Assembly: GCA_937959265.1 (NCBI GenBank)
Contig: CALGMA010000009.1
Span: 62,001-126,000, forward strand
DNA length: 64,000 nucleotides
Direction of reading: 5' to 3'
Source of the DNA: an uncultured Anaerolineae bacterium
GTDB lineage: Bacteria; Chloroflexota; Anaerolineae; J036; Brachytrichaceae
Shown here: positions 1 through 64,000 of the stretch, piece by piece
Layout of the letters: the number at the start of each line of letters is the position of its first letter
Numbering within the stretch: position 1 is the stretch's first letter
Notes under the pieces: generated by a model
Database searches by the model: none
Seen by the model: only the letters and a program-made list of their open reading frames with translations
Told to the model about the DNA's origin: nothing
Made by a program: the position numbers and the translations under genes

Positions 1-466
1 CGGGTAGGTGCGCCTCTAGTACTTCTGCCGGCGCGCCGACCATGATGCTGAGCGTGGCTTGTTGTGCGCCGATCTCGCCGCCGCTCACTGGTGCGTCTAT
101 GTAGCGCAGGCCGCGCTCGGCCAGCTGCGCCGTGATCTCGATTACCGCTGCGCGGCTCATCGTGCTCATGCCGATCACCGTGGCGTTGGGTGCGAGCGCT
201 GCCGCGGCGCTTCCTTCGCCGAAGAGCACGTCGCGCGTCTGGGCGTCGTTCACCACCATCGCGATCAACACGTCGGCGCCGCGCGCAGCGTCCGCCGGGT
301 TAGCCGCTGGTGTTACGCCGAATGCAGCGACGGCTTCCATCGCGGCGGGGTTAACGTCGAAGCCGCGCACCGGGAAGCCGGCGCGCACCAGGTTGATCGC
401 CATCGGCCGGCCCATCACGCCCAGTCCGATGAAGGCGATGTGCTTTTGAGAGGAGTCGGTTTGCAT
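1..466 (-). CDS. 3-hydroxyisobutyrate dehydrogenase-like NAD-binding protein (partial)
   Basis: The reading frame starts at an ATG at 466 and runs off the left edge, so only about 155 N-terminal residues are visible. The start is [21 protein letters not shown], with the GxGxxG dinucleotide-binding loop of the beta-hydroxyacid dehydrogenase family. A DAPVSGG motif near residue 125 is the conserved substrate-binding stretch of that family (3-hydroxyisobutyrate dehydrogenase, tartronate semialdehyde reductase). The catalytic lysine lies beyond the edge. It is the last visible gene of a minus-strand cluster and starts 29 bases after the VOC gene, so co-transcription is likely. Valine catabolism would fit E1 neighbours of the branched-chain type, but the exact substrate cannot be told. 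Confidence 0.85.
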
Positions 467-495
467 TTGTTGGAGGCGTATGTGGCGAGTGACCG

Positions 496-990
496 TTACC
501 CGCGCGCAGATCCAGCTTCCGGCTGCGGGGGTGGCTGCAACAGCTCCAGCGTGATGCCGTTGCAATCGAGGAAGTAGATCGCATAGCCACCTTTGTTCAC
601 ACCGTGCTCGATGGCCACCGGTTTATCGGCCTTGAAGCGCACCCCCAGCGCCTTCATGCGCTCGAACTCCTTGTGAATGTCGTCCACGATGAATGCCCAG
701 TGGCCGTTGCCGATGTGATTGGTCGAGAGATCAAGGTCATCGCGGCCGTGGGGATGGACGTATTCCACCAGCTCGATATGGTGGTTGGCGCGTTCGGCGA
801 GTGGCTGGCCCGGCACGCGCAATTGCGCCACCTTGAGATGGGCACCGGGGAAAGCCACCAGGCGGGCGGTGTATTCGTTGTGCTGCTCTTGCCCGCGAAA
901 GTACTCCAGTCCGAGCACTTCGGTGTACCACTTGACCGACTCTTCGAGGTTCCGAACGGTGAACGAGACGTGGAAGATGCCTTGGATCAT
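496..990 (-). CDS. VOC-family (glyoxalase/dioxygenase fold) protein
   Basis: This 164-residue protein has two beta-alpha-beta-beta-beta modules of the vicinal oxygen chelate fold. It starts [19 protein letters not shown], a classic glyoxalase/bleomycin-resistance opening. Candidate metal ligands are His7, the Glu in HHIELVEY, the His in [10 protein letters not shown] and the Glu in GITLELLQ, giving the usual H-E-H-E set. The family includes lactoylglutathione lyase, methylmalonyl-CoA epimerase and extradiol dioxygenases; the sequence alone does not choose between them. It lies 22 bases after the E1 beta stop and 29 bases before the dehydrogenase gene. It probably belongs to the same operon and may act on an alpha-keto or hydroxy acid intermediate (inference). 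Confidence 0.8.
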
Positions 991-1012
991 AGATTTATTC
1001 TGTCTATTCCAT

Positions 1013-1993
1013 TCATCCGCGCATCAGCCGCAATGCGCCGCGCACAATAGCGCTGGGCTGCGGCAGCACGGCTTCTTCGAGTGTCTTGGAGACATGGATC
1101 GGCACGTCCAGGCCGGCTACCCGCACAATCGGCGCATCGAGTTCGTCGAACGCCGTCTCCATCACGCGCATAGCAATCTCTGCGCCGACGCCGCACGAAG
1201 CGTGGGACTCGTGGGTGATGAGCAGGCGATGGGTCTTGCGGAGCGATTGGACGATGGTCGCAACGTCCATCGGCACGGTGCAGCGCAAGTCAATCACCTC
1301 GGCGGAGATGCCATGCTCCTGCTGCAACGTCTCGGCGGCTTCGAGCGCGAACAACAACTGACGCGAATAGCCGACGATGGTGAGGTCGCTGCCTTCGCGC
1401 TTCACATCGGCCACGCCGAGCGGGATGGTGTATTCGCCATCCGGCACCGGCCCTTTGGTGTTGTAGAGCAGCTTGTGCTCGATGAACATGACCGGGTTCT
1501 CGTCGCGCAAGGCGCTCTTGAGCAGCCCTTTGGCGTCGGCCGGCGTGGCCGGTAGGATGACCTTAAAGCCGGGGATATGAGTGAACAGCGCCTCGAAGCT
1601 CTGCGAGTGTTGTGCGCCGTTGCCCCGCCCGCCGCCTTGTTGCGCGCGGATGACCATCGGCACCTTCACGCGACCGCCGCTCATGGCGCGCATCTTCGCC
1701 GCCTGGTTCCAGATCGAATCGGCGGCGACCAGCGCAAAGTCCATGAACATCAGCTCGGGCACGGGCCGTTTGCCGGTCATGGCCAAGCCCACGCCCATGC
1801 CGATGAAGCCGGCCTCGCTGATGGGCGTGTCGCGCACGCGCTCCGGGCCGAACCGGGCCAACAGGCCTTCGGTCACCCGAAAGACGCCGCCGTAGGCGCC
1901 AATGTCTTCGCCCATCAGGATGATGCTGGGGTCGCGCTCCATCTCTTCGGTGAGCGCTTCGCGCAATGCCTGAGTGTAAGTCAGCTCTCGCAT
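1013..1993 (-). CDS. E1 beta subunit of an acetoin/pyruvate/2-oxoacid dehydrogenase
   Basis: The 326-residue protein matches the beta subunit of thiamine-diphosphate 2-oxoacid dehydrogenases. The N-terminal pyrimidine-binding domain begins TYTQALREALTEEMERD and contains GEDIGAYGGVFRVTEGL, with the conserved Glu that activates thiamine diphosphate. The C-terminal transketolase-C domain carries VIDLRCTVPMD. With the alpha subunit it would form an alpha2beta2 E1 that decarboxylates a 2-oxoacid or acetoin. No E2 or E3 gene is in the window. It follows the alpha gene after a 114-base spacer almost filled by a 9-bp-phased inverted repeat. Length and close pairing suggest the AcoB/PdhB type, but the substrate is not resolved. 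Confidence 0.88.
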   Translation of the reverse strand: MRELTYTQALREALTEEMERDPSIILMGEDIGAYGGVFRVTEGLLARFGPERVRDTPISEAGFIGMGVGLAMTGKRPVPELMFMDFALVAADSIWNQAAKMRAMSGGRVKVPMVIRAQQGGGRGNGAQHSQSFEALFTHIPGFKVILPATPADAKGLLKSALRDENPVMFIEHKLLYNTKGPVPDGEYTIPLGVADVKREGSDLTIVGYSRQLLFALEAAETLQQEHGISAEVIDLRCTVPMDVATIVQSLRKTHRLLITHESHASCGVGAEIAMRVMETAFDELDAPIVRVAGLDVPIHVSKTLEEAVLPQPSAIVRGALRLMRG

Positions 1994-2000
1994 GGTGTTG

Positions 2001-2102
2001 GTGTCGGCAGTGTCGTTGGTGTCGGTGGTGTCCGTTGGTGTCGGTGGTGTTGCACGGTCATGACACCAACGACACCATTGACACTATTGGCACCAACGAC
2101 AC
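2001..2102. repeat. 9-bp-phased inverted repeat element, copy 1
   Basis: GTGTC-type cores begin at 2001, 2010, 2019, 2028, 2038 and 2047 (the last is GTGTT). After a short spacer, GACAC-type cores begin at 2062, 2071, 2080, 2089 (GGCAC) and 2098. Each half has an almost strict 9-base period and the halves are inverted, so the transcript could fold into a long imperfect hairpin. It fills the gap between the E1 alpha stop and the E1 beta start. A second copy with the same layout is inside leuD at 28598-28697. Confidence 0.85.
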
Positions 2103-2107
2103 TAACA

Positions 2108-3067
2108 TTAGATCCAGAAGTCGGTGTAAGCCTCTTCGGGATCGGGATACGGTGATGCTTTGGCGAACTGGACCGCAGCTTCGATCTGCCGGTTCACGCG
2201 CGCGTGGATGGCATCGAATTCTGCATCGGTCACCCCTTCGGCCTGCGCGAGGTGGGCGCGCAGGCGCTTGATCGGGTCACGCTCGCGCCATGCGGCCACT
2301 TCCTCTTTAGTGCGGTAGCTCTCTGAATCGCCGATCATGTGGCCGAGCAGGCGATAGGTGCGCGCCTCGATGAAGGTGGGGCCTTCGCCCATGCGCGCGA
2401 GCTGCGCGGCTTCGCGCACAGCCTCGTACACTGCGCAGACGTCGTTGCCGTCCACCACGACTGCGCGCATGTTGTAGCCCTCAGCGCGATCGGCCACCTG
2501 CGCGAGAGGATTGGACTTGGCCAGCGGGGTCATTTCGGCGTAGAGGTTGTTCTCGCATAGCAAGATCAGCGGCAGCTTCCACAACTGCGCCATGTTGAGC
2601 GCCTCGTGGAAGGCGCCCTGATTGATCGCGCCGTCGCCGAAGATGGTGAGCGCTACGCGGCCGTTGCCGTCGAGTTGCGCGCTGAGGGCCGCGCCGGCAG
2701 CGATCGGCACGCCGGCAGCGACGATGGCATTCTCGCCGAGCAGGCCGATGCTGGGGTCGGTCCAGTGCATTGAGCCGCCCTTGCCTTTGCTGACGCCGGT
2801 TTTGCGACCGAGCATCTCCGCCATCGCCGCATTCACGTCAATCCCTTTTGCGATGCATGCGCCGTGGCCGCGATAGGTGCAGGTCAGGTAGTCGTCGGGG
2901 TTGATGGCGAAGCATGCGCCCACGGCGGTCGCCTCCTGGCCGACGCACGGATGAAACGAGCCGCGGATCTCCTTCTCCATGTAGAGCTGGACGCAGGCTT
3001 CCTCAAAGGCGCGAATCAGCGCCATGCGCTCATACATCGAGAGTAATAGGTCTTTGGGAAGAGACAT
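2108..3067 (-). CDS. E1 alpha subunit of an acetoin/pyruvate/2-oxoacid dehydrogenase
   Basis: This 319-residue protein starts at MSLPKDLLLSMYERMALIR. The open frame continues 88 codons upstream, but that part has no family resemblance and overlaps the next gene, so the ATG at 3067 was chosen. The thiamine-diphosphate motif runs from GDGAINQGAFHEALNMA to CENN. The phosphorylation-loop equivalent is YRLLGHMIGDSESYRT. GGSMHWTDPSIGLLG is typical of the short AcoA-like alpha subunits of about 320 residues rather than the longer PdhA forms. It should pair with the beta subunit just downstream. A MerR-like gene precedes it on the same strand by about 105 bases and could be its regulator (inference). 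Confidence 0.88.
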   Translation of the reverse strand: MSLPKDLLLSMYERMALIRAFEEACVQLYMEKEIRGSFHPCVGQEATAVGACFAINPDDYLTCTYRGHGACIAKGIDVNAAMAEMLGRKTGVSKGKGGSMHWTDPSIGLLGENAIVAAGVPIAAGAALSAQLDGNGRVALTIFGDGAINQGAFHEALNMAQLWKLPLILLCENNLYAEMTPLAKSNPLAQVADRAEGYNMRAVVVDGNDVCAVYEAVREAAQLARMGEGPTFIEARTYRLLGHMIGDSESYRTKEEVAAWRERDPIKRLRAHLAQAEGVTDAEFDAIHARVNRQIEAAVQFAKASPYPDPEEAYTDFWI

Positions 3068-3173
3068 AGATAGGATGTTCGAGTTGGATGATTGGCAAGA
3101 TTGTATGTCGAAGCGCGTAAATGTGCATTTGGCGAGAGGCGCGGAGCGCGCTGGCCGCGGCGATATCTGTGGC

Positions 3174-3836
3174 TCAAGCGCGACGGTGCTTGCGTGGTGG
3201 CGTTGCATCCGGAAGGCCGGCCGCGTACACCTCGGCGATGGCCAGTTGCACGGCGTTGAGCAGCACATTGATGCGTTTGACCAGCCGCGCACTGTCACCC
3301 GGGCGCACTTTCGCCGTTTCCGATAGCTCAAGTGTCGCCTCGAGTAGCTTGTCCCGGAAGAATAGCGCCGCCTGCAGCGCGTCTTTGAGTGACGCGCCGG
3401 CCATCTTGCTCAACTCGCCGTAGTCTTTGCCCAACAGACGCGCTTCGTCCAACAAATGGGCGCCATCGTCGGCGGAGACGTACTGTAGCGTCAGGCCCAT
3501 GAGCCGGCGGCCGAGGGCCCGATGCCGCTCGCGCATTGGCTCATCCAACGCAGCCAACCAGCCGGCAGTGCTGCGCTCGGGCAGCTCCTGGCGCGCGCGT
3601 GTCATCGCCCGGTCGGCCCACGCCTCGGCCAACGACACGTCGTGCCGGGCCACGCGATGTGACTCGGCAAACCGCTGAATGTCCGACTGTGCAAAACGGC
3701 GATGGCCGCCGGGTGTGAGCATGTAAGGGATTTCGCCGCTGTCTGCCCAGCGCCGCAGCGTGGCCGCGTGTACGTTCAACTGCGCGGCAGCCTGTTTGAG
3801 CGACAACCAGGTTTCCTTCGGATGTGTTTGTGACAT
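3174..3836 (-). CDS. MerR-like helix-turn-helix regulator
   Basis: This 220-residue protein has an N-terminal DNA-binding domain. SLKQAAAQLNVHAATLRRW followed by TPGGHRRF (about residues 10-47) is the characteristic MerR/excisionase-type winged helix. The remaining 150 residues are alpha-helical and polar with no family I recognise; they may be a ligand or oligomerisation domain. The ATG at 3836 was chosen over one 12 codons upstream because a promoter with exact 17-base spacing at 3844-3872 would start transcription within a base or two of 3836. The gene is divergent from the DUF454 gene and precedes the E1 cluster on its own strand, so local regulation is plausible but unproven. Confidence 0.75.
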   Translation of the reverse strand: MSQTHPKETWLSLKQAAAQLNVHAATLRRWADSGEIPYMLTPGGHRRFAQSDIQRFAESHRVARHDVSLAEAWADRAMTRARQELPERSTAGWLAALDEPMRERHRALGRRLMGLTLQYVSADDGAHLLDEARLLGKDYGELSKMAGASLKDALQAALFFRDKLLEATLELSETAKVRPGDSARLVKRINVLLNAVQLAIAEVYAAGLPDATPPRKHRRA

Positions 3837-3843
3837 CTCGCCT

Positions 3844-3872
3844 AGTGTACCCATGACAAAAATTCTATGCAA
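3844..3872 (-). promoter_or_regulatory. Sigma70-type promoter for the MerR-like gene
   Basis: On the minus strand TTGCAT (3872-3867) and TACACT (3849-3844) are separated by 17 bases. The -10 box ends 7 bases before the ATG at 3836, which would give a leaderless or nearly leaderless message. Confidence 0.55.
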
Positions 3873-3887
3873 ATCTAAGTAATTCTA

Positions 3888-3893
3888 TATAAT
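3888..3893 (+). promoter_or_regulatory. -10 box (TATAAT) for the DUF454 gene
   Basis: A perfect TATAAT lies 25 bases before the DUF454 start and 5 bases before a seven-codon open frame at 3899. No good -35 box is visible at 17 bases. Confidence 0.5.
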
Positions 3894-3898
3894 AGGGC

Positions 3899-3922
3899 AT
3901 GTCTATCTACGGTAATCCATGA
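3899..3922 (+). CDS. Possible 7-codon leader peptide MSIYGNP
   Basis: An ATG five bases after a TATAAT box opens a reading frame of seven codons. Its TGA overlaps the ATG of the DUF454 gene as ATGA. This is the arrangement expected for termination-reinitiation coupling. There is no Shine-Dalgarno sequence for either start. That the peptide is translated is inference. Confidence 0.35.
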   Translation: MSIYGNP

Positions 3923-4836
3923 AACCGGTCTATAAGCCTCTGTCTGTGGCGCGGCGCGCCCTGCTCATCGGCGTCGGCACAACCTCACTCGGTGTCGGTG
4001 TCGCGGGCATGTTCCTCCCCGGCGTGCCGACGACCATCTTCCTGTTGATCACGGTGGGCTGCTACGCCCGCAGCTCCGAGCGATTGTACGTCTGGTTGGT
4101 CACGCGCCCCTGGCTACAGAAGCCGCTCGAGACAGTCTTTCGCTTCAAGGATCGCAGCACGCTCCCGCTGCGCATCAAACTGATCGCACAAACGGTCGCC
4201 TGGTCATCATTCGTCCTGACTGTATTCAGCGGCGCCGGTCTTTTCGCGCAGATCGCCACCCTGGCGCTTGCGGCTACGTGCTCTGTGGTGATGGCGATCA
4301 TCAAAACCGACGATGAAAACGTCCCGACGCGCGCGTGGGACTTCACACTTCCCGACATCGCCCAACAGTTGTGGTTCGGTGCGTTGGCTGGCGCGCTGGG
4401 CGGTTTGATCTGGGGCATCGGCGGGCGCGTGATCATGCGCTTCGTGGCGAACATCGCTGAGCAGCCGCCGCAGTTCAATCCGCGCATCACCTTGATGATG
4501 CTCATCGCGACGACGATCCTGGGCTTGCTGACCGGCTTGGCCTACGCCGGCATTCGCCGCCTGCTTCCGAAGAACAAATGGGCGCACGGCGCTGCGTTTG
4601 GTGTGTTGGTCATGCTCACGCTGGGCACGATCCTGTATCTGAACCCCTACATGCAGGCCGATATCGCGCGGGTGGGCTTGCAGTGGCGCGAGCTGATCGT
4701 GGCGTTGTTCATCCCGAACTTCATCATCTACGGTCTGGTGACAAGCCTGGTGTTCGGCCGGCTGGCGCGCGATCCATTGGCGTTGGCGGCGCATCGCGAA
4801 GCGATGCGATCAGAGCGCCTCGGGCCAGCGCAATAG
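3919..4836 (+). CDS. DUF454 (YbaN-like) membrane protein with extra membrane domain
   Basis: The first 100 or so residues match the DUF454/YbaN family: PGVPTTIFLLITVGCYARSS and a W-L-x-x-P pattern, with two hydrophobic segments near 15-50 and 90-125. YbaN itself is only about 125 residues. Here the chain continues to 305 residues with four or five more membrane segments (about 150-175, 190-215, 230-250 and 265-290) that I do not recognise. It is therefore a DUF454 domain fused to a second integral membrane domain. No function is known for the family. Its 3' end overlaps the convergent amidohydrolase gene by 27 bases. Confidence 0.75.
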   Translation: MKPVYKPLSVARRALLIGVGTTSLGVGVAGMFLPGVPTTIFLLITVGCYARSSERLYVWLVTRPWLQKPLETVFRFKDRSTLPLRIKLIAQTVAWSSFVLTVFSGAGLFAQIATLALAATCSVVMAIIKTDDENVPTRAWDFTLPDIAQQLWFGALAGALGGLIWGIGGRVIMRFVANIAEQPPQFNPRITLMMLIATTILGLLTGLAYAGIRRLLPKNKWAHGAAFGVLVMLTLGTILYLNPYMQADIARVGLQWRELIVALFIPNFIIYGLVTSLVFGRLARDPLALAAHREAMRSERLGPAQ

Positions 4837-5616
4837 CCGGACGAGGTTGCCGCCCAGCACGCGGGCGATATCCGCCTCGAGCCAGTCTGACAGGTGTGCG
4901 CGCACCCACGCCGGCGAGCCGCCGCCCCAGACCAGGTGGGTCGGCCCGAAGGCATCAGCTACCTGACGGATGAAGCGTTGCACGCTGAGATACAGTGGCG
5001 CATCGCCGACGATGTGATCGAGGCCGGAAAGCTTCATGACCACGTTGGGAAAGTCGGCCAAGGCCAGCACATCGGCATATTCGGGGATCGTTCCATAGGC
5101 CGGCTCGCCGAGATGGTCAATCAGCACGGGCGTTTCAGGGAAAGCCGCGATTAAGTCGCGCGTTTGCGCCGCGTAGTTCGGGCCGATGTGCAGCTCGACG
5201 ATCAAGCCAAGCTCCGCCGCCTTTGCCCATAGCGCTTTCACGCCCACGTCGCCGAAGCTGTCGAGATATATCTCCTTGCCGCGGTGGGCGTGAAAGCGCG
5301 TCGCCACGATGCGCGGCTCGCGCTTCACCAACGCCTCCAGCTTTCGCGGCGCATCTTCATCCTTCGGATAGAACAGCGAGGACGCACGCAGGCGATCCGG
5401 CTCGCGCGCCAGCGCATCGAGCACGAGCGCGTGGTCATCGCCATACGGCTCCGGCTGCACGATCACCGCGCGGTCAATGCCCTCGTCGCGCATGCGTTGC
5501 AGATAGGCAGCCAGCGGGTTGTCGTGCGTCTCGTGCGGGATGTAGGTAGCGCGTGGATGCCAGGGATAGCGTGCTGTGTCACTGCTGAAGAGGTGATGAT
5601 TCCACTCGACGATCAC
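4810..5616 (-). CDS. Amidohydrolase_2 family protein with altered metal and catalytic residues
   Basis: This 268-residue TIM-barrel protein resembles the lactonase branch of Amidohydrolase_2. It has VIDHLGEP-like (VLIDHLGEPAYG), ELHIG, FPNVVMKLSGL and a C-terminal GGNLVRLLRW. The N-terminal metal motif, normally an HxH as in AHHHLW, reads WNHHLF, so the first His is Asn. The usual catalytic GSDWP-type Asp near the C-terminus reads WGGGSPAW with no Asp. It may be metal-free or a non-catalytic relative. The GTG start overlaps the TGA of the upstream permease gene as GTGA, implying translational coupling, and ties it to the sugar ABC operon. Confidence 0.75.
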   Translation of the reverse strand: MIVEWNHHLFSSDTARYPWHPRATYIPHETHDNPLAAYLQRMRDEGIDRAVIVQPEPYGDDHALVLDALAREPDRLRASSLFYPKDEDAPRKLEALVKREPRIVATRFHAHRGKEIYLDSFGDVGVKALWAKAAELGLIVELHIGPNYAAQTRDLIAAFPETPVLIDHLGEPAYGTIPEYADVLALADFPNVVMKLSGLDHIVGDAPLYLSVQRFIRQVADAFGPTHLVWGGGSPAWVRAHLSDWLEADIARVLGGNLVRLLRWPEAL

Positions 5617-6446
5617 GTCTTCACTGCTCCTGCTGCCAGGCCCTGCACCACGAAGCGTTGCGAGAGGTAATACAGCGTCATCACCGGCACAGCGGCCACC
5701 ACTGCGCCGGCCATGATCAGCCCCCAACGGAACACGTCGCCGGTGATGAGGTATTGCAACGCTACTGGCACGGTGCGAATCTCCGGCGACGTTGTGAAAA
5801 TCAGCGCTAACAACAGTTCGTTCCATGCACCGGTGAACGTGAACACGCTAACCGCAACCAGGCCGGGCGCAGCCACCGGCAGCAAGATACGAAAGAGTGC
5901 CTGAAGGCGCGTCGCGCCGTCCACCATGGCCTGCTCCTCCAGGTCCACCGGCACGTTGCGGAAGAACCCCATCAGCAGCCAGGTGCTGAGCGGTGCGGCG
6001 AACGTGAGGTAGGTGAAGACCAGGCCATGCAACGTATTCCCCATTTGTAAGCGGTTGATAATGACTGCCAGCGGGATGAACAGCAGCGACGCCGGCGTGA
6101 GGTACGAGAACAAGATCAGCCGGCCGATCCACGTGCGACCGCGATAGCGCAGCCGCACCAGGCTGTAGGCGGCCAAGCAACTGATGAACACAGAGATAAC
6201 CGTGGCGCTGCTGGCCACAATGAGGCTGTTGCGCATGTTCACGGCGAAGCCGCGCCGACCCAGCAACTCGACGTAGTTCATCAGCGTGGGATTCGGCAAC
6301 AAGAGCGACGGCATGCGATAGATGTCGCGATTCGTCTTCAGCGACACCGTGAGCATGTAATAAATCGGAAAGAGGATGAGGATGGCCAGCAAGACCAGAC
6401 ATGCGTAGGCCAACACTTTTTGCGAGGGGCTGAGTTTGTGCAGCAT
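5613..6446 (-). CDS. Sugar ABC transporter permease (MalG/UgpE type)
   Basis: This 277-residue integral membrane protein has six predicted segments. The cytoplasmic EAA loop reads EEQAMVDGATRLQALFRILL, the hallmark through which CUT1 carbohydrate permeases contact their ATPase. The ATG at 6446 was chosen because upstream residues in the same frame resemble the out-of-frame MalF gene. It follows the MalF-type permease by 20 bases and overlaps the amidohydrolase start by four bases. No ATPase gene is present in the operon, as is common for CUT1 systems that share a MsmK/UgpC-like ATPase encoded elsewhere (family knowledge). Confidence 0.9.
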   Translation of the reverse strand: MLHKLSPSQKVLAYACLVLLAILILFPIYYMLTVSLKTNRDIYRMPSLLLPNPTLMNYVELLGRRGFAVNMRNSLIVASSATVISVFISCLAAYSLVRLRYRGRTWIGRLILFSYLTPASLLFIPLAVIINRLQMGNTLHGLVFTYLTFAAPLSTWLLMGFFRNVPVDLEEQAMVDGATRLQALFRILLPVAAPGLVAVSVFTFTGAWNELLLALIFTTSPEIRTVPVALQYLITGDVFRWGLIMAGAVVAAVPVMTLYYLSQRFVVQGLAAGAVKT

Positions 6447-6466
6447 CCTGTGTTTGTTGTTACGCC

Positions 6467-7375
6467 CTACTCCTGGTTCCGTTCCAGCAGCTTCACACCG
6501 ATGAATGCCATCATCACGAATACGGGCAACATGGCTACCGACACGGCAGCCGCCTCGCCGATGCGCAGCGTCTGTAAGCCGAAGTAGGCGAGCACCGGAA
6601 AAGTCATTGTTGCATCCGACGGGCCGCCTTGCGTGATGAGCCAGACGTTCTCGAAGCTGTTGGTCGTCCAGATCGTCGAGAGCAGCACGACGACGAGCAC
6701 CACCGGCAGGATGCCGGGGATGGTAATGTGCCGGAAGCGTTGCCAGGCATTCGCACCATCGATCGCTGCGGCTTCGTACTGTTCCTGTGGCACACTCTGC
6801 AGCGCGGCCAGGAACGAGATGACCCAAAACGGGAAGCCGCGCCAGAATGTGGCCAGGATGACACTGGGCATGGCCAGCTCACGACTGAGGAAGTCTATGT
6901 TGCCGAAGCCCAGGCCGACCGCGATGATGTTGAACGCGCCGCCCTGGGGCAGATACAGCAGCTTCCACGTCAGATAGGCGACGAAAGCCGGCATCGCCCA
7001 CGGCAGCAAGATCAACCCACGCCAGAATTGCCGTGCGCGAATGGCCTGGTTGAGCAGCAGCGCGATACCCAGACCGCATACTAGCTTCATCGTCTGCACC
7101 GCGCCCACCAACACGAGGGTGTTGACGATGGCCTTCTGGAAGCTGGGCACCTTGGACAGATAGATGAAGTTGGCCAGGCCGACGAATTGACCCTCGGTGC
7201 CGATCTCGCGGTTGGTGAAGCTGATCGTCACGCCGAAGATGAAGGGATAAACGACGAGGATGAGCAGGCAGACCACCACCGGCATGACCAGCGCATAGCC
7301 CAGCAGGCTAGTGCGCTTGCTGAGCGATATGCGGCTTGCGCGGACGGGGGACTGCAGCGTGGCCGGTCTTGCCAT
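6467..7375 (-). CDS. Sugar ABC transporter permease (MalF/UgpA type)
   Basis: This permease of about 302 residues has six membrane segments starting with LGYALVMPVVVCLLILVVYP. Its EAA loop EQYEAAAIDGANAWQRFRHI marks it as the partner of the MalG-type subunit. The start is uncertain. ATG 7375 (MARPATLQSPV) is preferred because the alternative ATG at 7414 would translate through a perfect inverted repeat. That upstream ATG does have a GGAG-like sequence nearby, so it cannot be excluded. It is the second gene of the operon, behind the lipoprotein at 7449-8864. Confidence 0.88.
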   Translation of the reverse strand: MARPATLQSPVRASRISLSKRTSLLGYALVMPVVVCLLILVVYPFIFGVTISFTNREIGTEGQFVGLANFIYLSKVPSFQKAIVNTLVLVGAVQTMKLVCGLGIALLLNQAIRARQFWRGLILLPWAMPAFVAYLTWKLLYLPQGGAFNIIAVGLGFGNIDFLSRELAMPSVILATFWRGFPFWVISFLAALQSVPQEQYEAAAIDGANAWQRFRHITIPGILPVVLVVVLLSTIWTTNSFENVWLITQGGPSDATMTFPVLAYFGLQTLRIGEAAAVSVAMLPVFVMMAFIGVKLLERNQE

Positions 7376-7385
7376 GAGTACGAGG

Positions 7386-7427
7386 GAGTGGGGAGTCGGA
7401 AGTGCTTTCATCACCGACTCCCCACTC
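7386..7427. repeat. Perfect 14-bp inverted repeat after the sugar-binding gene
   Basis: GAGTGGGGAGTCGG at 7386-7399 is exactly complementary to CCGACTCCCCACTC at 7414-7427, with a 14-base loop. It lies between the binding-protein stop (7449) and the first permease start. There is no following T-run, so it may stabilise the upstream message or attenuate the permeases rather than fully terminate. Confidence 0.8.
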
Positions 7428-7448
7428 GCGAATCATCATTTCCGATTC

Positions 7449-8864
7449 CTACTTGTATTTGTCGTAGATCGCCTGGCAGGCGGCTTGCGTCTCCTTTACG
7501 GCGTCGTCAATGCTGACGTTATCCACGACCACGCGCTGGATCATCTTGGGGATGAGGAAGTTCGTGTTGAACTCGGCGTAGGCCGGATTGTCTGTGTCGG
7601 GGAAGGCCGGCGGCGTGCCGTTCTTCGCCACGTCGAGCAAGCCAACGTGGATTGGGCTTTCCTTGAACACCGGGAAGTCCACCTGGCTGTTGAGCACGGG
7701 GCCGTAGATGGCGTTGGCGTAATATTCCCTCATGAACTCATCGTCGGCCAGATACATCAGCAGGTCTTTGGCCAGGTCCTTGTAGCGGCTGGTCACCGGG
7801 ATGGCGCGTACGTTCGGGCCGTAGGGCTGTAATTGCAGCTTTGGGCCAGCCGGCAGGCCGGAGAAGCGCGTCGCCGCCAGCAGCTCCGGATCGTTGTCGC
7901 GCAGGTTGAGATATACGCTGCCGGGATTGGCGATGAAAGCTGCCTGGCCAGCTTGATAGGCCTGATTGTCGCCGGCGCCATCCCATGTGGTCACGCCAGG
8001 CGGGAACAAGCCCTTCTTGTACAGGCCGGTGATCCACTCCATAAAGGTGCGCGTCTCCGGGCTGTCGATCGTGCAGTTCTTGCCCTGGTCGTCGGCGATG
8101 CGCCCGCCCCAGGTCTGCAGCATCGTCACTGTGAGGTTGCCGTCACCGACGTTCGACAGCGCGAAGCCCATGCCGTATACCTTGGGTGGGTCGTTGACGG
8201 CCTCGGCCATCTGGCCGAGTTCTTCCCACGTCTTTGGCGCCTCGTTGAAGCCTTTCGCGCTGAGCAGGTCGTGGCGCCGGTTGATCAGGTTGCCGGAGAG
8301 GCCGAATGGGATGCCCCACACGCTGCCACCATATCTGGCCGGATCAACCGATTTGGCTGCCGACTCGAGCCATCCGCCGTGTGCGTCGCCGATCTGCTTG
8401 AACACGTCGTCCAGTGGCTCGAGTTGGCCGTTTTTGGCGAGCAACTGCATCAAGCCGGTGCCCATGTCGAGTGCATCGGGCATGGTGCCGGCCTCGACTG
8501 CAGCCGAGACCTTCTGCTGCGTCTCGTTCTGGTTGATCATCACCACGTCCACTTCGATGCCTCGCGCCTTGCCCCATTCGGTGATCTTGTCTACCAGCAT
8601 CTGGTTGGCGACGTCAGAGAAGATCAGACCACCCCAGTAAGTGAACTTGCCGCCGGGCTGCGGCGCCGCAGGTGGCTGGGTGGCCTCGGCGGCAGCCGGC
8701 GTAGTCGCTGCCGGCATTTGCGGTTGGGCCGGGCCGGCCGGCGGAGCAGCGCACGCGGCTACCAACAGCGCAAGCGCCGTCAGCATGGTGAGCCGCTGGG
8801 CCCGTTTGGCGACGGTGCGATTTCGTCTGCAGTCGCGATCTCGACGTTCATTGTACGGTTGCAT
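7449..8864 (-). CDS. Sugar ABC transporter substrate-binding lipoprotein
   Basis: This 471-residue extracellular solute-binding protein of family 1 (MalE/UgpB type) is the first gene of the operon. A basic N-terminus is followed by the hydrophobic stretch LTALALLVAACAAPP, with the lipobox Cys at about residue 38. A Pro/Ala linker precedes the binding domain, which starts near KFTYWGGLIFSDVANQML. The start is supported by AGGAGG seven bases before the ATG. It should be anchored to the outer face of the membrane and deliver a carbohydrate or glycerol-phosphate-like ligand to the permeases encoded next. The ligand cannot be predicted. Confidence 0.9.
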   Translation of the reverse strand: MQPYNERRDRDCRRNRTVAKRAQRLTMLTALALLVAACAAPPAGPAQPQMPAATTPAAAEATQPPAAPQPGGKFTYWGGLIFSDVANQMLVDKITEWGKARGIEVDVVMINQNETQQKVSAAVEAGTMPDALDMGTGLMQLLAKNGQLEPLDDVFKQIGDAHGGWLESAAKSVDPARYGGSVWGIPFGLSGNLINRRHDLLSAKGFNEAPKTWEELGQMAEAVNDPPKVYGMGFALSNVGDGNLTVTMLQTWGGRIADDQGKNCTIDSPETRTFMEWITGLYKKGLFPPGVTTWDGAGDNQAYQAGQAAFIANPGSVYLNLRDNDPELLAATRFSGLPAGPKLQLQPYGPNVRAIPVTSRYKDLAKDLLMYLADDEFMREYYANAIYGPVLNSQVDFPVFKESPIHVGLLDVAKNGTPPAFPDTDNPAYAEFNTNFLIPKMIQRVVVDNVSIDDAVKETQAACQAIYDKYK

Positions 8865-9046
8865 TCGATAACCTCCTGGTTGTATGAACAGATGTGAGCG
8901 TGGATGGATGATATGCCCTTTCGCCCTGGCGGAGTACGCCCGCGTGTGACAATTGCAAACAACCCGGCGATCAACGACCCGTTATAGGACAACGATGAAG
9001 GGCGATAAAAGGAGCGTGCAAAATAGTATAGAGGCAAGTGCAGGTC

Positions 9047-9075
9047 TTGACAACGCAGTGTAAAGTCGTTAGTAT
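9047..9075 (+). promoter_or_regulatory. Promoter of the sulfur operon leader
   Basis: A consensus TTGACA (9047-9052), a 17-base spacer and TAGTAT (9070-9075) place the transcription start about 25 bases before the SAM riboswitch. Confidence 0.75.
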
Positions 9076-9106
9076 CTGCTACGACAAATTCAAGTTTGTA
9101 AGCACA

Positions 9107-9204
9107 CTCTTATCCAGAGCAGCGGAGGGACCGGCCCGATGAAGCTGCGGCAACCTGAATCGAACAAGGTGCCAATTCCGGCAGCGAAAACTGGAAGATG
9201 AGAG
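9107..9204 (+). ncRNA. SAM-I riboswitch (S-box)
   Basis: The sequence carries the S-box signature. P1 strands CTCTTATC (9107-9114) and GATGAGAG (9197-9204) enclose GAGGGACCGGCCCGATGAAG, CGGCAACC and AAGGTGCCAATTCC. These are the conserved elements of the SAM-binding core, including the kink-turn. A terminator follows 24 bases later. It should switch off the downstream sulfurtransferase locus when S-adenosylmethionine is abundant (family knowledge). Confidence 0.93.
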
Positions 9205-9228
9205 CGCGCTAACGCATCAAGCCGTTAT

Positions 9229-9270
9229 CGCCCTCTTGCACAGTTTCGCAAGAGGGCGCTTCGCTTTTCG
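9229..9270 (+). terminator. Riboswitch-controlled intrinsic terminator
   Basis: An 11-bp perfect stem, CGCCCTCTTGC (9229-9239) with GCAAGAGGGCG (9248-9258), is followed by CTTCGCTTTT. The left arm (CGCCCTCTT) can instead pair with the GAGAGCG region at the 3' side of riboswitch P1, the expected antiterminator. Confidence 0.85.
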
Positions 9271-9328
9271 GAGTGTTCTTGCGAACCCAACGTCAACGCT
9301 GAAAGTGCATTCAGTCAGGAGTTGCAGC

Positions 9329-9385
9329 ATGAACACGATCACCGGTAGCGTGATCCCCACAGTCAGACTGTGCTTGTGTATGTAG
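9329..9385 (+). CDS. Cys-containing leader peptide ending RLCLCM
   Basis: This 18-codon frame encodes MNTITGSVIPTVRLCLCM. AGGAG (9317-9321) is 7 bases before the ATG, one of the best ribosome binding sites in the window. The C-terminal Arg-Leu-Cys-Leu-Cys run resembles known cysteine-sensing leader peptides upstream of sulfur genes in actinobacteria (family resemblance from memory, not searched). A hairpin begins at its stop codon. Slow translation of the two Cys codons would be the signal. It lies between the riboswitch terminator and the sulfurtransferase gene. Confidence 0.6.
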   Translation: MNTITGSVIPTVRLCLCM

Positions 9386-9420
9386 CGGGCCGGCCGCTTC
9401 GACGCGGCATGTGACCCGCT
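9384..9420 (+). promoter_or_regulatory. Hairpin at the leader-peptide stop, candidate attenuator
   Basis: AGCGGG (9384-9389) pairs with CCCGCT (9415-9420), enclosing GCCGC (9393-9397) with GCGGC (9404-9408). It starts inside the leader stop codon, so a ribosome finishing or stalling on the Cys codons would change its folding. No T-run follows, so the mechanism might be Rho-dependent or translational. Confidence 0.4.
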
Positions 9421-9567
9421 GCCTCCGTTTGCATCACCATCGTCAGCCTCGTATGTGGCCGGTCAACGCTTGTGTGGGCCGGTCTTGTTCTGCGCACCGC
9501 AATGCCAGGTCATGAAAGTTATGCGACGTCAACTGAATCAATCCGGTTTAAGGAGTAAAGTCAAGCT

Positions 9568-10416
9568 ATGAGCACATTTGCATATGCCCATCCCGAAGCA
9601 TTGGTCAGCACCGACTGGCTGGCCGAACATCTAGACGACCCAAACATACGCATCGTGGAATCGAACGAAGATCCGCTGCTGTATGACACCGGTCATATCC
9701 CCGGCGCGATCAAGATTGACTGGACCACCGACCTGAATGATCCGGTCAAGCGCGACTACCTTGACTCGGTGCACTTTGCGGAGCTGCTTAGCAGTAAGGG
9801 CATCGCCAACGACTCGTTCGTCGTGTTCTACGGCGACAAGAACAACTGGTGGGCGACCTATGCCTTCTGGGTATTCCAATTGTTCGGGCACACAAAAGCC
9901 GCCATTCTGAACGGCGGGCGCAAAAAGTGGATTGACGAAGGTCGCCCGCTGACGCGTGATGTGCCTTCGTATCCGCGCACCGAATACAAAGCGCCGCCGC
10001 GTGATGACAAGACCATCCGTGCCTTCCGCGACGAGGTGTTGAAGCACGTGCAGAGCAGCGGCGCGCTGGTGGACGTGCGCAGCCCGGCCGAGTACACCGG
10101 CGAACGGCTGCACATGCCTGAGTATCCGAACGAAGGTGCGCTGCGCGGCGGCCACATTCCCGGCGCAAAGAACATTCCCTGGGCGCAGGCTGTGAGGGAA
10201 GACGGCACGTTCAAACCGCGCGAGGAACTCGAAGCGCTCTACAGCAGTAAGGGTATCACGCCAGATAAGGACATCATCGCCTACTGCCGCATCGGTGAGC
10301 GCAGCAGCCACACGTGGTTCGTGCTCACCTATCTGCTCGGCTACCCGCATGTGAAGAACTATGACGGAAGCTGGACCGAGTGGGGCAACAGCGTCGGCTT
10401 GCCGATCGAGAAATGA
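9568..10416 (+). CDS. Thiosulfate/3-mercaptopyruvate sulfurtransferase (tandem rhodanese)
   Basis: The 282-residue protein has two rhodanese domains. The N-terminal one (about 10-130) is inactive-like, with [16 protein letters not shown] where the active loop would be. The C-terminal one (about 160-280) carries the persulfide-forming Cys in [20 protein letters not shown]. CRxGERS is the loop of the actinobacterial CysA/SseA-like thiosulfate sulfurtransferases. It transfers sulfane sulfur from thiosulfate or mercaptopyruvate to an acceptor in the cytoplasm. The SAM riboswitch and Cys leader upstream place it under sulfur amino-acid control. AAGGAG about 12 bases upstream supports the start. 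Confidence 0.9.
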
Positions 10417-10474
10417 AGCATGACTGATTGATGATCGCGCGTCGCAATCATCAATCAGCCGATCGTCAGTCGTC

Positions 10475-10930
10475 ATGAGCCAACCTTCATCTTCCCCCTG
10501 CGCCGACGGCGTCCCGTTGCCCATTGTCAGGCTGAACCGGATCGTGTTAGCTGCCGGTGTGATCGTCGCCTTGGCCTTGAACCAGCCGCTGATCACGACT
10601 GCCCTCTTCCTGCTGATCCTGCCCGCAGCGTTGTTTGGCCGGCGCGCTAGCCCAATCTACCACGTAGGCCGCCGCATCTTCGCCAAGCAAATCCCCGCTG
10701 CTCCGGCCGAGGACTTTCGTGTCCAACGCTTCAACAATCTCATCGCCGCGACGTTGCTTGGCACGGGACAGGTCGCGTTCGTGCTCGGCGTGCCGGTTGC
10801 TGGCTGGGCGTTGTCCTTAGCTGTCGCGATCGCTGCAACGGTGGCGCTGCTCGGCTTCTGTTTGGGTTGCTTCTTGTACTACCAGTTCCGACTGCAGCGC
10901 CATCGCTTCTTCGCCGCAATTGAGCCGTGA
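10475..10930 (+). CDS. DUF4395 membrane protein
   Basis: This 151-residue integral membrane protein has hydrophobic segments at about 24-55 and 95-140. The opening VPLPIVRLNRIVLAAGV followed by an R-R-A-S-P-I-Y-H cluster fits the DUF4395 family, often encoded beside rhodanese or thioredoxin genes (family knowledge). The function is unknown; a role in sulfur-compound traffic or membrane redox is conceivable. It follows the sulfurtransferase by 58 bases and precedes a perfect palindrome, so it is likely the last gene of the riboswitch-controlled unit. No clear ribosome binding site is seen. Confidence 0.8.
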   Translation: MSQPSSSPCADGVPLPIVRLNRIVLAAGVIVALALNQPLITTALFLLILPAALFGRRASPIYHVGRRIFAKQIPAAPAEDFRVQRFNNLIAATLLGTGQVAFVLGVPVAGWALSLAVAIAATVALLGFCLGCFLYYQFRLQRHRFFAAIEP

Positions 10931-10936
10931 ATCCTA

Positions 10937-10967
10937 GACCCTAAAGGTCTCAAAGACCTTTAGGGTC
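10937..10967 (+). terminator. Perfect 14-bp palindrome, likely terminator
   Basis: GACCCTAAAGGTCT (10937-10950) and AGACCTTTAGGGTC (10954-10967) flank a 3-base loop and are followed by TTTCGTTCT. It separates the DUF4395 gene from the PLP enzyme. The sequence also looks like a dispersed palindromic repeat. Confidence 0.7.
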
Positions 10968-10979
10968 TTTCGTTCTCGT

Positions 10980-12194
10980 ATGTGTAGTTATCGCTTCGAC
11001 ACCCGGCTGGTGCATACCGGTGAGCGGTCGGTCAACCGAGCCGACTGGCACAACGCAACGCCTACCAGCGCGCCCATTCATGGCAGCACGACCTTCCTGT
11101 ATCCCACGGCGCAGGCGCTGGACGCAGCATTTGCCGCAGGTGGCGACCAGGTGGTCTACACCCGCTGGGGCAATCCTACCATTCAGGCGCTTGAGGCACT
11201 CATGGCCGATTTGGAGGAAGGGCGCGGCGCCGTGGCCTGCAGCTCCGGCATGTCGGCGCTGTATCTTGCATTGCTGGCTGCCGGCACGCCGCGCGGTGCG
11301 ACCGAACCGCATCCGCGCCACATCCTCGCCTCACGCGATCTCTACGGTGCGACCGAGACGCTGTTGCGCGACTTCTTTGCCGCGCAGTCTGTCGCGGTGA
11401 GCTATTGCGACATGAGCGACCTGGCTGAGGTAAAGGCGGCGATCAGCACACATGCGCCGGACGTGGTGTTGCTCGAATCGCTGTCCAACCCGCTGCTCAA
11501 ATGGGCTGATGTGGAAGCAATTGTGCACTACGCTCATCAGGCTGATGCACGCGTGATTGTGGACGCTACCCTGGCGACACCGGTGTTACATCGGCCGCTG
11601 GTACAAGGCGCAGACTTCGTAGTGCACAGCGCGACGAAGTACCTCGGCGGCCACGCCGATGCGACCGGTGGGATCCTCGTCGCACGCACCGGCCTGTTGC
11701 TCGACACAGCGCGGCGCTATGCCATCCAGCTCGGAATGATCCTGGGTCCGTTCGAAGCGCGATTGATCATGCGCGGTATCCACACGCTGGGGCTGCGGGT
11801 GCGCCGGCAGTCCGAGAGCGCGCTGATCATCGCCCAAGCGTTGCAAAAACATCCGCGCATCCGACGCGTGATCTACCCAGGCTTATCGGAGCATCCACAC
11901 CACAGCCTGATGTCGTTGCAGACATGCGGCCTGTTCGGCGGCCTGATCTCGTTCGAGCTGGCCAACGCCACGCGCGAGGCCGCCTTCGCCTTCATGAACC
12001 GGCTGAAGCTGATCCTGCCTGCGACCAGCTTGGGCGACATCTATTCGTTGATCACATACCCGCCAATTTCATCGCATCGCGAACTGAACGAGGCCCAGCG
12101 CGCCGAGCATGGCATCGGCGATGGCCTATTGCGGTTGTCGGTCGGCATCGAGGACCCTCAGGATATCCTGACCGACCTCGAGAGCGCACTGTAG
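10980..12194 (+). CDS. Cys/Met-metabolism PLP enzyme (cystathionine gamma-synthase/lyase family)
   Basis: This 404-residue protein belongs to the gamma-family of PLP enzymes. SATKYLGGHADATGG (about 220) carries the Schiff-base Lys, YTRWGNPTIQALE (about 60) binds the PLP phosphate of the neighbouring subunit, and the C-terminal half has LRLSVGIEDPQDILTDL. Members include cystathionine gamma-synthase, cystathionine gamma-lyase, O-acetylhomoserine sulfhydrylase and methionine gamma-lyase. The exact reaction is not decidable here. The neighbouring riboswitch locus supports a role in methionine or cysteine turnover. It starts 12 bases after the palindrome with no Shine-Dalgarno sequence, so it may need its own promoter or read-through. 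Confidence 0.88.
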   Translation: MCSYRFDTRLVHTGERSVNRADWHNATPTSAPIHGSTTFLYPTAQALDAAFAAGGDQVVYTRWGNPTIQALEALMADLEEGRGAVACSSGMSALYLALLAAGTPRGATEPHPRHILASRDLYGATETLLRDFFAAQSVAVSYCDMSDLAEVKAAISTHAPDVVLLESLSNPLLKWADVEAIVHYAHQADARVIVDATLATPVLHRPLVQGADFVVHSATKYLGGHADATGGILVARTGLLLDTARRYAIQLGMILGPFEARLIMRGIHTLGLRVRRQSESALIIAQALQKHPRIRRVIYPGLSEHPHHSLMSLQTCGLFGGLISFELANATREAAFAFMNRLKLILPATSLGDIYSLITYPPISSHRELNEAQRAEHGIGDGLLRLSVGIEDPQDILTDLESAL

Positions 12195-12250
12195 CTTGGC
12201 ATGGGGCTAAGCGCTCAACATACTCCGAGCACATCGAGCGCTGCCCAAGC
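12194..12250. terminator. Nested hairpin between convergent genes
   Basis: AGCGCTC (12210-12216) pairs with GAGCGCT (12236-12242), and outer GCTTGG pairs with CCAAGC near 12250. It sits between the PLP enzyme and the convergent baeRF3-like gene. It could serve either strand, though T-runs are weak. Confidence 0.4.
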
Positions 12251-12265
12251 GAATCCATCCTGTAG

Positions 12266-13489
12266 TCAGTAACGGAAGATCGCCGCCAAGCCAGATGCCG
12301 TCGCCGTCTGCGACGCTGGCAAGGCGTAGACCGTTCCACCATGCGTTAGCGTCTGCGCCACCGCAAGGTCATAGAGATCGCCGTCGCCGTGGGCGCGCAC
12401 CGGCCGGGCAATCATCTGATTCGTAACGGCGTCGTAGCTGCCCCAGCAGTGCCTGGCTGGGTCTACAAGCAGCGTATCCACGCGCCCCTCGTGCGCAGCC
12501 TGGAGAACGACGTTTAGGTCTTCCGACGCGCGTTCTGCGCCGCGCGCCTCCCTGGCTGCCAGGTACGCATCGACCGCTTGAGCTTTTGCCTCATCGAGTG
12601 TGCACTGCACGATCTGCCAGGCCGCCTGATGCAGCTGGTCGCGCGTCAGCAGTTCTGGATTGCCGTGGATCTCCTGTGCGTGCAGATGCGCGTATGTGTT
12701 GACCTCGCGGTACATCGCCAGCAAATAGTTCACGCCACTTAGGATGAGCGGCGCTGTCTTGCCGTTGAGCACCGGGCGCAGGCTGCGTTCGATCTCTTGC
12801 AGAAAGCGATGCATCCGGCCGCGCTCATCCTCGCGATGGCCGTAGCGAATGCCAATTGGCGTCCCTGTTGGGCCAATGCCCGCGGAGCGGACCAGACGCT
12901 GCTTCTCCGGCTCTTCCAGGCGCAGCGCGTCAGCGAGGCTACGCGGCAACCCCGGTACGTGGACCTCAGCGATGCTGTCGCGATCACCCTCCCATAGCCG
13001 TACGTCATTCTGGCTCAACGCCAGCACGAAGAAACGCGCGTCGTCCGTCAGCAACGGTGTGAGCGGCGTGATGTGGTGGTGGTTGCTCACTACCACCAGC
13101 GACTCGGTCGGGTAAGGCAACCAGTGGTGGTGGAAGATGCCGTTGTAGACGAATAGCGCCAAGCCATCTCGCCGGCCATCCCAGAAATTCGGACTGGCTG
13201 CTGCATCGAGCGCCGGCTGGACGAAGGCGTAGGCGGTCAGTTCGTTCTTGTTCCGCCGGCGCATCGTGGAAGGATGTACGAGATGCGGCCGAGCAGTCGT
13301 CGCGACGTTCGTATCCTCTTCCAGCAACGCTGCCAGCTCATCTCGCGCCGCATCCAACAAATTCTTCAGCACAACTTGGTTGTTGAGGATGTCCGACGCC
13401 GCACGGTGAATCGGCATGTAGATTGAGACGCACCAATCATCGCGCGGCCGAGCGAGGTCGAGCAAATTTTCTCGCGCAAATGTGGCCAT
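12266..13489 (-). CDS. baeRF3-like protein (bacterial archaeo-eukaryotic release factor family)
   Basis: The 407-residue protein starts at ATG 13489 behind GGAGGAGG, a very strong ribosome binding site; the frame upstream is a shadow of the stress-protein gene. The N-terminus CVSIYMPIHRAASDILNNQ and VVLKNLLDAARDELAALL match the baeRF3 family, bacterial relatives of the eRF1/Pelota central and C-terminal domains. The C-terminal third has DTLLVDPARHCWGSYDA and GGTVYALPA, typical of the L7Ae-like end. Family members are proposed to act on ribosomes under stress, but no activity is established. It follows a tandem UspA gene on the same strand by about 95 bases. Confidence 0.7.
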   Translation of the reverse strand: MATFARENLLDLARPRDDWCVSIYMPIHRAASDILNNQVVLKNLLDAARDELAALLEEDTNVATTARPHLVHPSTMRRRNKNELTAYAFVQPALDAAASPNFWDGRRDGLALFVYNGIFHHHWLPYPTESLVVVSNHHHITPLTPLLTDDARFFVLALSQNDVRLWEGDRDSIAEVHVPGLPRSLADALRLEEPEKQRLVRSAGIGPTGTPIGIRYGHREDERGRMHRFLQEIERSLRPVLNGKTAPLILSGVNYLLAMYREVNTYAHLHAQEIHGNPELLTRDQLHQAAWQIVQCTLDEAKAQAVDAYLAAREARGAERASEDLNVVLQAAHEGRVDTLLVDPARHCWGSYDAVTNQMIARPVRAHGDGDLYDLAVAQTLTHGGTVYALPASQTATASGLAAIFRY

Positions 13490-13584
13490 ACGCCTCCTCC
13501 GCCCACGCTCAATGTGCCGAGCGCGGGCAACCTGCGAACGCCTGTGGCTCGCGTTGCCCTTGAGCGCGTGATCGCCTGCGCTTG

Positions 13585-14625
13585 CTACGGATGGGGCCGG
13601 ACCAGCAATACCGGCGCATGGGCGTGCTGCACGACGCGATCGGCGACGCTGCCCATCAAGAAGCGTCGGAGGCCGCCGTAGCCGTGTGTCGCCATCGCGA
13701 TCAAGTCTGCCCCTCGGCTCTCGGCTGTGTCCAGGATTGCTTCGGCAGCCCGTCCGACCGATACCGTGGTTTCCGTTCGAATGCCCGACTCGGTCAGAAC
13801 AGTCGCCACCGCATCCAAGCGGTCGCGAGCAGCCGCAGTCGCATGTTCGATCCATCGGGCGAGTTCGCCGCTGCCCGATGCAATTGAGCTGCTCATGGTA
13901 CGCTCCCAGCCGAACTGGGCGCGAGTCATGATGACATCCGGCGCCGGCTCAGGGACGACTTGCATCAGCAGCACCTCAGCACCGGTGCATGCCGCCAGCT
14001 TGCGCACATAGGGCAGAATGGTGTTCGCAAGCTCGGAGCCATCCAGCGGAACGAGGATGCGCTGATACAGAGGCAACTCATCCAATTTGCCTGCACGGAG
14101 GCCGGCCGGGCGCACCAACAAGACCGGGGCATCAGCATGCTGGACGACGCGATCGGCGACGCTACCTAACAGGAAGCGGCTAATCCCGCCGCGCCCGTGC
14201 GTGGCCATGGCGATCAAGTCCGCACCTTCCTCGGCAGCGACATCGAGGATCGCTTCATCTGGCTCGGCGATCACGATGCGCGTGCGCGCCTCGACGCCCG
14301 ATTGTGCTAATTCAACGGCGATGGCATCGAGGAACTGATATCCCTCGATTTCACGCTCCACCAGGTTGGTTTTGATCGGCTGCGTTGCTGAGCGTGTGGC
14401 GTCCGCTTGCCAGTGGCCCGCCATCGCAGCGCGCATCTGTGGCATGTCGGCGGCCTGGCGCTCCCACATGGCCTTGGATAAGCCATTCACGCCCCGCATT
14501 GGCTCGGACAGGGCGTGTAGCAATGTCACGCTGGCATGGCTGCACCGCGCCACCTGCCGCACGTGAGGCAACACGGAGTTCGATAGCTCCGAACCATCCA
14601 GAGGAACGAGGATCTTCGTATACAT
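13585..14625 (-). CDS. Tandem universal stress protein (two UspA domains)
   Basis: The 346-residue chain has two UspA domains. Domain 1 (about 1-160) begins YTKILVPLDGSELSN and domain 2 (about 175-340) begins YQRILVPLDGSELAN. Both end with the ATP-binding signature: ATHGRGGISRFLLGSVADRV and ATHGYGGLRRFLMGSVADRV (G-2x-G-9x-G-S). Both therefore look able to bind ATP. The start at 14625 has GGAGGTGAGGAG upstream; the extra 24 codons before it are not conserved-looking. The gene is probably co-expressed with the baeRF3-like gene as a stress pair. Confidence 0.9.
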   Translation of the reverse strand: MYTKILVPLDGSELSNSVLPHVRQVARCSHASVTLLHALSEPMRGVNGLSKAMWERQAADMPQMRAAMAGHWQADATRSATQPIKTNLVEREIEGYQFLDAIAVELAQSGVEARTRIVIAEPDEAILDVAAEEGADLIAMATHGRGGISRFLLGSVADRVVQHADAPVLLVRPAGLRAGKLDELPLYQRILVPLDGSELANTILPYVRKLAACTGAEVLLMQVVPEPAPDVIMTRAQFGWERTMSSSIASGSGELARWIEHATAAARDRLDAVATVLTESGIRTETTVSVGRAAEAILDTAESRGADLIAMATHGYGGLRRFLMGSVADRVVQHAHAPVLLVRPHP

Positions 14626-14834
14626 GCTCCTCACCTCCAGACCGCTTGCAGCGTCCCTTCCCGACTTCAGCCGTCGTCCAGGACGACCATCCGTCAAGCG
14701 GCGATCAGTCTCCGAATGTCTACGTCATACTGTACCGTCCAACTGTCCGAAATGCGCCCGACAAGTGGCGAGGAAGGCACCTGGCAGAACGGGTAATCCA
14801 AACGCGATGCTTCAACGCAACTGCGATCGTATAG

Positions 14835-14872
14835 CAAAAATAAGCCAGGCTTCTTGTGGAAGAAGCCTGGCT
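14835..14872 (-). terminator. Intrinsic terminator of the amino-acid-binding protein gene
   Basis: A 13-bp stem (14843-14855 with 14860-14872) with a 4-base loop is followed on the minus strand by TATTTTTGC. It lies about 33 bases after the stop of the gene at 14905. The remaining intergenic DNA to 14625 shows no other clear feature. Confidence 0.85.
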
Positions 14873-14904
14873 CTTCATGCGCGGCTGCTGACTAATCCGT
14901 GGGA

Positions 14905-16089
14905 CTATCGGAACGGCGGCGAGTAGAGCAGTCCGCCCTGCGTGTATAGATTGTTGATGCCGCGCGGGATAGCCGTCTTGGTATTCGGGCCGAGGTTGCG
15001 ATCGTAGATCTCGCCGTAGTTGCCGACGGCCTTGATCACGTTCACGGCCCAGTCCTTGCTCAGGCCCAGCTTGGCACCCAGGTCCACCTTCTCATCTGCG
15101 CCGAGCAAACGCCGTGCTTCGGGGCGCGTATCGCTCGCAGCTACACTGTCCACGTTCTCGGAGGTGATGCCGAATTCCTCGGCGGCGAAGGTGGCGAACA
15201 CCGTCCACTGCACGATGTCGAACCATTGGTCGTCGCCGTGGCGCACCATCGGTCCCAGCGGCTCCTTGGACAGCGTCACATCCAGGATGACATGGTCGTC
15301 GGGGTTGGGCAACACTGAGCGGCGAGACACGAGGCCGGACTTGTCGGTAGTCACCGCGTCGCAGCGCCCTTCAGCGTAGGCGCCGAACGTGCCGTTGGCA
15401 TCCTCGAACACGGCTGGCGTGTATTGCAAATTGCGCGCCGCCATCTGATCGGCCAGGTTCAACTCGGTGGTGGTGCCCTTCTGCACGCAGATCGTCGCGC
15501 CGTCCAGCTCTTCCAACTTGGTGATGTTGGAATCCTTCGGCACCATGATGCCCTGGCCGTCGTAAAAGGTGGTGGCGACGAAGTTCGCGCCGTTGTCGGT
15601 GTCGCGGGTGAGCGTCCAGGTGGTGTTGCGGATGAGCACGTCGATTTCGCCGCTCTGCAGCGCAGCGAAGCGTTGCTCAGCCGTCAGCGGGCGGTACTCG
15701 ACCTTGTTCACGTCGTTGAAGATCGCCGCAGCCAGGGCTTTGCAGTAGTCAATGTCGAAGCCGCTGAATGCGCCGGCGGAATCCACGAAGCCGAAGCCCG
15801 GGACCTGGCTGTTGACGCCGCAGATCAACTTGTCGCGCGCTTTGATTGCCTTGAGCGTCTCGCCGAAGCCCGAAGGCGCCGCAGGCGCAGCGGGTGCGGG
15901 TGTGGGAGCAGCCGCACCGGTATCTGCAGGCGCGGCGGTCACCTCGACAACGCGGGTAACCTCGACTATGCGCGTGACCTCGACCGGTGCTGCCGGAGCG
16001 GCGGGTGCTGCCGCTGGAGGGGCAGCGCACGCTGCAAGCACCATTGGAACTGCCATGAGCAGGCCGAGCACCTTTCGTGAGCGTATCAT
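14905..16089 (-). CDS. Amino-acid ABC transporter substrate-binding lipoprotein (AapJ-like)
   Basis: This 394-residue protein has a lipoprotein signal (VLGLLMAVPMVLAACAAPP, Cys about 22) and a linker with VEVTRIVEVTRVVEVT repeats. The family 3 binding domain starts near DKLICGVNSQVPGFGFVDS. Motifs such as FDIDYCKALAAAIF, VLIRNTTWTLTRD, ICVQKGTTTELNLADQMA and DWAVNVIKAVGNYGEIYDRN match general L-amino-acid binding proteins (AapJ/BztA). GGAGGAAAG precedes the ATG. No permease or ATPase gene is nearby. A paralogue on the other strand at 17685 shares nearly every motif, so the pair probably arose by duplication. Confidence 0.9.
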   Translation of the reverse strand: MIRSRKVLGLLMAVPMVLAACAAPPAAAPAAPAAPVEVTRIVEVTRVVEVTAAPADTGAAAPTPAPAAPAAPSGFGETLKAIKARDKLICGVNSQVPGFGFVDSAGAFSGFDIDYCKALAAAIFNDVNKVEYRPLTAEQRFAALQSGEIDVLIRNTTWTLTRDTDNGANFVATTFYDGQGIMVPKDSNITKLEELDGATICVQKGTTTELNLADQMAARNLQYTPAVFEDANGTFGAYAEGRCDAVTTDKSGLVSRRSVLPNPDDHVILDVTLSKEPLGPMVRHGDDQWFDIVQWTVFATFAAEEFGITSENVDSVAASDTRPEARRLLGADEKVDLGAKLGLSKDWAVNVIKAVGNYGEIYDRNLGPNTKTAIPRGINNLYTQGGLLYSPPFR

Positions 16090-16254
16090 TTGTCTTTCCT
16101 CCTTCGATTTCGACTAATTCTGATTCGACTGATCGGACAGCTCTACGGAGAACTGCGCTGCGGGCGAATTATATGGAAAGCTAGGCAGACGCGCATGCAC
16201 AAACACGCACTTGCTCGCCTAACGGAGAGATCGCGTGAAACCACCGATGTCCAC

Positions 16255-17196
16255 TCACACACCGAGGATCAGGTGCGTTCTCGCCAACGCGGTGCGGTAG
16301 TCCTCCAACGTGAAGCGACCGCCGCCCACGCTCATCGCATTGGCTGCGCCGGCCGCGACTGCACTGCACAACGCGTCTGCCTCGCTCGCACCTTCGCTCA
16401 ACCTGTGCACCAGTGCGCCGAGGAATACATCGCCGCTGCCGATAGAGCTGACGCTGGGCACCGTCGGCGGCTGTGCGATCCCAGACCCGTTCACGCCGGC
16501 CATAGCGACGCCTTGCTGACCCAGCGTGATGATGCAGCGCCGCCATCTATGCTGCGTGCGGAGGTTGCGCGCGACGTCGAGTGCATCGGCCGGCGCTTCG
16601 ACGATGCATCCCGCTAAGGCTGCAATCTCTTCGCCGTTGACCTTGACGTTGACGCCGGGTACGTTCGCAGCAGCGCGCAGCCATTCGCCACTGCTATCTA
16701 CCCACACCTCCGTCCCCAGAGCGCGACACGCATCGAGTAACGCAGCGAACATGGCTGGGGTTGGGCCGGCCAGGACGCTGCCGCTGAAGGTCACTGCGCT
16801 CACATGGTGCATTGCCGCGCACGTAACGACAGATTGTGCGAATTGCTGCCAGGTCTCATCGCTTACGAGTGGCCCCGGCTCGTTGATGAGTGAAGCGTCG
16901 TGTCCGCTGCTGTCCACGACGATCGTGGCGCAGCGCGTCTCGGCGGCATGCCACGTCCATTCGCCGTGTAGCCCCTCGGCCTCGGCGAGCTGGGCGAAAT
17001 GGCAGCCGGTGTGTCCACCCAACAAGCCGGTGCACAACGCGCGGCCGCCCAGCCGAATGATGCTGCGTGCGACGTTCAGTCCTTTACCGCCAGCGACGAT
17101 CAATACCTGGGTCGCACGACTGACGCCGTGGAATCGAAAGTCAGGGACGACGAGCGTGCGATCGAGCGCCGGGTTGGGTGTGACACACAAAATCAT
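16255..17196 (-). CDS. PfkB-family sugar kinase (1-phosphofructokinase/tagatose-6-phosphate kinase type)
   Basis: This 313-residue protein opens MILCVTPNPALDRTLVVPDF, the signature start of the FruK/LacC branch. GGKGLNVARSIIRLGG (about 35) is the first PfkB signature. SSIGSGDVFLGALVHRLSEG near 245 contains the anion-hole GSGD with the catalytic Asp. It should phosphorylate a sugar phosphate with ATP. The usual fructose PTS partners are not adjacent, although a PTS IIC-IID fusion exists at 56055. TATGAT ends 5 bases before the ATG and there is no Shine-Dalgarno sequence, suggesting a leaderless message. Confidence 0.85.
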   Translation of the reverse strand: MILCVTPNPALDRTLVVPDFRFHGVSRATQVLIVAGGKGLNVARSIIRLGGRALCTGLLGGHTGCHFAQLAEAEGLHGEWTWHAAETRCATIVVDSSGHDASLINEPGPLVSDETWQQFAQSVVTCAAMHHVSAVTFSGSVLAGPTPAMFAALLDACRALGTEVWVDSSGEWLRAAANVPGVNVKVNGEEIAALAGCIVEAPADALDVARNLRTQHRWRRCIITLGQQGVAMAGVNGSGIAQPPTVPSVSSIGSGDVFLGALVHRLSEGASEADALCSAVAAGAANAMSVGGGRFTLEDYRTALARTHLILGV

Positions 17197-17308
17197 AATG
17201 CATCATATCGTCTGAAGAAGTGGCTCGGCGCGGCCAGGCCGCGCTACCTCGACGTTGAGCATATGCAAATCATCGGCAAGTCGCAGATGAGCTCTCACCA
17301 TAAAAACA

Positions 17309-17337
17309 TTGTATTTTCTTCCATAACCCTGTATAAT
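17309..17337 (+). promoter_or_regulatory. Promoter for the small HTH-like gene
   Basis: TTGTAT (17309-17314), a 17-base spacer and a perfect TATAAT (17332-17337) lie in a locally AT-rich stretch 80 bases before the GTG start. Confidence 0.65.
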
Positions 17338-17416
17338 TAGATGTTGTCCATGAGCTGTTATTTCACATCCTTAGTTCATGCGCGATCATCATAAAGAAGA
17401 GAAGGAGGGTCAAAAC

Positions 17417-17578
17417 GTGGTGAAGTTGACCAAGTTGGAGAAGACGATCCTGGAAGCGATCAAGACGGCCCCGCTGGGACTGCCGGATTGGAATGCGCTG
17501 GCCAAAGCCGAGCACATCTCGCTGGATTACATCCAGCAGCGTGTCGAGTGGATGCGCCGGGCAGGTATCATCAAGTAG
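17417..17578 (+). CDS. Small winged-helix-like protein, 53 residues
   Basis: GAAGGAGGG is 7 bases before GTG 17417, which decides the start; a second GTG follows directly, and an ATG 13 codons upstream lacks a binding site. The product is about 53 residues, opens VKLTKLEKTILEAIKTAP and ends with RVEWMRRAGIIK. The pattern of helix, turn (WNALAKAEHISLDYIQQRVE) and final strand resembles a minimal winged helix-turn-helix, as in AsnC or ArsR N-termini. I do not recognise a family. It is monocistronic, with its own promoter and a strong terminator 30 bases after the stop. It lies just before the second amino-acid-binding lipoprotein gene, which it might regulate (inference). Confidence 0.7.
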   Translation: MVKLTKLEKTILEAIKTAPLGLPDWNALAKAEHISLDYIQQRVEWMRRAGIIK

Positions 17579-17607
17579 CTGCCCGCGCGCGTGACCTGGG
17601 TTCGTGA

Positions 17608-17645
17608 AGAGCGGCATCATGAGCGATGCCGCTCTTTCATTTTGG
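17608..17645 (+). terminator. Intrinsic terminator after the small HTH-like gene
   Basis: AGAGCGGCATC (17608-17618) pairs perfectly with GATGCCGCTCT (17625-17635) over a 6-base loop, followed by TTCATTTTGG. Confidence 0.85.
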
Positions 17646-17684
17646 CGGGCAACAAGTAACTCAATCCTACGGAGAAGAAGGCTT

Positions 17685-18824
17685 ATGAAAAACCGATCGT
17701 TGCTCATCCTGGCTACGCTCCCCCTTATTCTGGTCGCCTGTGGTGGACAGCCGCCGGCGCCGGTCGAAGTCACCCGCGAAGTCGAAGTGACGCGCGAGGT
17801 AGAGGTGACCCGCATTGTCGAAGTGACACTGGCCGCGCCGGCTGAACCGGCTGCGACAAGCGGCGGGAAGCTGGCCGAGGTGAAGGCGCGTGGCAAGCTG
17901 GTGTGTGGCATCAACGGCCAGTTGCCTGGCTTCAGCTTCGGCGATGCCCAATCGGGCAACGTCGCCGGATTCGACGTGGACTTTTGCCGAGCGATTGCGG
18001 CGGCCATCTTTGGAGATAAGAATGCTGTTGAGTTCAGATCCTATTCCGCAGAGCAGCGCTTTGCTGCGCTGCGCAACGGCGACATTGACGTTCTGATGCG
18101 CAACACCACCTGGACGCTTAGCCGCAATGCCGACGAGCAGGTAAATTTCGCAGCCATCACATTCTACGACGGGCAAGGGCTGATGGTGCGCAGAGACAGT
18201 GGTGTCGCCGGTCTGGAAGACCTGGCAGGTGAAGCTGTGTGCGTACAAAAAGGCACGACGACCGAGACGAACCTGATCGAATTTGCAACCTACAACCAGT
18301 TGCAGTTTCAGGTCGCTACGTTCGATGATGCCGACCGGACTTTCGTGGCCTATGCCGACGGGCAATGCCAAGCCGTCACCGCCGACAAATCGGCACTGGT
18401 CACACGGCGCGCGATACTCCCCGACCCACAGAATCACATCATCCTCGACGCGACGCTCTCGAAGGAACCCCTTGCGCCGGTGGTGCGCCAGGATGATCCC
18501 CAGTGGCGCAACCTGGTGGACTGGGTGGTGTTTGCCGTCATTGCTGCTGAGGAATTCAATCTGAACGCGCAGAATGTGGAGGCTGTGGCAGAGACAGACC
18601 GGCGCGCCGAGGTGCGTCGGCTGCTTGGCAGCGATCCACAGACTGATCTGGGTGCGAAGCTGGGCTTGCCGAAGAGCTGGGCCGTCAACGTGATCAAGGC
18701 GGTGGGAAACTATGCCGAGATCTACGACCGCCACTTTGGTCCAACTACGATCAACCAAATCCCGCGCGGGCTAAACAATCTCTACCGCAATGGCGGTCTG
18801 CTCTATGCGCCGCCGTTCCAATAG
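17685..18824 (+). CDS. Amino-acid ABC transporter substrate-binding lipoprotein (AapJ-like), paralogue
   Basis: This 379-residue lipoprotein starts MKNRSLLILATLPLILVACG behind GGAGAAG; the lipobox Cys is about residue 19. It has a linker of EVTREVEVTREVEVTRIVEVT-like repeats and a family 3 binding domain from KLVCGINGQLPGFSFGDA. Shared motifs with the protein at 14905 include FDVDFCRAIAAAIFGD, MRNTTWTLSR, CVQKGTTTETNL and SWAVNVIKAVGNYAEIYDR. It probably binds amino acids at the cell surface; transporter partners must be elsewhere. It lies downstream of a terminator, so it needs its own promoter or read-through from the small HTH-like gene. Confidence 0.9.
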   Translation: MKNRSLLILATLPLILVACGGQPPAPVEVTREVEVTREVEVTRIVEVTLAAPAEPAATSGGKLAEVKARGKLVCGINGQLPGFSFGDAQSGNVAGFDVDFCRAIAAAIFGDKNAVEFRSYSAEQRFAALRNGDIDVLMRNTTWTLSRNADEQVNFAAITFYDGQGLMVRRDSGVAGLEDLAGEAVCVQKGTTTETNLIEFATYNQLQFQVATFDDADRTFVAYADGQCQAVTADKSALVTRRAILPDPQNHIILDATLSKEPLAPVVRQDDPQWRNLVDWVVFAVIAAEEFNLNAQNVEAVAETDRRAEVRRLLGSDPQTDLGAKLGLPKSWAVNVIKAVGNYAEIYDRHFGPTTINQIPRGLNNLYRNGGLLYAPPFQ

Positions 18825-18847
18825 AGAAGGCCCCCTGCCCAGAGAAA

Positions 18848-18888
18848 CGCCTGCGCTCGTTTGTTCCAGAGAAAGCCGAGCGCAGGCG
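18848..18888 (+). terminator. 12-bp hairpin after the lipoprotein gene
   Basis: CGCCTGCGCTCG (18848-18859) pairs perfectly with CGAGCGCAGGCG (18877-18888). No T-run follows, so it may be a message-end stabiliser. Confidence 0.55.
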
Positions 18889-18975
18889 CACCGCAGAAGC
18901 TGGTCGTTATAATCGTCGCCGGTTGTTACTTGACGCACATAGCGCTTTCGACACCTCACAATAGAAGGTTCTTTC

Positions 18976-19836
18976 ATGTCTATCCTCGCAGATAAAAACA
19001 CGCGCCTGATCGTGCAAGGTATCACTGGCCGAGAGGGCGACTTCCACGCGCGCCAGATGCATGCCTACAGCCCAATCGTGGTCGGCGGCGTCACGCCCGG
19101 CAAAGGCGGCATGGTGACGGACTACGGCGTGCCCGTCTTCGACACCGTTGGCCAAGCCGTGCGCGAAGTGGGCGCCAATGCCAGCGTGATTTACGTGCCG
19201 GCGCGCTTCGCGCCCGACGCCATCATGGAAGCCGCCGACGCCGGCATCAAGCTGATCGTGTGCATTACCGAAGGCATCCCGGTCATTGACATGATCCGCG
19301 TGCGCGCTTACCTGGACACGAAGCAGTCGCTGCTGCTAGGCCCGAACTGCCCTGGCTTGCTCACGCCCGGACAGGCCAAGATCGGCATCATCCCAGGCAA
19401 CATCGCCACGCCCGGCAACGTGGGTGTGGTGTCGCGCAGCGGCACCCTAACCTATGAGACCGTGAATGCGCTGACACAAGCCGGCATGGGCCAGAGCACC
19501 ATCGTTGGCATCGGCGGTGACCCGGTGCGCGGCCTGGGCTTCCTCGAAGTGATCCGGATGTTCAATGAGGACCCGGAGACGGAGAAGATCGTGATGATCG
19601 GCGAGATCGGTGGCAGCGACGAGGAGACCACGGCTGCCTGGATCAAGGATCACGTCAAGAAGCCGATGGCCGGCTTCATCGCCGGACGCTCGGCGCCGCC
19701 CGGCAAACGCATGGGCCACGCCGGCGCGATCATCGAAGGCGGCATGGGCACGGCAGAGAGCAAGATCGCCGCGATGAAGGCCGCCGGCATTCGCATGGCC
19801 GATCTGCCGACGGATATTCCCGCGCTGCTGCGCTAG
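18976..19836 (+). CDS. sucD: Succinyl-CoA synthetase alpha subunit
   Basis: This 286-residue protein is full length for SucD. The CoA-binding Rossmann domain starts [16 protein letters not shown], with GVTPGKGG near 40. The ligase domain has [16 protein letters not shown] and the phospho-histidine motif [17 protein letters not shown] near 245. Together with SucC it interconverts succinyl-CoA and succinate with nucleotide triphosphate formation in the citric acid cycle. The beta-subunit gene is not adjacent, which is unusual because sucCD usually pair. A TATAAT lies at 18908-18913, about 60 bases upstream. AGAAGG is close to the ATG. Confidence 0.95.
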
Positions 19837-19873
19837 GAAGGGCATTCTGCGTCAAGCATCTGTCTGATGCGCG

Positions 19874-20461
19874 ATGGCCAAGTTCTATGTGGTGTGGCAG
19901 GGCCGTGTGCCGGGTGTGTACGACAACTGGGCACAGGCACGAGCGCAAGTGGAAGGCTTTGCCGGCGCGCGCTATCGCGCCTTTCCCAACCGCGCCCAGG
20001 CCGCAGCCGCGTTCGCAGCCGGCAGCTTCGCGCGTGATGCGGCAGCTCCGCCGGCCAAAGCGCGCAAGGGCTACGCCGTGGATGCCGCCTGGAACGCCCG
20101 CTCGAAGGTGATGGAGTATCGCTGCGTCGAGATCGCCACCGGCCGCGAGGTATTCCGCGAAGGGCCGTTTGAAGACGCGACGAACAACGTCGGCGAGTTT
20201 CTCGCTGTTGCGCATGCGCTGGCCTGGTTGAACGCGCGCGGTAGCCAGGCGCCGGTCTACACCGACTCGAACAACGCGATCGCATGGGTCGCCCAGGCGC
20301 GCTGCCAAACGACGCTAGCGCGCACACCGCGCAACGCGGTGCTATTCGAGCGCATTGCGCAAGCCGAACGCTGGCTGGACGAGCGCGAGTATTGCAACGC
20401 CGTGCTGAAGTGGCGCACCGAAGAATGGGGCGAGAACCCGGCGGACTTTGGCAGAAAGTAA
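19874..20461 (+). CDS. RNase H-family protein with N-terminal viroplasmin domain
   Basis: The first 50 residues (KFYVVWQGRVPGVYDNWAQA ... RYRAFPNRAQAAAAF) match the viroplasmin/RNase H1 hybrid-binding domain. An RNase HI domain follows (about 68-195). Its catalytic acids are visible: Asp in YAVDAAWN, Glu in NNVGEFLAVAHAL, Asp in VYTDSNNAIAWV and a final Asp in NPADFGRK. It should cleave the RNA strand of RNA-DNA hybrids. The architecture is like eukaryotic RNase H1 and some bacterial homologues. It lies 37 bases after sucD and 4 bases before the PLP enzyme gene. Confidence 0.85.
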   Translation: MAKFYVVWQGRVPGVYDNWAQARAQVEGFAGARYRAFPNRAQAAAAFAAGSFARDAAAPPAKARKGYAVDAAWNARSKVMEYRCVEIATGREVFREGPFEDATNNVGEFLAVAHALAWLNARGSQAPVYTDSNNAIAWVAQARCQTTLARTPRNAVLFERIAQAERWLDEREYCNAVLKWRTEEWGENPADFGRK

Positions 20462-20465
20462 AAAG

Positions 20466-21722
20466 ATGCTCAACCCTTCCGCAATCCGCAGCGAATTCCC
20501 CGCGCTGGCGCGCGAACACGCCGGCCGGCCGCTGGTGTTCTTCGACGCGCCCGGCGGCACGCAGGTCACGCGGCGCTGCCTGGACTACATGGTCGAGTAC
20601 CTCACGCGCCACAACGCCAACACGCACGGCGCATTCATCACCGCCCAGGAGAGCGACGCGCTCATCGAGGCCGCGCACGAAGCCGCCGCCGACTTGCTCA
20701 ACGCCGAGCGCAAAGAGGAGATCATTTTCGGCCAGAACATGACCAGCCTGACCTTCGCGCTGAGCCGCAGCATCGGCCGCGCGCTGCGCGAAGGCGACGA
20801 GATCATCCTCACCCGGCTCGACCACGATGCCAATTTCTCGCCCTGGCGATTGATGGCCGAAGAGCGCGGCGCGCGCGTGCATGTGGTAGACGTCAATCCT
20901 GAAGATTGCACGTTGGTCATGGAGGACTTCGCGCGCTACCTGAACGCGCGCACGCGGCTGGTAGCCGTGGGCTATGTGAGCAACGCCGTCGGCACGATCA
21001 ACCCCATCAAGCAGATCGCCGGCATGGCGCATGATGTCGGCGCACTGGTCTTCGTGGACGCCGTCGCTGCCGCGCCGCACCTGCCGATTGACGTGCGCGA
21101 TCTAGGCGCCGACTTCCTGGCCTGTTCGACCTACAAGTTTTGGGGGCCGCACCAGGGCATCCTCTACGGCAAATATGATGTGCTCGACCGGCTGCCGGCT
21201 TACAAGGTGCGCCCCGCCGACGACCGGCCACCCCACAAGTTCGAGACCGGCACGCAAAGCCACGAGAATCAGGCTGGGTTGCTGGGCGTGATCGAGTATC
21301 TGGAATGGCTGGCCGCGCAGGCCGACGCGGCGCCGGCGTCGAGCGCGAACCTGCGCAGCCCACGCGCTGCTGAGATCCATCGCGCGATGCATGCCGTGCG
21401 CGCATACGAGGCTGAGCTGGCCGGCTACTTGATCGAGCATGTGACGGCGATCCCCGGCGTGCGCTTCTTCGGCATTCGCGAGCGCGCGCGCATGGATCAG
21501 CGCGTACCCACCATTGCCATCCGCTACAAAGATGAGCATCCGCGCGCGACCGCAGAACGCCTGGCCCAACACGGCATCTGCGTGTGGGACGGCAACTACT
21601 ACGCCATCAACCTCACCGAGCGGCTGGGCGTCGAAGCCGACGGCGGCATGGTGCGCATCGGCCTCACCCACTACAACGCGCGCGAAGAGATTGACCGGCT
21701 GCTCGACATACTTGAAGCGTGA
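20466..21722 (+). CDS. Cysteine desulfurase-like class V PLP enzyme
   Basis: This protein of about 418 residues belongs to the class V aminotransferase fold. It has NANTHGAFITAQESDALIEA, DVGALVFVDAVAAAPHLPID with the PLP-pairing Asp, and LACSTYKFWGPHQGILYG with the Schiff-base Lys. It resembles the cysteine-desulfurase-like subfamily whose substrate is unknown, and lacks an obvious catalytic Cys loop. ATG 20466 (MLNPSAIRSEF) was chosen over an in-frame TTG at 20448 that would overlap the RNase H gene. Its stop overlaps the next start as GTGA, so it is coupled to the YfhO gene, an odd pairing with no obvious joint function. Confidence 0.8.
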   Translation: MLNPSAIRSEFPALAREHAGRPLVFFDAPGGTQVTRRCLDYMVEYLTRHNANTHGAFITAQESDALIEAAHEAAADLLNAERKEEIIFGQNMTSLTFALSRSIGRALREGDEIILTRLDHDANFSPWRLMAEERGARVHVVDVNPEDCTLVMEDFARYLNARTRLVAVGYVSNAVGTINPIKQIAGMAHDVGALVFVDAVAAAPHLPIDVRDLGADFLACSTYKFWGPHQGILYGKYDVLDRLPAYKVRPADDRPPHKFETGTQSHENQAGLLGVIEYLEWLAAQADAAPASSANLRSPRAAEIHRAMHAVRAYEAELAGYLIEHVTAIPGVRFFGIRERARMDQRVPTIAIRYKDEHPRATAERLAQHGICVWDGNYYAINLTERLGVEADGGMVRIGLTHYNAREEIDRLLDILEA

Positions 21723-24538
21723 ACGCGGCTGAGCAGACAAAGCGACAGAGGGACAAGGAGGCCAGGCGTCATCACTACTTCCTCGCCTTCCTGTATCCCT
21801 GCCTCCTCATCCTGCTCACGCTCGCCGCGACCTGGAAGCTCACGCTGGGCGACCGCATCATCGCGCGCGGCGACTTGCTGCTCTATTTCTATCCGTTGCG
21901 CGACTACGCGGCGCAGACCGTCCGCGAGTTGCGCCTGCCGCTGTGGAACCCCTACACCTTCATGGGCGCGCCGTTTCTCGCCAACCCGCAGGTCGGCTTC
22001 TTTTACCCCTTCAACGTGCTCACGGCCTGGCTGCCGACCGAGCGCGCGGTTTCGTGGAATATCGCGCTGCACCTGGCCATCGCTGCGCTCGGCGCTTACG
22101 CGCTGGCCCGTCGCGGGTTTGCGCTCGGCCGATTGGCGGCGTTTGCCGGCGCAGTCACATTTGGTTTGGGCGGCTATCTCGGCGCGCAGGCCGAGCACTT
22201 GAACCAACTGCAGGCGTTGGCATGGCTGCCGCTCGGCGCGCTCATCGTCATTGCATCGGCGCGGCAAAGCGAGCCGGCCGGCATCATGCGGTCGGTGGTT
22301 GGATTAGCGGCGGTGGCATCGCTCCAGGTGCTGGCCGGGCACACACAATCGCTCTACATCAGCCTGGCAGCGATGGGATTGATTGCGCTGTTGCTGACGC
22401 TAGTTGCGCTATGGAACAACCGGCCGTCCGACTCGCAGACGACGCTTCGCGCGGCTGCGCCGCTGTTCGTCACCGTGGCCGGGGCTGCGCTTGCCGCAGC
22501 CATGTGCGGCGCGCAACTGCTGCCCACCCTTGAGCTTTCGCGCGAGTCAGCGCGCGCGGGCGGCTTGCCGTTCAACGAAGCCGGATCGTTCTCTTGGCGG
22601 CCATGGGTGGTCGCGCGCGCGCTGATGCCGACCTACGGCGACCCTTTGTTCGCGGAGTATGTCGCCTATCTCGGCGCAAGTGGGCTGGCGTTGGCGCTGC
22701 TGGGCGGACTGGAGATGCGGGGGCGGCAATCCGCATCACAATCGTCATCTGGCCTCATCCCCTGCGTGCTGGTGATAGCCGGCGTCGTCCTGGCGCTGGG
22801 AGTGGTCACGCCCGCGTTCGGCGTCTTGTACCGCCTCATGCCCGGCTTCAACCTGTTTCGCGCCCAGGCCCGTTGGCTGATCGTGTTTGCGCTGGGGGCT
22901 GCGATGCTCGTCGGTTTCGGCGCGCAGCGCCTGCAACGCGGCCTGAGCGCGGCGCAGGCGCGCAACTGGCTGATTGCCTGGCTGTTGCTCGTGGGGCTGT
23001 GGGGCGCCGGCCTGCTGGTCGGCGCGCGCTTCTCGCCGGAGCCGGAGTATCGCGCGCTGCCCGGGCGCGGCGTGATGCTGGGATGGGCTGCAGCAATCGG
23101 AATAGTAACTGTGGCCGTCGTCGGCCATTGGTGGCCGATGCGCCGCAACCATGCCCCAATCGCCGATTCCCGATTGCCGATCGCGCCGCTGTTCATCATT
23201 GCGCTTGTCCTCGAATTGCTGGTCGCGTCGCAGTTCCAGCCCTACGCGCGCGCGGCAGACCGGCAAGCGCTCACCTCGCTGCGTCCGGCGACGGCGCACC
23301 TGCTGGCCGAGTCGGAGCTAGGCGCGATGCGCACGGGGCGCATCCTGGCGCTCTCATCGCTCTTCTTCGACCCTGGCGACAAAGCCGAACAGGAGCTGAT
23401 CTTCGGCGCGTCGTTGAACGCAGATGAAACATACGACCGGCTGATTGCGGCTAAGCACAAGGAGATCATGTCGCCCAACCTGTCGTTGTATTACCGGCTG
23501 CCCAGCGTGGATGGTTACGACGGCGGCCTGTTGCCGACGCGGCGCTACGCCGAGTTCGCGCGCCAATTCGCAGCGACACCCACCGGCGCGGTGGACGGCC
23601 GGCTGCGCGAGTTTCTGGCCGGCCCGCCGGCCAATCAGTGGCTAGAGCAGATGGCCGTGCGCTACCTCATCGCCGACAAAACGCAGGACGTGTTCATAGA
23701 CGGCGTGTATTACGACCTGCTGTTCAGCGCGTCGCTCACGCCGGCTGCAGTCGAAATCCCGCTGCGCGAATTCTCGTCTACCGCGCTGGGGCTTGTCCTG
23801 AGCGCCGAGGATGCGCAAGCCGGCCAGGTCATCGCTGCCGCCGAGGTGCGCTTCTCCGATGGCGATGCGCAGGCGTTTGAGATTCGCGCTGCCGAACCGC
23901 TCACGCCTTACTTCGGCGCGCGCCTGACATGGGCCGGGCGCAAGACGCCGCAGGCCGTCGCCTTTCGCGGCCTGGCCAACGCGCGTGCCACGCTGCGCGG
24001 CCTCACCAGCATTGACCAGACCGACGGGACGTTCCTCTCGCAGATGGCGACCGGCGACCATGTGATGCGCCTGATCCACTCCGGCGACGTGAAGATCTAT
24101 GAGAACCTGCGGCATGCGCCGCGCGTCGCTGTGCAGAATGCGGCCGGCGCGCCGATTGACATCAGACAGGTGGGCGGAGAGATCGTCGAGGAGCAACCGG
24201 AGTTCGTGCGCGTTCGATTCTCCGATGCGACGCCGCAGGATTCGCTATCCCACTCGAACAAGCGACTAATTCTGCGCGATGCGTGCTTCCCCGGCTGGGT
24301 CGCGCGCGTGGACGGCGTCGAGACGCCGATCGCTTGTGTTGATACGCTCTTCCGCGCCGTTGCGCTGCCCGCCGGCGCGAAAGAAGTGACGTTCAGCTAC
24401 GAGCCGCAGAGCGTCCGTCTGGGCTTCATCGTCAGCGCTGCCGGCGTGGCGCTGTGGCTGGCGCTGATCGCGCTGGTCGGCCTCATTTCTTCATGCGCGG
24501 GTCAAGGGCGTCGCGCAGGCCGTCCCCCAGGAAGGTAA
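21719..24538 (+). CDS. YfhO-family membrane protein
   Basis: This 939-residue protein opens with a GTG overlapping the previous stop. About twelve membrane segments in the first 520 residues include LRLPLWNPYTFMGAPFLANPQ, the signature of YfhO-type GT-C proteins. A soluble extracytoplasmic domain (about 520-900) precedes a last hydrophobic segment at the C-terminus. YfhO in Firmicutes adds sugars to lipoteichoic acid; in Chloroflexota the role is unknown, and glycosylation of a cell-surface lipid or protein is the best guess. The last 56 bases overlap the convergent oppC-type gene. A second YfhO-type domain occurs in the fusion protein at 59769. Confidence 0.82.
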   Translation: MNAAEQTKRQRDKEARRHHYFLAFLYPCLLILLTLAATWKLTLGDRIIARGDLLLYFYPLRDYAAQTVRELRLPLWNPYTFMGAPFLANPQVGFFYPFNVLTAWLPTERAVSWNIALHLAIAALGAYALARRGFALGRLAAFAGAVTFGLGGYLGAQAEHLNQLQALAWLPLGALIVIASARQSEPAGIMRSVVGLAAVASLQVLAGHTQSLYISLAAMGLIALLLTLVALWNNRPSDSQTTLRAAAPLFVTVAGAALAAAMCGAQLLPTLELSRESARAGGLPFNEAGSFSWRPWVVARALMPTYGDPLFAEYVAYLGASGLALALLGGLEMRGRQSASQSSSGLIPCVLVIAGVVLALGVVTPAFGVLYRLMPGFNLFRAQARWLIVFALGAAMLVGFGAQRLQRGLSAAQARNWLIAWLLLVGLWGAGLLVGARFSPEPEYRALPGRGVMLGWAAAIGIVTVAVVGHWWPMRRNHAPIADSRLPIAPLFIIALVLELLVASQFQPYARAADRQALTSLRPATAHLLAESELGAMRTGRILALSSLFFDPGDKAEQELIFGASLNADETYDRLIAAKHKEIMSPNLSLYYRLPSVDGYDGGLLPTRRYAEFARQFAATPTGAVDGRLREFLAGPPANQWLEQMAVRYLIADKTQDVFIDGVYYDLLFSASLTPAAVEIPLREFSSTALGLVLSAEDAQAGQVIAAAEVRFSDGDAQAFEIRAAEPLTPYFGARLTWAGRKTPQAVAFRGLANARATLRGLTSIDQTDGTFLSQMATGDHVMRLIHSGDVKIYENLRHAPRVAVQNAAGAPIDIRQVGGEIVEEQPEFVRVRFSDATPQDSLSHSNKRLILRDACFPGWVARVDGVETPIACVDTLFRAVALPAGAKEVTFSYEPQSVRLGFIVSAAGVALWLALIALVGLISSCAGQGRRAGRPPGR

Positions 24539-25469
24539 ATGAGATTACCAGCACCGAGACGACAGCAGCCACCGAAAGCAGAAAGCCCGGCTGGCTGCCG
24601 ATGATCGAGTAGGCGTCTAGGAAGAGTCGTCCCCAACTCGTGATGAAGAAATCATTGGGGTTCAGCGAAGGCCGCAGGCCCAGGCCGATGTAACCCAGGA
24701 TCGCCTCTGCGATGATGAAGCGCGGAATGGCGAAGGCGATCCATACCACCAGCACGCCCACGCTATTCGGCAAGATGTGGCGGGTGATAATATGCGCGCG
24801 CGACGCCCCCAGGCTCTGCGCTGCCTCCACGAACGACAAGCTCTTCAGCGCCAGCGCCGAGCCGCGCATCAGGCGGGCCAATCCTGACCAGGACACAGCC
24901 GCCAGCGCCAACAGGAACAAGGGCACGCCATTGGCCGCCTTGCCCAGCGCTGTATCGCCCAACGTTACCATCACCAGGATCAGCAACAGCTCGGTAGGGA
25001 TGGCGTAGAAAATGTCGGTGATGCGCATCAGCAGGTTGTCGGCGCTGCCGCCCAGGTAGCCGGAGGTGAAGCCCAACGTCGCGCCGATCAGCACGACGAT
25101 CGTCACCGGCAGCACACCGGCGACAACGGATGTGCGGGTGCCATACAGGATGCGACTGAGCACGTCGCGCCCCTGTTGGTCGGTGCCAAGTGGGAAGGCC
25201 GGATCGAACGCCTTGCCCGCCGGAGAATCGGATTGCCAGAAGGGCGGTAAGAAAGCCTTGGCTGCGCCGTAGTCTTTGATCGGGTTGTGCGGCGCGAGCG
25301 ACGACGCGAAGATGGCTGCCAGGAGATAGATCACTACGAGCACGCCGCCAACCAGCGCGGCGCGGTTGCGGCGCAGCCGGCGCCAGGCCAGTTCCCATTG
25401 GCTCTGCGAGGGTGTCGCCGGCAAAGTGGACGGTGTGGCGCGCGGGAGCGAGGTAGTCGCCTGGGCCAT
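24483..25469 (-). CDS. Oligopeptide/dipeptide ABC transporter permease (OppC/DppC type)
   Basis: This 328-residue permease has an OppC-N segment (RRNRAALVGGVLVVIYLLAA) and PLGTDQQGRDVLSRILYGTR, the conserved periplasmic motif of DppC proteins. The EAA loop is FVEAAQSLGASRAHIITRHI. It starts 3 bases after the OppB-type stop, so both permeases are surely one transcript. With the partner it forms the membrane channel of a peptide or nickel-type importer. No OppD/F ATPase genes follow, because the downstream neighbour is a convergent gene overlapping by 56 bases. The ATPases must be encoded elsewhere. Confidence 0.9.
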   Translation of the reverse strand: MAQATTSLPRATPSTLPATPSQSQWELAWRRLRRNRAALVGGVLVVIYLLAAIFASSLAPHNPIKDYGAAKAFLPPFWQSDSPAGKAFDPAFPLGTDQQGRDVLSRILYGTRTSVVAGVLPVTIVVLIGATLGFTSGYLGGSADNLLMRITDIFYAIPTELLLILVMVTLGDTALGKAANGVPLFLLALAAVSWSGLARLMRGSALALKSLSFVEAAQSLGASRAHIITRHILPNSVGVLVVWIAFAIPRFIIAEAILGYIGLGLRPSLNPNDFFITSWGRLFLDAYSIIGSQPGFLLSVAAVVSVLVISFTFLGDGLRDALDPRMKK

Positions 25470-25472
25470 ACA

Positions 25473-26468
25473 TTACTCCACACGAATGCGCGGATCCACG
25501 ACGCCGTAGAGGATATCCACGCTCAGGTTGCCCAGTAAGATAAGCACAACGTAGAACAGCGTCGTGCCCATGATCATCGAGTAGTCGCGGTTGCCGATGG
25601 ACTGGATGAAATCTCGGCCGACGCCAGGCACGCCAAAGATGTTCTCGATGACGATCGAGCCGGTGAGCAGGCCAGCCACGGCCGGCCCGAGCGTCGTGAT
25701 GACCGGGATGAGGGCGTTGCGCAGCATGTGCTTCCAGATCACCGCCTGCTCCAACAAGCCCTTCGCGCGCGCGGTGCGCACGTAATCCTGGCGCATCACA
25801 TCGAGCATGGTCGAGCGCATCAGCCGTGCCGTCTGCGCCATCGTGCCGAAGCCGAATACGATGGCCGGGATGATGAACGGCGTAATGCCGGCCCAGGACT
25901 TCTGCACCACCGGCATTAGCTTCAATCCCACAGCGAAGATGAGGATGGAGAAGAACGCCACAACGAAACTGGGCACGGCGATACCGATGTTCGTGATGAA
26001 CGTGAGCGCGTAATCAATCCACGAATTCTGCCGGAGCGCCGAGAACACACCGGCGGGGATGCCGACGACCAGGGCAAACGCCAGCGCCAACACTGCCAGG
26101 CGCAACGTGTGGCCGAACTTGGAATCGAAGAAGCTTTTCTCAGGCGGCGGCTGAAACAAAATCTGCTGCACCGTCTTGCCGCGCTGGCGATACGACGGGC
26201 CAAGGTTGCCGCACACCGCGCCACACACAAACTGGCCTTCCTTGTCAACGTCGCCGATCAAATAGCCGATGAACTGACGCCAGGCCGGCTTATCCAGCCC
26301 ATACTGGCGGGCCAGGAGTTCTTGCGTGCGCGGGTCCACCTGCTTCGCTTCGGGGTCGCGATCCCATGGGCCGCCCGGCGCGGCTTTCATCAATACGAAC
26401 GTGATGAGCGCCACGACGAGCAAGACCGGGATGAACCAGAGAAAACGTCGCGCTAAAAAAGTCGCCAT
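25473..26468 (-). CDS. Oligopeptide/dipeptide ABC transporter permease (OppB/DppB type)
   Basis: This 331-residue protein starts with the classic OppB membrane segment RRFLWFIPVLLVVALITFVL and has RTARAKGLLEQAVIWKHMLR as EAA loop, then GSIVIENIFGVPGVGRDF near the C-terminus. A roughly 60-residue extracytoplasmic region between segments 1 and 2 (about 45-105) holds two Cys residues in FVCGAVCGNLG, which is not typical. It follows the binding-protein gene with a palindrome in between and precedes the OppC-type permease by 3 bases. Confidence 0.9.
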   Translation of the reverse strand: MATFLARRFLWFIPVLLVVALITFVLMKAAPGGPWDRDPEAKQVDPRTQELLARQYGLDKPAWRQFIGYLIGDVDKEGQFVCGAVCGNLGPSYRQRGKTVQQILFQPPPEKSFFDSKFGHTLRLAVLALAFALVVGIPAGVFSALRQNSWIDYALTFITNIGIAVPSFVVAFFSILIFAVGLKLMPVVQKSWAGITPFIIPAIVFGFGTMAQTARLMRSTMLDVMRQDYVRTARAKGLLEQAVIWKHMLRNALIPVITTLGPAVAGLLTGSIVIENIFGVPGVGRDFIQSIGNRDYSMIMGTTLFYVVLILLGNLSVDILYGVVDPRIRVE

Positions 26469-26480
26469 CGCTGCGGATAA

Positions 26481-26519
26481 ACAGAAACCAGGTTTCTGGC
26501 GGAGAAACCTGGTTTCTGT
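26481..26519. repeat. Perfect 17-bp palindrome between binding protein and permease genes
   Basis: ACAGAAACCAGGTTTCT (26481-26497) is exactly inverted at 26503-26519 around a 5-base loop. It occupies the spacer between the oligopeptide-binding-protein stop and the OppB-type start. Each arm is itself nearly self-complementary, as expected of a dispersed palindromic repeat. Confidence 0.85.
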
Positions 26520-26537
26520 CGAACGACGCGCCCAGCC

Positions 26538-28349
26538 CTAGTTCGGCAGCATGGACGTGTCAATGTCAATCGTCGCGGGCACGGTCGAGCCGGGCCAGTC
26601 GGCATCCTGCGAGGTCGTGACGATGCCTTTCACCCACGGCTTGACCAGATAAGCGTTGACGTTGTTCCAGAAGAAGGCCACCGGGTTGGCGTCCACCAAA
26701 CGATCCTGCGCTGTTTGATACAGCTCGGCGCGCTTGGCCGGATCGAGCTCGACATCGGCTTGTGCGATCAGCTTGTCGAACGCTTCGTCCTTGAAGCCGA
26801 TGCGGTCGGCGAAGGTGGTGCTGCCCTCGAAGTACACGCTCAGCCAGTTCTGCGGATCGGGATAGTCGGCGCACCAGCCGCCGATGAACATCTGCAGATC
26901 GCTCTCACGATCCTTCTGCTTGGCGGTGAAGGCGGTCGGCTCGACCGGCTTCAGCTCCAGTTTGAGATCGTCGCCGAAGATTTCCTTGAACCGTGCGCCC
27001 AGCCATTCATAGCGCACGCGGTTGCGCGGCGTGTCGCCGAACGTGAGCACGATCGTCGGCAGGTTTGCGACCGAGCCATAGGACGACTCGGCAATGAGTT
27101 GCTTTGCTTTCTCGGCGTCATAGGCGAAGCGCGTCTCGCCTTCCTTGTAGCCAGGGAAGCCCGGCGGGATCCAGGTCAGGGCCGGTGAGCCGAGGCCCTG
27201 CAACACGTCCTTGACCCAGCGCTCGCGGTCGAGCGCATATGAAAAGGCCGCGCGCACTTTCGGATCGGTGAACGGCTCCTTGAAGTTGCGGAATTGCAGC
27301 GCGAGGGTGCACGAGCCGGGGTATATCGTCGCCTGTTTGCTCAGCTCCGCATCGGCCATCACCGCCTGGTAGTCCTCCGCAGCCAGGCCGATGATGTCGA
27401 ACTCGTCGTTCTTGTAAGCCTGGAAGGCGACATTCGAGTCGGTGATGTATTGATATTCGATGTTCACCTTCGGCGCGTCGCCCCAATAATTGGGATTGGG
27501 CACGAACACGCCCTTCACGAACGGCTCCAGGCTCTTAAGGATGAATGGGCCGTTGCCGATGTGGAACTTGGAGCTGTTCCACCAGTTCTCGCCGCCTTCC
27601 TCGATGTTTTCCTGCTTGGCCGGATATGTGACCCACAGGCTCATCACGGTGTGGAAGTAAGGCGCAGGCTTGGACAGCTTCAGTTTCAGCGTCAGGCAGT
27701 CTTCCTGCTCGTAGTCCTTGCATGGCTGGCCGGACGCATCGAGCGCTTGCACGCTCTGGCGCACTTGTTCCTCGAACTTCTTCTTATCCTCGTCGGACTC
27801 TGCGCTTTGCCATTCCGGTGCGCCGGCGATCTCATTGGTGATCGAGGCGTATTCGCCGGCCGTCGCGGGGTTGATGTTGCGAATGATCGAGTACTCGAAG
27901 CGCTTGGCGTTGAGCGGGGTGCCGTCGCTGTATTTGAGTCCTTTGCGCAGCGTGAAGGTCAGCTCGGTTGCGTCGGCGTTGTACTCCCACTTCTCGGCGG
28001 CGCCGGGCACAGTCTCCAGCTTCTCGTTGAGCTTGGTCAGACCCTCGTAGATCAGCTTCAAATGGGCGATCTCGTTGACGAAAGAGGACTTCTGAGGATC
28101 AATGACGTCGGGATAGGTGCCCAGGTTGATGCGCAACACCTTTGGCTTCTCGGAGGGAATCGGTGTGGCTTCCACCACGACCGTTTTCTCGACCTCGACG
28201 ACCTTCTCTTTGACAACCTCCTTGACAACCTCGACGGTCTCTCGAATGACCTGAGGTTGCGCCGGCGCGGCGGGTTGAGCGCATGCCGCGAGTAACATCG
28301 AGGCAGCTATCACGACGCCGCTTATCGCGACAAAGTTTCTGCGACTCAT
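26538..28349 (-). CDS. Oligopeptide ABC transporter substrate-binding lipoprotein
   Basis: This 603-residue family 5 solute-binding protein has a lipoprotein signal (ISGVVIAASMLLAACAQPA, Cys about 23). A Val/Glu/Lys-rich linker follows (TVEVVKEVVKEKVVEVEKTV). The binding domain from about 65 has YPDVIDPQKSSFVNEIAHLK, KGLKYSDGTPLNAKRFEYS and WCADYPDPQNWLSVYF, hallmarks of OppA/DppA proteins. AGGAG precedes the ATG. It is the first gene of an operon with the two permeases. The likely ligands are oligopeptides. Confidence 0.92.
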   Translation of the reverse strand: MSRRNFVAISGVVIAASMLLAACAQPAAPAQPQVIRETVEVVKEVVKEKVVEVEKTVVVEATPIPSEKPKVLRINLGTYPDVIDPQKSSFVNEIAHLKLIYEGLTKLNEKLETVPGAAEKWEYNADATELTFTLRKGLKYSDGTPLNAKRFEYSIIRNINPATAGEYASITNEIAGAPEWQSAESDEDKKKFEEQVRQSVQALDASGQPCKDYEQEDCLTLKLKLSKPAPYFHTVMSLWVTYPAKQENIEEGGENWWNSSKFHIGNGPFILKSLEPFVKGVFVPNPNYWGDAPKVNIEYQYITDSNVAFQAYKNDEFDIIGLAAEDYQAVMADAELSKQATIYPGSCTLALQFRNFKEPFTDPKVRAAFSYALDRERWVKDVLQGLGSPALTWIPPGFPGYKEGETRFAYDAEKAKQLIAESSYGSVANLPTIVLTFGDTPRNRVRYEWLGARFKEIFGDDLKLELKPVEPTAFTAKQKDRESDLQMFIGGWCADYPDPQNWLSVYFEGSTTFADRIGFKDEAFDKLIAQADVELDPAKRAELYQTAQDRLVDANPVAFFWNNVNAYLVKPWVKGIVTTSQDADWPGSTVPATIDIDTSMLPN

Positions 28350-28461
28350 AGTCTCTTTCTCCTACTAGTTGCTTGAGGAATAACTGCGGATTAGGTTCCG
28401 CCTGACCTTGCTCGATTTTAATGCCAATTTCATCGCGCGCTAAGGTTTGCGAACGTCGGCG

Positions 28462-29073
28462 TCACTCCGCAGCAAACTTGATCTCCGGCATAGGCAGGTG
28501 CTCGGTGCCCAGTTTGCGGCGTAGCATGGGGATCAGCCCGCCGGCTTCAATGATCGCCATGACCGACGTGCTCAACGGCGGGAAGGGGAAGGTTCTGATG
28601 TCACCGGTGTCATTGGTGTCTTTAGTGTCGGAAGTGTCGGAAGTAACGGCTCGTCCGACACGATCGAAACGATTGACACCATCAACACGAATGACACTTC
28701 GCTCCAAATCCACCGTGATGATGTCGCCCTTGTGGATCGCCTCCACGGCCTGAGGGCAGACGATGGGCAGCACGCCGTTGTTGATGCAGTTGCGGAAGAA
28801 GATGCGCGCAAACGACTTGGCGATGATGATCCGCACGCCGCACATCTTGAGGCATACTGCGGCCTGCTCGCGCGATGAGCCACAGCCGAAGTTCTTGCCG
28901 CCGACGATGATGTCGCCCGGCTGCACCTGCTTGGCAAAATCGGGGTCGAGGTCTTCCAGCGCATGCGCGGCAAACTGGTTGACGTCGGTGAGGGTATAGG
29001 TGTACTTGCCCGGGAAGATGACGTCGGTGTTCACGTCATCGCCGTAGACCCAGCAACGTCCGGTGAACTGCAT
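28462..29073 (-). CDS. leuD: 3-isopropylmalate dehydratase small subunit (LeuD-type) with repeat-encoded insertion
   Basis: This 203-residue protein compares with about 165 in related small subunits. The swivelling domain has [20 protein letters not shown] and [18 protein letters not shown], the conserved substrate loop. The end is [13 protein letters not shown]. Between VDLERSV and TFPFPP an extra stretch of about 33 residues includes [14 protein letters not shown] and is encoded by a 9-bp-phased repeat. With LeuC it would isomerise 2- to 3-isopropylmalate, or act in a homologous homoaconitase or dimethylmalate system; no large-subunit gene is adjacent. TATAAT (29088-29083) ends 9 bases before the ATG and no Shine-Dalgarno sequence is present, so it appears leaderless. 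Confidence 0.85.
28598..28697. repeat. 9-bp-phased inverted repeat element, copy 2 (inside leuD)
   Basis: GTGTC-type cores begin at 28598 (ATGTC), 28607, 28616, 28625, 28634 and 28643 (GTAAC). After a short spacer, GACAC-type cores begin at 28657, 28666 (GAAAC), 28675, 28684 (AACAC) and 28693. The 9-base phase equals three codons, so the leuD frame stays open and reads Asp-Thr-X triplets in one half. Confidence 0.85.
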
Positions 29074-29082
29074 GGCGCGCCG

Positions 29083-29088
29083 ATTATA
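29083..29088 (-). promoter_or_regulatory. -10 box of leuD
   Basis: TATAAT on the minus strand ends 9 bases before the leuD ATG. It is divergent from the yajC -10 box 55 bases away. Confidence 0.55.
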
Positions 29089-29143
29089 TGTGCTCGGGCG
29101 CGGAAACGTATCCCCGCCGCCGAAGAGTCGGGGCTCCGCTCGC

Positions 29144-29149
29144 TATAAT
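29144..29149 (+). promoter_or_regulatory. -10 box of yajC
   Basis: A perfect TATAAT ends 7 bases before the yajC ATG, which puts the expected transcription start at or next to the start codon. No -35 consensus is visible. Confidence 0.6.
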
Positions 29150-29156
29150 CGCCGCC

Positions 29157-29522
29157 ATGGACTTGACCCTAGCGACTGTTGTATTGGCGATCACGATCGC
29201 ATTTGTGTTCATCCTGGTATGGGTCATCGTCGTCATGCCTCAAAATCGCGCCCGCAAGAACCAAGAGAGGGTTATCGAAGAGCTGAAGATCGGCGAGCAA
29301 ATCGTCACGGTCGGCGGCATGATCGGCAAGCTCACCTACCTGAACCGCGAGGAGGATTTGGCGCGCATCGAGGTCGCGCCCGGCGTGGAAATCCGCATTA
29401 TTCCCGCTGCAATCAGCCATCCGCTGGATTACATGCAACGCCTGGCCCGCATGGAGCAGGAAGCCAACAAGCCCAAGCCGCAGCAGTCCAAAGGGAGGTC
29501 AAGCGCATCGGCGAAGAAGTGA
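29157..29522 (+). CDS. yajC: Preprotein translocase subunit YajC
   Basis: This 121-residue protein has one membrane segment (LATVVLAITIAFVFILVWVI). A short cytoplasmic domain follows with QERVIEELKIGEQIVTVGGM and the typical GKLTYL and VEIRIIPAAI strands. YajC associates with SecDF and SecYEG and helps protein export. The ATG at 29157 was chosen because TATAAT lies just before it; upstream codons read through the leuD promoter. The C-terminal tail is Lys/Ser-rich. Its stop overlaps a GTG start of the next gene. No secD or secF is adjacent, unlike many genomes. Confidence 0.88.
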   Translation: MDLTLATVVLAITIAFVFILVWVIVVMPQNRARKNQERVIEELKIGEQIVTVGGMIGKLTYLNREEDLARIEVAPGVEIRIIPAAISHPLDYMQRLARMEQEANKPKPQQSKGRSSASAKK

Positions 29523-30568
29523 ACACCAGGCCGCAGTGGGCCGCCAGCGGCCGCCTGCCCGGCCTTCCGCGCTTCTGGCGATTTAAGGCGGCGGCGCGCA
29601 CCGTCCGCGCCGCGCTTTACAAGACGCGCTGGCCGTTGCTGATACTGGCTACCGTGCTCGCCGGCGGCACACTGCTCTTCTGGCTGACCGGGGCGCACGC
29701 GAACCCGCTGCGGTCGTTGTTGTATGTGCTCAACCTCATCACGCTGCAGGCCGGGCCGGATGACCTCCCCGAACCGCTGTTGTTGCAACTGGCCTCCGGT
29801 GTGATCTTGCTCGGCGGCTTGGTCGCCTTGGCCGGCGGCGCCGCGCGCGTGATTCAACTCATCGGCGATCCAAAGGAGCGACAAGTGGCGGTCGTATCTA
29901 TGTTCAGCGGACACATCATCGTGTGCGGCATCGGCCGCGTCGGCTATCGCGTCATCAGCGAGCTTTTGGATTTCGGGGAAACCGTCGTGGGCATCAACCA
30001 GCGCACAGACGAAGAGTGGCTCGATTATCTGCAGCGTGTTGGGGTGCCGGTCATCATCGGCGACGCGCGCCGCAAGCAAACGTTGATCGAGGCCGGCGTC
30101 GAACGCGCCTCGGCCATCGTCGCGTGCACCAGCGACGAGCTGACCAACCTCGATATCGGCCTCGACGCGCGCGAATTGAATCCCAACATCAAGGTCGTGC
30201 TGCGCATGTTCGACGCCAAACTGGCCGAGAAAGTGTCTCGGGGGTTCAACATCAAGACCGTGTTCAGCGTCTCGGCGCTGGCCGCCCCGGCCTTTGCCAC
30301 AGCCGCCACGCGCGCCCGTGTGGATTACTCGTTCAAGCTGGAAGGCCAATTGCTCAACGTCAGCACGGTCACCTTCGAGCCCACTTCGCCTTTCATTGGC
30401 AAGACGCTCGAAGCGATCGAGGATGAGCTGAAATGTGCCGTCATTGGCGCATGGTCCGGCGACGGCATCCAGATGCGCCCCGAGCGTAGCCGTGTGATAC
30501 GGCCCGGCGAGCGCTATTACGTCGTGGGCGACTTGAAGGCGGTGCGCGCGCTGAATGAGGGGCGCTGA
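29519..30568 (+). CDS. RCK/TrkA-domain potassium channel-like protein without selectivity filter
   Basis: This 349-residue protein starts from a GTG overlapping the yajC stop (GTGA). Two membrane segments (about 40-60 and 85-110) are followed by an RCK/TrkA-N domain with [20 protein letters not shown] and by a TrkA-C domain ([20 protein letters not shown] ... [12 protein letters not shown]). This is the layout of Kch/MthK-type 2-TM potassium channels. However, the pore region reads [14 protein letters not shown], with no TVGYG filter. It may be a regulatory or non-canonical channel. NAD(H) or a similar nucleotide probably binds the GxGxxG loop. Confidence 0.75.
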
Positions 30569-30635
30569 GGAAACGCGGATCGGAGCATGTGGATCACAAA
30601 TTGCAAATGACGAGTGGGTGATTGGAGGTCGGACG

Positions 30636-31340
30636 ATGCGCTTCGACGTGTTTACCCTCTTCCCTAGCATGTTCACTGGGCCGTTTGATGCAAGCATCAT
30701 CAAGCGCGCGATAGATGCTGGCTTGATCGAGATTCGCATCCACAACATCCGCGACTATGCCGTCGGCAAGCACAAGATCACCGACGACATGGCCTACGGC
30801 GGAGGTGGCGGCATGGTGATGAAACCTGAGCCGATCTTTGCAGCGGTCGAAAGCGTCCTGGCGGATGAGTTCGATCCGCAATCTGCGCTTCACCCCCCAC
30901 GTTCGAGAACCCCCATCATTCTGATGAGCGCCGGTGGGCGCACATTCACGCAGGCGCTCGCAAAGGAGCTGGCGCAACATCCGCGCATTTCCCTAATTTG
31001 TGGTCATTACGAAGGCGTGGACGAGCGCGTGCGCGAGCATCTATGCACCGACGCAATCAGCATCGGCGACTACGTGCTCACCGGCGGCGAGCTGCCGGCA
31101 ATGGTCGTGATTGACGCCGTAGCGCGGCTGGTGCCCGGTGTGTTGCCGCCCGGCGTGCCGGACGAAGAGTCGCATGCGTCGGGCCTGCTGGAGTATCCAC
31201 ACTACACACGGCCTGCCGAATTTCGCGGCTGGCGTGTGCCGGACGTGCTGCTGAGCGGCAACCACGCCGAGATTGCGAAGTGGCGGCGCGAGCAAGCCGA
31301 ACGTCGCACGCGCGAGCGCGCTCAACAGTCATCTGAATGA
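30636..31340 (+). CDS. trmD: tRNA (guanine37-N1)-methyltransferase TrmD
   Basis: This 234-residue SPOUT methyltransferase starts [15 protein letters not shown] behind GGAGGT at 7-base spacing, which decides the start. The trefoil-knot motifs are intact: [28 protein letters not shown] and [20 protein letters not shown]. The last contains the Asp used in catalysis. It methylates G37 in tRNAs reading CNN codons, preventing frameshifts, with S-adenosylmethionine as donor. The usual rpsP-rimM-rplS neighbours are absent. A short insertion ([16 protein letters not shown]) near residue 80 is not typical. Confidence 0.93.
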
Positions 31341-31380
31341 GCGCCGTATATTGCCACGCTTCTACTACAATCCGCCGCGC

Positions 31381-32283
31381 ATGGTCGAATCCACCGCTAT
31401 AGATGCCGTCCTGGTTCGGCTTGTCCTTGGTCTATTCATTAGCGCCGGCATCGGCCTGTTGGCATACCGGCGCCGCTCGCTCACCCGCAGCGGCGTGCTG
31501 GGGGCAATCATCACCGGCACGCTGATCTTTGGGTTCGGCGGCTGGATTGCCGGCTTGTTGCTGATCGCCTTCTTTGTCTCGTCGTCGCTGCTGAGCCATT
31601 TCAAAGAGGACAACGCGCGCAAGCAACGCGCCGCCGAGACGTTCGACAAAGGCGGCCAGCGCGACCTGGCGCAAGCGCTGGCGAACGGCGGTGCAGCGGC
31701 CGGCCTGGCTGCGTTGAGCTGGCTGACGCGAGAGACCCCGACAACCTCCAGCGCGTTGTATGCGGCGATGATCGGCGCACTGGCTGCGGTGAACGCCGAC
31801 ACATGGGCGACCGAACTCGGCGTGTTGAGCCGGTCATCGCCGCGACTGATCACGCAGCCCCACAAGCGCGTCGCCCCCGGAACGAGCGGCGGCATCACGG
31901 CGCTGGGTACCGGCGCAGCGACATCAGGCGCGGCGTTCATCGGCCTATGCTACGTTGTCTTCACCGCGTTATATCGCGCGATTGCCGGCTCTGCCGATGC
32001 GCCCGATGCCTCGTCCCACTTTCTCGCCGTCATCGTCGCAGCCTCCATCGCTGGTTTCGCCGGCTCGCTGTTCGACAGCCTGCTCGGCGCAACGGTGCAG
32101 GCGATGTACTACAGCGAGAAGCGCGGCAAAGAAACCGAGAAGCGCTTCGAGCGCGACGGTACACCCAATCGGCCGATTCGCGGCTGGCCCTGGCTCAATA
32201 ACGACTGGGTCAACTTCCTTGCGTCGCTGCTCGGCGCAGCCGTAGCGGCGGCGATATGGGTCGCCACAACCGGGGGGCGTTGA
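31381..32283 (+). CDS. DUF92 family integral membrane protein
   Basis: This 300-residue membrane protein has about seven hydrophobic segments. Family motifs are RRSLTRSGVLGAIITGTLIF near the N-terminus, HFKEDNARKQRAAETFDKGG, ALAAVNADTWATELGVLS and FAGSLFDSLLGATVQAMYY. In plants a DUF92 protein (VTE6) is a phytyl-phosphate kinase; the bacterial role is mostly unassigned, though prenyl-phosphate phosphorylation is plausible. ATG 31381 was chosen: TACAAT ends 9 bases before it and upstream codons overlap trmD. There is no Shine-Dalgarno sequence, so it may be leaderless. Confidence 0.85.
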   Translation: MVESTAIDAVLVRLVLGLFISAGIGLLAYRRRSLTRSGVLGAIITGTLIFGFGGWIAGLLLIAFFVSSSLLSHFKEDNARKQRAAETFDKGGQRDLAQALANGGAAAGLAALSWLTRETPTTSSALYAAMIGALAAVNADTWATELGVLSRSSPRLITQPHKRVAPGTSGGITALGTGAATSGAAFIGLCYVVFTALYRAIAGSADAPDASSHFLAVIVAASIAGFAGSLFDSLLGATVQAMYYSEKRGKETEKRFERDGTPNRPIRGWPWLNNDWVNFLASLLGAAVAAAIWVATTGGR

Positions 32284-32373
32284 TGAACGTCCTCGATGGT
32301 CTTCGGGTGGTGATTTGTAGCCGGCGGATGTCGTCGGTCGCAGTCGCCAATCATCGCTTACTCATGCTCCATC

Positions 32374-33837
32374 ATGCATCCAATGATTGAAACACCGCAC
32401 TGGGTTCGACACGCCATCTTCTATCAGATCTTCCCCGATCGCTTCGCCAGGAGCGAACGCGTCGCCAAGCCGAGCAACCTGGAGCCCTGGGAAGAGAAAC
32501 CCACGCACTACGGCTTCAAGGGCGGCGACTTGCTCGGCGTGGTCGAACATCTCGATTACCTGCAAGACCTGGGCATCAACGCTATCTATCTCTGTCCAAT
32601 CTTTCAGTCCACTGCCAATCATCGTTACCACACGCACGATTACTACCGCGTGGATCCCATCCTCGGCGGCGACGCGGCGTTTCGGGCGCTGCTCGACGAG
32701 GCGCATCGGCGCGACATCCGCATCATTATTGACGGCGTGTTCAATCACGCGAGTCGTGGTTTTTATCAGTTCAATCACGCCCTGGAGAACGGCGCCGCCT
32801 CACCCTACCTCGACTGGTTCTACATCCGTGGCTTCCCGCTGCATGCCTACGAGGGCAAGCCGATCAACTACGACGCCTGGTGGGGCATCCCGGCGCTGCC
32901 CAAGTTGAACACGCGCACGCCGGCGGTGCGCGAGTTCATCTTGGGCGTGGCCCAGCACTGGATCCGCTTCGGCGCAGACGGCTGGCGGCTGGATGTGCCG
33001 GCCGAGATAGACGATGACGAGTTCTGGCGCGAGTTCCGCCGGCGCGTCAAAGCCGTCAATCCCGATGCCTACCTCGTCGGCGAAATCTGGCATCCGGCGC
33101 AGCGTTGGTTGCAAGGCGACCAATTCGACGCGGTGATGAATTACCTGTTCACGAAGGCATGCATCGGCTTTTTCGTCGGCGAGGCGATGGACGTTAATCT
33201 GACTTCCGGCGTGGGCTATGCGCCGGTGTCGGTGATGGACGCGCCGACGTTCGGGCGCGCGCTCGAAGAGATGCTGGCGCTGTATGACGAGAACGTGTGC
33301 GCCGTGCAGATGAACCTGCTCGACAGCCACGACACGGCACGGTTCTTGTCCATCGCCGGCGGCGACGTTGCCGCCCTCAAGCTGGCCACGCTGTGCCAGA
33401 TGACCTTCCCCGGCGCACCTTCGATCTACTACGGCGACGAGATCGGCATGCTGGGCGGCAAAGACCCCGATTGCCGACGCGCCTTCATCTGGGACGAAGC
33501 GACCTGGAACGCCGAACTACGCGACTACTTCAAGCGCTGCATCGCGCTGCGCAAACGCTACCGCGCCCTACGCGATGGCGCGTTCAAGGTGCTCTTCGCT
33601 GAAGGTAAAGTGATCGTCTATCTGCGCGCGTGGGGTGACGAAAAGGTAATTATTGCGTTAAACTCAGGGGCGGTCGCCGCGACGCTCGATATCGTTGTGG
33701 GCGATCTGTTGCCGGAGGGCGCAGTGCTGCGGGGGGAACTGGGCACTCGTATCGGCCATCCCATGACTGATGGCGTGTTGCGCGGTGTGTCCGTTCCTGA
33801 GCGCGATGGTCTCGTCCTCGGGCATTTGACAACATGA
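32374..33837 (+). CDS. GH13 alpha-glucosidase/neopullulanase-like enzyme
   Basis: This 487-residue cytoplasmic enzyme has no signal peptide. The (beta/alpha)8 barrel starts AIFYQIFPDRFARS. Conserved GH13 regions are visible: IIIDGVFNHAS (region I), DGWRLDVPAEI with the nucleophile Asp (II), LVGEIW with the acid/base Glu (III) and LLDSHDTARF with the transition-state Asp (IV). It lacks the N-terminal CBM34 domain of neopullulanases, so a maltodextrin glucosidase or trimmed cyclomaltodextrinase role is likely. No glycogen or maltose genes are next to it. It could act on maltodextrins brought in by a sugar importer. Confidence 0.87.
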   Translation: MHPMIETPHWVRHAIFYQIFPDRFARSERVAKPSNLEPWEEKPTHYGFKGGDLLGVVEHLDYLQDLGINAIYLCPIFQSTANHRYHTHDYYRVDPILGGDAAFRALLDEAHRRDIRIIIDGVFNHASRGFYQFNHALENGAASPYLDWFYIRGFPLHAYEGKPINYDAWWGIPALPKLNTRTPAVREFILGVAQHWIRFGADGWRLDVPAEIDDDEFWREFRRRVKAVNPDAYLVGEIWHPAQRWLQGDQFDAVMNYLFTKACIGFFVGEAMDVNLTSGVGYAPVSVMDAPTFGRALEEMLALYDENVCAVQMNLLDSHDTARFLSIAGGDVAALKLATLCQMTFPGAPSIYYGDEIGMLGGKDPDCRRAFIWDEATWNAELRDYFKRCIALRKRYRALRDGAFKVLFAEGKVIVYLRAWGDEKVIIALNSGAVAATLDIVVGDLLPEGAVLRGELGTRIGHPMTDGVLRGVSVPERDGLVLGHLTT

Positions 33838-33966
33838 TGGACGCTGAAGGCTTACAACCCAAGCGTAGGCATTGGGCTGCGCCGGATCGAATGCCCCTCG
33901 CGCGTATGACGTAGGCGCGGGACGCTCGGCCGGTCGCGCCTGCCTCGCATGTGTAGGAGACACGCT

Positions 33967-35328
33967 ATGGCCGAGTTGACCCGCGATACCGTTGACTATG
34001 CGCTCACCCAGGTTCGTGCTGCGCTCGATCGCAATAACGTCCAAGAAGCGATCGCCGCGCTCGAAAGGCTGAAGCAAGACGAGCAAGTCGAGGTCTTCGA
34101 CGAGTTGGACGTCGAGGATCAGGTCGAACTTCTTCCCCGCCTCGACCCTGAAACGGCGGCCGAGATCGTCGTCGAGCTGGACGCGGAGGATCAGGCCGAC
34201 ATCGCCGAGCGCGTAGACGACCAGACGCTCTCGCGCATCCTCGACGAGATGGAGCCAGACGATGCCGCGGACGTCATCGGCGAGCTGCCGGAGGAGCGTC
34301 AGGCGCGCGTGCTGGCCGGCATGGAAGAGGCCGATGACGTCCGGCCGCTGCTCATCCACCCTGACGAAAGCGCCGGCGGCCTCATGACCACCAGCTTTCT
34401 TACATTGCGCCCCGGCATGACTGCTCAGGAGGCGATTGATGCGCTGCGCGAGTGGAACCCCGACGACGAAATGCCCTACTACTTGTTCGTCGTAGATCGC
34501 GAGCGCCGGCTGGTGGGCGTGGTGTCGCTCCGGCAGTTGCTCGTCGCTTCGCCCAACCGGCTGATCAGCAGCATCATGAACCCCGATGTGATCTCCGTGC
34601 CCGCCGGCGCCGACCAGGAGGAAGTTGCCAACCTGATGAAGAAATATGACTTCTTGGCGCTGCCGGTGGTGGACGCGAACAACCGCCTGCTCGGCATCAT
34701 CACCGTAGACGACGTAGTGGATGTGATCGAAGCAGAAGCGACTGAGGACGTGTATCGCCTGGGCGGCGTGCCGGACGAGGAACGCGTGTTTAGCCCGCTG
34801 AGCTTTTCGCTCAAACGTCGCCTACCGTGGCTGTATATCAATTTGCTAACGGCCTTTCTGGCGGCCGCCGTCGTCAGCTTGTTCGAAGGCACCATCGAGC
34901 GCGTAGGCATCCTGGCGGCCATGCAAGGCATCGTCGCCGGCATGGGCGGCAACGCCGCGACGCAGCGCATCACCATCCTGGTGCGCGGCCTGGCACTGAG
35001 CGAGGTCGAGTTGAAGCATGCCTTGCCCGTGATCTCGAAAGAGGCGCTGTTGGGGCTATTGCAGGGTATTGCGATTGCAATCGTCGTTGGCGTTGGCGTC
35101 GCATTCTGGCAGCAGAGCGCCGTGCTGGGCTGGATCGTCGCCCTGGCGATGGTAGGCAACCTGGTCGTGGCCGGCCTGGCCGGCGCAGGCGTGCCGTTCC
35201 TGCTCAAGCTGCTGCGCATAGACCCGGCGCTGGCCTCATCGGTCATCGTGACCACCTTCACCGACTGTTGTGGATTCGCCTTTGCGCTGGGCCTGGGCAC
35301 GCTGCTGATTGCGTATCTGCCGATATAG
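33967..35328 (+). CDS. mgtE: Magnesium transporter MgtE
   Basis: This 453-residue protein starts at ATG 33967 behind AGGAG. An acidic N-domain (about 10-130) of repeated LDPETAAEIVVELDAEDQAD-like helices forms the cytosolic Mg sensor. Two CBS domains follow (about 135-260; FLTLRPGMTAQEAIDALREW and IMNPDVISVPAGADQEEVA). Five membrane segments (about 290-450) carry GNAATQRITILVRGLAL and the Mg-pore region ending TDCCGFAFALGLGTLL. It gates Mg2+ uptake by cytosolic Mg2+. I see no M-box riboswitch in the 129 bases upstream. Confidence 0.93.
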   Translation: MAELTRDTVDYALTQVRAALDRNNVQEAIAALERLKQDEQVEVFDELDVEDQVELLPRLDPETAAEIVVELDAEDQADIAERVDDQTLSRILDEMEPDDAADVIGELPEERQARVLAGMEEADDVRPLLIHPDESAGGLMTTSFLTLRPGMTAQEAIDALREWNPDDEMPYYLFVVDRERRLVGVVSLRQLLVASPNRLISSIMNPDVISVPAGADQEEVANLMKKYDFLALPVVDANNRLLGIITVDDVVDVIEAEATEDVYRLGGVPDEERVFSPLSFSLKRRLPWLYINLLTAFLAAAVVSLFEGTIERVGILAAMQGIVAGMGGNAATQRITILVRGLALSEVELKHALPVISKEALLGLLQGIAIAIVVGVGVAFWQQSAVLGWIVALAMVGNLVVAGLAGAGVPFLLKLLRIDPALASSVIVTTFTDCCGFAFALGLGTLLIAYLPI

Positions 35329-35352
35329 AACCCTTGTTCTAAAATCTGGCCC

Positions 35353-35766
35353 ATGACGGTCAAAGAGCGAAGCCAAGACTTGAATATGGTCGTGGAGATC
35401 GTGCGCGAGCATCTGTTCGAGCATCTCGACGACAGCGACTTGTGCAAGGACATGTGCGCCGTGATCGCGATCAACCTGCGGCGCATCCACGAGGACACCG
35501 AGAAGAGCGCCAACGCCTGGGACAAGCGCGCCTATCACAGCAAGGCCGACGCGCTGCGGCGCGAGATGAGCTGGGCGCTGCCGATGGCGCAGCTTGCAGA
35601 AAGCCTGGCCTATAACGCGCGGCGGTTCACTGCCGAAGACCTGGATCGCCTGATGGACATGTTGCCGGTCGAATACGAAATGCCCAGGCGCCCGCGCTTC
35701 AGAAACGTCGAAGTGATGCGTGGGGCAGCCGCAGCGGCGCGGCAGACGCTCTTGAGGAAGCACTGA
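35353..35766 (+). CDS. Hypothetical alpha-helical protein, 137 residues
   Basis: I do not recognise this family. The protein is soluble, charged and mostly helical. It opens TVKERSQDLNMVVEIVREHL, has a HLDDSDLCKDMCAVIAINLR helix with two Cys residues, and ends in a basic tail. TAAAAT ends 7 bases before the ATG and no Shine-Dalgarno sequence is present, so the message may be leaderless. It follows mgtE by 24 bases on the same strand, but the intervening -10 box suggests independent expression. Two hairpins follow the stop. Confidence 0.6.
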   Translation: MTVKERSQDLNMVVEIVREHLFEHLDDSDLCKDMCAVIAINLRRIHEDTEKSANAWDKRAYHSKADALRREMSWALPMAQLAESLAYNARRFTAEDLDRLMDMLPVEYEMPRRPRFRNVEVMRGAAAAARQTLLRKH

Positions 35767-35776
35767 AAAACAGGCC

Positions 35777-35794
35777 GGCCCCCTTTCGGGGGCC
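35777..35794 (+). terminator. GC-rich hairpin after the 137-residue gene
   Basis: GGCCCCC (35777-35783) pairs with GGGGGCC (35788-35794) across TTTC. There is no T-run, so its strength as a terminator is uncertain. Confidence 0.45.
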
Positions 35795-35800
35795 GCCCGC

Positions 35801-35877
35801 GCGCCGTGGCTTTCTAGCGGGTTGCTAGAGGTGATGCCACGGCGCTTTGTTGCGTACTACTCATTGTGACATCACCT
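35801..35877 (+). other. Structured region with possible pseudoknot
   Basis: A perfect 10-bp stem pairs GCGCCGTGGC (35801-35810) with GCCACGGCGC (35836-35845). An inner stem pairs TCTAGC (35813-35818) with GCTAGA (35824-35829). In addition AGGTGATG (35829-35836), inside the first loop, can pair with CATCACCT (35870-35877) downstream. This gives pseudoknot topology or two competing folds. From here to the IS remnant at 35950 nothing else is recognisable. Confidence 0.45.
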
Positions 35878-35949
35878 CCATCCTAAAAGATAGCGGTGTT
35901 AGGCATCGCCGGCGTGGGCGACAACGATGTGCATTGTAACCGAGATTCA

Positions 35950-36341
35950 TGAAGCGCGGGACGGAACCAAAGTGGCAGCCAACGCTACTTGTGCAAAGTG
36001 TGCCAGGGGCACTTCACACCCGAATCGAACCCTATCGGTTACTCGATAGACTCACGGCGTATGACACCGGCTTGCATCTCGTGGCACACGGCAAGTCGCA
36101 GATCTATTCGGTCGAAGGCGGCAACGCACATATGCGATATTATCTGGCTCGACTCGCCAAGAAGTCACACGGCTTCTCCCGCTGCATTCAGGCACTCAAG
36201 CGCAACATCGCCTTATTCGTCCAACCCTGGAATCGTCGCCAACTGTTCAAACGCGCTTACCCCAGCTACAACCCGCCCTTGCGTGATTTCGCTTGTGGGT
36301 TTAGGTACCCCCGGATTCACACTTCCGCGCAAAGCCTGTAG
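35950..36341 (+). pseudogene. Internally deleted IS1-like transposase remnant
   Basis: Two pieces of an IS1-type transposase lie in different frames. From about 35962 one frame reads NQSGSQRYLCKVCQGHFTPE and continues NPIGYS, which resembles the second half of the N-terminal zinc ribbon. From about 36075 another frame reads SQIYSVEGGNAHMRYYLARL, then SRCIQALKRNIALFVQPWNR and QLFKRAYPSY, which resembles the C-terminal end. The middle with the catalytic acids is missing and the first CxxC is not visible. It cannot encode an active enzyme. No clear terminal inverted repeats were found. Family assignment is from motif memory, not from a search. Confidence 0.6.
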
Positions 36342-36379
36342 AATTCCAATTACGAAAGGCAATGAACGAGACAAGTAGC

Positions 36380-36632
36380 CCTTCGCAGAGGCGCACAGAG
36401 AGCAGCGCGGGTGGGTGAAAGCGCTGCGCGTGGAGCGAGGGTCGAATGGACTCGGGAGCCGCGAGCTGAACGGAGCACCAAAACACGCTCCCAGTAGGTG
36501 TGCCGGAACCGCCACCGTTACAAGGCGGAGCGAATGATCGTTCGCGCACAAGGGGCGGCTGGATCAGTCGCCCGAAGCAGGGTGGCACCACGAGCAACGC
36601 CTCTCGTCCCTCGAGATGAGAGGCGTTTTTGT
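36380..36632 (+). ncRNA. Trp T-box riboswitch upstream of trpE
   Basis: The T-box core AGGGTGGCACCACG is at 36579-36592, followed by CTCTCGTCCC. The exposed UGGC pairs with the GCCA end expected of tRNA-Trp (discriminator G). In stem I the sequence GGGTCGAATGGACTC contains a TGG codon (36447-36449) followed by A, the expected Trp specifier. A terminator follows. Uncharged tRNA-Trp would stabilise the antiterminator and turn on trpE. The 5' boundary is approximate. Confidence 0.9.
36597..36632 (+). terminator. T-box terminator of trpE
   Basis: ACGCCTCTC (36597-36605) pairs with GAGAGGCGT (36618-36626) and is followed by TTTTGTTT. Its left arm overlaps the antiterminator. Confidence 0.88.
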
Positions 36633-36652
36633 TTGCATGGAGTTCTTGACTG

Positions 36653-38167
36653 ATGGGCCAATTGACGATCAAACCCTCACTCGAAGGGGTGCGCGCGCTG
36701 GGCGAGCGCGGCAATCTGATCCCGGTCTACGCCGAACTGCCGTCCGACCTGGATACGCCGGTTTCGCTCTTCCTGCGGCTGGCTGGCGATGCCCCCGCCT
36801 TCCTGTTGGAAAGCGTCTCCGGCGGCGAGCAGGTCGCGCGTTACTCGTTCATCGGCGTGCACATGCGCGAAGCGCTGGTGTTCCGCGATGGCCGGCTCTA
36901 CCGCCACACGCTCACGCCAGACGGCCTGACGGCGCAGCCCTTCCCTGCCGGCGAAGGCGACTTGCTGGACCATCTGCGACGCGAGATGGCCAAGTATCGC
37001 TTTGTGCCGTCGTCGCAATTGCCGCGCTTCTGCGGCGGGTTGGTGGGTTACACTGGCTACGACGTGGTGCGGCAGTTCGAGCGCCTGCCGGCAGACGCCG
37101 CCGATGTGCTGCACCTCCCCGACGCTGCTTACTTACTGGCCGACACGTTGGTCGCGTTCGATCACGCCCGTCACCGGCTGCTGATCATCGCCAACGCTTA
37201 TCTGGACGGCGCGCCGACAGTGGCCGAAGCCTACGAAGGCGCCGTGGCGCGCATTAAGACGATCCACGCGCGGCTGAGCGCGCCGATGGCACTGCTCAAG
37301 CCGAATCCACAAGCCGTTTGTTCGCCGCCGCGTGCTAACAAGTCGCAGGCAGAATTCGAGCAGATGGTACGCACGGCAAAAGAGCATATTCGGGCCGGCG
37401 ACATCTTCCAGGTGGTGCTGTCGCGGCGGATCGAGCGGCGCACGACGGCCCACCCATTCGCCATCTACCGCGCGCTGCGCATGTTGAATCCATCACCGTG
37501 GATGTTCTACTTCAACTTCGATGGGCTCCTGGCGGAGAATCTGAAGCTGATCGGCGCATCGCCGGAGATGCACGCGCGCTTCGAGAACGGCATCGCCAGC
37601 GTGCGACCCATCGCCGGCACCCGCCGGCGTGGCTCCAATGAACACGAGGACGCGGCGCTGGCGAAAGAGCTGCTGGCAGATCCGAAAGAGCGCGCTGAAC
37701 ACGTCATGCTCGTGGACCTGGGACGCAACGACATCGGCCGCGTAGCGCAATACGGCACAGTGTGCGTGCCAGAGTTGATGGTGATCGAGCACTACTCGCA
37801 CGTGATGCATATTGTCAGCCTGGTGGAAGGCAGGGTGCGCGATGGGCTGGACGCCTTCGACGTGTTGCGCGCCACCTTCCCCGCCGGTACCCTCAGCGGC
37901 GCGCCCAAAGTGCGCGCGATGGAGATCATCGAGGCGTTGGAGGGCGAGCGCCGGGGCATCTATGGTGGATGTGTGGGCTACTTCTCGTTCAACGGTCAGA
38001 TGGACACTTGCATCGGCATCCGCACCATCGTGATGCGCGACGACACGTGCTACGTGCAGGCCGGCGCCGGCATCGTCGCCGACAGCGATCCCACCGCCGA
38101 GTTCCACGAAACCCACAATAAAGCCCGTGCGCTGATGATCGCTATTGACGAAGCCGAGAATCAGTAG
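36653..38167 (+). CDS. trpE: Anthranilate synthase component I
   Basis: This 504-residue protein has the N-terminal TrpE domain (GERGNLIPVYAELPSDLDTP; ARYSFIGVH) and the chorismate-binding domain (about 230-500). The latter has KEHIRAGDIFQVVLSRRIER, GASPEMHARFENGIASVRPI, RDGLDAFDVLRATFPAGTLS, GAPKVRAMEIIE and ETHNKARALMIAI. It converts chorismate and ammonia, supplied by TrpG, to anthranilate, the first step of tryptophan synthesis. GGAG lies about 10 bases before the ATG. It is the first gene behind the Trp T-box, and trpG follows 51 bases later; the rest of the pathway is elsewhere. Confidence 0.95.
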   Translation: MGQLTIKPSLEGVRALGERGNLIPVYAELPSDLDTPVSLFLRLAGDAPAFLLESVSGGEQVARYSFIGVHMREALVFRDGRLYRHTLTPDGLTAQPFPAGEGDLLDHLRREMAKYRFVPSSQLPRFCGGLVGYTGYDVVRQFERLPADAADVLHLPDAAYLLADTLVAFDHARHRLLIIANAYLDGAPTVAEAYEGAVARIKTIHARLSAPMALLKPNPQAVCSPPRANKSQAEFEQMVRTAKEHIRAGDIFQVVLSRRIERRTTAHPFAIYRALRMLNPSPWMFYFNFDGLLAENLKLIGASPEMHARFENGIASVRPIAGTRRRGSNEHEDAALAKELLADPKERAEHVMLVDLGRNDIGRVAQYGTVCVPELMVIEHYSHVMHIVSLVEGRVRDGLDAFDVLRATFPAGTLSGAPKVRAMEIIEALEGERRGIYGGCVGYFSFNGQMDTCIGIRTIVMRDDTCYVQAGAGIVADSDPTAEFHETHNKARALMIAIDEAENQ

Positions 38168-38218
38168 GCGGAGATAGGAAGCCAGTCTCTAATCCCCAAC
38201 CTCAAACTGCGAAATCCG

Positions 38219-38785
38219 ATGATCATCGTCATTGATAACTACGATTCGTTCACCTACAACCTGGTGCAATACCTGGGTGAGCTAGGCGCGGAATTGCGCG
38301 TCTTCCGCAACGACCAGGTGACGCTCGATCAACTCAAAGCGCTCAAGCCGAAGGGATTCGTGATTTCCCCGGGGCCAGGCACGCCACAGAAGGACAGCGG
38401 CGTCAGCAACGACGTGCTGCGCGAGTTCAGCGGCCAGGTGCCCATCCTCGGCGTGTGCCTGGGGCAGCAGTGCATGGGGTATGTGTTCGGCGGCAGCGTC
38501 GTCCGTGCGCCACGGCTGATGCACGGCAAAACATCGCTCATCCACCACAACGGGCGCGACCTGTTCCGCGGCCTCCCTAACCCCTTCGAAGCAACGCGCT
38601 ACCATTCACTGATCGTGGAAGAGCCGCTGCCGCCGGCGCTCGAGGTCACCGCGTTTACCGCAGAGGGCGAAGTGATGGGCCTACGCCATAAGCAGCATCC
38701 CACTTTCGGTGTGCAGTTTCATCCGGAGAGCATCCTGACCCAGAGCGGCAAACAGATCATCGCCAACTTCCTCGCGATGGTGTGA
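38219..38785 (+). CDS. trpG: Anthranilate synthase component II (glutamine amidotransferase)
   Basis: This 188-residue class I amidotransferase opens [20 protein letters not shown]. The catalytic Cys is in [17 protein letters not shown] (about residue 79), and the His-x-Glu pair is near the end in [12 protein letters not shown]. It provides ammonia from glutamine to TrpE, and it may double as PabA. The usual GHQAI after the Cys motif reads GQQCM, so the His found in many homologues is Gln. No separate promoter is seen, so it is likely read from the T-box-controlled transcript. Confidence 0.94.
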
Positions 38786-38820
38786 GCGCGATGATGCCCT
38801 CTATCCCTCGATCGAGGCGG

Positions 38821-38826
38821 TATAAT
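38821..38826 (+). promoter_or_regulatory. Candidate -10 box for rplY
   Basis: A perfect TATAAT lies about 150 bases before the rplY ATG. No convincing -35 box is present. The leader in between is not recognised. Confidence 0.4.
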
Positions 38827-38974
38827 GCCGACGCTTTGCAGCCGCGAAGCACGTCGGCCCCATAGGCGCGAATTCCGAACATTCCGTCAGCTCCGGCCAA
38901 CGATGTCACATCCGTGAGTAGGTCCACGCGACCGATGGGCGGCTGAATCGCAAACCAAAGGAGACTGAACACCA

Positions 38975-39625
38975 ATGGCAGACAAGATCGAATTGCGTGC
39001 GGAGATCCGCACCGCCGTCGGCAGCGGCGTCAACGCGCTGCGACGCTCGGGCAAGGTGCCCGCCATCGTCTACGGCCGCAGCGTGCCGAACATTCCCATC
39101 CAACTTGACGCACGCGAAGTGACCAACACGCTGCGCAAAGCCGGCCGTAACACGCTTATCACCCTCCACATCGCAGGGAAGGACGCGCCGCAGATGGTGC
39201 TCACCCGCGAGGTGCAGCGCGATCCGATCCGCCGCGCCATCCAGCATATTGACTTCTACGCGGTCTCGATGACCGAGAAGATCACCGCCAGCATCCGCGT
39301 GATACTCGAAGGTGAATCCGAGGATGTGAAGAGCGGCACCGGCGTGCTGTTGCAAGAGCGCGACACGTTGGAAATCGAATGCTTGCCAAGCGATCTGATC
39401 GAAGCGGTGACGATTGACGTGAGCAAAATGAAAGTGGACGACGTGGTGCGCGTCAAAGATGTCATCGTGCCACCAGGGATCGCGCTGCTAGACGATCCGG
39501 AAGATGAAGTCGTCCGCGTCACGCGGTTCGTGGAAGCCAAGGAGGAAGAGGCCACTGCCGAACCTGCCGAGGTCGAGGTGATCGAAAGGGGCAAGAAGGA
39601 AGAGGCGGAAGGCGAAGAGGAATAG
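38975..39625 (+). CDS. rplY: 50S ribosomal protein L25/general stress protein Ctc
   Basis: The 216-residue protein is the long two-domain (TL5/Ctc) form. The N-terminal 5S-rRNA-binding domain begins IELRAEIRTAVGSGVNALRR and continues GKVPAIVYGRSVPN. The C-terminal beta domain holds VSMTEKITASIRVIL and LEIECLPSDLIEAVTIDVSK. It ends with an acidic Glu-rich tail. It stabilises 5S rRNA in the large subunit. AAAGGAGA lies upstream of the ATG. A strong terminator follows the gene. The common pth neighbour is absent. Confidence 0.93.
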   Translation: MADKIELRAEIRTAVGSGVNALRRSGKVPAIVYGRSVPNIPIQLDAREVTNTLRKAGRNTLITLHIAGKDAPQMVLTREVQRDPIRRAIQHIDFYAVSMTEKITASIRVILEGESEDVKSGTGVLLQERDTLEIECLPSDLIEAVTIDVSKMKVDDVVRVKDVIVPPGIALLDDPEDEVVRVTRFVEAKEEEATAEPAEVEVIERGKKEEAEGEEE

Positions 39626-39680
39626 CCGAACGACAGAAGGGATACGATCGTGCGCCGTTTGGCGTCGCCGATCAACAGTT

Positions 39681-39710
39681 GGGCGCACGAAGTTCATGCG
39701 CGCCCTTTTT
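39681..39710 (+). terminator. Intrinsic terminator of rplY
   Basis: GGGCGC (39681-39686) pairs with GCGCCC (39700-39705) and is followed by five T. Confidence 0.85.
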
Positions 39711-39739
39711 CATTGCTCAACCGGTTACACTCTGTGGGC

Positions 39740-40492
39740 ATGAACGCGCATTCGGGCCGAACCTGGCGCGACGCTGCAATCCTCGTTGCCGGCGTCCTGG
39801 TCGTCGGAGCAATCGTTTTTGCTGCCGGCCAGCCACAGCAGCCGGCTCCAGCGCCGCTTCAGTCGCCGCTGCAATCGCCGATCCAGCCTACAGCGCCGAT
39901 CGCCACGCCAACCGCGCCGCTACCCCCTCCCCCTCAGCCAACCGCGCCTTCCGGACCACCGCCCATCGCCCCCACCACGGCAACGCCGTTGTTCGTGCCC
40001 ACGGTTGAACGCACGCCGTTGTTTTTGCCTACGCCGTTCGGCACGCCTGACATCCGCAGCACATCCGACGCAGTCATCGCCACACTCACGGCGCAAGCGA
40101 TACCGCCGACAATGCCTGTCGCCACGCGGCGACCCATCGGCGCCGGCCCCGAGCAGGCTTCGCAAGCACCGCGCACACCTACCCCGCCCCCGGATCCTTC
40201 TGGTATCACATTGCTGTCGCTCTCCAACAAGGTGTATGCTGGTGGGGCAGTCGCGTTGACGATTCGCACGCAACCCAACGCAGTATGTCACTTGCAGATC
40301 GCCCGGATGCGAGCCGACGGCAGCCAGCACATCGTGCCGATCCCGGCGGGTGCATCGCGCCGAGCCGGCGGCGACGGCATCGCAGCCTGGATCTGGGCTG
40401 TGGACGCCAACGAACCGATTGGGCCGGCGACGTTGCTCGTCAATTGCGACGCGATAGGCACTGTGCAGTACCAGATCGAGGTGACGAAGTGA
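39740..40492 (+). CDS. Membrane-anchored Pro-rich surface protein, unknown function
   Basis: I do not recognise a family. The 250-residue protein has an N-terminal membrane anchor (WRDAAILVAGVLVVGAIVFA). A low-complexity Pro/Ala/Thr/Gln linker covers about residues 35-155. A compact C-terminal domain of about 90 residues (ITLLSLSNKVYAGGAVALTI ... GPATLLVNCDA) has the beta-strand pattern of an Ig-like or peptidoglycan-associated module with two Cys. TACACT ends 8 bases before the ATG and no Shine-Dalgarno sequence is seen. Its stop overlaps the GTG start of sufS. It probably sits on the outer face of the membrane. Confidence 0.6.
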   Translation: MNAHSGRTWRDAAILVAGVLVVGAIVFAAGQPQQPAPAPLQSPLQSPIQPTAPIATPTAPLPPPPQPTAPSGPPPIAPTTATPLFVPTVERTPLFLPTPFGTPDIRSTSDAVIATLTAQAIPPTMPVATRRPIGAGPEQASQAPRTPTPPPDPSGITLLSLSNKVYAGGAVALTIRTQPNAVCHLQIARMRADGSQHIVPIPAGASRRAGGDGIAAWIWAVDANEPIGPATLLVNCDAIGTVQYQIEVTK

Positions 40493-41781
40493 CGAATGAC
40501 GAACGATGGGCGGCTGCGGATGGACAAGCCGGCGCGTTCGACGCCAAGGGCGCGACGCTCGACGCGCGCCGAATTCGCGCCGACTTCCCCATCTTGGCGC
40601 AATCGGTCAACGGGAAGCGCGTCGTCTTCTTAGATAGCGCCGCTTCTTCGCAAAAGCCGATTCAGGTGCTCCAAGCGATGGATGAGGTGTATCGTTGTGC
40701 ATACGCCAACGTGCATCGCGGCGTGTATGCCTTCAGCGAGGCAGCCACCGCGCGATACGATGAAGCGCGTGAGAAAGTCGCCCGCTTCATCGGCGCACCG
40801 TCGGCAGAGCAAATCGTCTTCACCCGCAACGCGACCGAAGCGCTGAATTTGCTGGCCTATTCGTACGGGCGGCACTTCCTGCGTCCTGGCGACGAAATCC
40901 TCATCACCGAACTGGAGCATCACGCCAACTTCGTGCCGTGGCAGGTGCTGGCACAGGAACGGGGCCTGACGCTGAAGTTCATCCCCATCACACCCGAAGG
41001 GCAGCTCGACCTGCAAAGGCTGGACGAGCTATTCACGCCGCGCACGAAGCTGGTGAGCTTCGCCCACGTGTCCAACGTGCTGGGCACGATCACCGACCCG
41101 CGCCCGATCATTCAGCGCGCGCACGCCATCGGCGCCAAGGTGATCGTGGATGGTTCACAATCGGCGCCGCACATGCCGGTGAACGTCAGCGAAATGGACT
41201 GCGACTTTCTGGCGTTCTCCGGGCACAAGATGCTTGGCCCGACTGGCATCGGCGTGCTCTACGGCAAGCGCGAGCTGTTGGAAGCCATGCCGCCTTTCCT
41301 CACCGGCGGCGACATGATCAGCGCGGTTGGGTTCGACGGGCCGCGCTGGAACGAGGTGCCACTCAAGTTCGAAGCCGGCACGCCGGCCTTCGTCGAGGCG
41401 ATCGGCCTGGGGGCCGCCGTGGACTACTTGGGTGCGCTGGGCATGGAAGCCGTCCGCACTCACGAGCGTGAGATCACGGCCTACGCGCTCGAACGTATCA
41501 GCGAAGTGCCCGGCGCGAAGATCGTCGGGCCAACTGATCCGGAGATCCGCGGCGGCGTGGTGACATTCACGCTGGATCGTGTGCACCCACACGACCTGGC
41601 GTCGCTGCTCGACCGCGACGGCGTAGCCATCCGCGCCGGTCATCACTGTGCCCAACCGCTGCACATCCGGCTCGGCTTGAGTGCCACCGCCCGCGCTAGC
41701 TTCTACATTTACAACGAGTTACACGAGGTGGACGCCTTGATCGAGGCGATCTACAAGGCCAAAGCCGCGCTCAAGCGATGA
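40489..41781 (+). CDS. sufS: Cysteine desulfurase SufS
   Basis: This protein of about 430 residues matches group II desulfurases. It has RADFPILAQSVNGKRVVFLD, VHRGVYAFSEAATARYDEAR, FTRNATEALNLLAYSY, ELEHHANFVPWQ, the PLP-Lys region DFLAFSGHKMLGPTGIGVLY and the active Cys in RAGHHCAQPL. It removes sulfur from cysteine for Fe-S assembly. No ATG precedes the conserved region, so the GTG at 40489 overlapping the upstream stop is the best start and gives a roughly 25-residue N-terminal extension. Its stop overlaps the sufU ATG as ATGA. The other suf genes are not adjacent. Confidence 0.93.
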   Translation: MTNDERWAAADGQAGAFDAKGATLDARRIRADFPILAQSVNGKRVVFLDSAASSQKPIQVLQAMDEVYRCAYANVHRGVYAFSEAATARYDEAREKVARFIGAPSAEQIVFTRNATEALNLLAYSYGRHFLRPGDEILITELEHHANFVPWQVLAQERGLTLKFIPITPEGQLDLQRLDELFTPRTKLVSFAHVSNVLGTITDPRPIIQRAHAIGAKVIVDGSQSAPHMPVNVSEMDCDFLAFSGHKMLGPTGIGVLYGKRELLEAMPPFLTGGDMISAVGFDGPRWNEVPLKFEAGTPAFVEAIGLGAAVDYLGALGMEAVRTHEREITAYALERISEVPGAKIVGPTDPEIRGGVVTFTLDRVHPHDLASLLDRDGVAIRAGHHCAQPLHIRLGLSATARASFYIYNELHEVDALIEAIYKAKAALKR

Positions 41782-42185
41782 GTGCTCGGGATATGCAAGA
41801 CCTGTATCGTGAACACATCCTCGACCATTACGAGAACCCACGTCATCATGGGATGATCGAGCATGCGGATATCTCGCATGAGGAAAGCAATCCCTTGTGC
41901 GGTGATCGCATTCGCATTGACGTGAAGCTCGGTAGCGAAGGCGATCGCTATCGCATTGCCGACGCCGCCTTCACAGGCGACGGGTGCATCATTAGCCAGG
42001 CAGCCGCCTCGATGCTGCTCGAAGACGTGGTGGGGAAGCCGGTGGATGAGATTGATCAAATCGAGCCACAACATGTGCTCGACCTAGTGGGGGTGCCGCT
42101 GACAGCAGCGCGTGTGAAGTGTGCGCTGCTTGGCTTGAAAGTGCTGAAGACCGGCATCAAATTGTGGAAGCTGCAACACACCTGA
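41778..42185 (+). CDS. sufU: Fe-S cluster assembly/sulfur acceptor protein SufU
   Basis: This 135-residue IscU-like protein has the three conserved Cys at ESNPLCGDRI, FTGDGCIISQAAASML and RVKCALLGLKVL. The acceptor Asp precedes the second Cys. The roughly 20-residue insertion between Cys2 and Cys3 and the absence of the IscU LPPVK motif mark it as SufU. In Gram-positive-type systems SufU accepts persulfide from SufS in a zinc-dependent way. The ATG overlaps the sufS stop, so the two partners are translationally coupled. Confidence 0.92.
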   Translation: MSARDMQDLYREHILDHYENPRHHGMIEHADISHEESNPLCGDRIRIDVKLGSEGDRYRIADAAFTGDGCIISQAAASMLLEDVVGKPVDEIDQIEPQHVLDLVGVPLTAARVKCALLGLKVLKTGIKLWKLQHT

Positions 42186-42241
42186 TCGTCGGATGCTTCC
42201 CACCGAGCACCCGGCATTGGACACTCGCTCATTGACGCCCC

Positions 42242-42985
42242 ATGCGCTGCCTCATCATCTCCGACATTCACGCCAACCTGGCTGCCTTCGAAGCCGTGCT
42301 GCAGGATGCAGCGAAGCGACGCTTGCGATTCGACATCGTCTGGTGCCTGGGGGACATCGTGGGCTACGGCCCCGACCCGAACGAGTGCATTGACCTGTTG
42401 CGCAAGTTGCCGCACGTCTGCCTGGCCGGCAATCACGACTGGGCCGTGCTGGGCAAACTCGGCATCGAGACCTTTCATGAGAATGCCGCCTTCGTCGTGG
42501 AGTGGACTCAGTCGCGCCTGACCAAGGAGAACTTGAACTACCTGCGCGCACGCCCAGAGCAAGATGTGCAAGGCGACTACCTTCTCGTACACGCCAGCCC
42601 GCGCGAGCCGATTTGGGAATATGTGCTCGACGTGAGTGTCGCAGAGGAGAACTTCGGCTATATGCCAACGACGTATGCGCTGATCGGCCACACGCACGTG
42701 CCGGCCATTTTCGTTAAAGATAGCGCCACGCTCGCCGTGCACGCGACCGCGCCGACGCCGAACATCCCGGTCGCTCTGAAGCCGAGTTGCAATTACATCA
42801 TCAATCCTGGCGGTGTAGGACAGCCGCGCGACGGCGACCCGCGCGCGGCCTACGCGCTGCTCGATACAGAAACGCTGACCTGGACGCCCTATCGCGTCGA
42901 GTACCCCATCAAGCGCACCCAGGAGAAGATGCGCGCCGCCGGCTTTCCCGACCGGCTGATCGAACGGCTGAGCCACGGCCGATGA
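42242..42985 (+). CDS. Calcineurin-like metallophosphoesterase
   Basis: This 247-residue protein has the metal-site blocks in order: LIISDIHANL, LGDIVGYGPDPNEC, GNHDWAVLG, LLVHASPREPIW, LIGHTHVP and NPGGVGQPRDGDPRAAY. It is the YfcE/MJ0936-like family with a dinuclear metal centre. Substrates range from cyclic nucleotides to phosphodiesters and the real one is unknown. It lies between sufU and tlyA on the same strand with short gaps. A related protein is encoded at 58963, with the same order of motifs but a different middle region. Confidence 0.88.
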   Translation: MRCLIISDIHANLAAFEAVLQDAAKRRLRFDIVWCLGDIVGYGPDPNECIDLLRKLPHVCLAGNHDWAVLGKLGIETFHENAAFVVEWTQSRLTKENLNYLRARPEQDVQGDYLLVHASPREPIWEYVLDVSVAEENFGYMPTTYALIGHTHVPAIFVKDSATLAVHATAPTPNIPVALKPSCNYIINPGGVGQPRDGDPRAAYALLDTETLTWTPYRVEYPIKRTQEKMRAAGFPDRLIERLSHGR

Positions 42986-42992
42986 GCGCTAT

Positions 42993-43730
42993 ATGCCCAA
43001 GGTTCGCCTGGATGCCCTGATGGTGGCACGGGGCCTGGCCGAGAGTCGCGACTGGGCACAGCGACTGATCCGCGCCGGTGAGGTGCGCGTCAACGATCAG
43101 GTGGTAGATCAGCCGGCCAAGCGCTTCGACGAGGATGTGATCATCACCGTCGCGCAGGCCCCTCGCTACGTGTCGCGCGGCGGCTACAAGCTGGAAGCGG
43201 CACTCGATCACTTTCACATTGCGCCATCCGGCTGGGTTTGTGCTGACGTGGGCAGTAGCACTGGCGGCTTCACCGATTGCCTGCTGCAGCGCGGCGCGGC
43301 GCGCGTGTATGCCGTGGATGTGGGGAGCAACCAGTTGCACTGGCGCCTGCGCCACGATCCGCGCGTAGTCGTCATGGAAGGCGTTAACGCCCGCTATCTG
43401 GACGCGTTGCCCGAACCGATCGCTCTGGCAACTGTGGACGTGTCGTTCATCTCGCTCGAGTTGATCCTGCCTAAAGTGTTCGGCTGGATCGCGCCACCGG
43501 CGAGACAAGCGGGTGGCGTCATTGCGCTCATCAAGCCGCAGTTCGAGGCCGGTCGAGCGCATGTGGGCAAGGGCGGCGTCGTGCGCGACCCGCAAGTGCA
43601 CCACGACGTCGTCGCTCGCATCACCGCATTCTGTGCGCAGCGGGGCTGGCCGGCACGCGGCGTGATCGAATCGCCCATCCTCGGCGCAGACGGCAACAAA
43701 GAGTTCCTCGCCTGGTTTACGTCAGATTGA
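42993..43730 (+). CDS. tlyA: TlyA-family rRNA 2'-O-methyltransferase
   Basis: This 245-residue protein combines an S4 RNA-binding domain (about 3-65; VRLDALMVARGLAESRDWAQ, VRVNDQVVDQPAK) with an FtsJ-like methyltransferase domain. RGGYKLEAAL contains the first catalytic Lys, DVGSSTGGFTDCLLQRGA is the S-adenosylmethionine loop, and VDVSFISLELILP and ALIKPQFEAG complete the core. TlyA methylates 16S and/or 23S rRNA ribose positions in mycobacteria and relatives. It starts 7 bases after the phosphoesterase stop. Confidence 0.92.
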   Translation: MPKVRLDALMVARGLAESRDWAQRLIRAGEVRVNDQVVDQPAKRFDEDVIITVAQAPRYVSRGGYKLEAALDHFHIAPSGWVCADVGSSTGGFTDCLLQRGAARVYAVDVGSNQLHWRLRHDPRVVVMEGVNARYLDALPEPIALATVDVSFISLELILPKVFGWIAPPARQAGGVIALIKPQFEAGRAHVGKGGVVRDPQVHHDVVARITAFCAQRGWPARGVIESPILGADGNKEFLAWFTSD

Positions 43731-43736
43731 TACAAT
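43731..43736 (+). promoter_or_regulatory. -10 box for the class III aminotransferase
   Basis: TACAAT lies 33 bases before the ATG. A GGAG site 7 bases before the ATG gives this gene a normal short leader, in contrast with the apparently leaderless genes. Confidence 0.45.
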
Positions 43737-43769
43737 CTGTGCAAATCCACCCCACGATCTGGAGTCACC

Positions 43770-45107
43770 ATGGCACTGACCGCAGAAGAAGTCATCCGCC
43801 TCAACAAGGAATACACCCTGTTCGAATGGAATATGCAGGGCAGCTTCACGCCGATGCCGATCGACCATGCCAAGGGCGTGTATTTTTGGACGACCGACGG
43901 CAAGCGCTACATTGACTTCAATTCGCAGTTGATGAGCGTGAACATCGGCCACAGCGACGAGCGCGTCATCCGCGCCATCCAAGAACAGGCCGCCAAGCTG
44001 ACCTACGCCAACCCCTACGCCGCCACCGAAGCCCGTGGCCGGCTGGGTCAGATGCTAGCCGAGATCACTCCCGGCAACCTGAAGAAGTCGTTCTTCACGC
44101 TGGGGGGCAGCGAGGCCAACGAGAACGCGATCAAGATCGCGCGCATGGTGAGCGGCAAGCACAAGATCCTGGCGCGCTATCGCTCCTACCACGGCGGCAC
44201 CTACGGTTCGATGACGCTCACCGGCGACCCGCGCCGCTGGGCCAGCGAGCCTGGCATCCCCGGCGTAGTGCGCATCCCCGACCCCTACTACTATCGTTGC
44301 CGGCTGGACATCTCCGAAGAAGAGTTCATGGCCGAGTGCCTGAACCAGACCGAAGATATCATCAAGTTCGAGGGGCCGCACACCATCGCCGCCGTCCTCG
44401 TCGAGACCGTCACCGGCACAAACGGCATCATCATCCCGACCAAGGCTTATTACCAGGGCCTGCGCCAGTTGTGCGACAAATACGGCATCTTTCTTATCCT
44501 GGACGAGGTGATGTGCGGCTTTGGGCGCACCGGCAAATGGTTCGCTTGCGAGCACTACGACATCGCCCCGGACATCATGACCATGGCCAAGGGGCTAACC
44601 AGCAGCTATGCGCCGCTCGGCAATTGCATCGTGTCGGAAGAGATCGGCGCGTATTTCGAGGACCATGTGCTATGGGCCGGCCTGACCTACGGCGGCCACG
44701 CCCTGAGCTGTGCTGCGGCCATCGCTTGCATCAACGTTTATAAAGAAGACAACTTGATCGAACGCGCAGCGGAAATGGGCAAATTCCTGGCCGAAGAAGA
44801 AGACAAGCTCAAAGCCAAACATCCCTCGGTCGGCGACGTCCGCCATATCGGCCTGTTCAGTATCTTCGAGCTGGTGAAGAACCGGCACACGAAAGAGCCG
44901 ATGGCGCCCTACAACGCCAAGGGCGACGAGATGCACGTGATGAACCTGATCAAGAAGTTCTTCAACGACAACGGATTGTTCACCTTCATTCGCTGGAACA
45001 ACTTCTTCGTGAATCCGCCTCTGTGCATCACGAAGGAAGAGCTGCTCGAAGGGTTGGAGATCGTGGACCGTGCGCTGGACATCGCCGATGATTTCGTCGT
45101 AGAGTAA
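43770..45107 (+). CDS. Class III PLP aminotransferase (omega-amino-acid/taurine type)
   Basis: This 445-residue protein is full length for the class III family. It has FNSQLMSVNIGHSDERVIRA, LGGSEANENAIKIARMVSG, YRSYHGGTYGSMTLTGDPRR, LILDEVMCGFGRTGKWFA with the PLP-ring Asp, and MAKGLTSSYAPLGNCIV with the Schiff-base Lys. The overall pattern resembles taurine-pyruvate and beta-alanine-pyruvate transaminases. The exact amino donor is not resolvable. GGAG precedes the ATG at good spacing. The following NUDIX gene is 36 bases away and could be co-transcribed. Confidence 0.88.
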   Translation: MALTAEEVIRLNKEYTLFEWNMQGSFTPMPIDHAKGVYFWTTDGKRYIDFNSQLMSVNIGHSDERVIRAIQEQAAKLTYANPYAATEARGRLGQMLAEITPGNLKKSFFTLGGSEANENAIKIARMVSGKHKILARYRSYHGGTYGSMTLTGDPRRWASEPGIPGVVRIPDPYYYRCRLDISEEEFMAECLNQTEDIIKFEGPHTIAAVLVETVTGTNGIIIPTKAYYQGLRQLCDKYGIFLILDEVMCGFGRTGKWFACEHYDIAPDIMTMAKGLTSSYAPLGNCIVSEEIGAYFEDHVLWAGLTYGGHALSCAAAIACINVYKEDNLIERAAEMGKFLAEEEDKLKAKHPSVGDVRHIGLFSIFELVKNRHTKEPMAPYNAKGDEMHVMNLIKKFFNDNGLFTFIRWNNFFVNPPLCITKEELLEGLEIVDRALDIADDFVVE

Positions 45108-45143
45108 AGCGCGCCCCAGTTGCTGCGTGCCGGTCACCTCACC

Positions 45144-45689
45144 ATGCGCCCCTGGAAGACACGCGCCCGGCGCACGTTGTTCACCCAGCCACCCTGGATC
45201 GCGCTGGAACATCATGAGGTCGAGCTACCCGATGGCCGGGTGATCTCGGACTGGCCGTGGGTGATCACGCCCGACTTCGTCAACATCGCCGCCGTCACCG
45301 ACGACGAGCGCTTTCTGTGCTTCCGCCAGGTGAAATATGCGGTAAAGGATGGTCCGACGCTCGCCACTGCCGGCGGATACCTCGAACCTGGTGAAGATCC
45401 GCTCGACTGCGCCAAGCGCGAGTTACTCGAAGAGACCGGCTACGCAGCACGCGAGTGGCTCCACCTCGGCAGCTATCCGGTGGACGGCAACCGCGGCGCA
45501 GGTGTGGGCCATCTGTGGCTGGCGCTGGGGGCGCATAAAGTCGCCGAAGTGGACGCTGACGACTTGGAAGAACAGACCCTGCTCTTCCTTAGCCGCGACG
45601 AGGCCGAGCGCGCGCTGGCCGCAGGCGAGTTCAAGCTGATGACCTGGGCCGCCTGCATGGCGTTGGCGCTGCTGAGGCTATTGCGCTGA
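45144..45689 (+). CDS. NUDIX hydrolase (ADP-ribose pyrophosphatase-like)
   Basis: This 181-residue protein has a complete Nudix box: GGYLEPGEDPLDCAKREL followed by LEETGY, which satisfies Gx5Ex7REUxEExGU with its Mg-binding glutamates. The N-terminal strand ELPDGRVISDWPWVITPDFV and DDERFLCFRQVKYAV fit the ADP-ribose pyrophosphatase (NudF) type. It hydrolyses a nucleoside diphosphate linked to another moiety. ATG 45144 was chosen over an in-frame TTG at 45120. It converges on the nagZ-like gene with only 4 bases between the stops. Confidence 0.87.
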   Translation: MRPWKTRARRTLFTQPPWIALEHHEVELPDGRVISDWPWVITPDFVNIAAVTDDERFLCFRQVKYAVKDGPTLATAGGYLEPGEDPLDCAKRELLEETGYAAREWLHLGSYPVDGNRGAGVGHLWLALGAHKVAEVDADDLEEQTLLFLSRDEAERALAAGEFKLMTWAACMALALLRLLR

Positions 45690-45693
45690 ACTG

Positions 45694-47352
45694 CTACGGC
45701 GAGAGCCGCACCGGCAGGCTGCCGCGTGCCCCGGCATTGCCGCATAGCACATCAGCGAGTGCCTGCAACGAGGCCGGCACATCGCTAAACGCCGTGAGGT
45801 AGGTCTTCACTTCGGGGAAGCCCAGCAGGTCATACGGGCTTTGCAGCGCCACCACGATCAGCGGCAGGCCGGCTTCGTTCAACGCCTTCACCACTGCGGC
45901 CTGGCCTGGGTGCTGGCTCGCGTCCATCGTCGCCAACACTGTCACGTCGAAGTGCGCGGCACGGCGACCCAACACCTTGGCCTCTCTGGCGGTCGGATTC
46001 TGACTCATACGCGTCACGGTCAACTGACGGTGGCACGCACGTAACCGGCTGCCCAGGTCATTGGCCGCAACCGGCAACGCTAGCAACACGTTCGCCTCGG
46101 GCGGAATCGGGATGAGTCTGCCTTCGTCGCGCACCAACGTGATGCTGTCTCGGGCGATGCGATCTGCTGTCTCGCGATGCGCAGGATCGGCCAGCACGGC
46201 GGCTGCCTGGCGCGGATCGGCCGGCTGATGATCGAGCAAGCCATAGCGCGCCTTGGCCGTCAGGATGCGCCGCACCGAGTCGTCCAATCGGCGTTGCAAC
46301 GCAGGATCGGCGCTGACCGCGTCGAGCACGGCTTGATATGCTGTGCGCCGATCGAGCCGGGTGTAACCGGCGTCGGCGCCGATCGCCAGCACATCCACGC
46401 CCGCCGTGAAAGCGCGCACGACGATTTCATTCAACGAGGCACGGCTGGTGAGCGCGCCCATCAGCAGCGAGTCGCTCACGATCAACCCTTCGTAGCCCAG
46501 CTGCTCGCGCAACAGTGCTTGCAGGACTTGGGGTGAAAGAGTCGCCGGTGCGTTGGGGTCGAGGTCGGCATACAGCACATGCGCGGTCATGATCGCGTCG
46601 GCACGGGCACGGGTGAAGGGCAGCGCGTGGGTTGCAATCAGCGACTGCAGCGTGTGACTGACGACGGGCAACGCAACGTGCGAATCCAGGTCGGTGCTGC
46701 CGTGGCCAGGGAAATGCTTGACGGCTGCCAGGATGCCCTGCGCCCGATACTCATCTACCATCGCTTCACCCAGTCTGGCCACCAACTCTGGATCGGAGCC
46801 AAAGGCGCGTGTGCCGATCACTGGGTTGTTCGGGTTGTCGTTCACGTCGAGCACCGGCGCGAGGTTCATGTTGACGCCGAGCGCCCGGAGTTCCGCCGCT
46901 ACTGCACGGGCCATGGCGCGCGCGTGCACCTCGGAGCCGGTCGCTCCCAGCGCCATTTGCGCTGGAAACCATGCCGCGATGCGCGACAGGCGCGCCACCT
47001 TGCCGCCCTCCTCGTCTGTGGCCACAAACAGGGGGATGCCCGCGCCGCTGGACTTAGCCAGCATCTGCGCGTTGTTGATCAGCCTGACGACCTGGCCGAC
47101 GCTCTGGATGTTGCCAGCGGACGCGAACAACACAACGCCGCCAATGTGATAGCGCTCAATCATGCGTTTGAGCGCGGGCGACACCTGCGGCCCGGAGAAA
47201 GCCACTAGGAAGAGCTGGCCGACTTTTTGCTCGGTCGTCATCGTCGCCATGAGCGCTTCGACACGACGCGCTACGGTGTCCGTCTGACTGTGAACGGACG
47301 GAGTTGAGATAGACGCAACCATCACGATGAGGATCGCGACGCGCAGGTTCAC
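45694..47352 (-). CDS. nagZ: Secreted GH3 beta-N-acetylhexosaminidase (NagZ-like)
   Basis: This GH3 enzyme of about 552 residues has QLFLVAFSGPQVSP, AVKHFPGHGSTDLDSHVALP (the NagZ hallmark containing the His of the catalytic dyad) and EGLIVSDSLLMGALTSR with the nucleophile Asp. A C-terminal GH3-C domain (about 400-550) is present, which short Gram-negative NagZ lacks. The hydrophobic start NLRVAILIVMVASISTPSVH looks like a signal peptide, so it probably acts on cell-wall muropeptides outside. GTG 47352 was chosen, because an ATG 22 codons upstream would translate through a hairpin. It is the next minus-strand gene after rpoB. Confidence 0.85.
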   Translation of the reverse strand: MNLRVAILIVMVASISTPSVHSQTDTVARRVEALMATMTTEQKVGQLFLVAFSGPQVSPALKRMIERYHIGGVVLFASAGNIQSVGQVVRLINNAQMLAKSSGAGIPLFVATDEEGGKVARLSRIAAWFPAQMALGATGSEVHARAMARAVAAELRALGVNMNLAPVLDVNDNPNNPVIGTRAFGSDPELVARLGEAMVDEYRAQGILAAVKHFPGHGSTDLDSHVALPVVSHTLQSLIATHALPFTRARADAIMTAHVLYADLDPNAPATLSPQVLQALLREQLGYEGLIVSDSLLMGALTSRASLNEIVVRAFTAGVDVLAIGADAGYTRLDRRTAYQAVLDAVSADPALQRRLDDSVRRILTAKARYGLLDHQPADPRQAAAVLADPAHRETADRIARDSITLVRDEGRLIPIPPEANVLLALPVAANDLGSRLRACHRQLTVTRMSQNPTAREAKVLGRRAAHFDVTVLATMDASQHPGQAAVVKALNEAGLPLIVVALQSPYDLLGFPEVKTYLTAFSDVPASLQALADVLCGNAGARGSLPVRLSP

Positions 47353-47364
47353 AATGCGAATTCG

Positions 47365-47404
47365 TGGCAAGCAAACGCGCCACGCGCTCTTGCACGTGGC
47401 GCGT
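47365..47404 (-). terminator. Probable rpoB terminator
   Basis: A perfect 10-bp stem pairs ACGCGCCACG (47375-47384) with CGTGGCGCGT (47395-47404). On the minus strand it is followed by TTGCTTGCC, only moderately T-rich. It separates rpoB from the nagZ-like gene. Confidence 0.55.
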
Positions 47405-47439
47405 GTCAGCCAGGCCATGATAGTGCTGGAGGAGACCGA

Positions 47440-51357
<3,918 letters not shown>

Positions 51358-51460
51358 CAATCTACCATCCTTAAATTGCTTGTTGCCCAAAGGCAACTGA
51401 ACCTGCATCCGATTGCGGACGCGCCTTACATGCACAATGGCAGTTTCGTGAGACGAACTT

Positions 51461-51490
51461 AAGGCGACCAGGTGATCCCTAGTCGCCTAC
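51461..51490 (-). promoter_or_regulatory. Hairpin in the rpoB 5' leader
   Basis: AGGCGAC and GTCGCCT pair around a loop of about 16 bases, roughly 110 bases before the rpoB start and inside a leader of about 160 bases. A regulatory role is only a possibility. Confidence 0.35.
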
Positions 51491-51522
51491 ATCTCTTGAA
51501 CTGCCTCTTTTTGATGGATGTG

Positions 51523-51550
51523 ATTATACGCGGCGAATGTGCAACGTCAA
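51523..51550 (-). promoter_or_regulatory. rpoB promoter
   Basis: On the minus strand TTGACG (51550-51545), a 16-base spacer and a perfect TATAAT (51528-51523) form a strong sigma70-like promoter. The transcript would have a leader of about 160 bases. Confidence 0.75.
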
Positions 51551-51590
51551 GACCTTTTGAGCATGGCAGGTTGACGGTATAGGCCGGTGC

Positions 51591-53483
51591 TCACAGCGTC
51601 AAAGCGTAGGCTTCGATCAGCCCTCTAGCCCGCGCGATGAACTGTCCGATCGGCATCGCCTTGAGGTCCTCGCCGGTGCGCAGGCGGACTGCGACGGCTT
51701 CAGCTTGTGCCTCTTTGTCGCCCACAATGAGCATGTAGGGGATCTTCGCGCTCTGCGCCTTGCGGATTTTGTTCTGCATGCGGTCAGGGCCGTCATCTAC
51801 CCGCGCACGGATGCCGCACGCGCGCAGTTGCTTCTCCACGCCGCGGCAGTAGTCCACATGGCGATCGGCGATCGGGATCAGCATGGCCTGGACCGGCGCG
51901 AGCCACAACGGGAAGGCGCCGGCAAAATGCTCGATCAGAAAGCCGATGAAGCGCTCATGAGTGCCCAGCGGGGCGCGGTGCAGGCACAACGGCGTCTTCT
52001 CCTGGCCGTCTTTGTCCGTGTAGGTCAGGTTGAAGCGGGGGGGCACGGCGAAGTCCACTTGGTTGGTTGCCAGGGTGAATTCGCGGCCGATGGCGCTAAA
52101 GATTTGCACGTCTATCTTCGGGCCGTAGAAGGCGGCTTCATCCTCGGCCTCGTAGAACGGCACGTTGCCATCGCGCATGGCGCGCCGCACCATATCCTCT
52201 GTCTTCAACCAGAGCGGCTTGTTGTCCACATACTTCTTGCCCAGACCCTCATCGCCGTGCAGGCTGAGGCGCATGACGTACCTCTCAATGCCGAAGATCT
52301 TGAAGTATTTCAAGTACAAGTTGACCACGCCGAGGAACTCGCTCTCGAATTGCTCCTCGGCGCAGTAGATGTGCGCATCGTTCATTTGCATCGAGCGCAC
52401 ACGCATCAGGCCGAACAGCTCGCCGCTCTGCTCGTAGCGATAGCATGTCCCATACTCCGCCAGCCGGAGCGGCAGGTCGCGATAGCTGCGCGGCTTGGCG
52501 GCATAGATCTTGTGGTGGAACGGGCAGTTCATAGGCTTCAGGTAGTACTTCTGGCCGTCCTCCAGCGTCATGGGCGGGTACATGCTCTCGGCGTAATAGG
52601 GCAGATGGCCGCTGCGCAGGAAGAGGTCTTTTTTGGTCACATGCGGCGTCTTCACGCGCTCATAGCCGGCCTCCTCTTCCATCTTCTTGGCCAGCGCTTC
52701 GAGCTGCTCGATGATGACGCCGCCGTTAGGCTGCCACAGCGGCAGGCCCGGACCGACTTCATCGTCGAAGAGGAAGATCTCCAGTTCCGCGCCCAGCTTG
52801 CGATGGTCACGCTTGCGCGCCTCTTCCTGCATGTGCAGGTAATCCTGCAGCTCCTCCGGCGTGTAAAAGGCCAAGCCGTAGATGCGCTGCAACATCGGCC
52901 GGCGCTCGTCGCCGCGCCAGTATGCGCCGCTGCTCTGCGAGAGCTTGAACGCATTCGGATCAATCTGGCGCGTGTTCTCCACATGTGGCCCACGGCACAG
53001 GTCGGTGAAAGTATCCTGGGTGTAGACGGTGATCACCTGCGTCCCCCGACTGCCTCCGGCTGAGTCAGACGGCGAAGGACGGTCATCGGCCTTCTCGCCC
53101 ATGTCATCTGCCACCCCTTGCGCCAGCCCGTCAATCAGCTCCAGCTTGAACGGATTGAACTTGAACAGCTCGCGGGCCTCGGCCTCGCTCACTTCGCGGC
53201 GCGTGAAATCCACATGCTTGTTCACGATCTCGCGCATGCGCGCTTCGATCCGCGCGAGGTCTTCGGGCGTGAACGGATTGGGAACATAGAAGTCGTAATA
53301 GAAACCGTTCTCCACCGGCGGGCCGATGGTCGGCTTGGCTTCAGGGAAGAGTTCGGTCACTGCTTGCGCCATCACGTGCGCCAGCGAGTGGCGCAGCTTG
53401 TAGAGCGACAAAGGCATGGACTTGCCCTTGCCGTAAGCGATCCTTTCTTCCGAAGGAGAGTTGACTGCTTGTGACATGTCCAT
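51591..53483 (-). CDS. thrS: Threonyl-tRNA synthetase lacking the TGS domain
   Basis: This enzyme of about 630 residues has the editing (N2) domain (LRHSLAHVMAQAVTELFPEA, with CRGPHVENTRQ), a class II core and a C-terminal anticodon domain (VQAMLIPIADRHVDYCRGVE). The zinc ligands are visible: Cys in LKPMNCPFHHKIY, His in NDAHIYCAEEQ and His in LCLHRAPLGTHER. The RHSxAH motif starts about residue 32 instead of about 70, so the N-terminal TGS domain is missing. An insertion near 130 (EKADDRPSPSDSAGGSRG) is unusual. ATG 53483 was chosen because GGAG lies 5 bases upstream. A T-box leader precedes it. Confidence 0.93.
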   Translation of the reverse strand: MDMSQAVNSPSEERIAYGKGKSMPLSLYKLRHSLAHVMAQAVTELFPEAKPTIGPPVENGFYYDFYVPNPFTPEDLARIEARMREIVNKHVDFTRREVSEAEARELFKFNPFKLELIDGLAQGVADDMGEKADDRPSPSDSAGGSRGTQVITVYTQDTFTDLCRGPHVENTRQIDPNAFKLSQSSGAYWRGDERRPMLQRIYGLAFYTPEELQDYLHMQEEARKRDHRKLGAELEIFLFDDEVGPGLPLWQPNGGVIIEQLEALAKKMEEEAGYERVKTPHVTKKDLFLRSGHLPYYAESMYPPMTLEDGQKYYLKPMNCPFHHKIYAAKPRSYRDLPLRLAEYGTCYRYEQSGELFGLMRVRSMQMNDAHIYCAEEQFESEFLGVVNLYLKYFKIFGIERYVMRLSLHGDEGLGKKYVDNKPLWLKTEDMVRRAMRDGNVPFYEAEDEAAFYGPKIDVQIFSAIGREFTLATNQVDFAVPPRFNLTYTDKDGQEKTPLCLHRAPLGTHERFIGFLIEHFAGAFPLWLAPVQAMLIPIADRHVDYCRGVEKQLRACGIRARVDDGPDRMQNKIRKAQSAKIPYMLIVGDKEAQAEAVAVRLRTGEDLKAMPIGQFIARARGLIEAYALTL

Positions 53484-53523
53484 CTTTGCTCCGGCGCCCA
53501 AGTTCAACATTGCGCGCCCAAAC

Positions 53524-53800
53524 GAAAACGCCTCCGGCCCATCATGGGGCGAGAGGCATTCGGTCTCGCGGTTCCACCCACGTTCCGGCCGTCCGCGAGA
53601 GTCAGCAATGACGCCGACCGGCTGCGAACGAGCCGCTCATCGTCGCGCTAACGGGCGAAACCCGGCTGGCCTTGCTGGCTCGACCAGCGCTCGCGGAGGG
53701 TGCTGCCGCGCTGCCGGCTGCCGTCACTTGCACCTGACGACGGCTCGCTGAGAGCTGCGTTGCGCAGCGCATGTTCCGCTCGTCGCTTTAGCCTGATGCG
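53524..53800 (-). ncRNA. T-box riboswitch upstream of thrS
   Basis: Reading the minus strand, GGGTGGAACCGCG (53579-53567) followed by CTCTCGCCCC is the T-box antiterminator core. UGGA in the bulge would pair with a UCCA acceptor end, as expected for a tRNA-Thr with discriminator U. A terminator (53557-53524) with stem GCCTC/GAGGC and TTTT follows. A TATAAT (53812-53807) begins the transcript. Stem I and the Thr specifier codon could not be assigned by eye. The 5' end is approximate. Confidence 0.8.
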
Positions 53801-53806
53801 ACGCGA

Positions 53807-53812
53807 ATTATA
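53807..53812 (-). promoter_or_regulatory. -10 box of the thrS T-box leader
   Basis: A perfect TATAAT on the minus strand lies just upstream of the T-box. No convincing -35 box is visible. Confidence 0.55.
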
Positions 53813-53899
53813 CGCCCCCTGCTGATTGAGCAGAGGACGCAACCTGCCGGAGGCTAAGGCGCGTGAGACCTCTCCTCGCCCGCAGTAAAACCAGAAGGG

Positions 53900-53950
53900 C
53901 GCAGAAGGAGGGTGGGCGAAGGCATTGCCTTCGCCCACCCTCCTTCTGCG
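53900..53950. repeat. Perfect 25-bp palindrome, GGCGAAGGCA family, copy 1
   Basis: Positions 53900-53924 and 53926-53950 are exact inverted copies around one T. The core reads GGGCGAAGGCATTGCCTTCG. It lies between the divergent thrS leader and the amidase gene. A shorter relative is at 59729-59763. Confidence 0.9.
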
Positions 53951-53998
53951 TCTCCGGTTGCCCCTCGGTGTCTAGTGATCGCGTATAGAATCTCTCGC

Positions 53999-54874
53999 AT
54001 GCCCAAGCGAAACACTCAGCAGCTCGGCGCGCGCGTGATCCGGATCGGGCTGGTGCAACAGCGATGGCACGCTGATCCGCTGCGGCACGCGCAGGCGCTG
54101 CGCCGCGGCGTGCTGGCCGCCGTAGCCCGCGGCGCGCAGTTGATCGGCTTGCAAGAGCTTACGCTACACCGCTACTTCGCCGACGCAAAGGACCCCGCTC
54201 GCTTCGCCCTGGCCGAGCCGCTCGGCGACGGGCCGACCAGCGCGCTGTGCAGCCGGCTGGCGCGCGAGTCCGGCGCGTTCGTGGTGGGCTCGCTGTTCGA
54301 GCGCGCGGATGGGCGCTACTTCAACACCGCCGTCATCTTCGACCCGTGCGGCAACCTGTTCGGCTTCACCCGCAAACAGCACATTCCACGCGGCAGCGGC
54401 TACCATGAGGATTACTATTTCGCGCCTGGCGACTCAGACTATCCGGTGCACGACCTGGGCTTCATCAGGATCGCCGTGCCGACATGCTACGACCAGTGGT
54501 TTCCAGAGATGGCGCGCATCTGCGCGTTGAAAGGCGCGGAACTGATCCTCTACCCCACCGCCATCGGCTCTGAGCCGGACTTCCCGGGCTTCGATACGCA
54601 ACCGCGATGGCAAACGGTGATGATCGCTCACGCCATCGCCAACGGCGTATTCGTGGCGGCAGTCAACCGCACCGGCGATGAGGGCGTCGTCCGATTCTAC
54701 GGCGCGTCGTTCGTGTGCGACCCGACCGGTCACGTCATCGCCCGCGCGCCGCGCAGTCGGCCGGCCGTGCTGGTCGCCGACCTGGACTTCGGCGTCATGG
54801 CCTTTTGGCGCAACCTCTTCCCCCTGCTCGAGCAGCGCCAACCGCAGACTTACCGAGCACTGATTGGCGTGTAG
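53999..54874 (+). CDS. aguB: Nitrilase-family amidase (N-carbamoylputrescine amidase-like)
   Basis: This 291-residue protein has the Glu-Lys-Cys triad of the carbon-nitrogen hydrolase fold: Glu in IGLQELTLHRYFADAK, Lys in TRKQHIPRGSGYHEDYYFAP and Cys in VPTCYDQWFPEMARICALKG. LYPTAIGSEPDFPGFDT and VNRTGDEG continue the family pattern. The CYDQWFPE motif and GYHEDYYF segment resemble AguB, which releases putrescine from N-carbamoylputrescine, though substrates of the family vary. TAGAAT ends 7 bases before the ATG at 53999 and no Shine-Dalgarno sequence exists, so it seems leaderless. No agmatine deiminase gene is adjacent. Confidence 0.85.
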   Translation: MPKRNTQQLGARVIRIGLVQQRWHADPLRHAQALRRGVLAAVARGAQLIGLQELTLHRYFADAKDPARFALAEPLGDGPTSALCSRLARESGAFVVGSLFERADGRYFNTAVIFDPCGNLFGFTRKQHIPRGSGYHEDYYFAPGDSDYPVHDLGFIRIAVPTCYDQWFPEMARICALKGAELILYPTAIGSEPDFPGFDTQPRWQTVMIAHAIANGVFVAAVNRTGDEGVVRFYGASFVCDPTGHVIARAPRSRPAVLVADLDFGVMAFWRNLFPLLEQRQPQTYRALIGV

Positions 54875-54958
54875 CAAGTGGCATGCGCCATGCATCGAGT
54901 GACCGTGTATTTATGTGTTATATATCCTCCCCACTCTTTTCAATTTATGTGTAAAAAT

Positions 54959-54987
54959 TTGCATTACGTCAAAAGCTTGGGTATCCT
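54959..54987 (+). promoter_or_regulatory. Promoter of the metallo-beta-lactamase gene
   Basis: TTGCAT (54959-54964), a 17-base spacer and TATCCT (54982-54987) end 6 bases before the ATG in an AT-rich stretch. It is the best-formed example of a leaderless promoter in the window. Confidence 0.65.
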
Positions 54988-54993
54988 CAAGGC

Positions 54994-56049
54994 ATGCATT
55001 GGGAACGGGCTTCGGAGGACATCTACATCTTCACCAGCGACCGTTACGCGCAGGTGACCGCGAGCCTGATCGTCTCCGGCAACACGGGCATCCTGATTGA
55101 CACACTTCCTTTCCCAAGCGAAACGGCTCAAATCGCTTTGTTCGCTCGCAAGCGCTGCCCAGACGGCGTGCGCTTCGTGATCTACACCGGCCATGAGGCC
55201 GATCACGTCTACGGCGCCTTTCTCTTCCCCAAAGCCGAGATCATCGCGCACGAGATGGCGCGCGAAATCCTGATTGAGCGCGGCTTCGCCGCCTTGCAAC
55301 GCGCCAAGGAGCAATCGCCGGAATTCGCACCCATCCAACTGCGCCTGCCGACGTTCACCTTCACCACGAACAGCGTCACGCTGCGCATGCCGGGCAAGAC
55401 GCTGGAGATCATCCACACACCGGGCCATACATCGGATTGCGTCTCGGTGCTGCTGCACGAGGAACGCATCCTGTTCTCCGGCGACACCGTCATGGCCCTG
55501 CCGACCATCACCAACGGCGACCCTGAGCAGCTCAAGAAGTCGCTCGAAGCCGTCGGCGCGATGCAACTGGAGAACATCGTGCAAGGTCACGGGGAAATCA
55601 TCCTGCGCGGCGAGATCCGCGACACGCTGCGCCGGCAGGTCAACTACCTGGACAACCTTCGCAGCAAGGTGCAAAAGCTGATTGACGCCGGCGGCAGTCG
55701 CGATGAGGCCAAAGCCATCACCATCGAGCAATGCGGCATGCCACGCGTGCTGCTGAACGGCGCCGTGGTGCAGCTCCACCTCGCCAACGTGCTGGCGACG
55801 TACGATCGGCTGATGGCCGCGAAGACTGCCGAAACATCGCGCGCAGCGTCCGCCGCGAAGCCGAAGGCAACCAAGAAGCCGGCTGCCGCGAAGCAAGAGA
55901 AAGCCACGCGCGCCAAGAAATCCGACGACAAGTCATCGGCGCCAAAGGGCGCATCGAAGTCGAAGGCGGCGACCAAGAAGACGAGCAAGCCAGCCAAGCG
56001 CAAAGAATCGCCGCAGGCCAGCGCGTCGAAGAAGGGCAAAGGACGGTGA
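54994..56049 (+). CDS. Metallo-beta-lactamase-fold hydrolase with histone H1-like tail
   Basis: The 351-residue protein has an MBL-fold domain (about 1-225) and a tail of about 70 residues rich in Lys, Ala and Ser (AKPKATKKPAAAKQEKATRA and more). Domain motifs are GILIDTLPFPSE, HTPGHTSDCVSV, LFSGDTVMALPT and IVQGHGEIILRG. The usual HxHxDH zinc motif reads TGHEADHVYG, so the first two His positions do not align normally. The tail resembles bacterial histone H1-like or AlgP-type nucleic-acid-binding ends. The substrate is unknown, but a nucleic-acid link is suggested. The next gene follows at once. Confidence 0.8.
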   Translation: MHWERASEDIYIFTSDRYAQVTASLIVSGNTGILIDTLPFPSETAQIALFARKRCPDGVRFVIYTGHEADHVYGAFLFPKAEIIAHEMAREILIERGFAALQRAKEQSPEFAPIQLRLPTFTFTTNSVTLRMPGKTLEIIHTPGHTSDCVSVLLHEERILFSGDTVMALPTITNGDPEQLKKSLEAVGAMQLENIVQGHGEIILRGEIRDTLRRQVNYLDNLRSKVQKLIDAGGSRDEAKAITIEQCGMPRVLLNGAVVQLHLANVLATYDRLMAAKTAETSRAASAAKPKATKKPAAAKQEKATRAKKSDDKSSAPKGASKSKAATKKTSKPAKRKESPQASASKKGKGR

Positions 56050-56054
56050 GCCGG

Positions 56055-57686
56055 ATGAGCGTCCTGCAAGCTGCGCTCATCGCTCTGTTCTATGCGTTTG
56101 CCCGATCGGCCTTCAATGCCGGGCTGGGTGGCTATGTGCTGGCCCAGCCGCTCGTCGCCGGCACGATAGCCGGTGCGCTACTCGGCGACCCGATCCGCGG
56201 CGCGCAAATCGGCGGCGCGCTTAACTTGGGCACGCTCGCCCTCAGCCAGCTTCGCGTGCAGGTCGGCCCGGATGTCGCGCTCATCGGCTATGTCGGCGTA
56301 TCGCTCATGCTGCTGAGCGGCCTGCGCCCCGACGCTCCGGAAACGGCAGCGCTGTTCGGCGCGCTGGTCGTGTTTGGGATCGCGTTGAACTTTGCGCGCG
56401 GCATGTTCAACACCGTGGTCGCGCACTGGGCCGATTACTTCGCCGACCAGGGCAACATCAGCATCGTCGCGCTGCTCAACGTCGTCCCCACGCAGATCTG
56501 GGTCGTGCTCACCTCGTTTCTGCCGGCGCTGTTCATCCTGCTGTTCGATGCGCCGACCATCGCCGGCATCGCCGCATCCATCCCCGCCTGGGTGCAATTG
56601 GCGATGGACTGGAGCCGGTATTTGCTGGCCGCGCTGGGCATCGCCATGAGCCTGCGGTTGGTCATGCAAGGCAGCAGCATCGCCTACTTCCTGCTGGGCT
56701 GGCTGAGCGCGCCCTACCTGGGCTTGACACAGGCGACGCTCCTCGGCGGCAGCATCGCCATTATTCACGCCTTCTTGGCCCGCCGACGCGCCGACGTCAA
56801 CACCGAGATGCTCATCGCCGATGTGCTGCCCTCCGATCAGGCCGAAGGTTACCTGGCGGAGCAGCAATTGTCGCCGGCGGAGCTGCAGTCTTCATTCGTG
56901 CTGTGGATGTTCTTCCACGACGCCGGCGCGAACTTCGAGCGCTTTCAGAACATGGGTTTCGCTGCAGCGCTCGCGCCAGCCGCCAGGCGACTATGCGAGA
57001 CGGCCAGTGAGCGCGTCACGTTGTTGCGCCGTAGCTTGACGCTGTTCAACTGCGAGTGGTCCTTCGGCGCGTCGCTGGTCGGCGCGCTCATCGCGTTGGA
57101 GGAGCGCCGCGCCAACGGCGAAGCGATCAACGACGCCGAGCTGGTCGGCGCAAAGACGGGCGTCATGGCCGGCCTGGGTGCGATTGGCGATACAGTCATG
57201 CTAAGCGCGGTCGGCTCGCTGCTCATCGCCGCAGGCGCGGCATTGGCGGACCGCGGCAGCCTGATCGGGCCGTTCATGTTTGCAGTCGTCCAGTCGGCGC
57301 TGGTGCTGGCGGCCGGATTCATCAGCTTTCAACTTGGCTATGCGCAAACGCGTCGCTTCGGTGACTGGGCGCGCGCCAACAATTGGCTGCGCCCAGCCTT
57401 ATTCGGCGCGATGCGCCTGGGCGCTTTCGCGCTGGGCGCGCTGGTTGTTGTGCTCGCGCCGGTCGCATTGCCCGGCAACGGCTTGATCCAAATCGGCGCG
57501 GCGCAACTGCCCGTGCAGACGCGCGTGCTGGATGCGATTCTGCCGGGCGGATTGCCCCTGGTCGCCACGCTGGCGATGTGGTGGTTGCTGCGCTCCCGGC
57601 AGGCTAGCCCGGTCGGCCTGATGGGCGGATGCCTGATCGTCGCCGCTGCCGGCGCAGTCATCGCGCGCGCGATCGGTTGGGTGTGA
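56055..57686 (+). CDS. Fused PTS mannose-family IIC-IID membrane protein
   Basis: This 543-residue protein joins two domains normally on separate chains. The N-terminal half (about 1-250) matches EIIC of the mannose/sorbose family: LGGYVLAQPLVAGTIAGALL and GDPIRGAQIGGALNLGTLAL. The C-terminal half (about 275-540) matches EIID: LWMFFHDAGANFERFQNMGF, LTLFNCEWSFGASLVGALIA, LEERRANGEAINDAE and GAKTGVMAGLGAIGDTV. No IIA, IIB, HPr or EI gene is nearby. ATG 56055 was chosen; an in-frame GTG at 56046 overlaps the previous stop and is an alternative. The ligand and the transport mode are unknown. Confidence 0.8.
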   Translation: MSVLQAALIALFYAFARSAFNAGLGGYVLAQPLVAGTIAGALLGDPIRGAQIGGALNLGTLALSQLRVQVGPDVALIGYVGVSLMLLSGLRPDAPETAALFGALVVFGIALNFARGMFNTVVAHWADYFADQGNISIVALLNVVPTQIWVVLTSFLPALFILLFDAPTIAGIAASIPAWVQLAMDWSRYLLAALGIAMSLRLVMQGSSIAYFLLGWLSAPYLGLTQATLLGGSIAIIHAFLARRRADVNTEMLIADVLPSDQAEGYLAEQQLSPAELQSSFVLWMFFHDAGANFERFQNMGFAAALAPAARRLCETASERVTLLRRSLTLFNCEWSFGASLVGALIALEERRANGEAINDAELVGAKTGVMAGLGAIGDTVMLSAVGSLLIAAGAALADRGSLIGPFMFAVVQSALVLAAGFISFQLGYAQTRRFGDWARANNWLRPALFGAMRLGAFALGALVVVLAPVALPGNGLIQIGAAQLPVQTRVLDAILPGGLPLVATLAMWWLLRSRQASPVGLMGGCLIVAAAGAVIARAIGWV

Positions 57687-57710
57687 GGCTACAATTCCAT
57701 TTGCCGCGCG

Positions 57711-58940
57711 ATGCTCACCCTGCTGAAGAGTCGTCCCCTGTGGAGCTATTCGCTCGCCCATTTCAGCGTAGATTTGTGCGCCGGCGCCTTGCCGGTGATC
57801 ATGGTCTATCTGGCGCAGGCGTTGAACTTGACCATCGCCCAAACCGGCTTCGTCATCAGCGCCTACGCGATCAGCTCATCGCTCACGCAACCTTTGTTCG
57901 GCTACCTGAGCGACCGCACCGGCGGGCGCTACCAATCTGCGCTGGGCCTGGCCTGTATCGCGATCTTCCAAGGCGCGCTTGGGTTCGCGCCGAACTATCC
58001 GGCGCTGGTGGGCATGGCGTGTTTGGCCGGTTGTGGCTCGGCGGCCTTCCACCCTCACGGCGCATCGGGAGCCAGCCGGTCGGGCGGCGCGCGCAAAGCG
58101 GCGGCCATGTCCGTCTTCATGCTGGGCGGCAATAGCGGCTACGCCATCGGCCCGGTGATCGCAGCAACAGCGATGGCTGCGCTGGGCGCGCACGGCAGCA
58201 TCATCATCAGCGTCATCGGGTTGGCGCTGATCCCGCTGGTGTTGAGCGCGCAAGGCCAACCCCATGCGGAAAGCGGGCTGGCGCGCCAAGCCGGCGCCGC
58301 GAGCGTGTCGGCGCGGCGCTTTGGCCTGATCGCCATCATCGCGTTGATGGCGGTCATGTTCATGCGGGCATGGGTGCAATCGGCGACCACCGCCTACATC
58401 CCGGCGTATTTCACCCAGGTCGCGCGGCTCAGCGTCGAAGAAGCCAGCCGGATCTCCAGCGCCAATCTATTTGCCCTAGCCGCAGGGGGGCTGGCCGGCG
58501 GCGTGCTGGCCGATCGCTTTGGCGGGCGGCAGGTGATGATCGTTGCATGGCTGATCTACGCGCCGGCGACGTTGGCGTTGTTCAGCGTCCCCGGCCTGCT
58601 CGTGTATCCGGTCGCCATGCTGGCCGGCTTCGTCGCCGGCGCGTCGTGGCCGCCGTTGATCGTGATGGCGCAGGAGCTGTTCCCGAAAAACGCCGGCGTC
58701 GCATCGGGCATCGCGCTGGGGTTCGCCTTCGCCATGGGCGGCGTCGGCACGGCGATTACAGGGTCGCTGGCCGAGCCCGACCGGCTGGGCCTGACCGCCA
58801 GCCTGATCATGCTCGCCGCCCTACCGCTGACGAGCGCGCTCACCGCGCTGGCTTTGCCGTCGGATCGCCGCGCTGTCGCGCCACGTTCATCCGCTGCCGA
58901 AAGGCAGACGACCACGGCGCTGCGCCTGCCGAAGCCTTAA
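57711..58940 (+). CDS. MFS transporter, Fsr (fosmidomycin-resistance) type
   Basis: This 409-residue protein has twelve hydrophobic segments. Family marks are LAHFSVDLCAGALPVIMVYL, the cytoplasmic loop FGYLSDRTGGRY and GCGSAAFHPHGASGASRSGG, which corresponds to the Fsr motif FHPEG. The later part has KNAGVASGIALGFAFAMGG. It probably exports small hydrophilic or drug-like molecules by proton antiport. TACAAT ends 15 bases before the ATG, giving at most a few leader bases. It follows the PTS fusion gene by 24 bases. Confidence 0.88.
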   Translation: MLTLLKSRPLWSYSLAHFSVDLCAGALPVIMVYLAQALNLTIAQTGFVISAYAISSSLTQPLFGYLSDRTGGRYQSALGLACIAIFQGALGFAPNYPALVGMACLAGCGSAAFHPHGASGASRSGGARKAAAMSVFMLGGNSGYAIGPVIAATAMAALGAHGSIIISVIGLALIPLVLSAQGQPHAESGLARQAGAASVSARRFGLIAIIALMAVMFMRAWVQSATTAYIPAYFTQVARLSVEEASRISSANLFALAAGGLAGGVLADRFGGRQVMIVAWLIYAPATLALFSVPGLLVYPVAMLAGFVAGASWPPLIVMAQELFPKNAGVASGIALGFAFAMGGVGTAITGSLAEPDRLGLTASLIMLAALPLTSALTALALPSDRRAVAPRSSAAERQTTTALRLPKP

Positions 58941-58962
58941 GGCCGCCTTACAATTGGCCATC

Positions 58963-59736
58963 ATGCGAGTTGCGATCTTCTCCGACATCCACGGCAACGC
59001 AGTGGCGCTGGATGCTGTGCTGAGCGACATCACATCCCTCGGCGCCGACGAGCACTGGATTCTGGGGGACTTGGCCGCGCTAGGCCCCTCGCCCGTGCCG
59101 GTGCTGGAGCGGCTGAACGATCTACCCAAAGCGCGCTTTGTGCGCGGCAACACCGACCGCTACGTGTGCAGCCTGCTCGACCCGCGCGAAGCGGCGGCGG
59201 AGATCGCGCAGGCACCCCAATCTGCGCCGGCCGTGGCGACGCGGCTGGCCATGCTGTGTTGGACACAGGGCGCGCTGGCCGCATCGGGCTGGCTGAACTG
59301 GATGGCGACGCTCCCGCTGGAGCAGCGGCTTGTGCTGCCAAACGGCGCGCGCGTGCTGCTGGTGCATGCTGCACCGGGAACCGACGACGGGCCCGGCATC
59401 CGGCCTACGATGAGCGATGACGAGATCGCCACCGTCATCGAGGGATGTGAGGCCGACCTGATCTTCACCGGCCATACCCATTGGCAGCTCGATTGCACGG
59501 TCGGCGGCGTCCGCGTCGTCAACCTGGGCAGCGTGAGCAACCCGTGGGTACCCGATCTGCGCGCTAGCTATTACCTGCTGGAAGCGGACGAAAAGGGCTA
59601 CCGTCTGGAGCACCGGCGGGTGGACTACGACCGCGACGCCGTGATCGCGCAGTTAGGACGGATGAATCATCCCGGCGTCCAGGCACTGAGCGCGCACTTC
59701 CGCGGCGAGCGACAACCGCCTTGGATAACTGGGTAG
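58963..59736 (+). CDS. Calcineurin-like metallophosphoesterase
   Basis: This 257-residue protein shows the YfcE-like blocks: VAIFSDIHGNAVALDAVL, WILGDLAALGPSPVPVLERL, VRGNTDRYV, VLLVHAAPGTDDGP, FTGHTHWQLD and VNLGSVSNPWVPDLRASYYL. One variation is GNTD in place of GNHD in the third block; the His at that place is often a catalytic or ligand residue, and the change is known in some relatives. TACAAT ends 8 bases before ATG 58963, so the message seems leaderless. The stop codon lies inside a palindromic repeat. Confidence 0.88.
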   Translation: MRVAIFSDIHGNAVALDAVLSDITSLGADEHWILGDLAALGPSPVPVLERLNDLPKARFVRGNTDRYVCSLLDPREAAAEIAQAPQSAPAVATRLAMLCWTQGALAASGWLNWMATLPLEQRLVLPNGARVLLVHAAPGTDDGPGIRPTMSDDEIATVIEGCEADLIFTGHTHWQLDCTVGGVRVVNLGSVSNPWVPDLRASYYLLEADEKGYRLEHRRVDYDRDAVIAQLGRMNHPGVQALSAHFRGERQPPWITG

Positions 59737-59763
59737 GCGAAGGCAGTGCCTTCGCCCACCCAG
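59729..59763. repeat. Palindromic repeat, GGCGAAGGCA family, copy 2
   Basis: Arms of 17 bases (59729-59745 and 59747-59763) pair with one mismatch around a single G. The core is AGGCGAAGGCAGTGCCTTCG. It includes the phosphoesterase stop codon and ends 6 bases before the convergent fusion gene's stop. It could act as a bidirectional message end. Confidence 0.88.
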
Positions 59764-59768
59764 GGCAC

Positions 59769-62700
59769 TCATGCGCTGCGCCTGACCAGCGGGCGCAGAA
59801 TCTCGCGCTCCTGCGGGGCCAGCGCATGGGTAAGCCACAGCACCGCGCCGTAGGCTGCCAGGCCAAGCGCCAGCCCGATGAGCACGACGCCACCGGAGGC
59901 AAACGCCGCCGTCACAACAGCCATCACCCCTGCTGCGAGGAACGGCTTGGCCAGCACCTCGACCCAATTCACCGGTGCGATGTATTGGCGGACGAAGACA
60001 TAGAACGCCGCACCCTCGACGATCTCGCTGAAGATGGTCGTCACCGCCGCCGCCACGAATGAGAACAGCGGGATGAAGATGGCGTTGGCGACGACGTTGA
60101 ACGTCAGCCCAATGATGAAGGCGCGTGTGAGCGCGCGCTGTTGGCCGGCGGCTATCAGCGCGTAGTTCGTCACGCTGTTGATCCAACCGATCGGCATACT
60201 CCAGGCCATGATGGCAAGCGCGATGGCACCGTTCGGCAGGAACTCCCGCCCGCCCAGCACGGCGATCATCGGCTCGGCCAGGAAGGCCGTGGCGACGGCC
60301 AGCGGCAGCGCCGTCATCACCAGCAGCTTGAGCGCCAGCGTGTACGAGCGCGCCAGTGACGCATCGCGCTGCAGCGCCATGCGCGACATGGCCGGGAACA
60401 GCGACTGTGTAAAGAAGGCCGGGATGATGTTGAAGGCGTCAATGAACTTGTAGGCCGCGCTATACCAGCCTACCGCCACCGGCCCTTTCAACGCCTGCAG
60501 CATCGGCACATCCACCTTGAAGAACAGCGTGGCCAGCAGATGGTTCAGCATCAGCGGAAAGGACTCGCGCAGGATGACCGATGATTGCTGAGCGGTAACG
60601 GGCGATGACGGCGCACCAACCATCCGCAACTGCAAATGCAACATCCGCCCGGCGAGGAGGAGCAAGAGGGCCAGCGTGATGACGTTGACGACGATGGAAG
60701 TGATCCCCAGCCCGATCACGCCCCAGCCGAGCAACAACAGCGTCGCGCCGATCACGGCCTTCAGCAGCGCGCTGACGATGGTGAGCGCAGCGGGCACTTC
60801 GGCCTTCTCGTAGGCGAAGAACACGGCGCTCAGGCCGGTGGACAGGCTGCTGGGAAACTGGCTGAGTGCGAGCAGGAGGATGGCGATCTCGGCCTCCGGG
60901 GCGAGGTTGAACGCCGCCCGCCAGATCAACACGAGCAGCACAACCGCCGGCGCGACCCCCAGTGCCAGCAGCATGCGCAGCCGGCTGGTTTGCAACAGAT
61001 AGGCCTGCGCATGAGCGGGATCACGCGCGACTTCGCGGGTGAGTAAGGTGTTCAGGCCAAAGTTCATCACGATCTCGAACCAGCCCACGATCACCACGGC
61101 GAAGTAGAAATTGCCGGCGCCCTCCGGCCCGAGCACGCGCAGCATCAGCAGCGCAAAGGCGAAGTCAATCAGCCGCGCAGCGATGTTGAGGCCGGTCAAG
61201 ATCAGGCTGTTGCGCGCGACCAGGCGCACGCCGGATTGCGCGCGCGCCTCGCGCACCGCGTTGCGCCAGACATATACGCCGCCCAGGAACAGCATCGCCG
61301 CCAGTGCGATGAACGTGGCGAACGCGCCGACGCGGAACGAGTCGGGCGAATAGCGGAAACGCACGGTGAAGGCCAGCGGGGCATCGGGAGTCGGAAGCGC
61401 GCCGCCGTCTATGCTTGACCCCGCGCCCCCCAGCAATACGCCGCGGAAGTTGCCGTTGACCTTGAACACAGGGACTTCGCGCTCGGCGCTATCCGGCGCG
61501 CCCAACGGCCGGACGAAGGCGCGCCAGCCGGGGAAGTGGCTGTCGGCCAAGATCAGCCAGCTCGGTTCACCGACTTGCGCATCCACCCACACCTCGTTGT
61601 GGCGATACACCGTGACGCCGGCCGGTGAGAACCGCGCCGGCAAGACGTTCGAGTTTTTCGGCAGCGCATCGGCAGCCGCCGTTGACCGCATCGCGCGGAG
61701 CACGTCAGGTTCCACCAAGACGAACTTGCGCAGGTCGTAGCGCCGGATGGCCTGGGCGAAGTCATCGGCAGCGACAGTGGCGCTGACCGGCAGGGTAAAC
61801 GCGCGCGGCATCGCCCGCTCGTTCTGGTAGATGCGCGTTGCGCCGTCGTCGTAGAAGCGCGAGAAGCCGGGCGTCGTGATCTCCTCTTCCGTCACCACAT
61901 ACTTCACACCGAGCAGGTCGAGCAGCGGCGACTCCAGGCTCTGCGCGTTCTTGATCGGCGCGATGCGGTTGTAGAGCAGCTCACCCTGTGGCTCGATAGC
62001 CTGCATGAAGTCGGTGTACTGTTTGGGGATGATCGAGTCGTAGCCGCGAATGTCTTGAAAGTCGAACAGCCAGGCCGAATTGGCGTTAAGCGGCTTGCCG
62101 GCGCGCGGCTCGTAGGCCGTCAGCCGCCAGAGCGACGTGTCGGCTTGGAGCGCCTGCATGGCCGGCGGCGTAAATCGCAACAGCTTGGGGTCCACCGTCG
62201 GGTTGAAGCCGGCCCAGGCCCAGTTCAAGTCGGCTGCTAGCAATGCGATGGCCAGCGCCGGCGCCGCGCGCACCAGCTTTGCTCCAAAGTGGGCGCCCTC
62301 GGCCGGCTGCGCGTGATGCCTGAGCAACAACCACCAGACCGCGCCGGCGGCGACCAGCAATAGCCCTAGGCGAACGACGTTGAATGCTTGGTAGCTAAAG
62401 AACATCTCGGCGCCGGTGAATCCCTGCTGCGCGGCCGAATTTCTGACAATGCCCGCGAAGAACGGCTGGAAGACCGGCCAGGCCAGCCGCGCGACCACCA
62501 CCGACGCGATCGCCAGCGTGCCCAGCGCCACCGCGACCCCGCTTGCGATCCAGTGCGCCCGCGCGATCGGGTTGTGTCTGGCCGGTGTGAGCTTGGGCCG
62601 ATACCCGCCGATGGCCGGCAAGCCTCTCGGTTCCGTCGCCAACGAGTCGAGCCCAGCGCCGGCCAGCGCGGCCAGCGACAGGGTGAGCGGGAAGATCCAG

Positions 62701-63980
62701 CGGAAGGGCGAATGCAACTGGCTGAAGCCCGGCACGCCGAAGAACAGGATGGCGTAGGCCGGCGTGCCGAAGATGAACAACAGCGAGAGCACGCCGAGCG
62801 CGACGAAGAACCAGGTCGGGAACTTCGATTGTCGGCCGGCAGTCGCGCGACGGCCCGATGCAGCGCGGATGCGGCCGGCGATGGCCACGCCGGCGAGGAT
62901 GAGCGTGATCAGGCCCACGTAAGCCGCGCCTTCGACGTAGTTCTTGACGCCCCAGGCGGTGTTGCCGCTTGGCGTATTCACCGCCTGACGGCTGAATGTG
63001 AACAGGTCGAAGTAGGTGTGGTGCGCCGGGTTGCCGAAGAAATCCGGCCCCAACCACTGCACGACATAGCGCCACGGGAAGGCGTAGCTCATCACCTCCT
63101 GCAGCGAGGCGCTGCCTTGGCGGAAGTTGCGCGTCACCAGCTCCAGCAACGGGATCAACTGCATCGCGCCGATGAGGATGCCGGTGACGCCCATGGCGAC
63201 CAGCCAGGCCAGCCGGCCGGCCAGATACGGCCCATCCACGCGCAGGTTGCCGAAGCCGATCACCGTGCTCACGCGCCACAGGCAGAACAGCGCCGTCACG
63301 ATGAGCGTGTAGGCCAGGATTTCGACGTGGCCGGCCAGGACGACCATGGCCAGGGCCAGCGCGCCGATCACCACCCAGGGCATGGACGACGGCCGGTTGC
63401 CCAGCCCAGGCGACTGCCGGATCACGCGCTCGCACATGGCCAAAATCAGCGGCAACCACGCTGCACTGGCGATGATCATCTGGAAGACCACCGAGACCAC
63501 GAAGAAGCCGCTCAACTGGTAAGCCACGCCGGCGAAGAGCGCACCGTAGCGTCGGACGCCGAGCGTCTGCATGAAGATGAAGGTGAAGACGCCGGCCAAC
63601 CCGAGCTGCAGCACGGTGAACCATCCATAGGCTTTCTCCAACGGCAGCGCATAGTACAGCAGGCTGAACGGATACATCGCCGAGTGCTGGCCCGCCGCGA
63701 GGAACGGCATGCCGGCGAAGAGATAGGGGTTCCACAACGGCAGCTCACCCTCGGCGAGCGACTTGATGATGAAGCGCTTCCAGGGGTAGTTTTCCAGGAT
63801 CAGATCGGAGAGCAGCTCGTTCTGGGGGACGCCGACGCCGAGCGACGCAGCCGCAGATTTGAACGGTTGCCAGGCGAACAGATTGTCTGCGGGGAGCAAC
63901 GTATAGCCACCGACGGTCACTGGAAAGAACAGTGCCATCGGCAGCAGCATGAGCAGGGCGATGCACGCCGCTGTGGCCAT
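59769..63980 (-). CDS. YfhO-type membrane protein fused to a Wzx/MATE-like polysaccharide flippase
   Basis: This single open frame has 1403 residues. The N-terminal part (about 1-900) is YfhO-like: FPVTVGGYTLLPADNLFAWQ, EGELPLWNPYLFAGMPFLAA, about twelve membrane segments and an extracytoplasmic domain (about 600-870). The C-terminal part (about 905-1400) is a flippase-like domain of about 14 segments: RNSLILTGLNIAARLIDFAF, LMLRVLGPEGAGNFYFAVVI, NFGLNTLLTREVARDPAHAQ and TLFFKVDVPMLQALKGPVAV. It may couple flipping of a lipid-linked sugar with its transfer outside the cell. The frame stays open to the window edge before ATG 63980, so the true start may lie beyond. Confidence 0.85.
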   Translation of the reverse strand: MATAACIALLMLLPMALFFPVTVGGYTLLPADNLFAWQPFKSAAASLGVGVPQNELLSDLILENYPWKRFIIKSLAEGELPLWNPYLFAGMPFLAAGQHSAMYPFSLLYYALPLEKAYGWFTVLQLGLAGVFTFIFMQTLGVRRYGALFAGVAYQLSGFFVVSVVFQMIIASAAWLPLILAMCERVIRQSPGLGNRPSSMPWVVIGALALAMVVLAGHVEILAYTLIVTALFCLWRVSTVIGFGNLRVDGPYLAGRLAWLVAMGVTGILIGAMQLIPLLELVTRNFRQGSASLQEVMSYAFPWRYVVQWLGPDFFGNPAHHTYFDLFTFSRQAVNTPSGNTAWGVKNYVEGAAYVGLITLILAGVAIAGRIRAASGRRATAGRQSKFPTWFFVALGVLSLLFIFGTPAYAILFFGVPGFSQLHSPFRWIFPLTLSLAALAGAGLDSLATEPRGLPAIGGYRPKLTPARHNPIARAHWIASGVAVALGTLAIASVVVARLAWPVFQPFFAGIVRNSAAQQGFTGAEMFFSYQAFNVVRLGLLLVAAGAVWWLLLRHHAQPAEGAHFGAKLVRAAPALAIALLAADLNWAWAGFNPTVDPKLLRFTPPAMQALQADTSLWRLTAYEPRAGKPLNANSAWLFDFQDIRGYDSIIPKQYTDFMQAIEPQGELLYNRIAPIKNAQSLESPLLDLLGVKYVVTEEEITTPGFSRFYDDGATRIYQNERAMPRAFTLPVSATVAADDFAQAIRRYDLRKFVLVEPDVLRAMRSTAAADALPKNSNVLPARFSPAGVTVYRHNEVWVDAQVGEPSWLILADSHFPGWRAFVRPLGAPDSAEREVPVFKVNGNFRGVLLGGAGSSIDGGALPTPDAPLAFTVRFRYSPDSFRVGAFATFIALAAMLFLGGVYVWRNAVREARAQSGVRLVARNSLILTGLNIAARLIDFAFALLMLRVLGPEGAGNFYFAVVIVGWFEIVMNFGLNTLLTREVARDPAHAQAYLLQTSRLRMLLALGVAPAVVLLVLIWRAAFNLAPEAEIAILLLALSQFPSSLSTGLSAVFFAYEKAEVPAALTIVSALLKAVIGATLLLLGWGVIGLGITSIVVNVITLALLLLLAGRMLHLQLRMVGAPSSPVTAQQSSVILRESFPLMLNHLLATLFFKVDVPMLQALKGPVAVGWYSAAYKFIDAFNIIPAFFTQSLFPAMSRMALQRDASLARSYTLALKLLVMTALPLAVATAFLAEPMIAVLGGREFLPNGAIALAIMAWSMPIGWINSVTNYALIAAGQQRALTRAFIIGLTFNVVANAIFIPLFSFVAAAVTTIFSEIVEGAAFYVFVRQYIAPVNWVEVLAKPFLAAGVMAVVTAAFASGGVVLIGLALGLAAYGAVLWLTHALAPQEREILRPLVRRSA

Positions 63981-64000
63981 TCGCGGCCGCTTCAGCCATG

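Follow-up and report, generated by a model that had tools for sequence, protein, structure and literature searches.

What governs the expression of a rhodanese gene whose leader appears to carry a SAM-I riboswitch and, downstream of it, a short reading frame with two Cys codons, and could these elements sense SAM and charged tRNA-Cys in series? The gene lies in a window of 64,000 nucleotides, the whole stretch of DNA analysed here, which belongs to the 4.0 Mb draft genome (52 contigs; hereafter G000) of an uncultured Anaerolineae bacterium. The original prediction listed a consensus promoter, a complete SAM-I riboswitch with its terminator, an 18-codon frame beginning 70 bases further on with a ribosome binding site and two late Cys codons, and a hairpin starting at the stop codon of that frame. 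All of these elements were located, and the locus is organized as follows, where ‘genus leaders’ are the six leaders described further below.

9047 to 9075, plus strand: promoter of the sigma-70 type, TTGACA-17-TAGTAT, present in each of the six genus leaders
9107 to 9204, plus strand: SAM-I riboswitch aptamer (RF00162), the first sensor, scoring 85.2 bits (gathering score 44.4)
9200 to 9238, plus strand: predicted antiterminator, formed in the absence of SAM between the P1 3' strand plus spacer and the 5' terminator arm
9229 to 9268, plus strand: intrinsic terminator of the riboswitch, with stem 9229-9258 (CGCCCTCTTGC..GCAAGAGGGCG) and then a T-rich tail, CTTCGCTTTT
9317 to 9321, plus strand: Shine-Dalgarno sequence AGGAG of the leader frame, GGAG being present in all six genus leaders
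9329 to 9385, plus strand: Cys leader frame MNTITGSVIPTVRLCLCM, 18 sense codons and TAG, the putative second sensor
9333 to 9379, plus strand: hairpin HP0, formed in the six genus leaders between the beginning of the frame (ACACGAUCAC) and the region of its Cys codons (GUGCUUGUGU)
9384 to 9420, plus strand: hairpin HP1, AGCGGG..CCCGCU, whose first base is the A of the TAG stop codon
9421 to 9465, plus strand: C-rich, G-poor stretch (C 0.36, G 0.24), putatively rut-like
9457 to 9484, plus strand: GC-rich hairpin HP2, GGCCGGUC..GGCCGGUC, then UUGUUCUG, present in all but one of the six genus leaders
9568 to 10416, plus strand: two-domain rhodanese of the thiosulfate sulfurtransferase type, the first gene of the operon, with its own Shine-Dalgarno sequence AAGGAG at 9550
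10475 to 10930, plus strand: DUF4395 protein, the second gene
10980 to 12194, plus strand: PLP enzyme of Cys/Met metabolism, 3' of a hairpin with tail at 10936-10968

The leader stands under a single consensus promoter on the plus strand, with no second plus-strand site of the sigma-70 type found between 8500 and 11500, and the SAM-I aptamer has a separate expression platform of its own. Exactly 70 bases separate the end of the terminator from the ATG of the frame, the Cys codons are codons 15 (9371-9373) and 17 (9377-9379), and 182 bases lie between the stop codon and the ATG of the rhodanese gene. The best matches of the rhodanese among solved structures are 1uar (a rhodanese), 8k55 (a sulfur transferase) and 3hzu (the thiosulfate sulfurtransferase SseA). 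The hairpin between the DUF4395 and PLP enzyme genes consists of 15 pairs followed by a T-rich tail, and the PLP enzyme gene may therefore form a separate unit outside the leader transcript. Taken as a whole, the 301-base leader is no more stable than its shuffles (z 0.92); conservation resides in local hairpins rather than in the stability of the entire leader.

The match to RF00162 is full length (positions 1-108). In the window, the expression platform consists of a terminator with five T residues in nine and an antiterminator of -14.5 kcal/mol, and the latter competes with P1. The same antiterminator pairing is predicted in 10 of the 11 tandem leaders recognized in this study, together with a terminator with a T-rich tail 3' of the aptamer. 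Judged from these predicted structures, the SAM stage is conventional, and control by SAM-I is established for this riboswitch family. When the riboswitch occurs without a Cys frame (48 places, 14 of which were inspected), it resides upstream of metY-, metK- and metX-like genes, which encode Cys/Met PLP enzymes, S-adenosylmethionine synthetases and a MetX-type alpha/beta hydrolase (one of each was confirmed with Pfam). Among 23 loci scanned in other relatives, outside the genus of the window, no SAM-I riboswitch was found upstream of a rhodanese gene.

We then consider the frame itself. Our sample of the genus comprises nine genomes, all of which carry SAM-I riboswitches, and six of them (the window included) have a riboswitch at the locus studied here. 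The six frames are MNTITGSVIPTVRLCLCM, MDTITHRIPLATMRCLCI, MDTTAHATSLKAQRCLCT, MDTITHAVIPPTALCLCI, MDTITHTVILATALCLCI and MDTITHAVILTTASCLCI. Loss of the frame or of its Cys codons in relatives that retain the riboswitch had been named in advance as evidence against a cysteine sensor; both are kept at all six loci. Each frame has 18 codons and terminates x-C-L-C-x-stop, and the Shine-Dalgarno sequence, ATG, both Cys codons, stop codon and HP1 are constant. The middle of the peptide is variable, with pairwise differences spread evenly across the three codon positions (80, 77 and 83), as would be expected if the peptide sequence itself is unimportant. Eleven bases, GTGCTTGTGTA, are identical in all six leaders. 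Two of the nine genus members (G007 and G008) have the rhodanese gene without the leader, which counts against the best explanation given below. The leader of G002 cannot be assessed because the contig holding its transporter and rhodanese genes starts inside the transporter.

The placement of the leader before a sulfurtransferase, as originally described, holds for three of the six genomes (G000, G005 and G003), where it resides directly 5' of the rhodanese gene. This description proved too narrow for the other three (G006, G004 and G001), in which the leader precedes the binding-protein gene of an ABC transporter. In G006 this protein is NMT1/THI5-like, and the transporter genes are followed by genes for rhodanese, DUF4395 and the PLP enzyme, and the contigs of G004 and G001 end before any rhodanese gene could be reached. 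The leader therefore serves an operon for sulfur acquisition and not a single gene.

To place this arrangement in the wider family, we recorded 59 SAM-I places in 28 family genomes (27 of which have SAM-I) and evaluated the downstream 400 bases of each, three places being shorter, for frames of 6-60 codons ending C-x-C-x-stop. Such a frame was found at 12 of the 59 places. In 11 of them it lies 141-166 bases past the aptamer and is followed by a TAGCGGG hairpin; the twelfth (LSCRCY) looks like a chance occurrence and was rejected. When Cys was replaced by each other residue in turn, between zero and six of the 59 places scored, and Cys on the reverse strand gave one. Six of the 11 tandems belong to the genus of the window and five to a second genus of the same family. 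Four of the latter precede an OsmC-like gene and have aptamers of 83-86 bits, although for one (G027) the contig stops before the gene and its OsmC neighbour is assumed from the other three. The fifth, with a degenerate aptamer (53.3 bits), precedes a carbonic-anhydrase-like gene. A scan of 84,980 genomes, possibly without the record of the window itself, for an aptamer core and the motif at the same spacing returned eight sites, four per genus, each on a contig matching a member of one or the other of these genera. As a separate observation, the carbonic-anhydrase-like gene is preceded by SAM-I and a Cys leader in G026, and by a Cys leader alone in G014 (loci L137 and L175), a contrast which indicates that the riboswitch half is gained or lost independently.

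The Cys leader also occurs in other families of the Anaerolineae without a riboswitch. A first search for the class, using a conserved stretch against 396 genomes, gave matches in 68 that were mostly noise like the control; of 20 regions examined, 15 were kept and five (L135 and L139-L142) were dropped because they lack such a frame. A second search for C-x-C-x-TAG together with the foot of the hairpin gave 36 rows, corresponding to 33 distinct sites, in 25 of the 396 genomes, against seven for a backwards control. These 33 strict sites and four leaders from the first search form the set of 37 used below. All 37 were chosen by TAGCGGG or a near match, and 33 also by CCCGC and a T in the codon between the Cys codons. 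Because these patterns were demanded by the searches, the HP1 foot and some of the preference for Leu, Ile or Val between the Cys codons exist by construction, whereas the inner stems, the reading frames and the gene context are independent of the search pattern.

The genes downstream belong mostly to cysteine and sulfur pathways, as expected for a cysteine attenuator. Among the 33 strict leaders, 21 (including the six of the window’s genus) precede cysteine, rhodanese, ThiS/ThiF or transporter-rhodanese genes; eight precede OsmC-, DUF4395- or carbonic-anhydrase-like genes, one has no recognized gene, and three are cut by contig ends. Stand-alone leaders are found before cysK-cysE-like pairs in six genomes (G083, G133, G023, G014, G024 and G020), before operons with ThiS, ThiF-rhodanese and cysteine-synthase-like genes in the family designated f38, before rhodanese and SufS-like genes in G200, and elsewhere before DUF4395 genes with a thioredoxin-like neighbour. 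Ten representatives and three families of these targets were confirmed with Pfam (PALP, hexapeptide transferase, ThiF plus rhodanese, ThiS, class-V aminotransferase, rhodanese, OsmC, carbonic anhydrase and DUF4395), and the remainder were named by eye from their translations. No NCBIfam model matches the five leader peptides tested (21-40 residues), and no Rfam family falls on the Cys part of the leaders. Each module thus occurs alone with its expected targets, and the tandem leaders join the two before sulfur-supplying genes.

Three further observations were made on these genomes. A second type of Cys leader without a riboswitch is present in G000 and two genus relatives (L091, at ~5480-5640, corresponding to G000:C15 near 29,580, and L092 and L093); its frame, which ends with PCLCCIGTACLCTARAGRLEADTRR and a stop, continues through the hairpin to a stop codon in the 3' arm, and it resides before an ABC-transporter operon of the Peripla_BP_6 type. 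In four stand-alone leaders of the second genus (L181, L183, L185 and L187) a TATCAT-like -10 box lies some ten bases 5' of the ATG, and their transcripts may therefore be leaderless. Finally, at eight loci in other genomes of the family (L015, L017-L020 and L022-L024) an FMN riboswitch lies within ~1 kb of the rhodanese orthologue, in some cases on the opposite strand.

Several observations on the 37 leaders bear on translation. An open ATG frame of at least four codons runs into the first Cys codon in 33 of them, compared with 5.8 expected from base-shuffled upstream sequences, and the two other reading frames reach the Cys position in zero and one leaders. The window’s frame has what an attenuator would be expected to have, namely a short length with predicted translatability and Cys codons placed late (15 and 17 of 18). 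Across the set, 32 leaders use TGC and five use TGT for the first Cys, the codon between encodes Leu in 30, Ile in four, Val in two and Ser in one (its middle T being imposed by the pattern for most), and every one of the 37 has TGT for the second Cys. This evidence suggests that the leader frame is translated. The invariant TGT, together with the eleven bases shared by the six genus leaders, suggests that the RNA itself is constrained in addition to its codons, and this weighs against the best explanation given below.

HP1 folds at the stop codon in all 37 leaders, with a mean z of -3.6 against dinucleotide shuffles; the z for the window came from a longer pairing, and its 37-base hairpin itself has an energy of -21.3 kcal/mol. 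The inner stems vary and yet stay paired, with nine distinct helices among 11 f38 leaders and ten among 13 leaders of the second genus. Among the leaders of the window’s own genus, one of the 14 pairs of HP1 is changed on both sides, as are two of the 12 pairs of HP2, where 88.9% of cells are paired. HP0 is weak evidence because there is little variation in its nine pairs, six of which never vary. Covariation in relatives had been proposed as a check, and its outcome was mixed: only 5 of 500 shuffles attain the observed total, but a control slid by +3 has four both-side changes against three in the structure itself, and with only six related sequences the test has low power.

How HP1 might affect expression is less evident from its structure, since no U-tract follows it. 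Three candidate mechanisms were examined. An antiterminator formed by the 3' arm of HP1 with downstream RNA was evaluated by duplex energy against 300 shuffles in 20 of the 21 family leaders (one contig was too short); z was within 1 of zero in 15 of the 20, the lowest being -2.08, and this pairing was rejected as a general feature. Ribosome-masked folds of the six genus leaders revealed no common switch. Base pairing between the Cys codons and the RNA 3' of HP1 reached p≤0.05 in eight of 13 leaders from f38 and a further family, f23, but in only one of the 21 family leaders, and it is therefore not the mechanism at the locus of the window. In the f38 and f23 leaders (L124-L131 and L177-L180) the Cys codons often pair just 3' of HP1, and a GCGATGAG-like stretch follows.

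The base composition after HP1 offers another lead. In the 45 bases past HP1, C exceeds G in all 21 family leaders (mean 0.354 versus 0.212), compared with 12 of 21 in the next 45 bases; C also exceeds G in the 45 bases 5' of the Cys codons in 17 of 21. Rho is encoded in the genome (600.7 bits). Rho-dependent termination is favoured as the output of the Cys stage because of this C excess and the presence of Rho, although we make this assignment tentatively and it could well be mistaken. The C-rich stretch is out of reach of a stalled ribosome, which counts against this best explanation. Moreover, C exceeds G after HP1 in only two of 11 f38 leaders, and Rho therefore cannot be a rule for the entire class. 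Since many f38 leaders also pair their Cys codons with RNA after HP1, the output may differ by lineage.

Collectively, comparison of sequences indicates that the two-sensor leader is real and conserved, and we judge it probable that SAM and charged tRNA-Cys are sensed in series, with the leader acting as a NOR gate. The serial reading offered in the original prediction thus gains support from the retention of its parts at all six genus loci, the tandem in a second genus, and the occurrence of the Cys leader alone before operons for cysteine synthesis. One transcript, which would begin near 9082 as judged from the promoter, is proposed to pass two checkpoints ahead of sulfur-acquisition genes. 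At high SAM concentrations, the aptamer would close P1, the terminator at 9229-9258 would form, and transcription would end. If polymerase passes this terminator, a ribosome would translate the 18-codon frame. With ample charged tRNA-Cys, the ribosome would reach the stop codon and leave, permitting HP1 to form and downstream expression to be turned off, most likely by transcription termination within the 180 bases 5' of the gene, with Rho acting on the C-rich stretch as the favoured agent and HP2 as a possible weak terminator in the off state. If Cys-tRNA is scarce, the ribosome would stall at codon 15 or 17, cover the foot of HP1 and permit transcription to continue. The leading edge of a ribosome lies about 15 bases past its P site, and a ribosome awaiting Cys-tRNA at codon 17 would therefore mask approximately the first six bases of HP1. 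The genes would be on only when SAM and cysteine are both in short supply. Stalling, the polarity of the Cys stage and the role of Rho are the steps that we infer.

Other outputs of the Cys stage can explain part of these data. The frame could sense cysteine with a translational output or one based on RNA stability, such that HP1 and the RNA after it alter access by ribosomes or nucleases and no termination occurs. The absence of both a U-tract after HP1 and a recognizable antiterminator fits this arrangement, and passages of PMC13236596 describe mycobacterial cysteine genes under translation attenuation. However, the gene starts 182 bases beyond the stop codon of the frame, its Shine-Dalgarno sequence at 9550 is outside HP1, and C-rich, G-poor RNA directly follows HP1 in the family leaders, so that we give this output a modest chance of being correct. 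The Cys stage might instead end in HP2 (9457-9484 plus UUGUUCUG) as an intrinsic terminator, making the leader a classical attenuator. The retention of HP2 in five of six genus leaders, its two pairs changed on both sides and the five T residues in the eight bases 3' of it in the window are all compatible with such a role, but G004 lacks a T-rich tail, the tail of G005 is weak, HP2 is seen in the genus only, and no pairing that would undo it is consistently better than shuffles. Termination at HP2 as the main output is thus unlikely.

Two further explanations dispense with cysteine sensing. If the block of CLC codons, stop and hairpin were an RNA element recognized by a protein or ligand, with an incidental reading frame, then the strong conservation of the Cys-stretch nucleotides would be accounted for, as would their ability to pair with the start of the frame (HP0) or with sequence 3' of HP1, the latter in f38 and f23. 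This explanation is very improbable given the excess of open ATG frames over the shuffled expectation, the near absence of the other two frames, the exact length of 18 codons in the six genus frames, and downstream genes that mostly concern cysteine and sulfur. Likewise, the riboswitch might be the only working element and the Cys frame a decaying relic of a stand-alone leader, a proposal suggested by the lack of conservation in the middle of the peptide. A relic should hardly retain its Shine-Dalgarno sequence, start codon, length, Cys codons, stop codon and HP1 in six of six leaders despite a diverged middle, and we consider this scarcely credible. The proposal of two functional sensors in series, with Rho-dependent termination as the tentative output of the second, is retained.

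If this proposal is correct, sulfur-supply genes are governed serially by an RNA that binds a metabolite and by a ribosome-read element that reports on tRNA charging. Genes that feed sulfur to both cysteine and methionine should respond to both end products, and the leader would achieve this dual response by using RNA and the ribosome alone. More broadly, we hold it somewhat more probable than its opposite that the Anaerolineae (Chloroflexota) possess an undescribed family of Cys leader-peptide attenuators, characterized by C-x-C-x-stop and a hairpin rooted at the stop codon, that is distributed across a cysteine regulon and in two genera lies behind SAM-I to form natural NOR gates on sulfur-supply genes. 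Because the same family provides controls with the riboswitch only at Met/SAM genes and with the Cys leader only at Cys genes, the logic of joining the two is directly testable. The motif also furnishes a sequence signature for cysteine attenuators in a phylum for which none is described in the literature searched.

Known systems combine several of these parts in other ways. In the open-licence literature, outside which most subscription papers fall, neither a SAM riboswitch combined with a cysteine leader peptide nor any cysteine leader from Chloroflexota was found. A 2020 study by Canestrari reportedly concerns cysteine leader peptides of Actinobacteria. The portion of PMC1262725 that defines the Actinobacterial leaders describes runs of Cys codons near the stop codon, no conserved hairpin, no obvious terminator and a proposed role for Rho. 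The leaders described here resemble these in having a short frame with late Cys codons before cysteine genes and no obvious terminator, but differ in their C-x-C-x-stop arrangement, the hairpin from the stop codon that is present in all 37 and the phylum; the leader of the window differs further in its Shine-Dalgarno sequence and upstream riboswitch. Another short frame, uORFC-8-2, precedes cysS in Rhodobacterales and, as characterized in passages of PMC8632094, has two adjacent Cys codons, usually 14 and 15, followed by stems and a terminator with a U-run. It shares with the leader of the window two Cys codons and downstream stems; in the latter, the Cys codons are one codon apart and HP1 lacks a U-run. 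Given that the defining features of both the Actinobacterial leaders and uORFC-8-2 are absent from it, the window leader is filed under neither. Separately, the reported methionine leader metL of Streptomyces lividans, located before metNIQ (PMC8079986), ends ..ARCMCRRMCAF and resembles a cysteine leader.

Other systems are closer in their logic. Tandems of SAM-I and a T-box for Met, in which the T-box binds uncharged tRNA-Met and a logic gate is formed on one operon, are described in portions of PMC9481103, where leader peptides, attenuators and uORFs are not mentioned. In these, too, SAM-I is coupled serially to an element that monitors tRNA charging, except that the putative second sensor here is a leader peptide frame for Cys rather than a T-box. 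Sections of PMC2940859 report that the ubiG operon of Clostridium acetobutylicum is controlled by an S-box acting on antisense RNAs and by a Cys T-box; as proposed for the window, SAM and tRNA-Cys signals converge on one sulfur operon, whereas ubiG uses an antisense S-box and a T-box. A SAM-I riboswitch of Xanthomonas senses uncharged initiator tRNA, which it binds, with one expression platform (PMC7270179), and thus also couples SAM-I to a tRNA signal, although unlike here there is no translation of a leader frame. Structured leaders are combined with translated frames in the B12 riboswitch of M. tuberculosis, which carries a translated uORF (PMC11260477), and in the mgtA leader, where structure, the MgtL peptide and Rho act together (portions of PMC11552253); the latter shares all three components with the mechanism proposed here and responds to different signals, Mg2+ and proline codons. 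Lastly, the first stage has the same aptamer, P1, terminator and antiterminator as the transcriptional S-box (SAM-I) riboswitches of RF00162. In these genomes, SAM-I alone precedes Met/SAM genes, whereas at the locus studied here it is followed by a second sensor.

Follow-up and report, generated by a model that had tools for sequence, protein, structure and literature searches.

Flippases of the MOP superfamily classically transport lipid-diphosphate oligosaccharides. Three-component glycosylation systems such as CsbB/GtcA/YfhO, which acts on teichoic acids in B. subtilis, S. aureus and Listeria, comprise a polyprenyl-phosphate-sugar synthase, a flippase and a YfhO-family glycosyltransferase of the GT-C class, and in most systems of this kind the flippase is of the GtrA type. 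A precedent for a Wzx-type flippase is GacK of S. pyogenes, which was proposed to flip polyprenyl-phosphate-GlcNAc for a GT-C enzyme (PMC8035078). A family of divergent YfhO-like proteins of the GT-C class, akin to STT3 and PglB, has furthermore been described as Component 27 (Durairaj et al. 2023, PMC10584680). The gene described here encodes a YfhO-type GT-C head and a MOP flippase in one polypeptide. No earlier report of such a fusion was found in literature searches, and no YfhO literature on Anaerolineae was found in the library searched.

The gene is located at the end of the window, that is, the whole stretch of 64,000 nucleotides analysed, which derives from an uncultured Anaerolineae bacterium. 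As stated in the earlier note, it forms a single open reading frame uninterrupted by a stop codon at positions 59769-63980 of the minus strand. The length of 1403 residues given in that note holds for the in-window part (1403 of 1415 codons plus the stop codon). The reading frame extends beyond the window end, and relatives share a start codon that lies outside the window, an ATG at contig position 126016, 36 bp beyond the ATG at the window end. The full protein accordingly comprises 1415 residues and exceeds the length first given by 12. In its own genome the gene is flanked by genes for a urocanase, a metallophosphoesterase and an MFS transporter, and a glycan cluster was looked for among the neighbours of the fusion gene and not found. 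At 55731-57683 (plus strand) of the window, IIC and IID components of the mannose/sorbose PTS family likewise share one reading frame.

The N-terminal head (61242-63980, minus strand; residues 1-913 of the window protein, or 1 to about 925 in the numbering of the 1415-residue protein) matches the Pfam family YfhO (PF09586, 1.9e-10, 40.2 bits against a cut-off of 28.5). Searches of PDB sequences with the fusion profile or with the head alone yielded no matches, and an AlphaFold model of the window protein's own head was built with 57 sequences, reaching a mean pLDDT of 91.5 and a pTM of 0.92. In fold comparisons this model proved to have a GT-C fold, with AftD as the top match (Z 22.4 over 599 residues, last helix included), followed by the oligosaccharyltransferases (yeast OST, Z about 19; AglB, 17) and ArnT (about 15); STT3 and PglB were also among the GT-C matches, and Foldseek ranked ArnT first. 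Profile and fold together bear out the YfhO-type identity of this half. The model also shows two features typical of the YfhO family, many helices and a big loop on the outer side separating the final two of them: about 290 residues separate helix 573-589 from helix 880-913, forming a large outside domain (61344-62213, minus strand; window residues 590-879), and B. subtilis YfhO carries a large loop at the same place (PMC5836110). The last membrane helix of the head (61242-61343, minus strand; residues 880-913) is likely the part that is kept as a stub in stand-alone flippases.

Conserved columns were read from two alignments, one of 30 diverse fusions and one of 57 sequences. A P-x-D-N-L motif (63879-63893, minus strand), placed by the model in the first outside loop, contains Asp44 in the numbering of the 1415-residue protein. 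This aspartate and a second conserved acid, Asp71 (63804-63806, minus strand), are invariant in the 30 fusions, and a G-H-x-E motif is conserved likewise. As GtlB of Listeria requires a D-N-L-D motif in the equivalent loop (PMC5836110), Asp44 may be taken, by analogy, as the candidate catalytic acid of the GT-C module. A non-fused relative noted earlier at position 21719 of the window is a real member of the YfhO family (21719-24538, plus strand, 939 amino acids, Pfam 7.9e-11), though a remote paralogue, with 33% identity to the fusion head over about 260 residues and a distance of more than 4 changes per site on the tree.

The C-terminal half (59772-61217, minus strand) is an oligosaccharide-type flippase of the MOP superfamily. 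It matches PF01943 (Polysacc_synt) with 3.2e-27 and 96.1 bits against a cut-off of 28.2 over window-protein residues 921-1201, and more weakly PF13440 and MatE. All NCBIfam matches were below threshold. As even the best of these, Wzx_EPS, reached 55.6 bits against a curated cut-off of 800, the protein is not a Wzx_EPS equivalog and the assignment is made at the level of the superfamily. A MurJ identity was considered and rejected, since no MurJ NCBIfam match was obtained and the own genome contains two separate MurJ genes, so that no other protein is needed for lipid II flipping.

The junction was examined in a model of a relative (L149) comprising its residues 1-1200, which served in place of the full window protein of 1415 residues. 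The model has a pLDDT of 88.5 and a pTM of 0.89; its residues 8-828 match AftD (Z 23.8) and its residues 837-1200 match the MOP transporters DinF (Z 31), WzxE (Z 27) and MurJ (Z 24). This MOP fold, together with the PF01943 match, confirms that the second half is a polysaccharide flippase, as had been proposed. The last GT-C helix (805-833) is separated by about seven residues from the first flippase helix (from 841); in the window protein the two modules are joined by a short basic linker (61218-61241, minus strand) which is predicted to be cytoplasmic. The interface prediction proposed in the earlier note thus gave a confident model of two modules with a short link, and, judged by the pTM value, the placement of the modules relative to each other may be predicted with some confidence.

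A possible source of the substrate is found next to the fusion in relatives. A GT2 glycosyltransferase of about 250 amino acids is encoded on the strand of the fusion in 34 of 80 relative loci. Upstream sequence was available for 77 loci; in 28 of these the GT2 gene stops near the fusion gene, anywhere from 146 bp ahead of it to 55 bp within it, and several loci show a 1-bp overlap. Pfam assigns the protein to GT2, and among solved structures dolichol-monophosphate-mannose synthase matches it best (1.8e-31), by which this DPM1-type protein is predicted to be a polyprenyl-phosphate-hexose synthase. Such a GT-A partner, encoded alongside as in other multi-component systems, occurs in the relatives and is unlinked in the own genome, where the nearest GT2 orthologue (51% identity) is on another contig. 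Farther upstream many loci carry genes for a response regulator, a V4R protein and a Roadblock/LC7 protein on the same strand (L121:3186-5941, L175:3129-5905, L185, L116, and others, from many Anaerolineae), pointing to regulation of the glycosylation operon by signalling. A second, PMT_2-like GT-C gene is located directly downstream of the fusion in L154 (6276-8282) and in L128, L129, L139, and L183.

As a MOP flippase is joined to a YfhO-family GT-C protein, a three-component system appears reduced to two genes, and GT2 and fusion together would form a transmembrane glycosylation system. The separate cytoplasmic GT2 would put a hexose on polyprenyl phosphate, the MOP half would bring this polyprenyl-phosphate sugar into the outer leaflet, and the GT-C half, tied to it via its last helix and the short cytoplasmic linker, would pass the sugar to an envelope acceptor outside the cell. 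The fusion, both folds, the conserved acidic residues, the GT2 operon of relatives, and the tree pattern outlined below are established at the level of sequence and prediction; from these we infer activity, direction, substrate, handover, and acceptor. A fused flippase-glycosyltransferase fed by the GT2 and of single early origin is on this basis considered probable. The flip-and-transfer machine of the earlier note, with its putative coupling of the two steps, is still the best reading and is strengthened by the GT2 in the same operon of many relatives. The unlinked GT2 of the own genome, the position of the fusion gene outside any glycan cluster, the lipid-diphosphate oligosaccharides that are the classical cargo of MOP flippases, the fact that several lineages have lost the head, and a GtrA-type flippase gene, of which the own genome has one, count against it.

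The strong fold matches to STT3, AglB, and PglB would also fit an oligosaccharyltransferase-like head to which the flippase brings a lipid-diphosphate oligosaccharide, the usual cargo of MOP flippases, for transfer as a whole to a protein or other acceptor, comparable to Wzx or PglK with PglB or PglL; Chloroflexota filaments may indeed bear O-glycans (PMC12488501). This is nevertheless regarded as unlikely, since the conserved DPM1-type partner implies a monosaccharide donor linked by a monophosphate, and the head belongs by profile to the YfhO family and has AftD as its top fold match.

The history of the fusion was deduced from trees of both halves. The flippase tree places fused and stand-alone proteins together in a clade of 66 (100/99), from which the outgroup flippases are separate. 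Within it the fused flippases are not monophyletic: starred branches force at least five changes, and the AU test yields a p value of 2e-27. In the head tree, by contrast, every fused GT-C head falls into one clade, set against the nine stand-alone YfhO proteins available for comparison (100/97, all bootstraps). Hydropathy values showed an extra hydrophobic helix ahead of the flippase in 20 of 29 stand-alone members of the clade and in none of 10 outgroup proteins. This helix resembles the last helix of the head: helix and linker of six stand-alone flippases scored 14.3-28.7 bits on the fused profile, the maximum among 16,291 control windows, from which real junction regions were excluded, being 13.9 bits. 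As the heads form one clade while the flippases are mixed with stand-alone ones that carry a helix stub, these sequence data are best explained by a single fusion after which the head was lost repeatedly while its last helix stayed behind. The fusion would have arisen once, early in Chloroflexota, and several lineages would later have dropped the head and kept flippase and helix stub. That one polypeptide channels the flipped sugar from the MOP to the GT-C half, and that this form, with its single early origin, founded a phylum-wide flippase family with a leftover helix, is advanced more tentatively, at slightly less than even chances.

Several loci show the modules in other arrangements. An 896-residue frame (L068:6894-9581, genome G337) combines a complete flippase with a shrunken head of about 400 residues which appears to lack the P-x-D-N-L and G-H-x-E motifs and looks like an intermediate of head loss. 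Apart from this reduced head, no YfhO remnants were found upstream of stand-alone flippases in open reading frames of at least 100 amino acids. That unfused relatives keep a YfhO gene beside the flippase was considered and is not so in the fetched loci, where the single YfhO gene found in the vicinity is about 5 kb away (L067). One genome (G029; L188, L213) has a YfhO head that resembles the fused heads most closely; an unrelated frame follows it to the contig end, and it has possibly lost its flippase. In the genome family f49, a small protein adjoins the stand-alone flippase in L083 (9684-10466) and L087 (8148-9056) and looks, judged by eye, like an enzyme of the metallo-beta-lactamase fold.

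By parsimony on the flippase tree alone gain and loss of the head cannot be distinguished, and helix similarity exceeds the controls in only six stand-alone proteins. The extra helix could hence predate the fusion: the flippase would already have had an N-terminal helix when it gained a GT-C head, perhaps repeatedly. This order of events appears improbable in view of the single clade of fused heads, the position of the helix within a YfhO/AftD-like domain, the shrunken head in one genome, and the helix-free outgroup flippases.

The survey of Chloroflexota which the earlier note had called for covered 60 related genomes, of which 45 encode the two halves within a single frame, nine have fragments and six lack a comparable match. 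Complete fusions among these span 24 families of the class, and a phylum sample added 14 further Chloroflexota families outside the class with 33-45% identity. The best 80 loci of a scan of genome contigs were all fusions, from taxa including Candidatus Roseilinea, Thermoflexus, Ardenticatenales, Aggregatilineales, and Anaerolineales, and all were labelled Chloroflexota save one MAG deposited as Pleurocapsa minor (L178, JAHHHY010000008.1), whose fusion is of the Anaerolineae type and which is probably a mislabelled bin. Two families of the class, f27 and f34, are well sampled but lack the fusion protein in the genomes examined.

Several lineages have the flippase but not the GT-C head, so that the flippase is evidently usable without this head. 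With a role separable in this way, the two halves might serve different substrates, the fusion only equalising their amounts and giving them a shared location. Retention of the joined form in no fewer than 24 families of the class, the short link in the confident two-module model, and the lipid-sugar synthase in the same operon make this rather doubtful, somewhat more so than the alternatives above. An assembly or sequencing error, in favour of which no evidence was found, can practically be dismissed, as the identical junction recurs in dozens of independent genomes, with an unbroken alignment across it in those relatives that were inspected, and the stop or start at residues 870-910 named in the earlier note as its sign did not appear in these single-frame relatives.

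Most members of one large bacterial group have a flippase and an enzyme using sugar lipids built as one protein. The covalent pair is a ready-made system to study the handover of a sugar from flippase to enzyme, and bears on whether MOP flippases move polyprenyl-monophosphate sugars; as it is natural, widely conserved, and linked to a sugar-lipid synthase, both questions become directly testable. The fusion also opens a first way into the study of surface glycosylation in Anaerolineae.

Compared by description only, Component 27 differs from the fusion head in that no flippase half is described for its proteins, which have a median length of 665 amino acids. AftD and ArnT share the GT-C fold of the head and use polyprenyl-monophosphate sugar donors but have no flippase module. 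In the systems of Wzx, WzxE, or PglK with Wzy, PglB, or PglL, a MOP flippase feeds a transferase of the GT-C class on the outside, as proposed for the fusion; these are separate proteins, however, with lipid-diphosphate oligosaccharide substrates and without a DPM1-type partner. In GacI/GacJ/GacK/GacL of the Lancefield group A carbohydrate a Wzx-type flippase is likewise proposed to supply a GT-C enzyme, but its GacK and GacL are not joined to each other, and the latter belongs to the PMT-2 type, whereas the fusion head is of the YfhO type. CsbB/GtcA/YfhO has the same three kinds of component, and its YfhO shares with the fusion head the big loop that separates the final two helices on the outside; its flippase is the small GtrA-family protein GtcA and its components are three separate proteins, whereas here a MOP flippase is fused to the GT-C protein.
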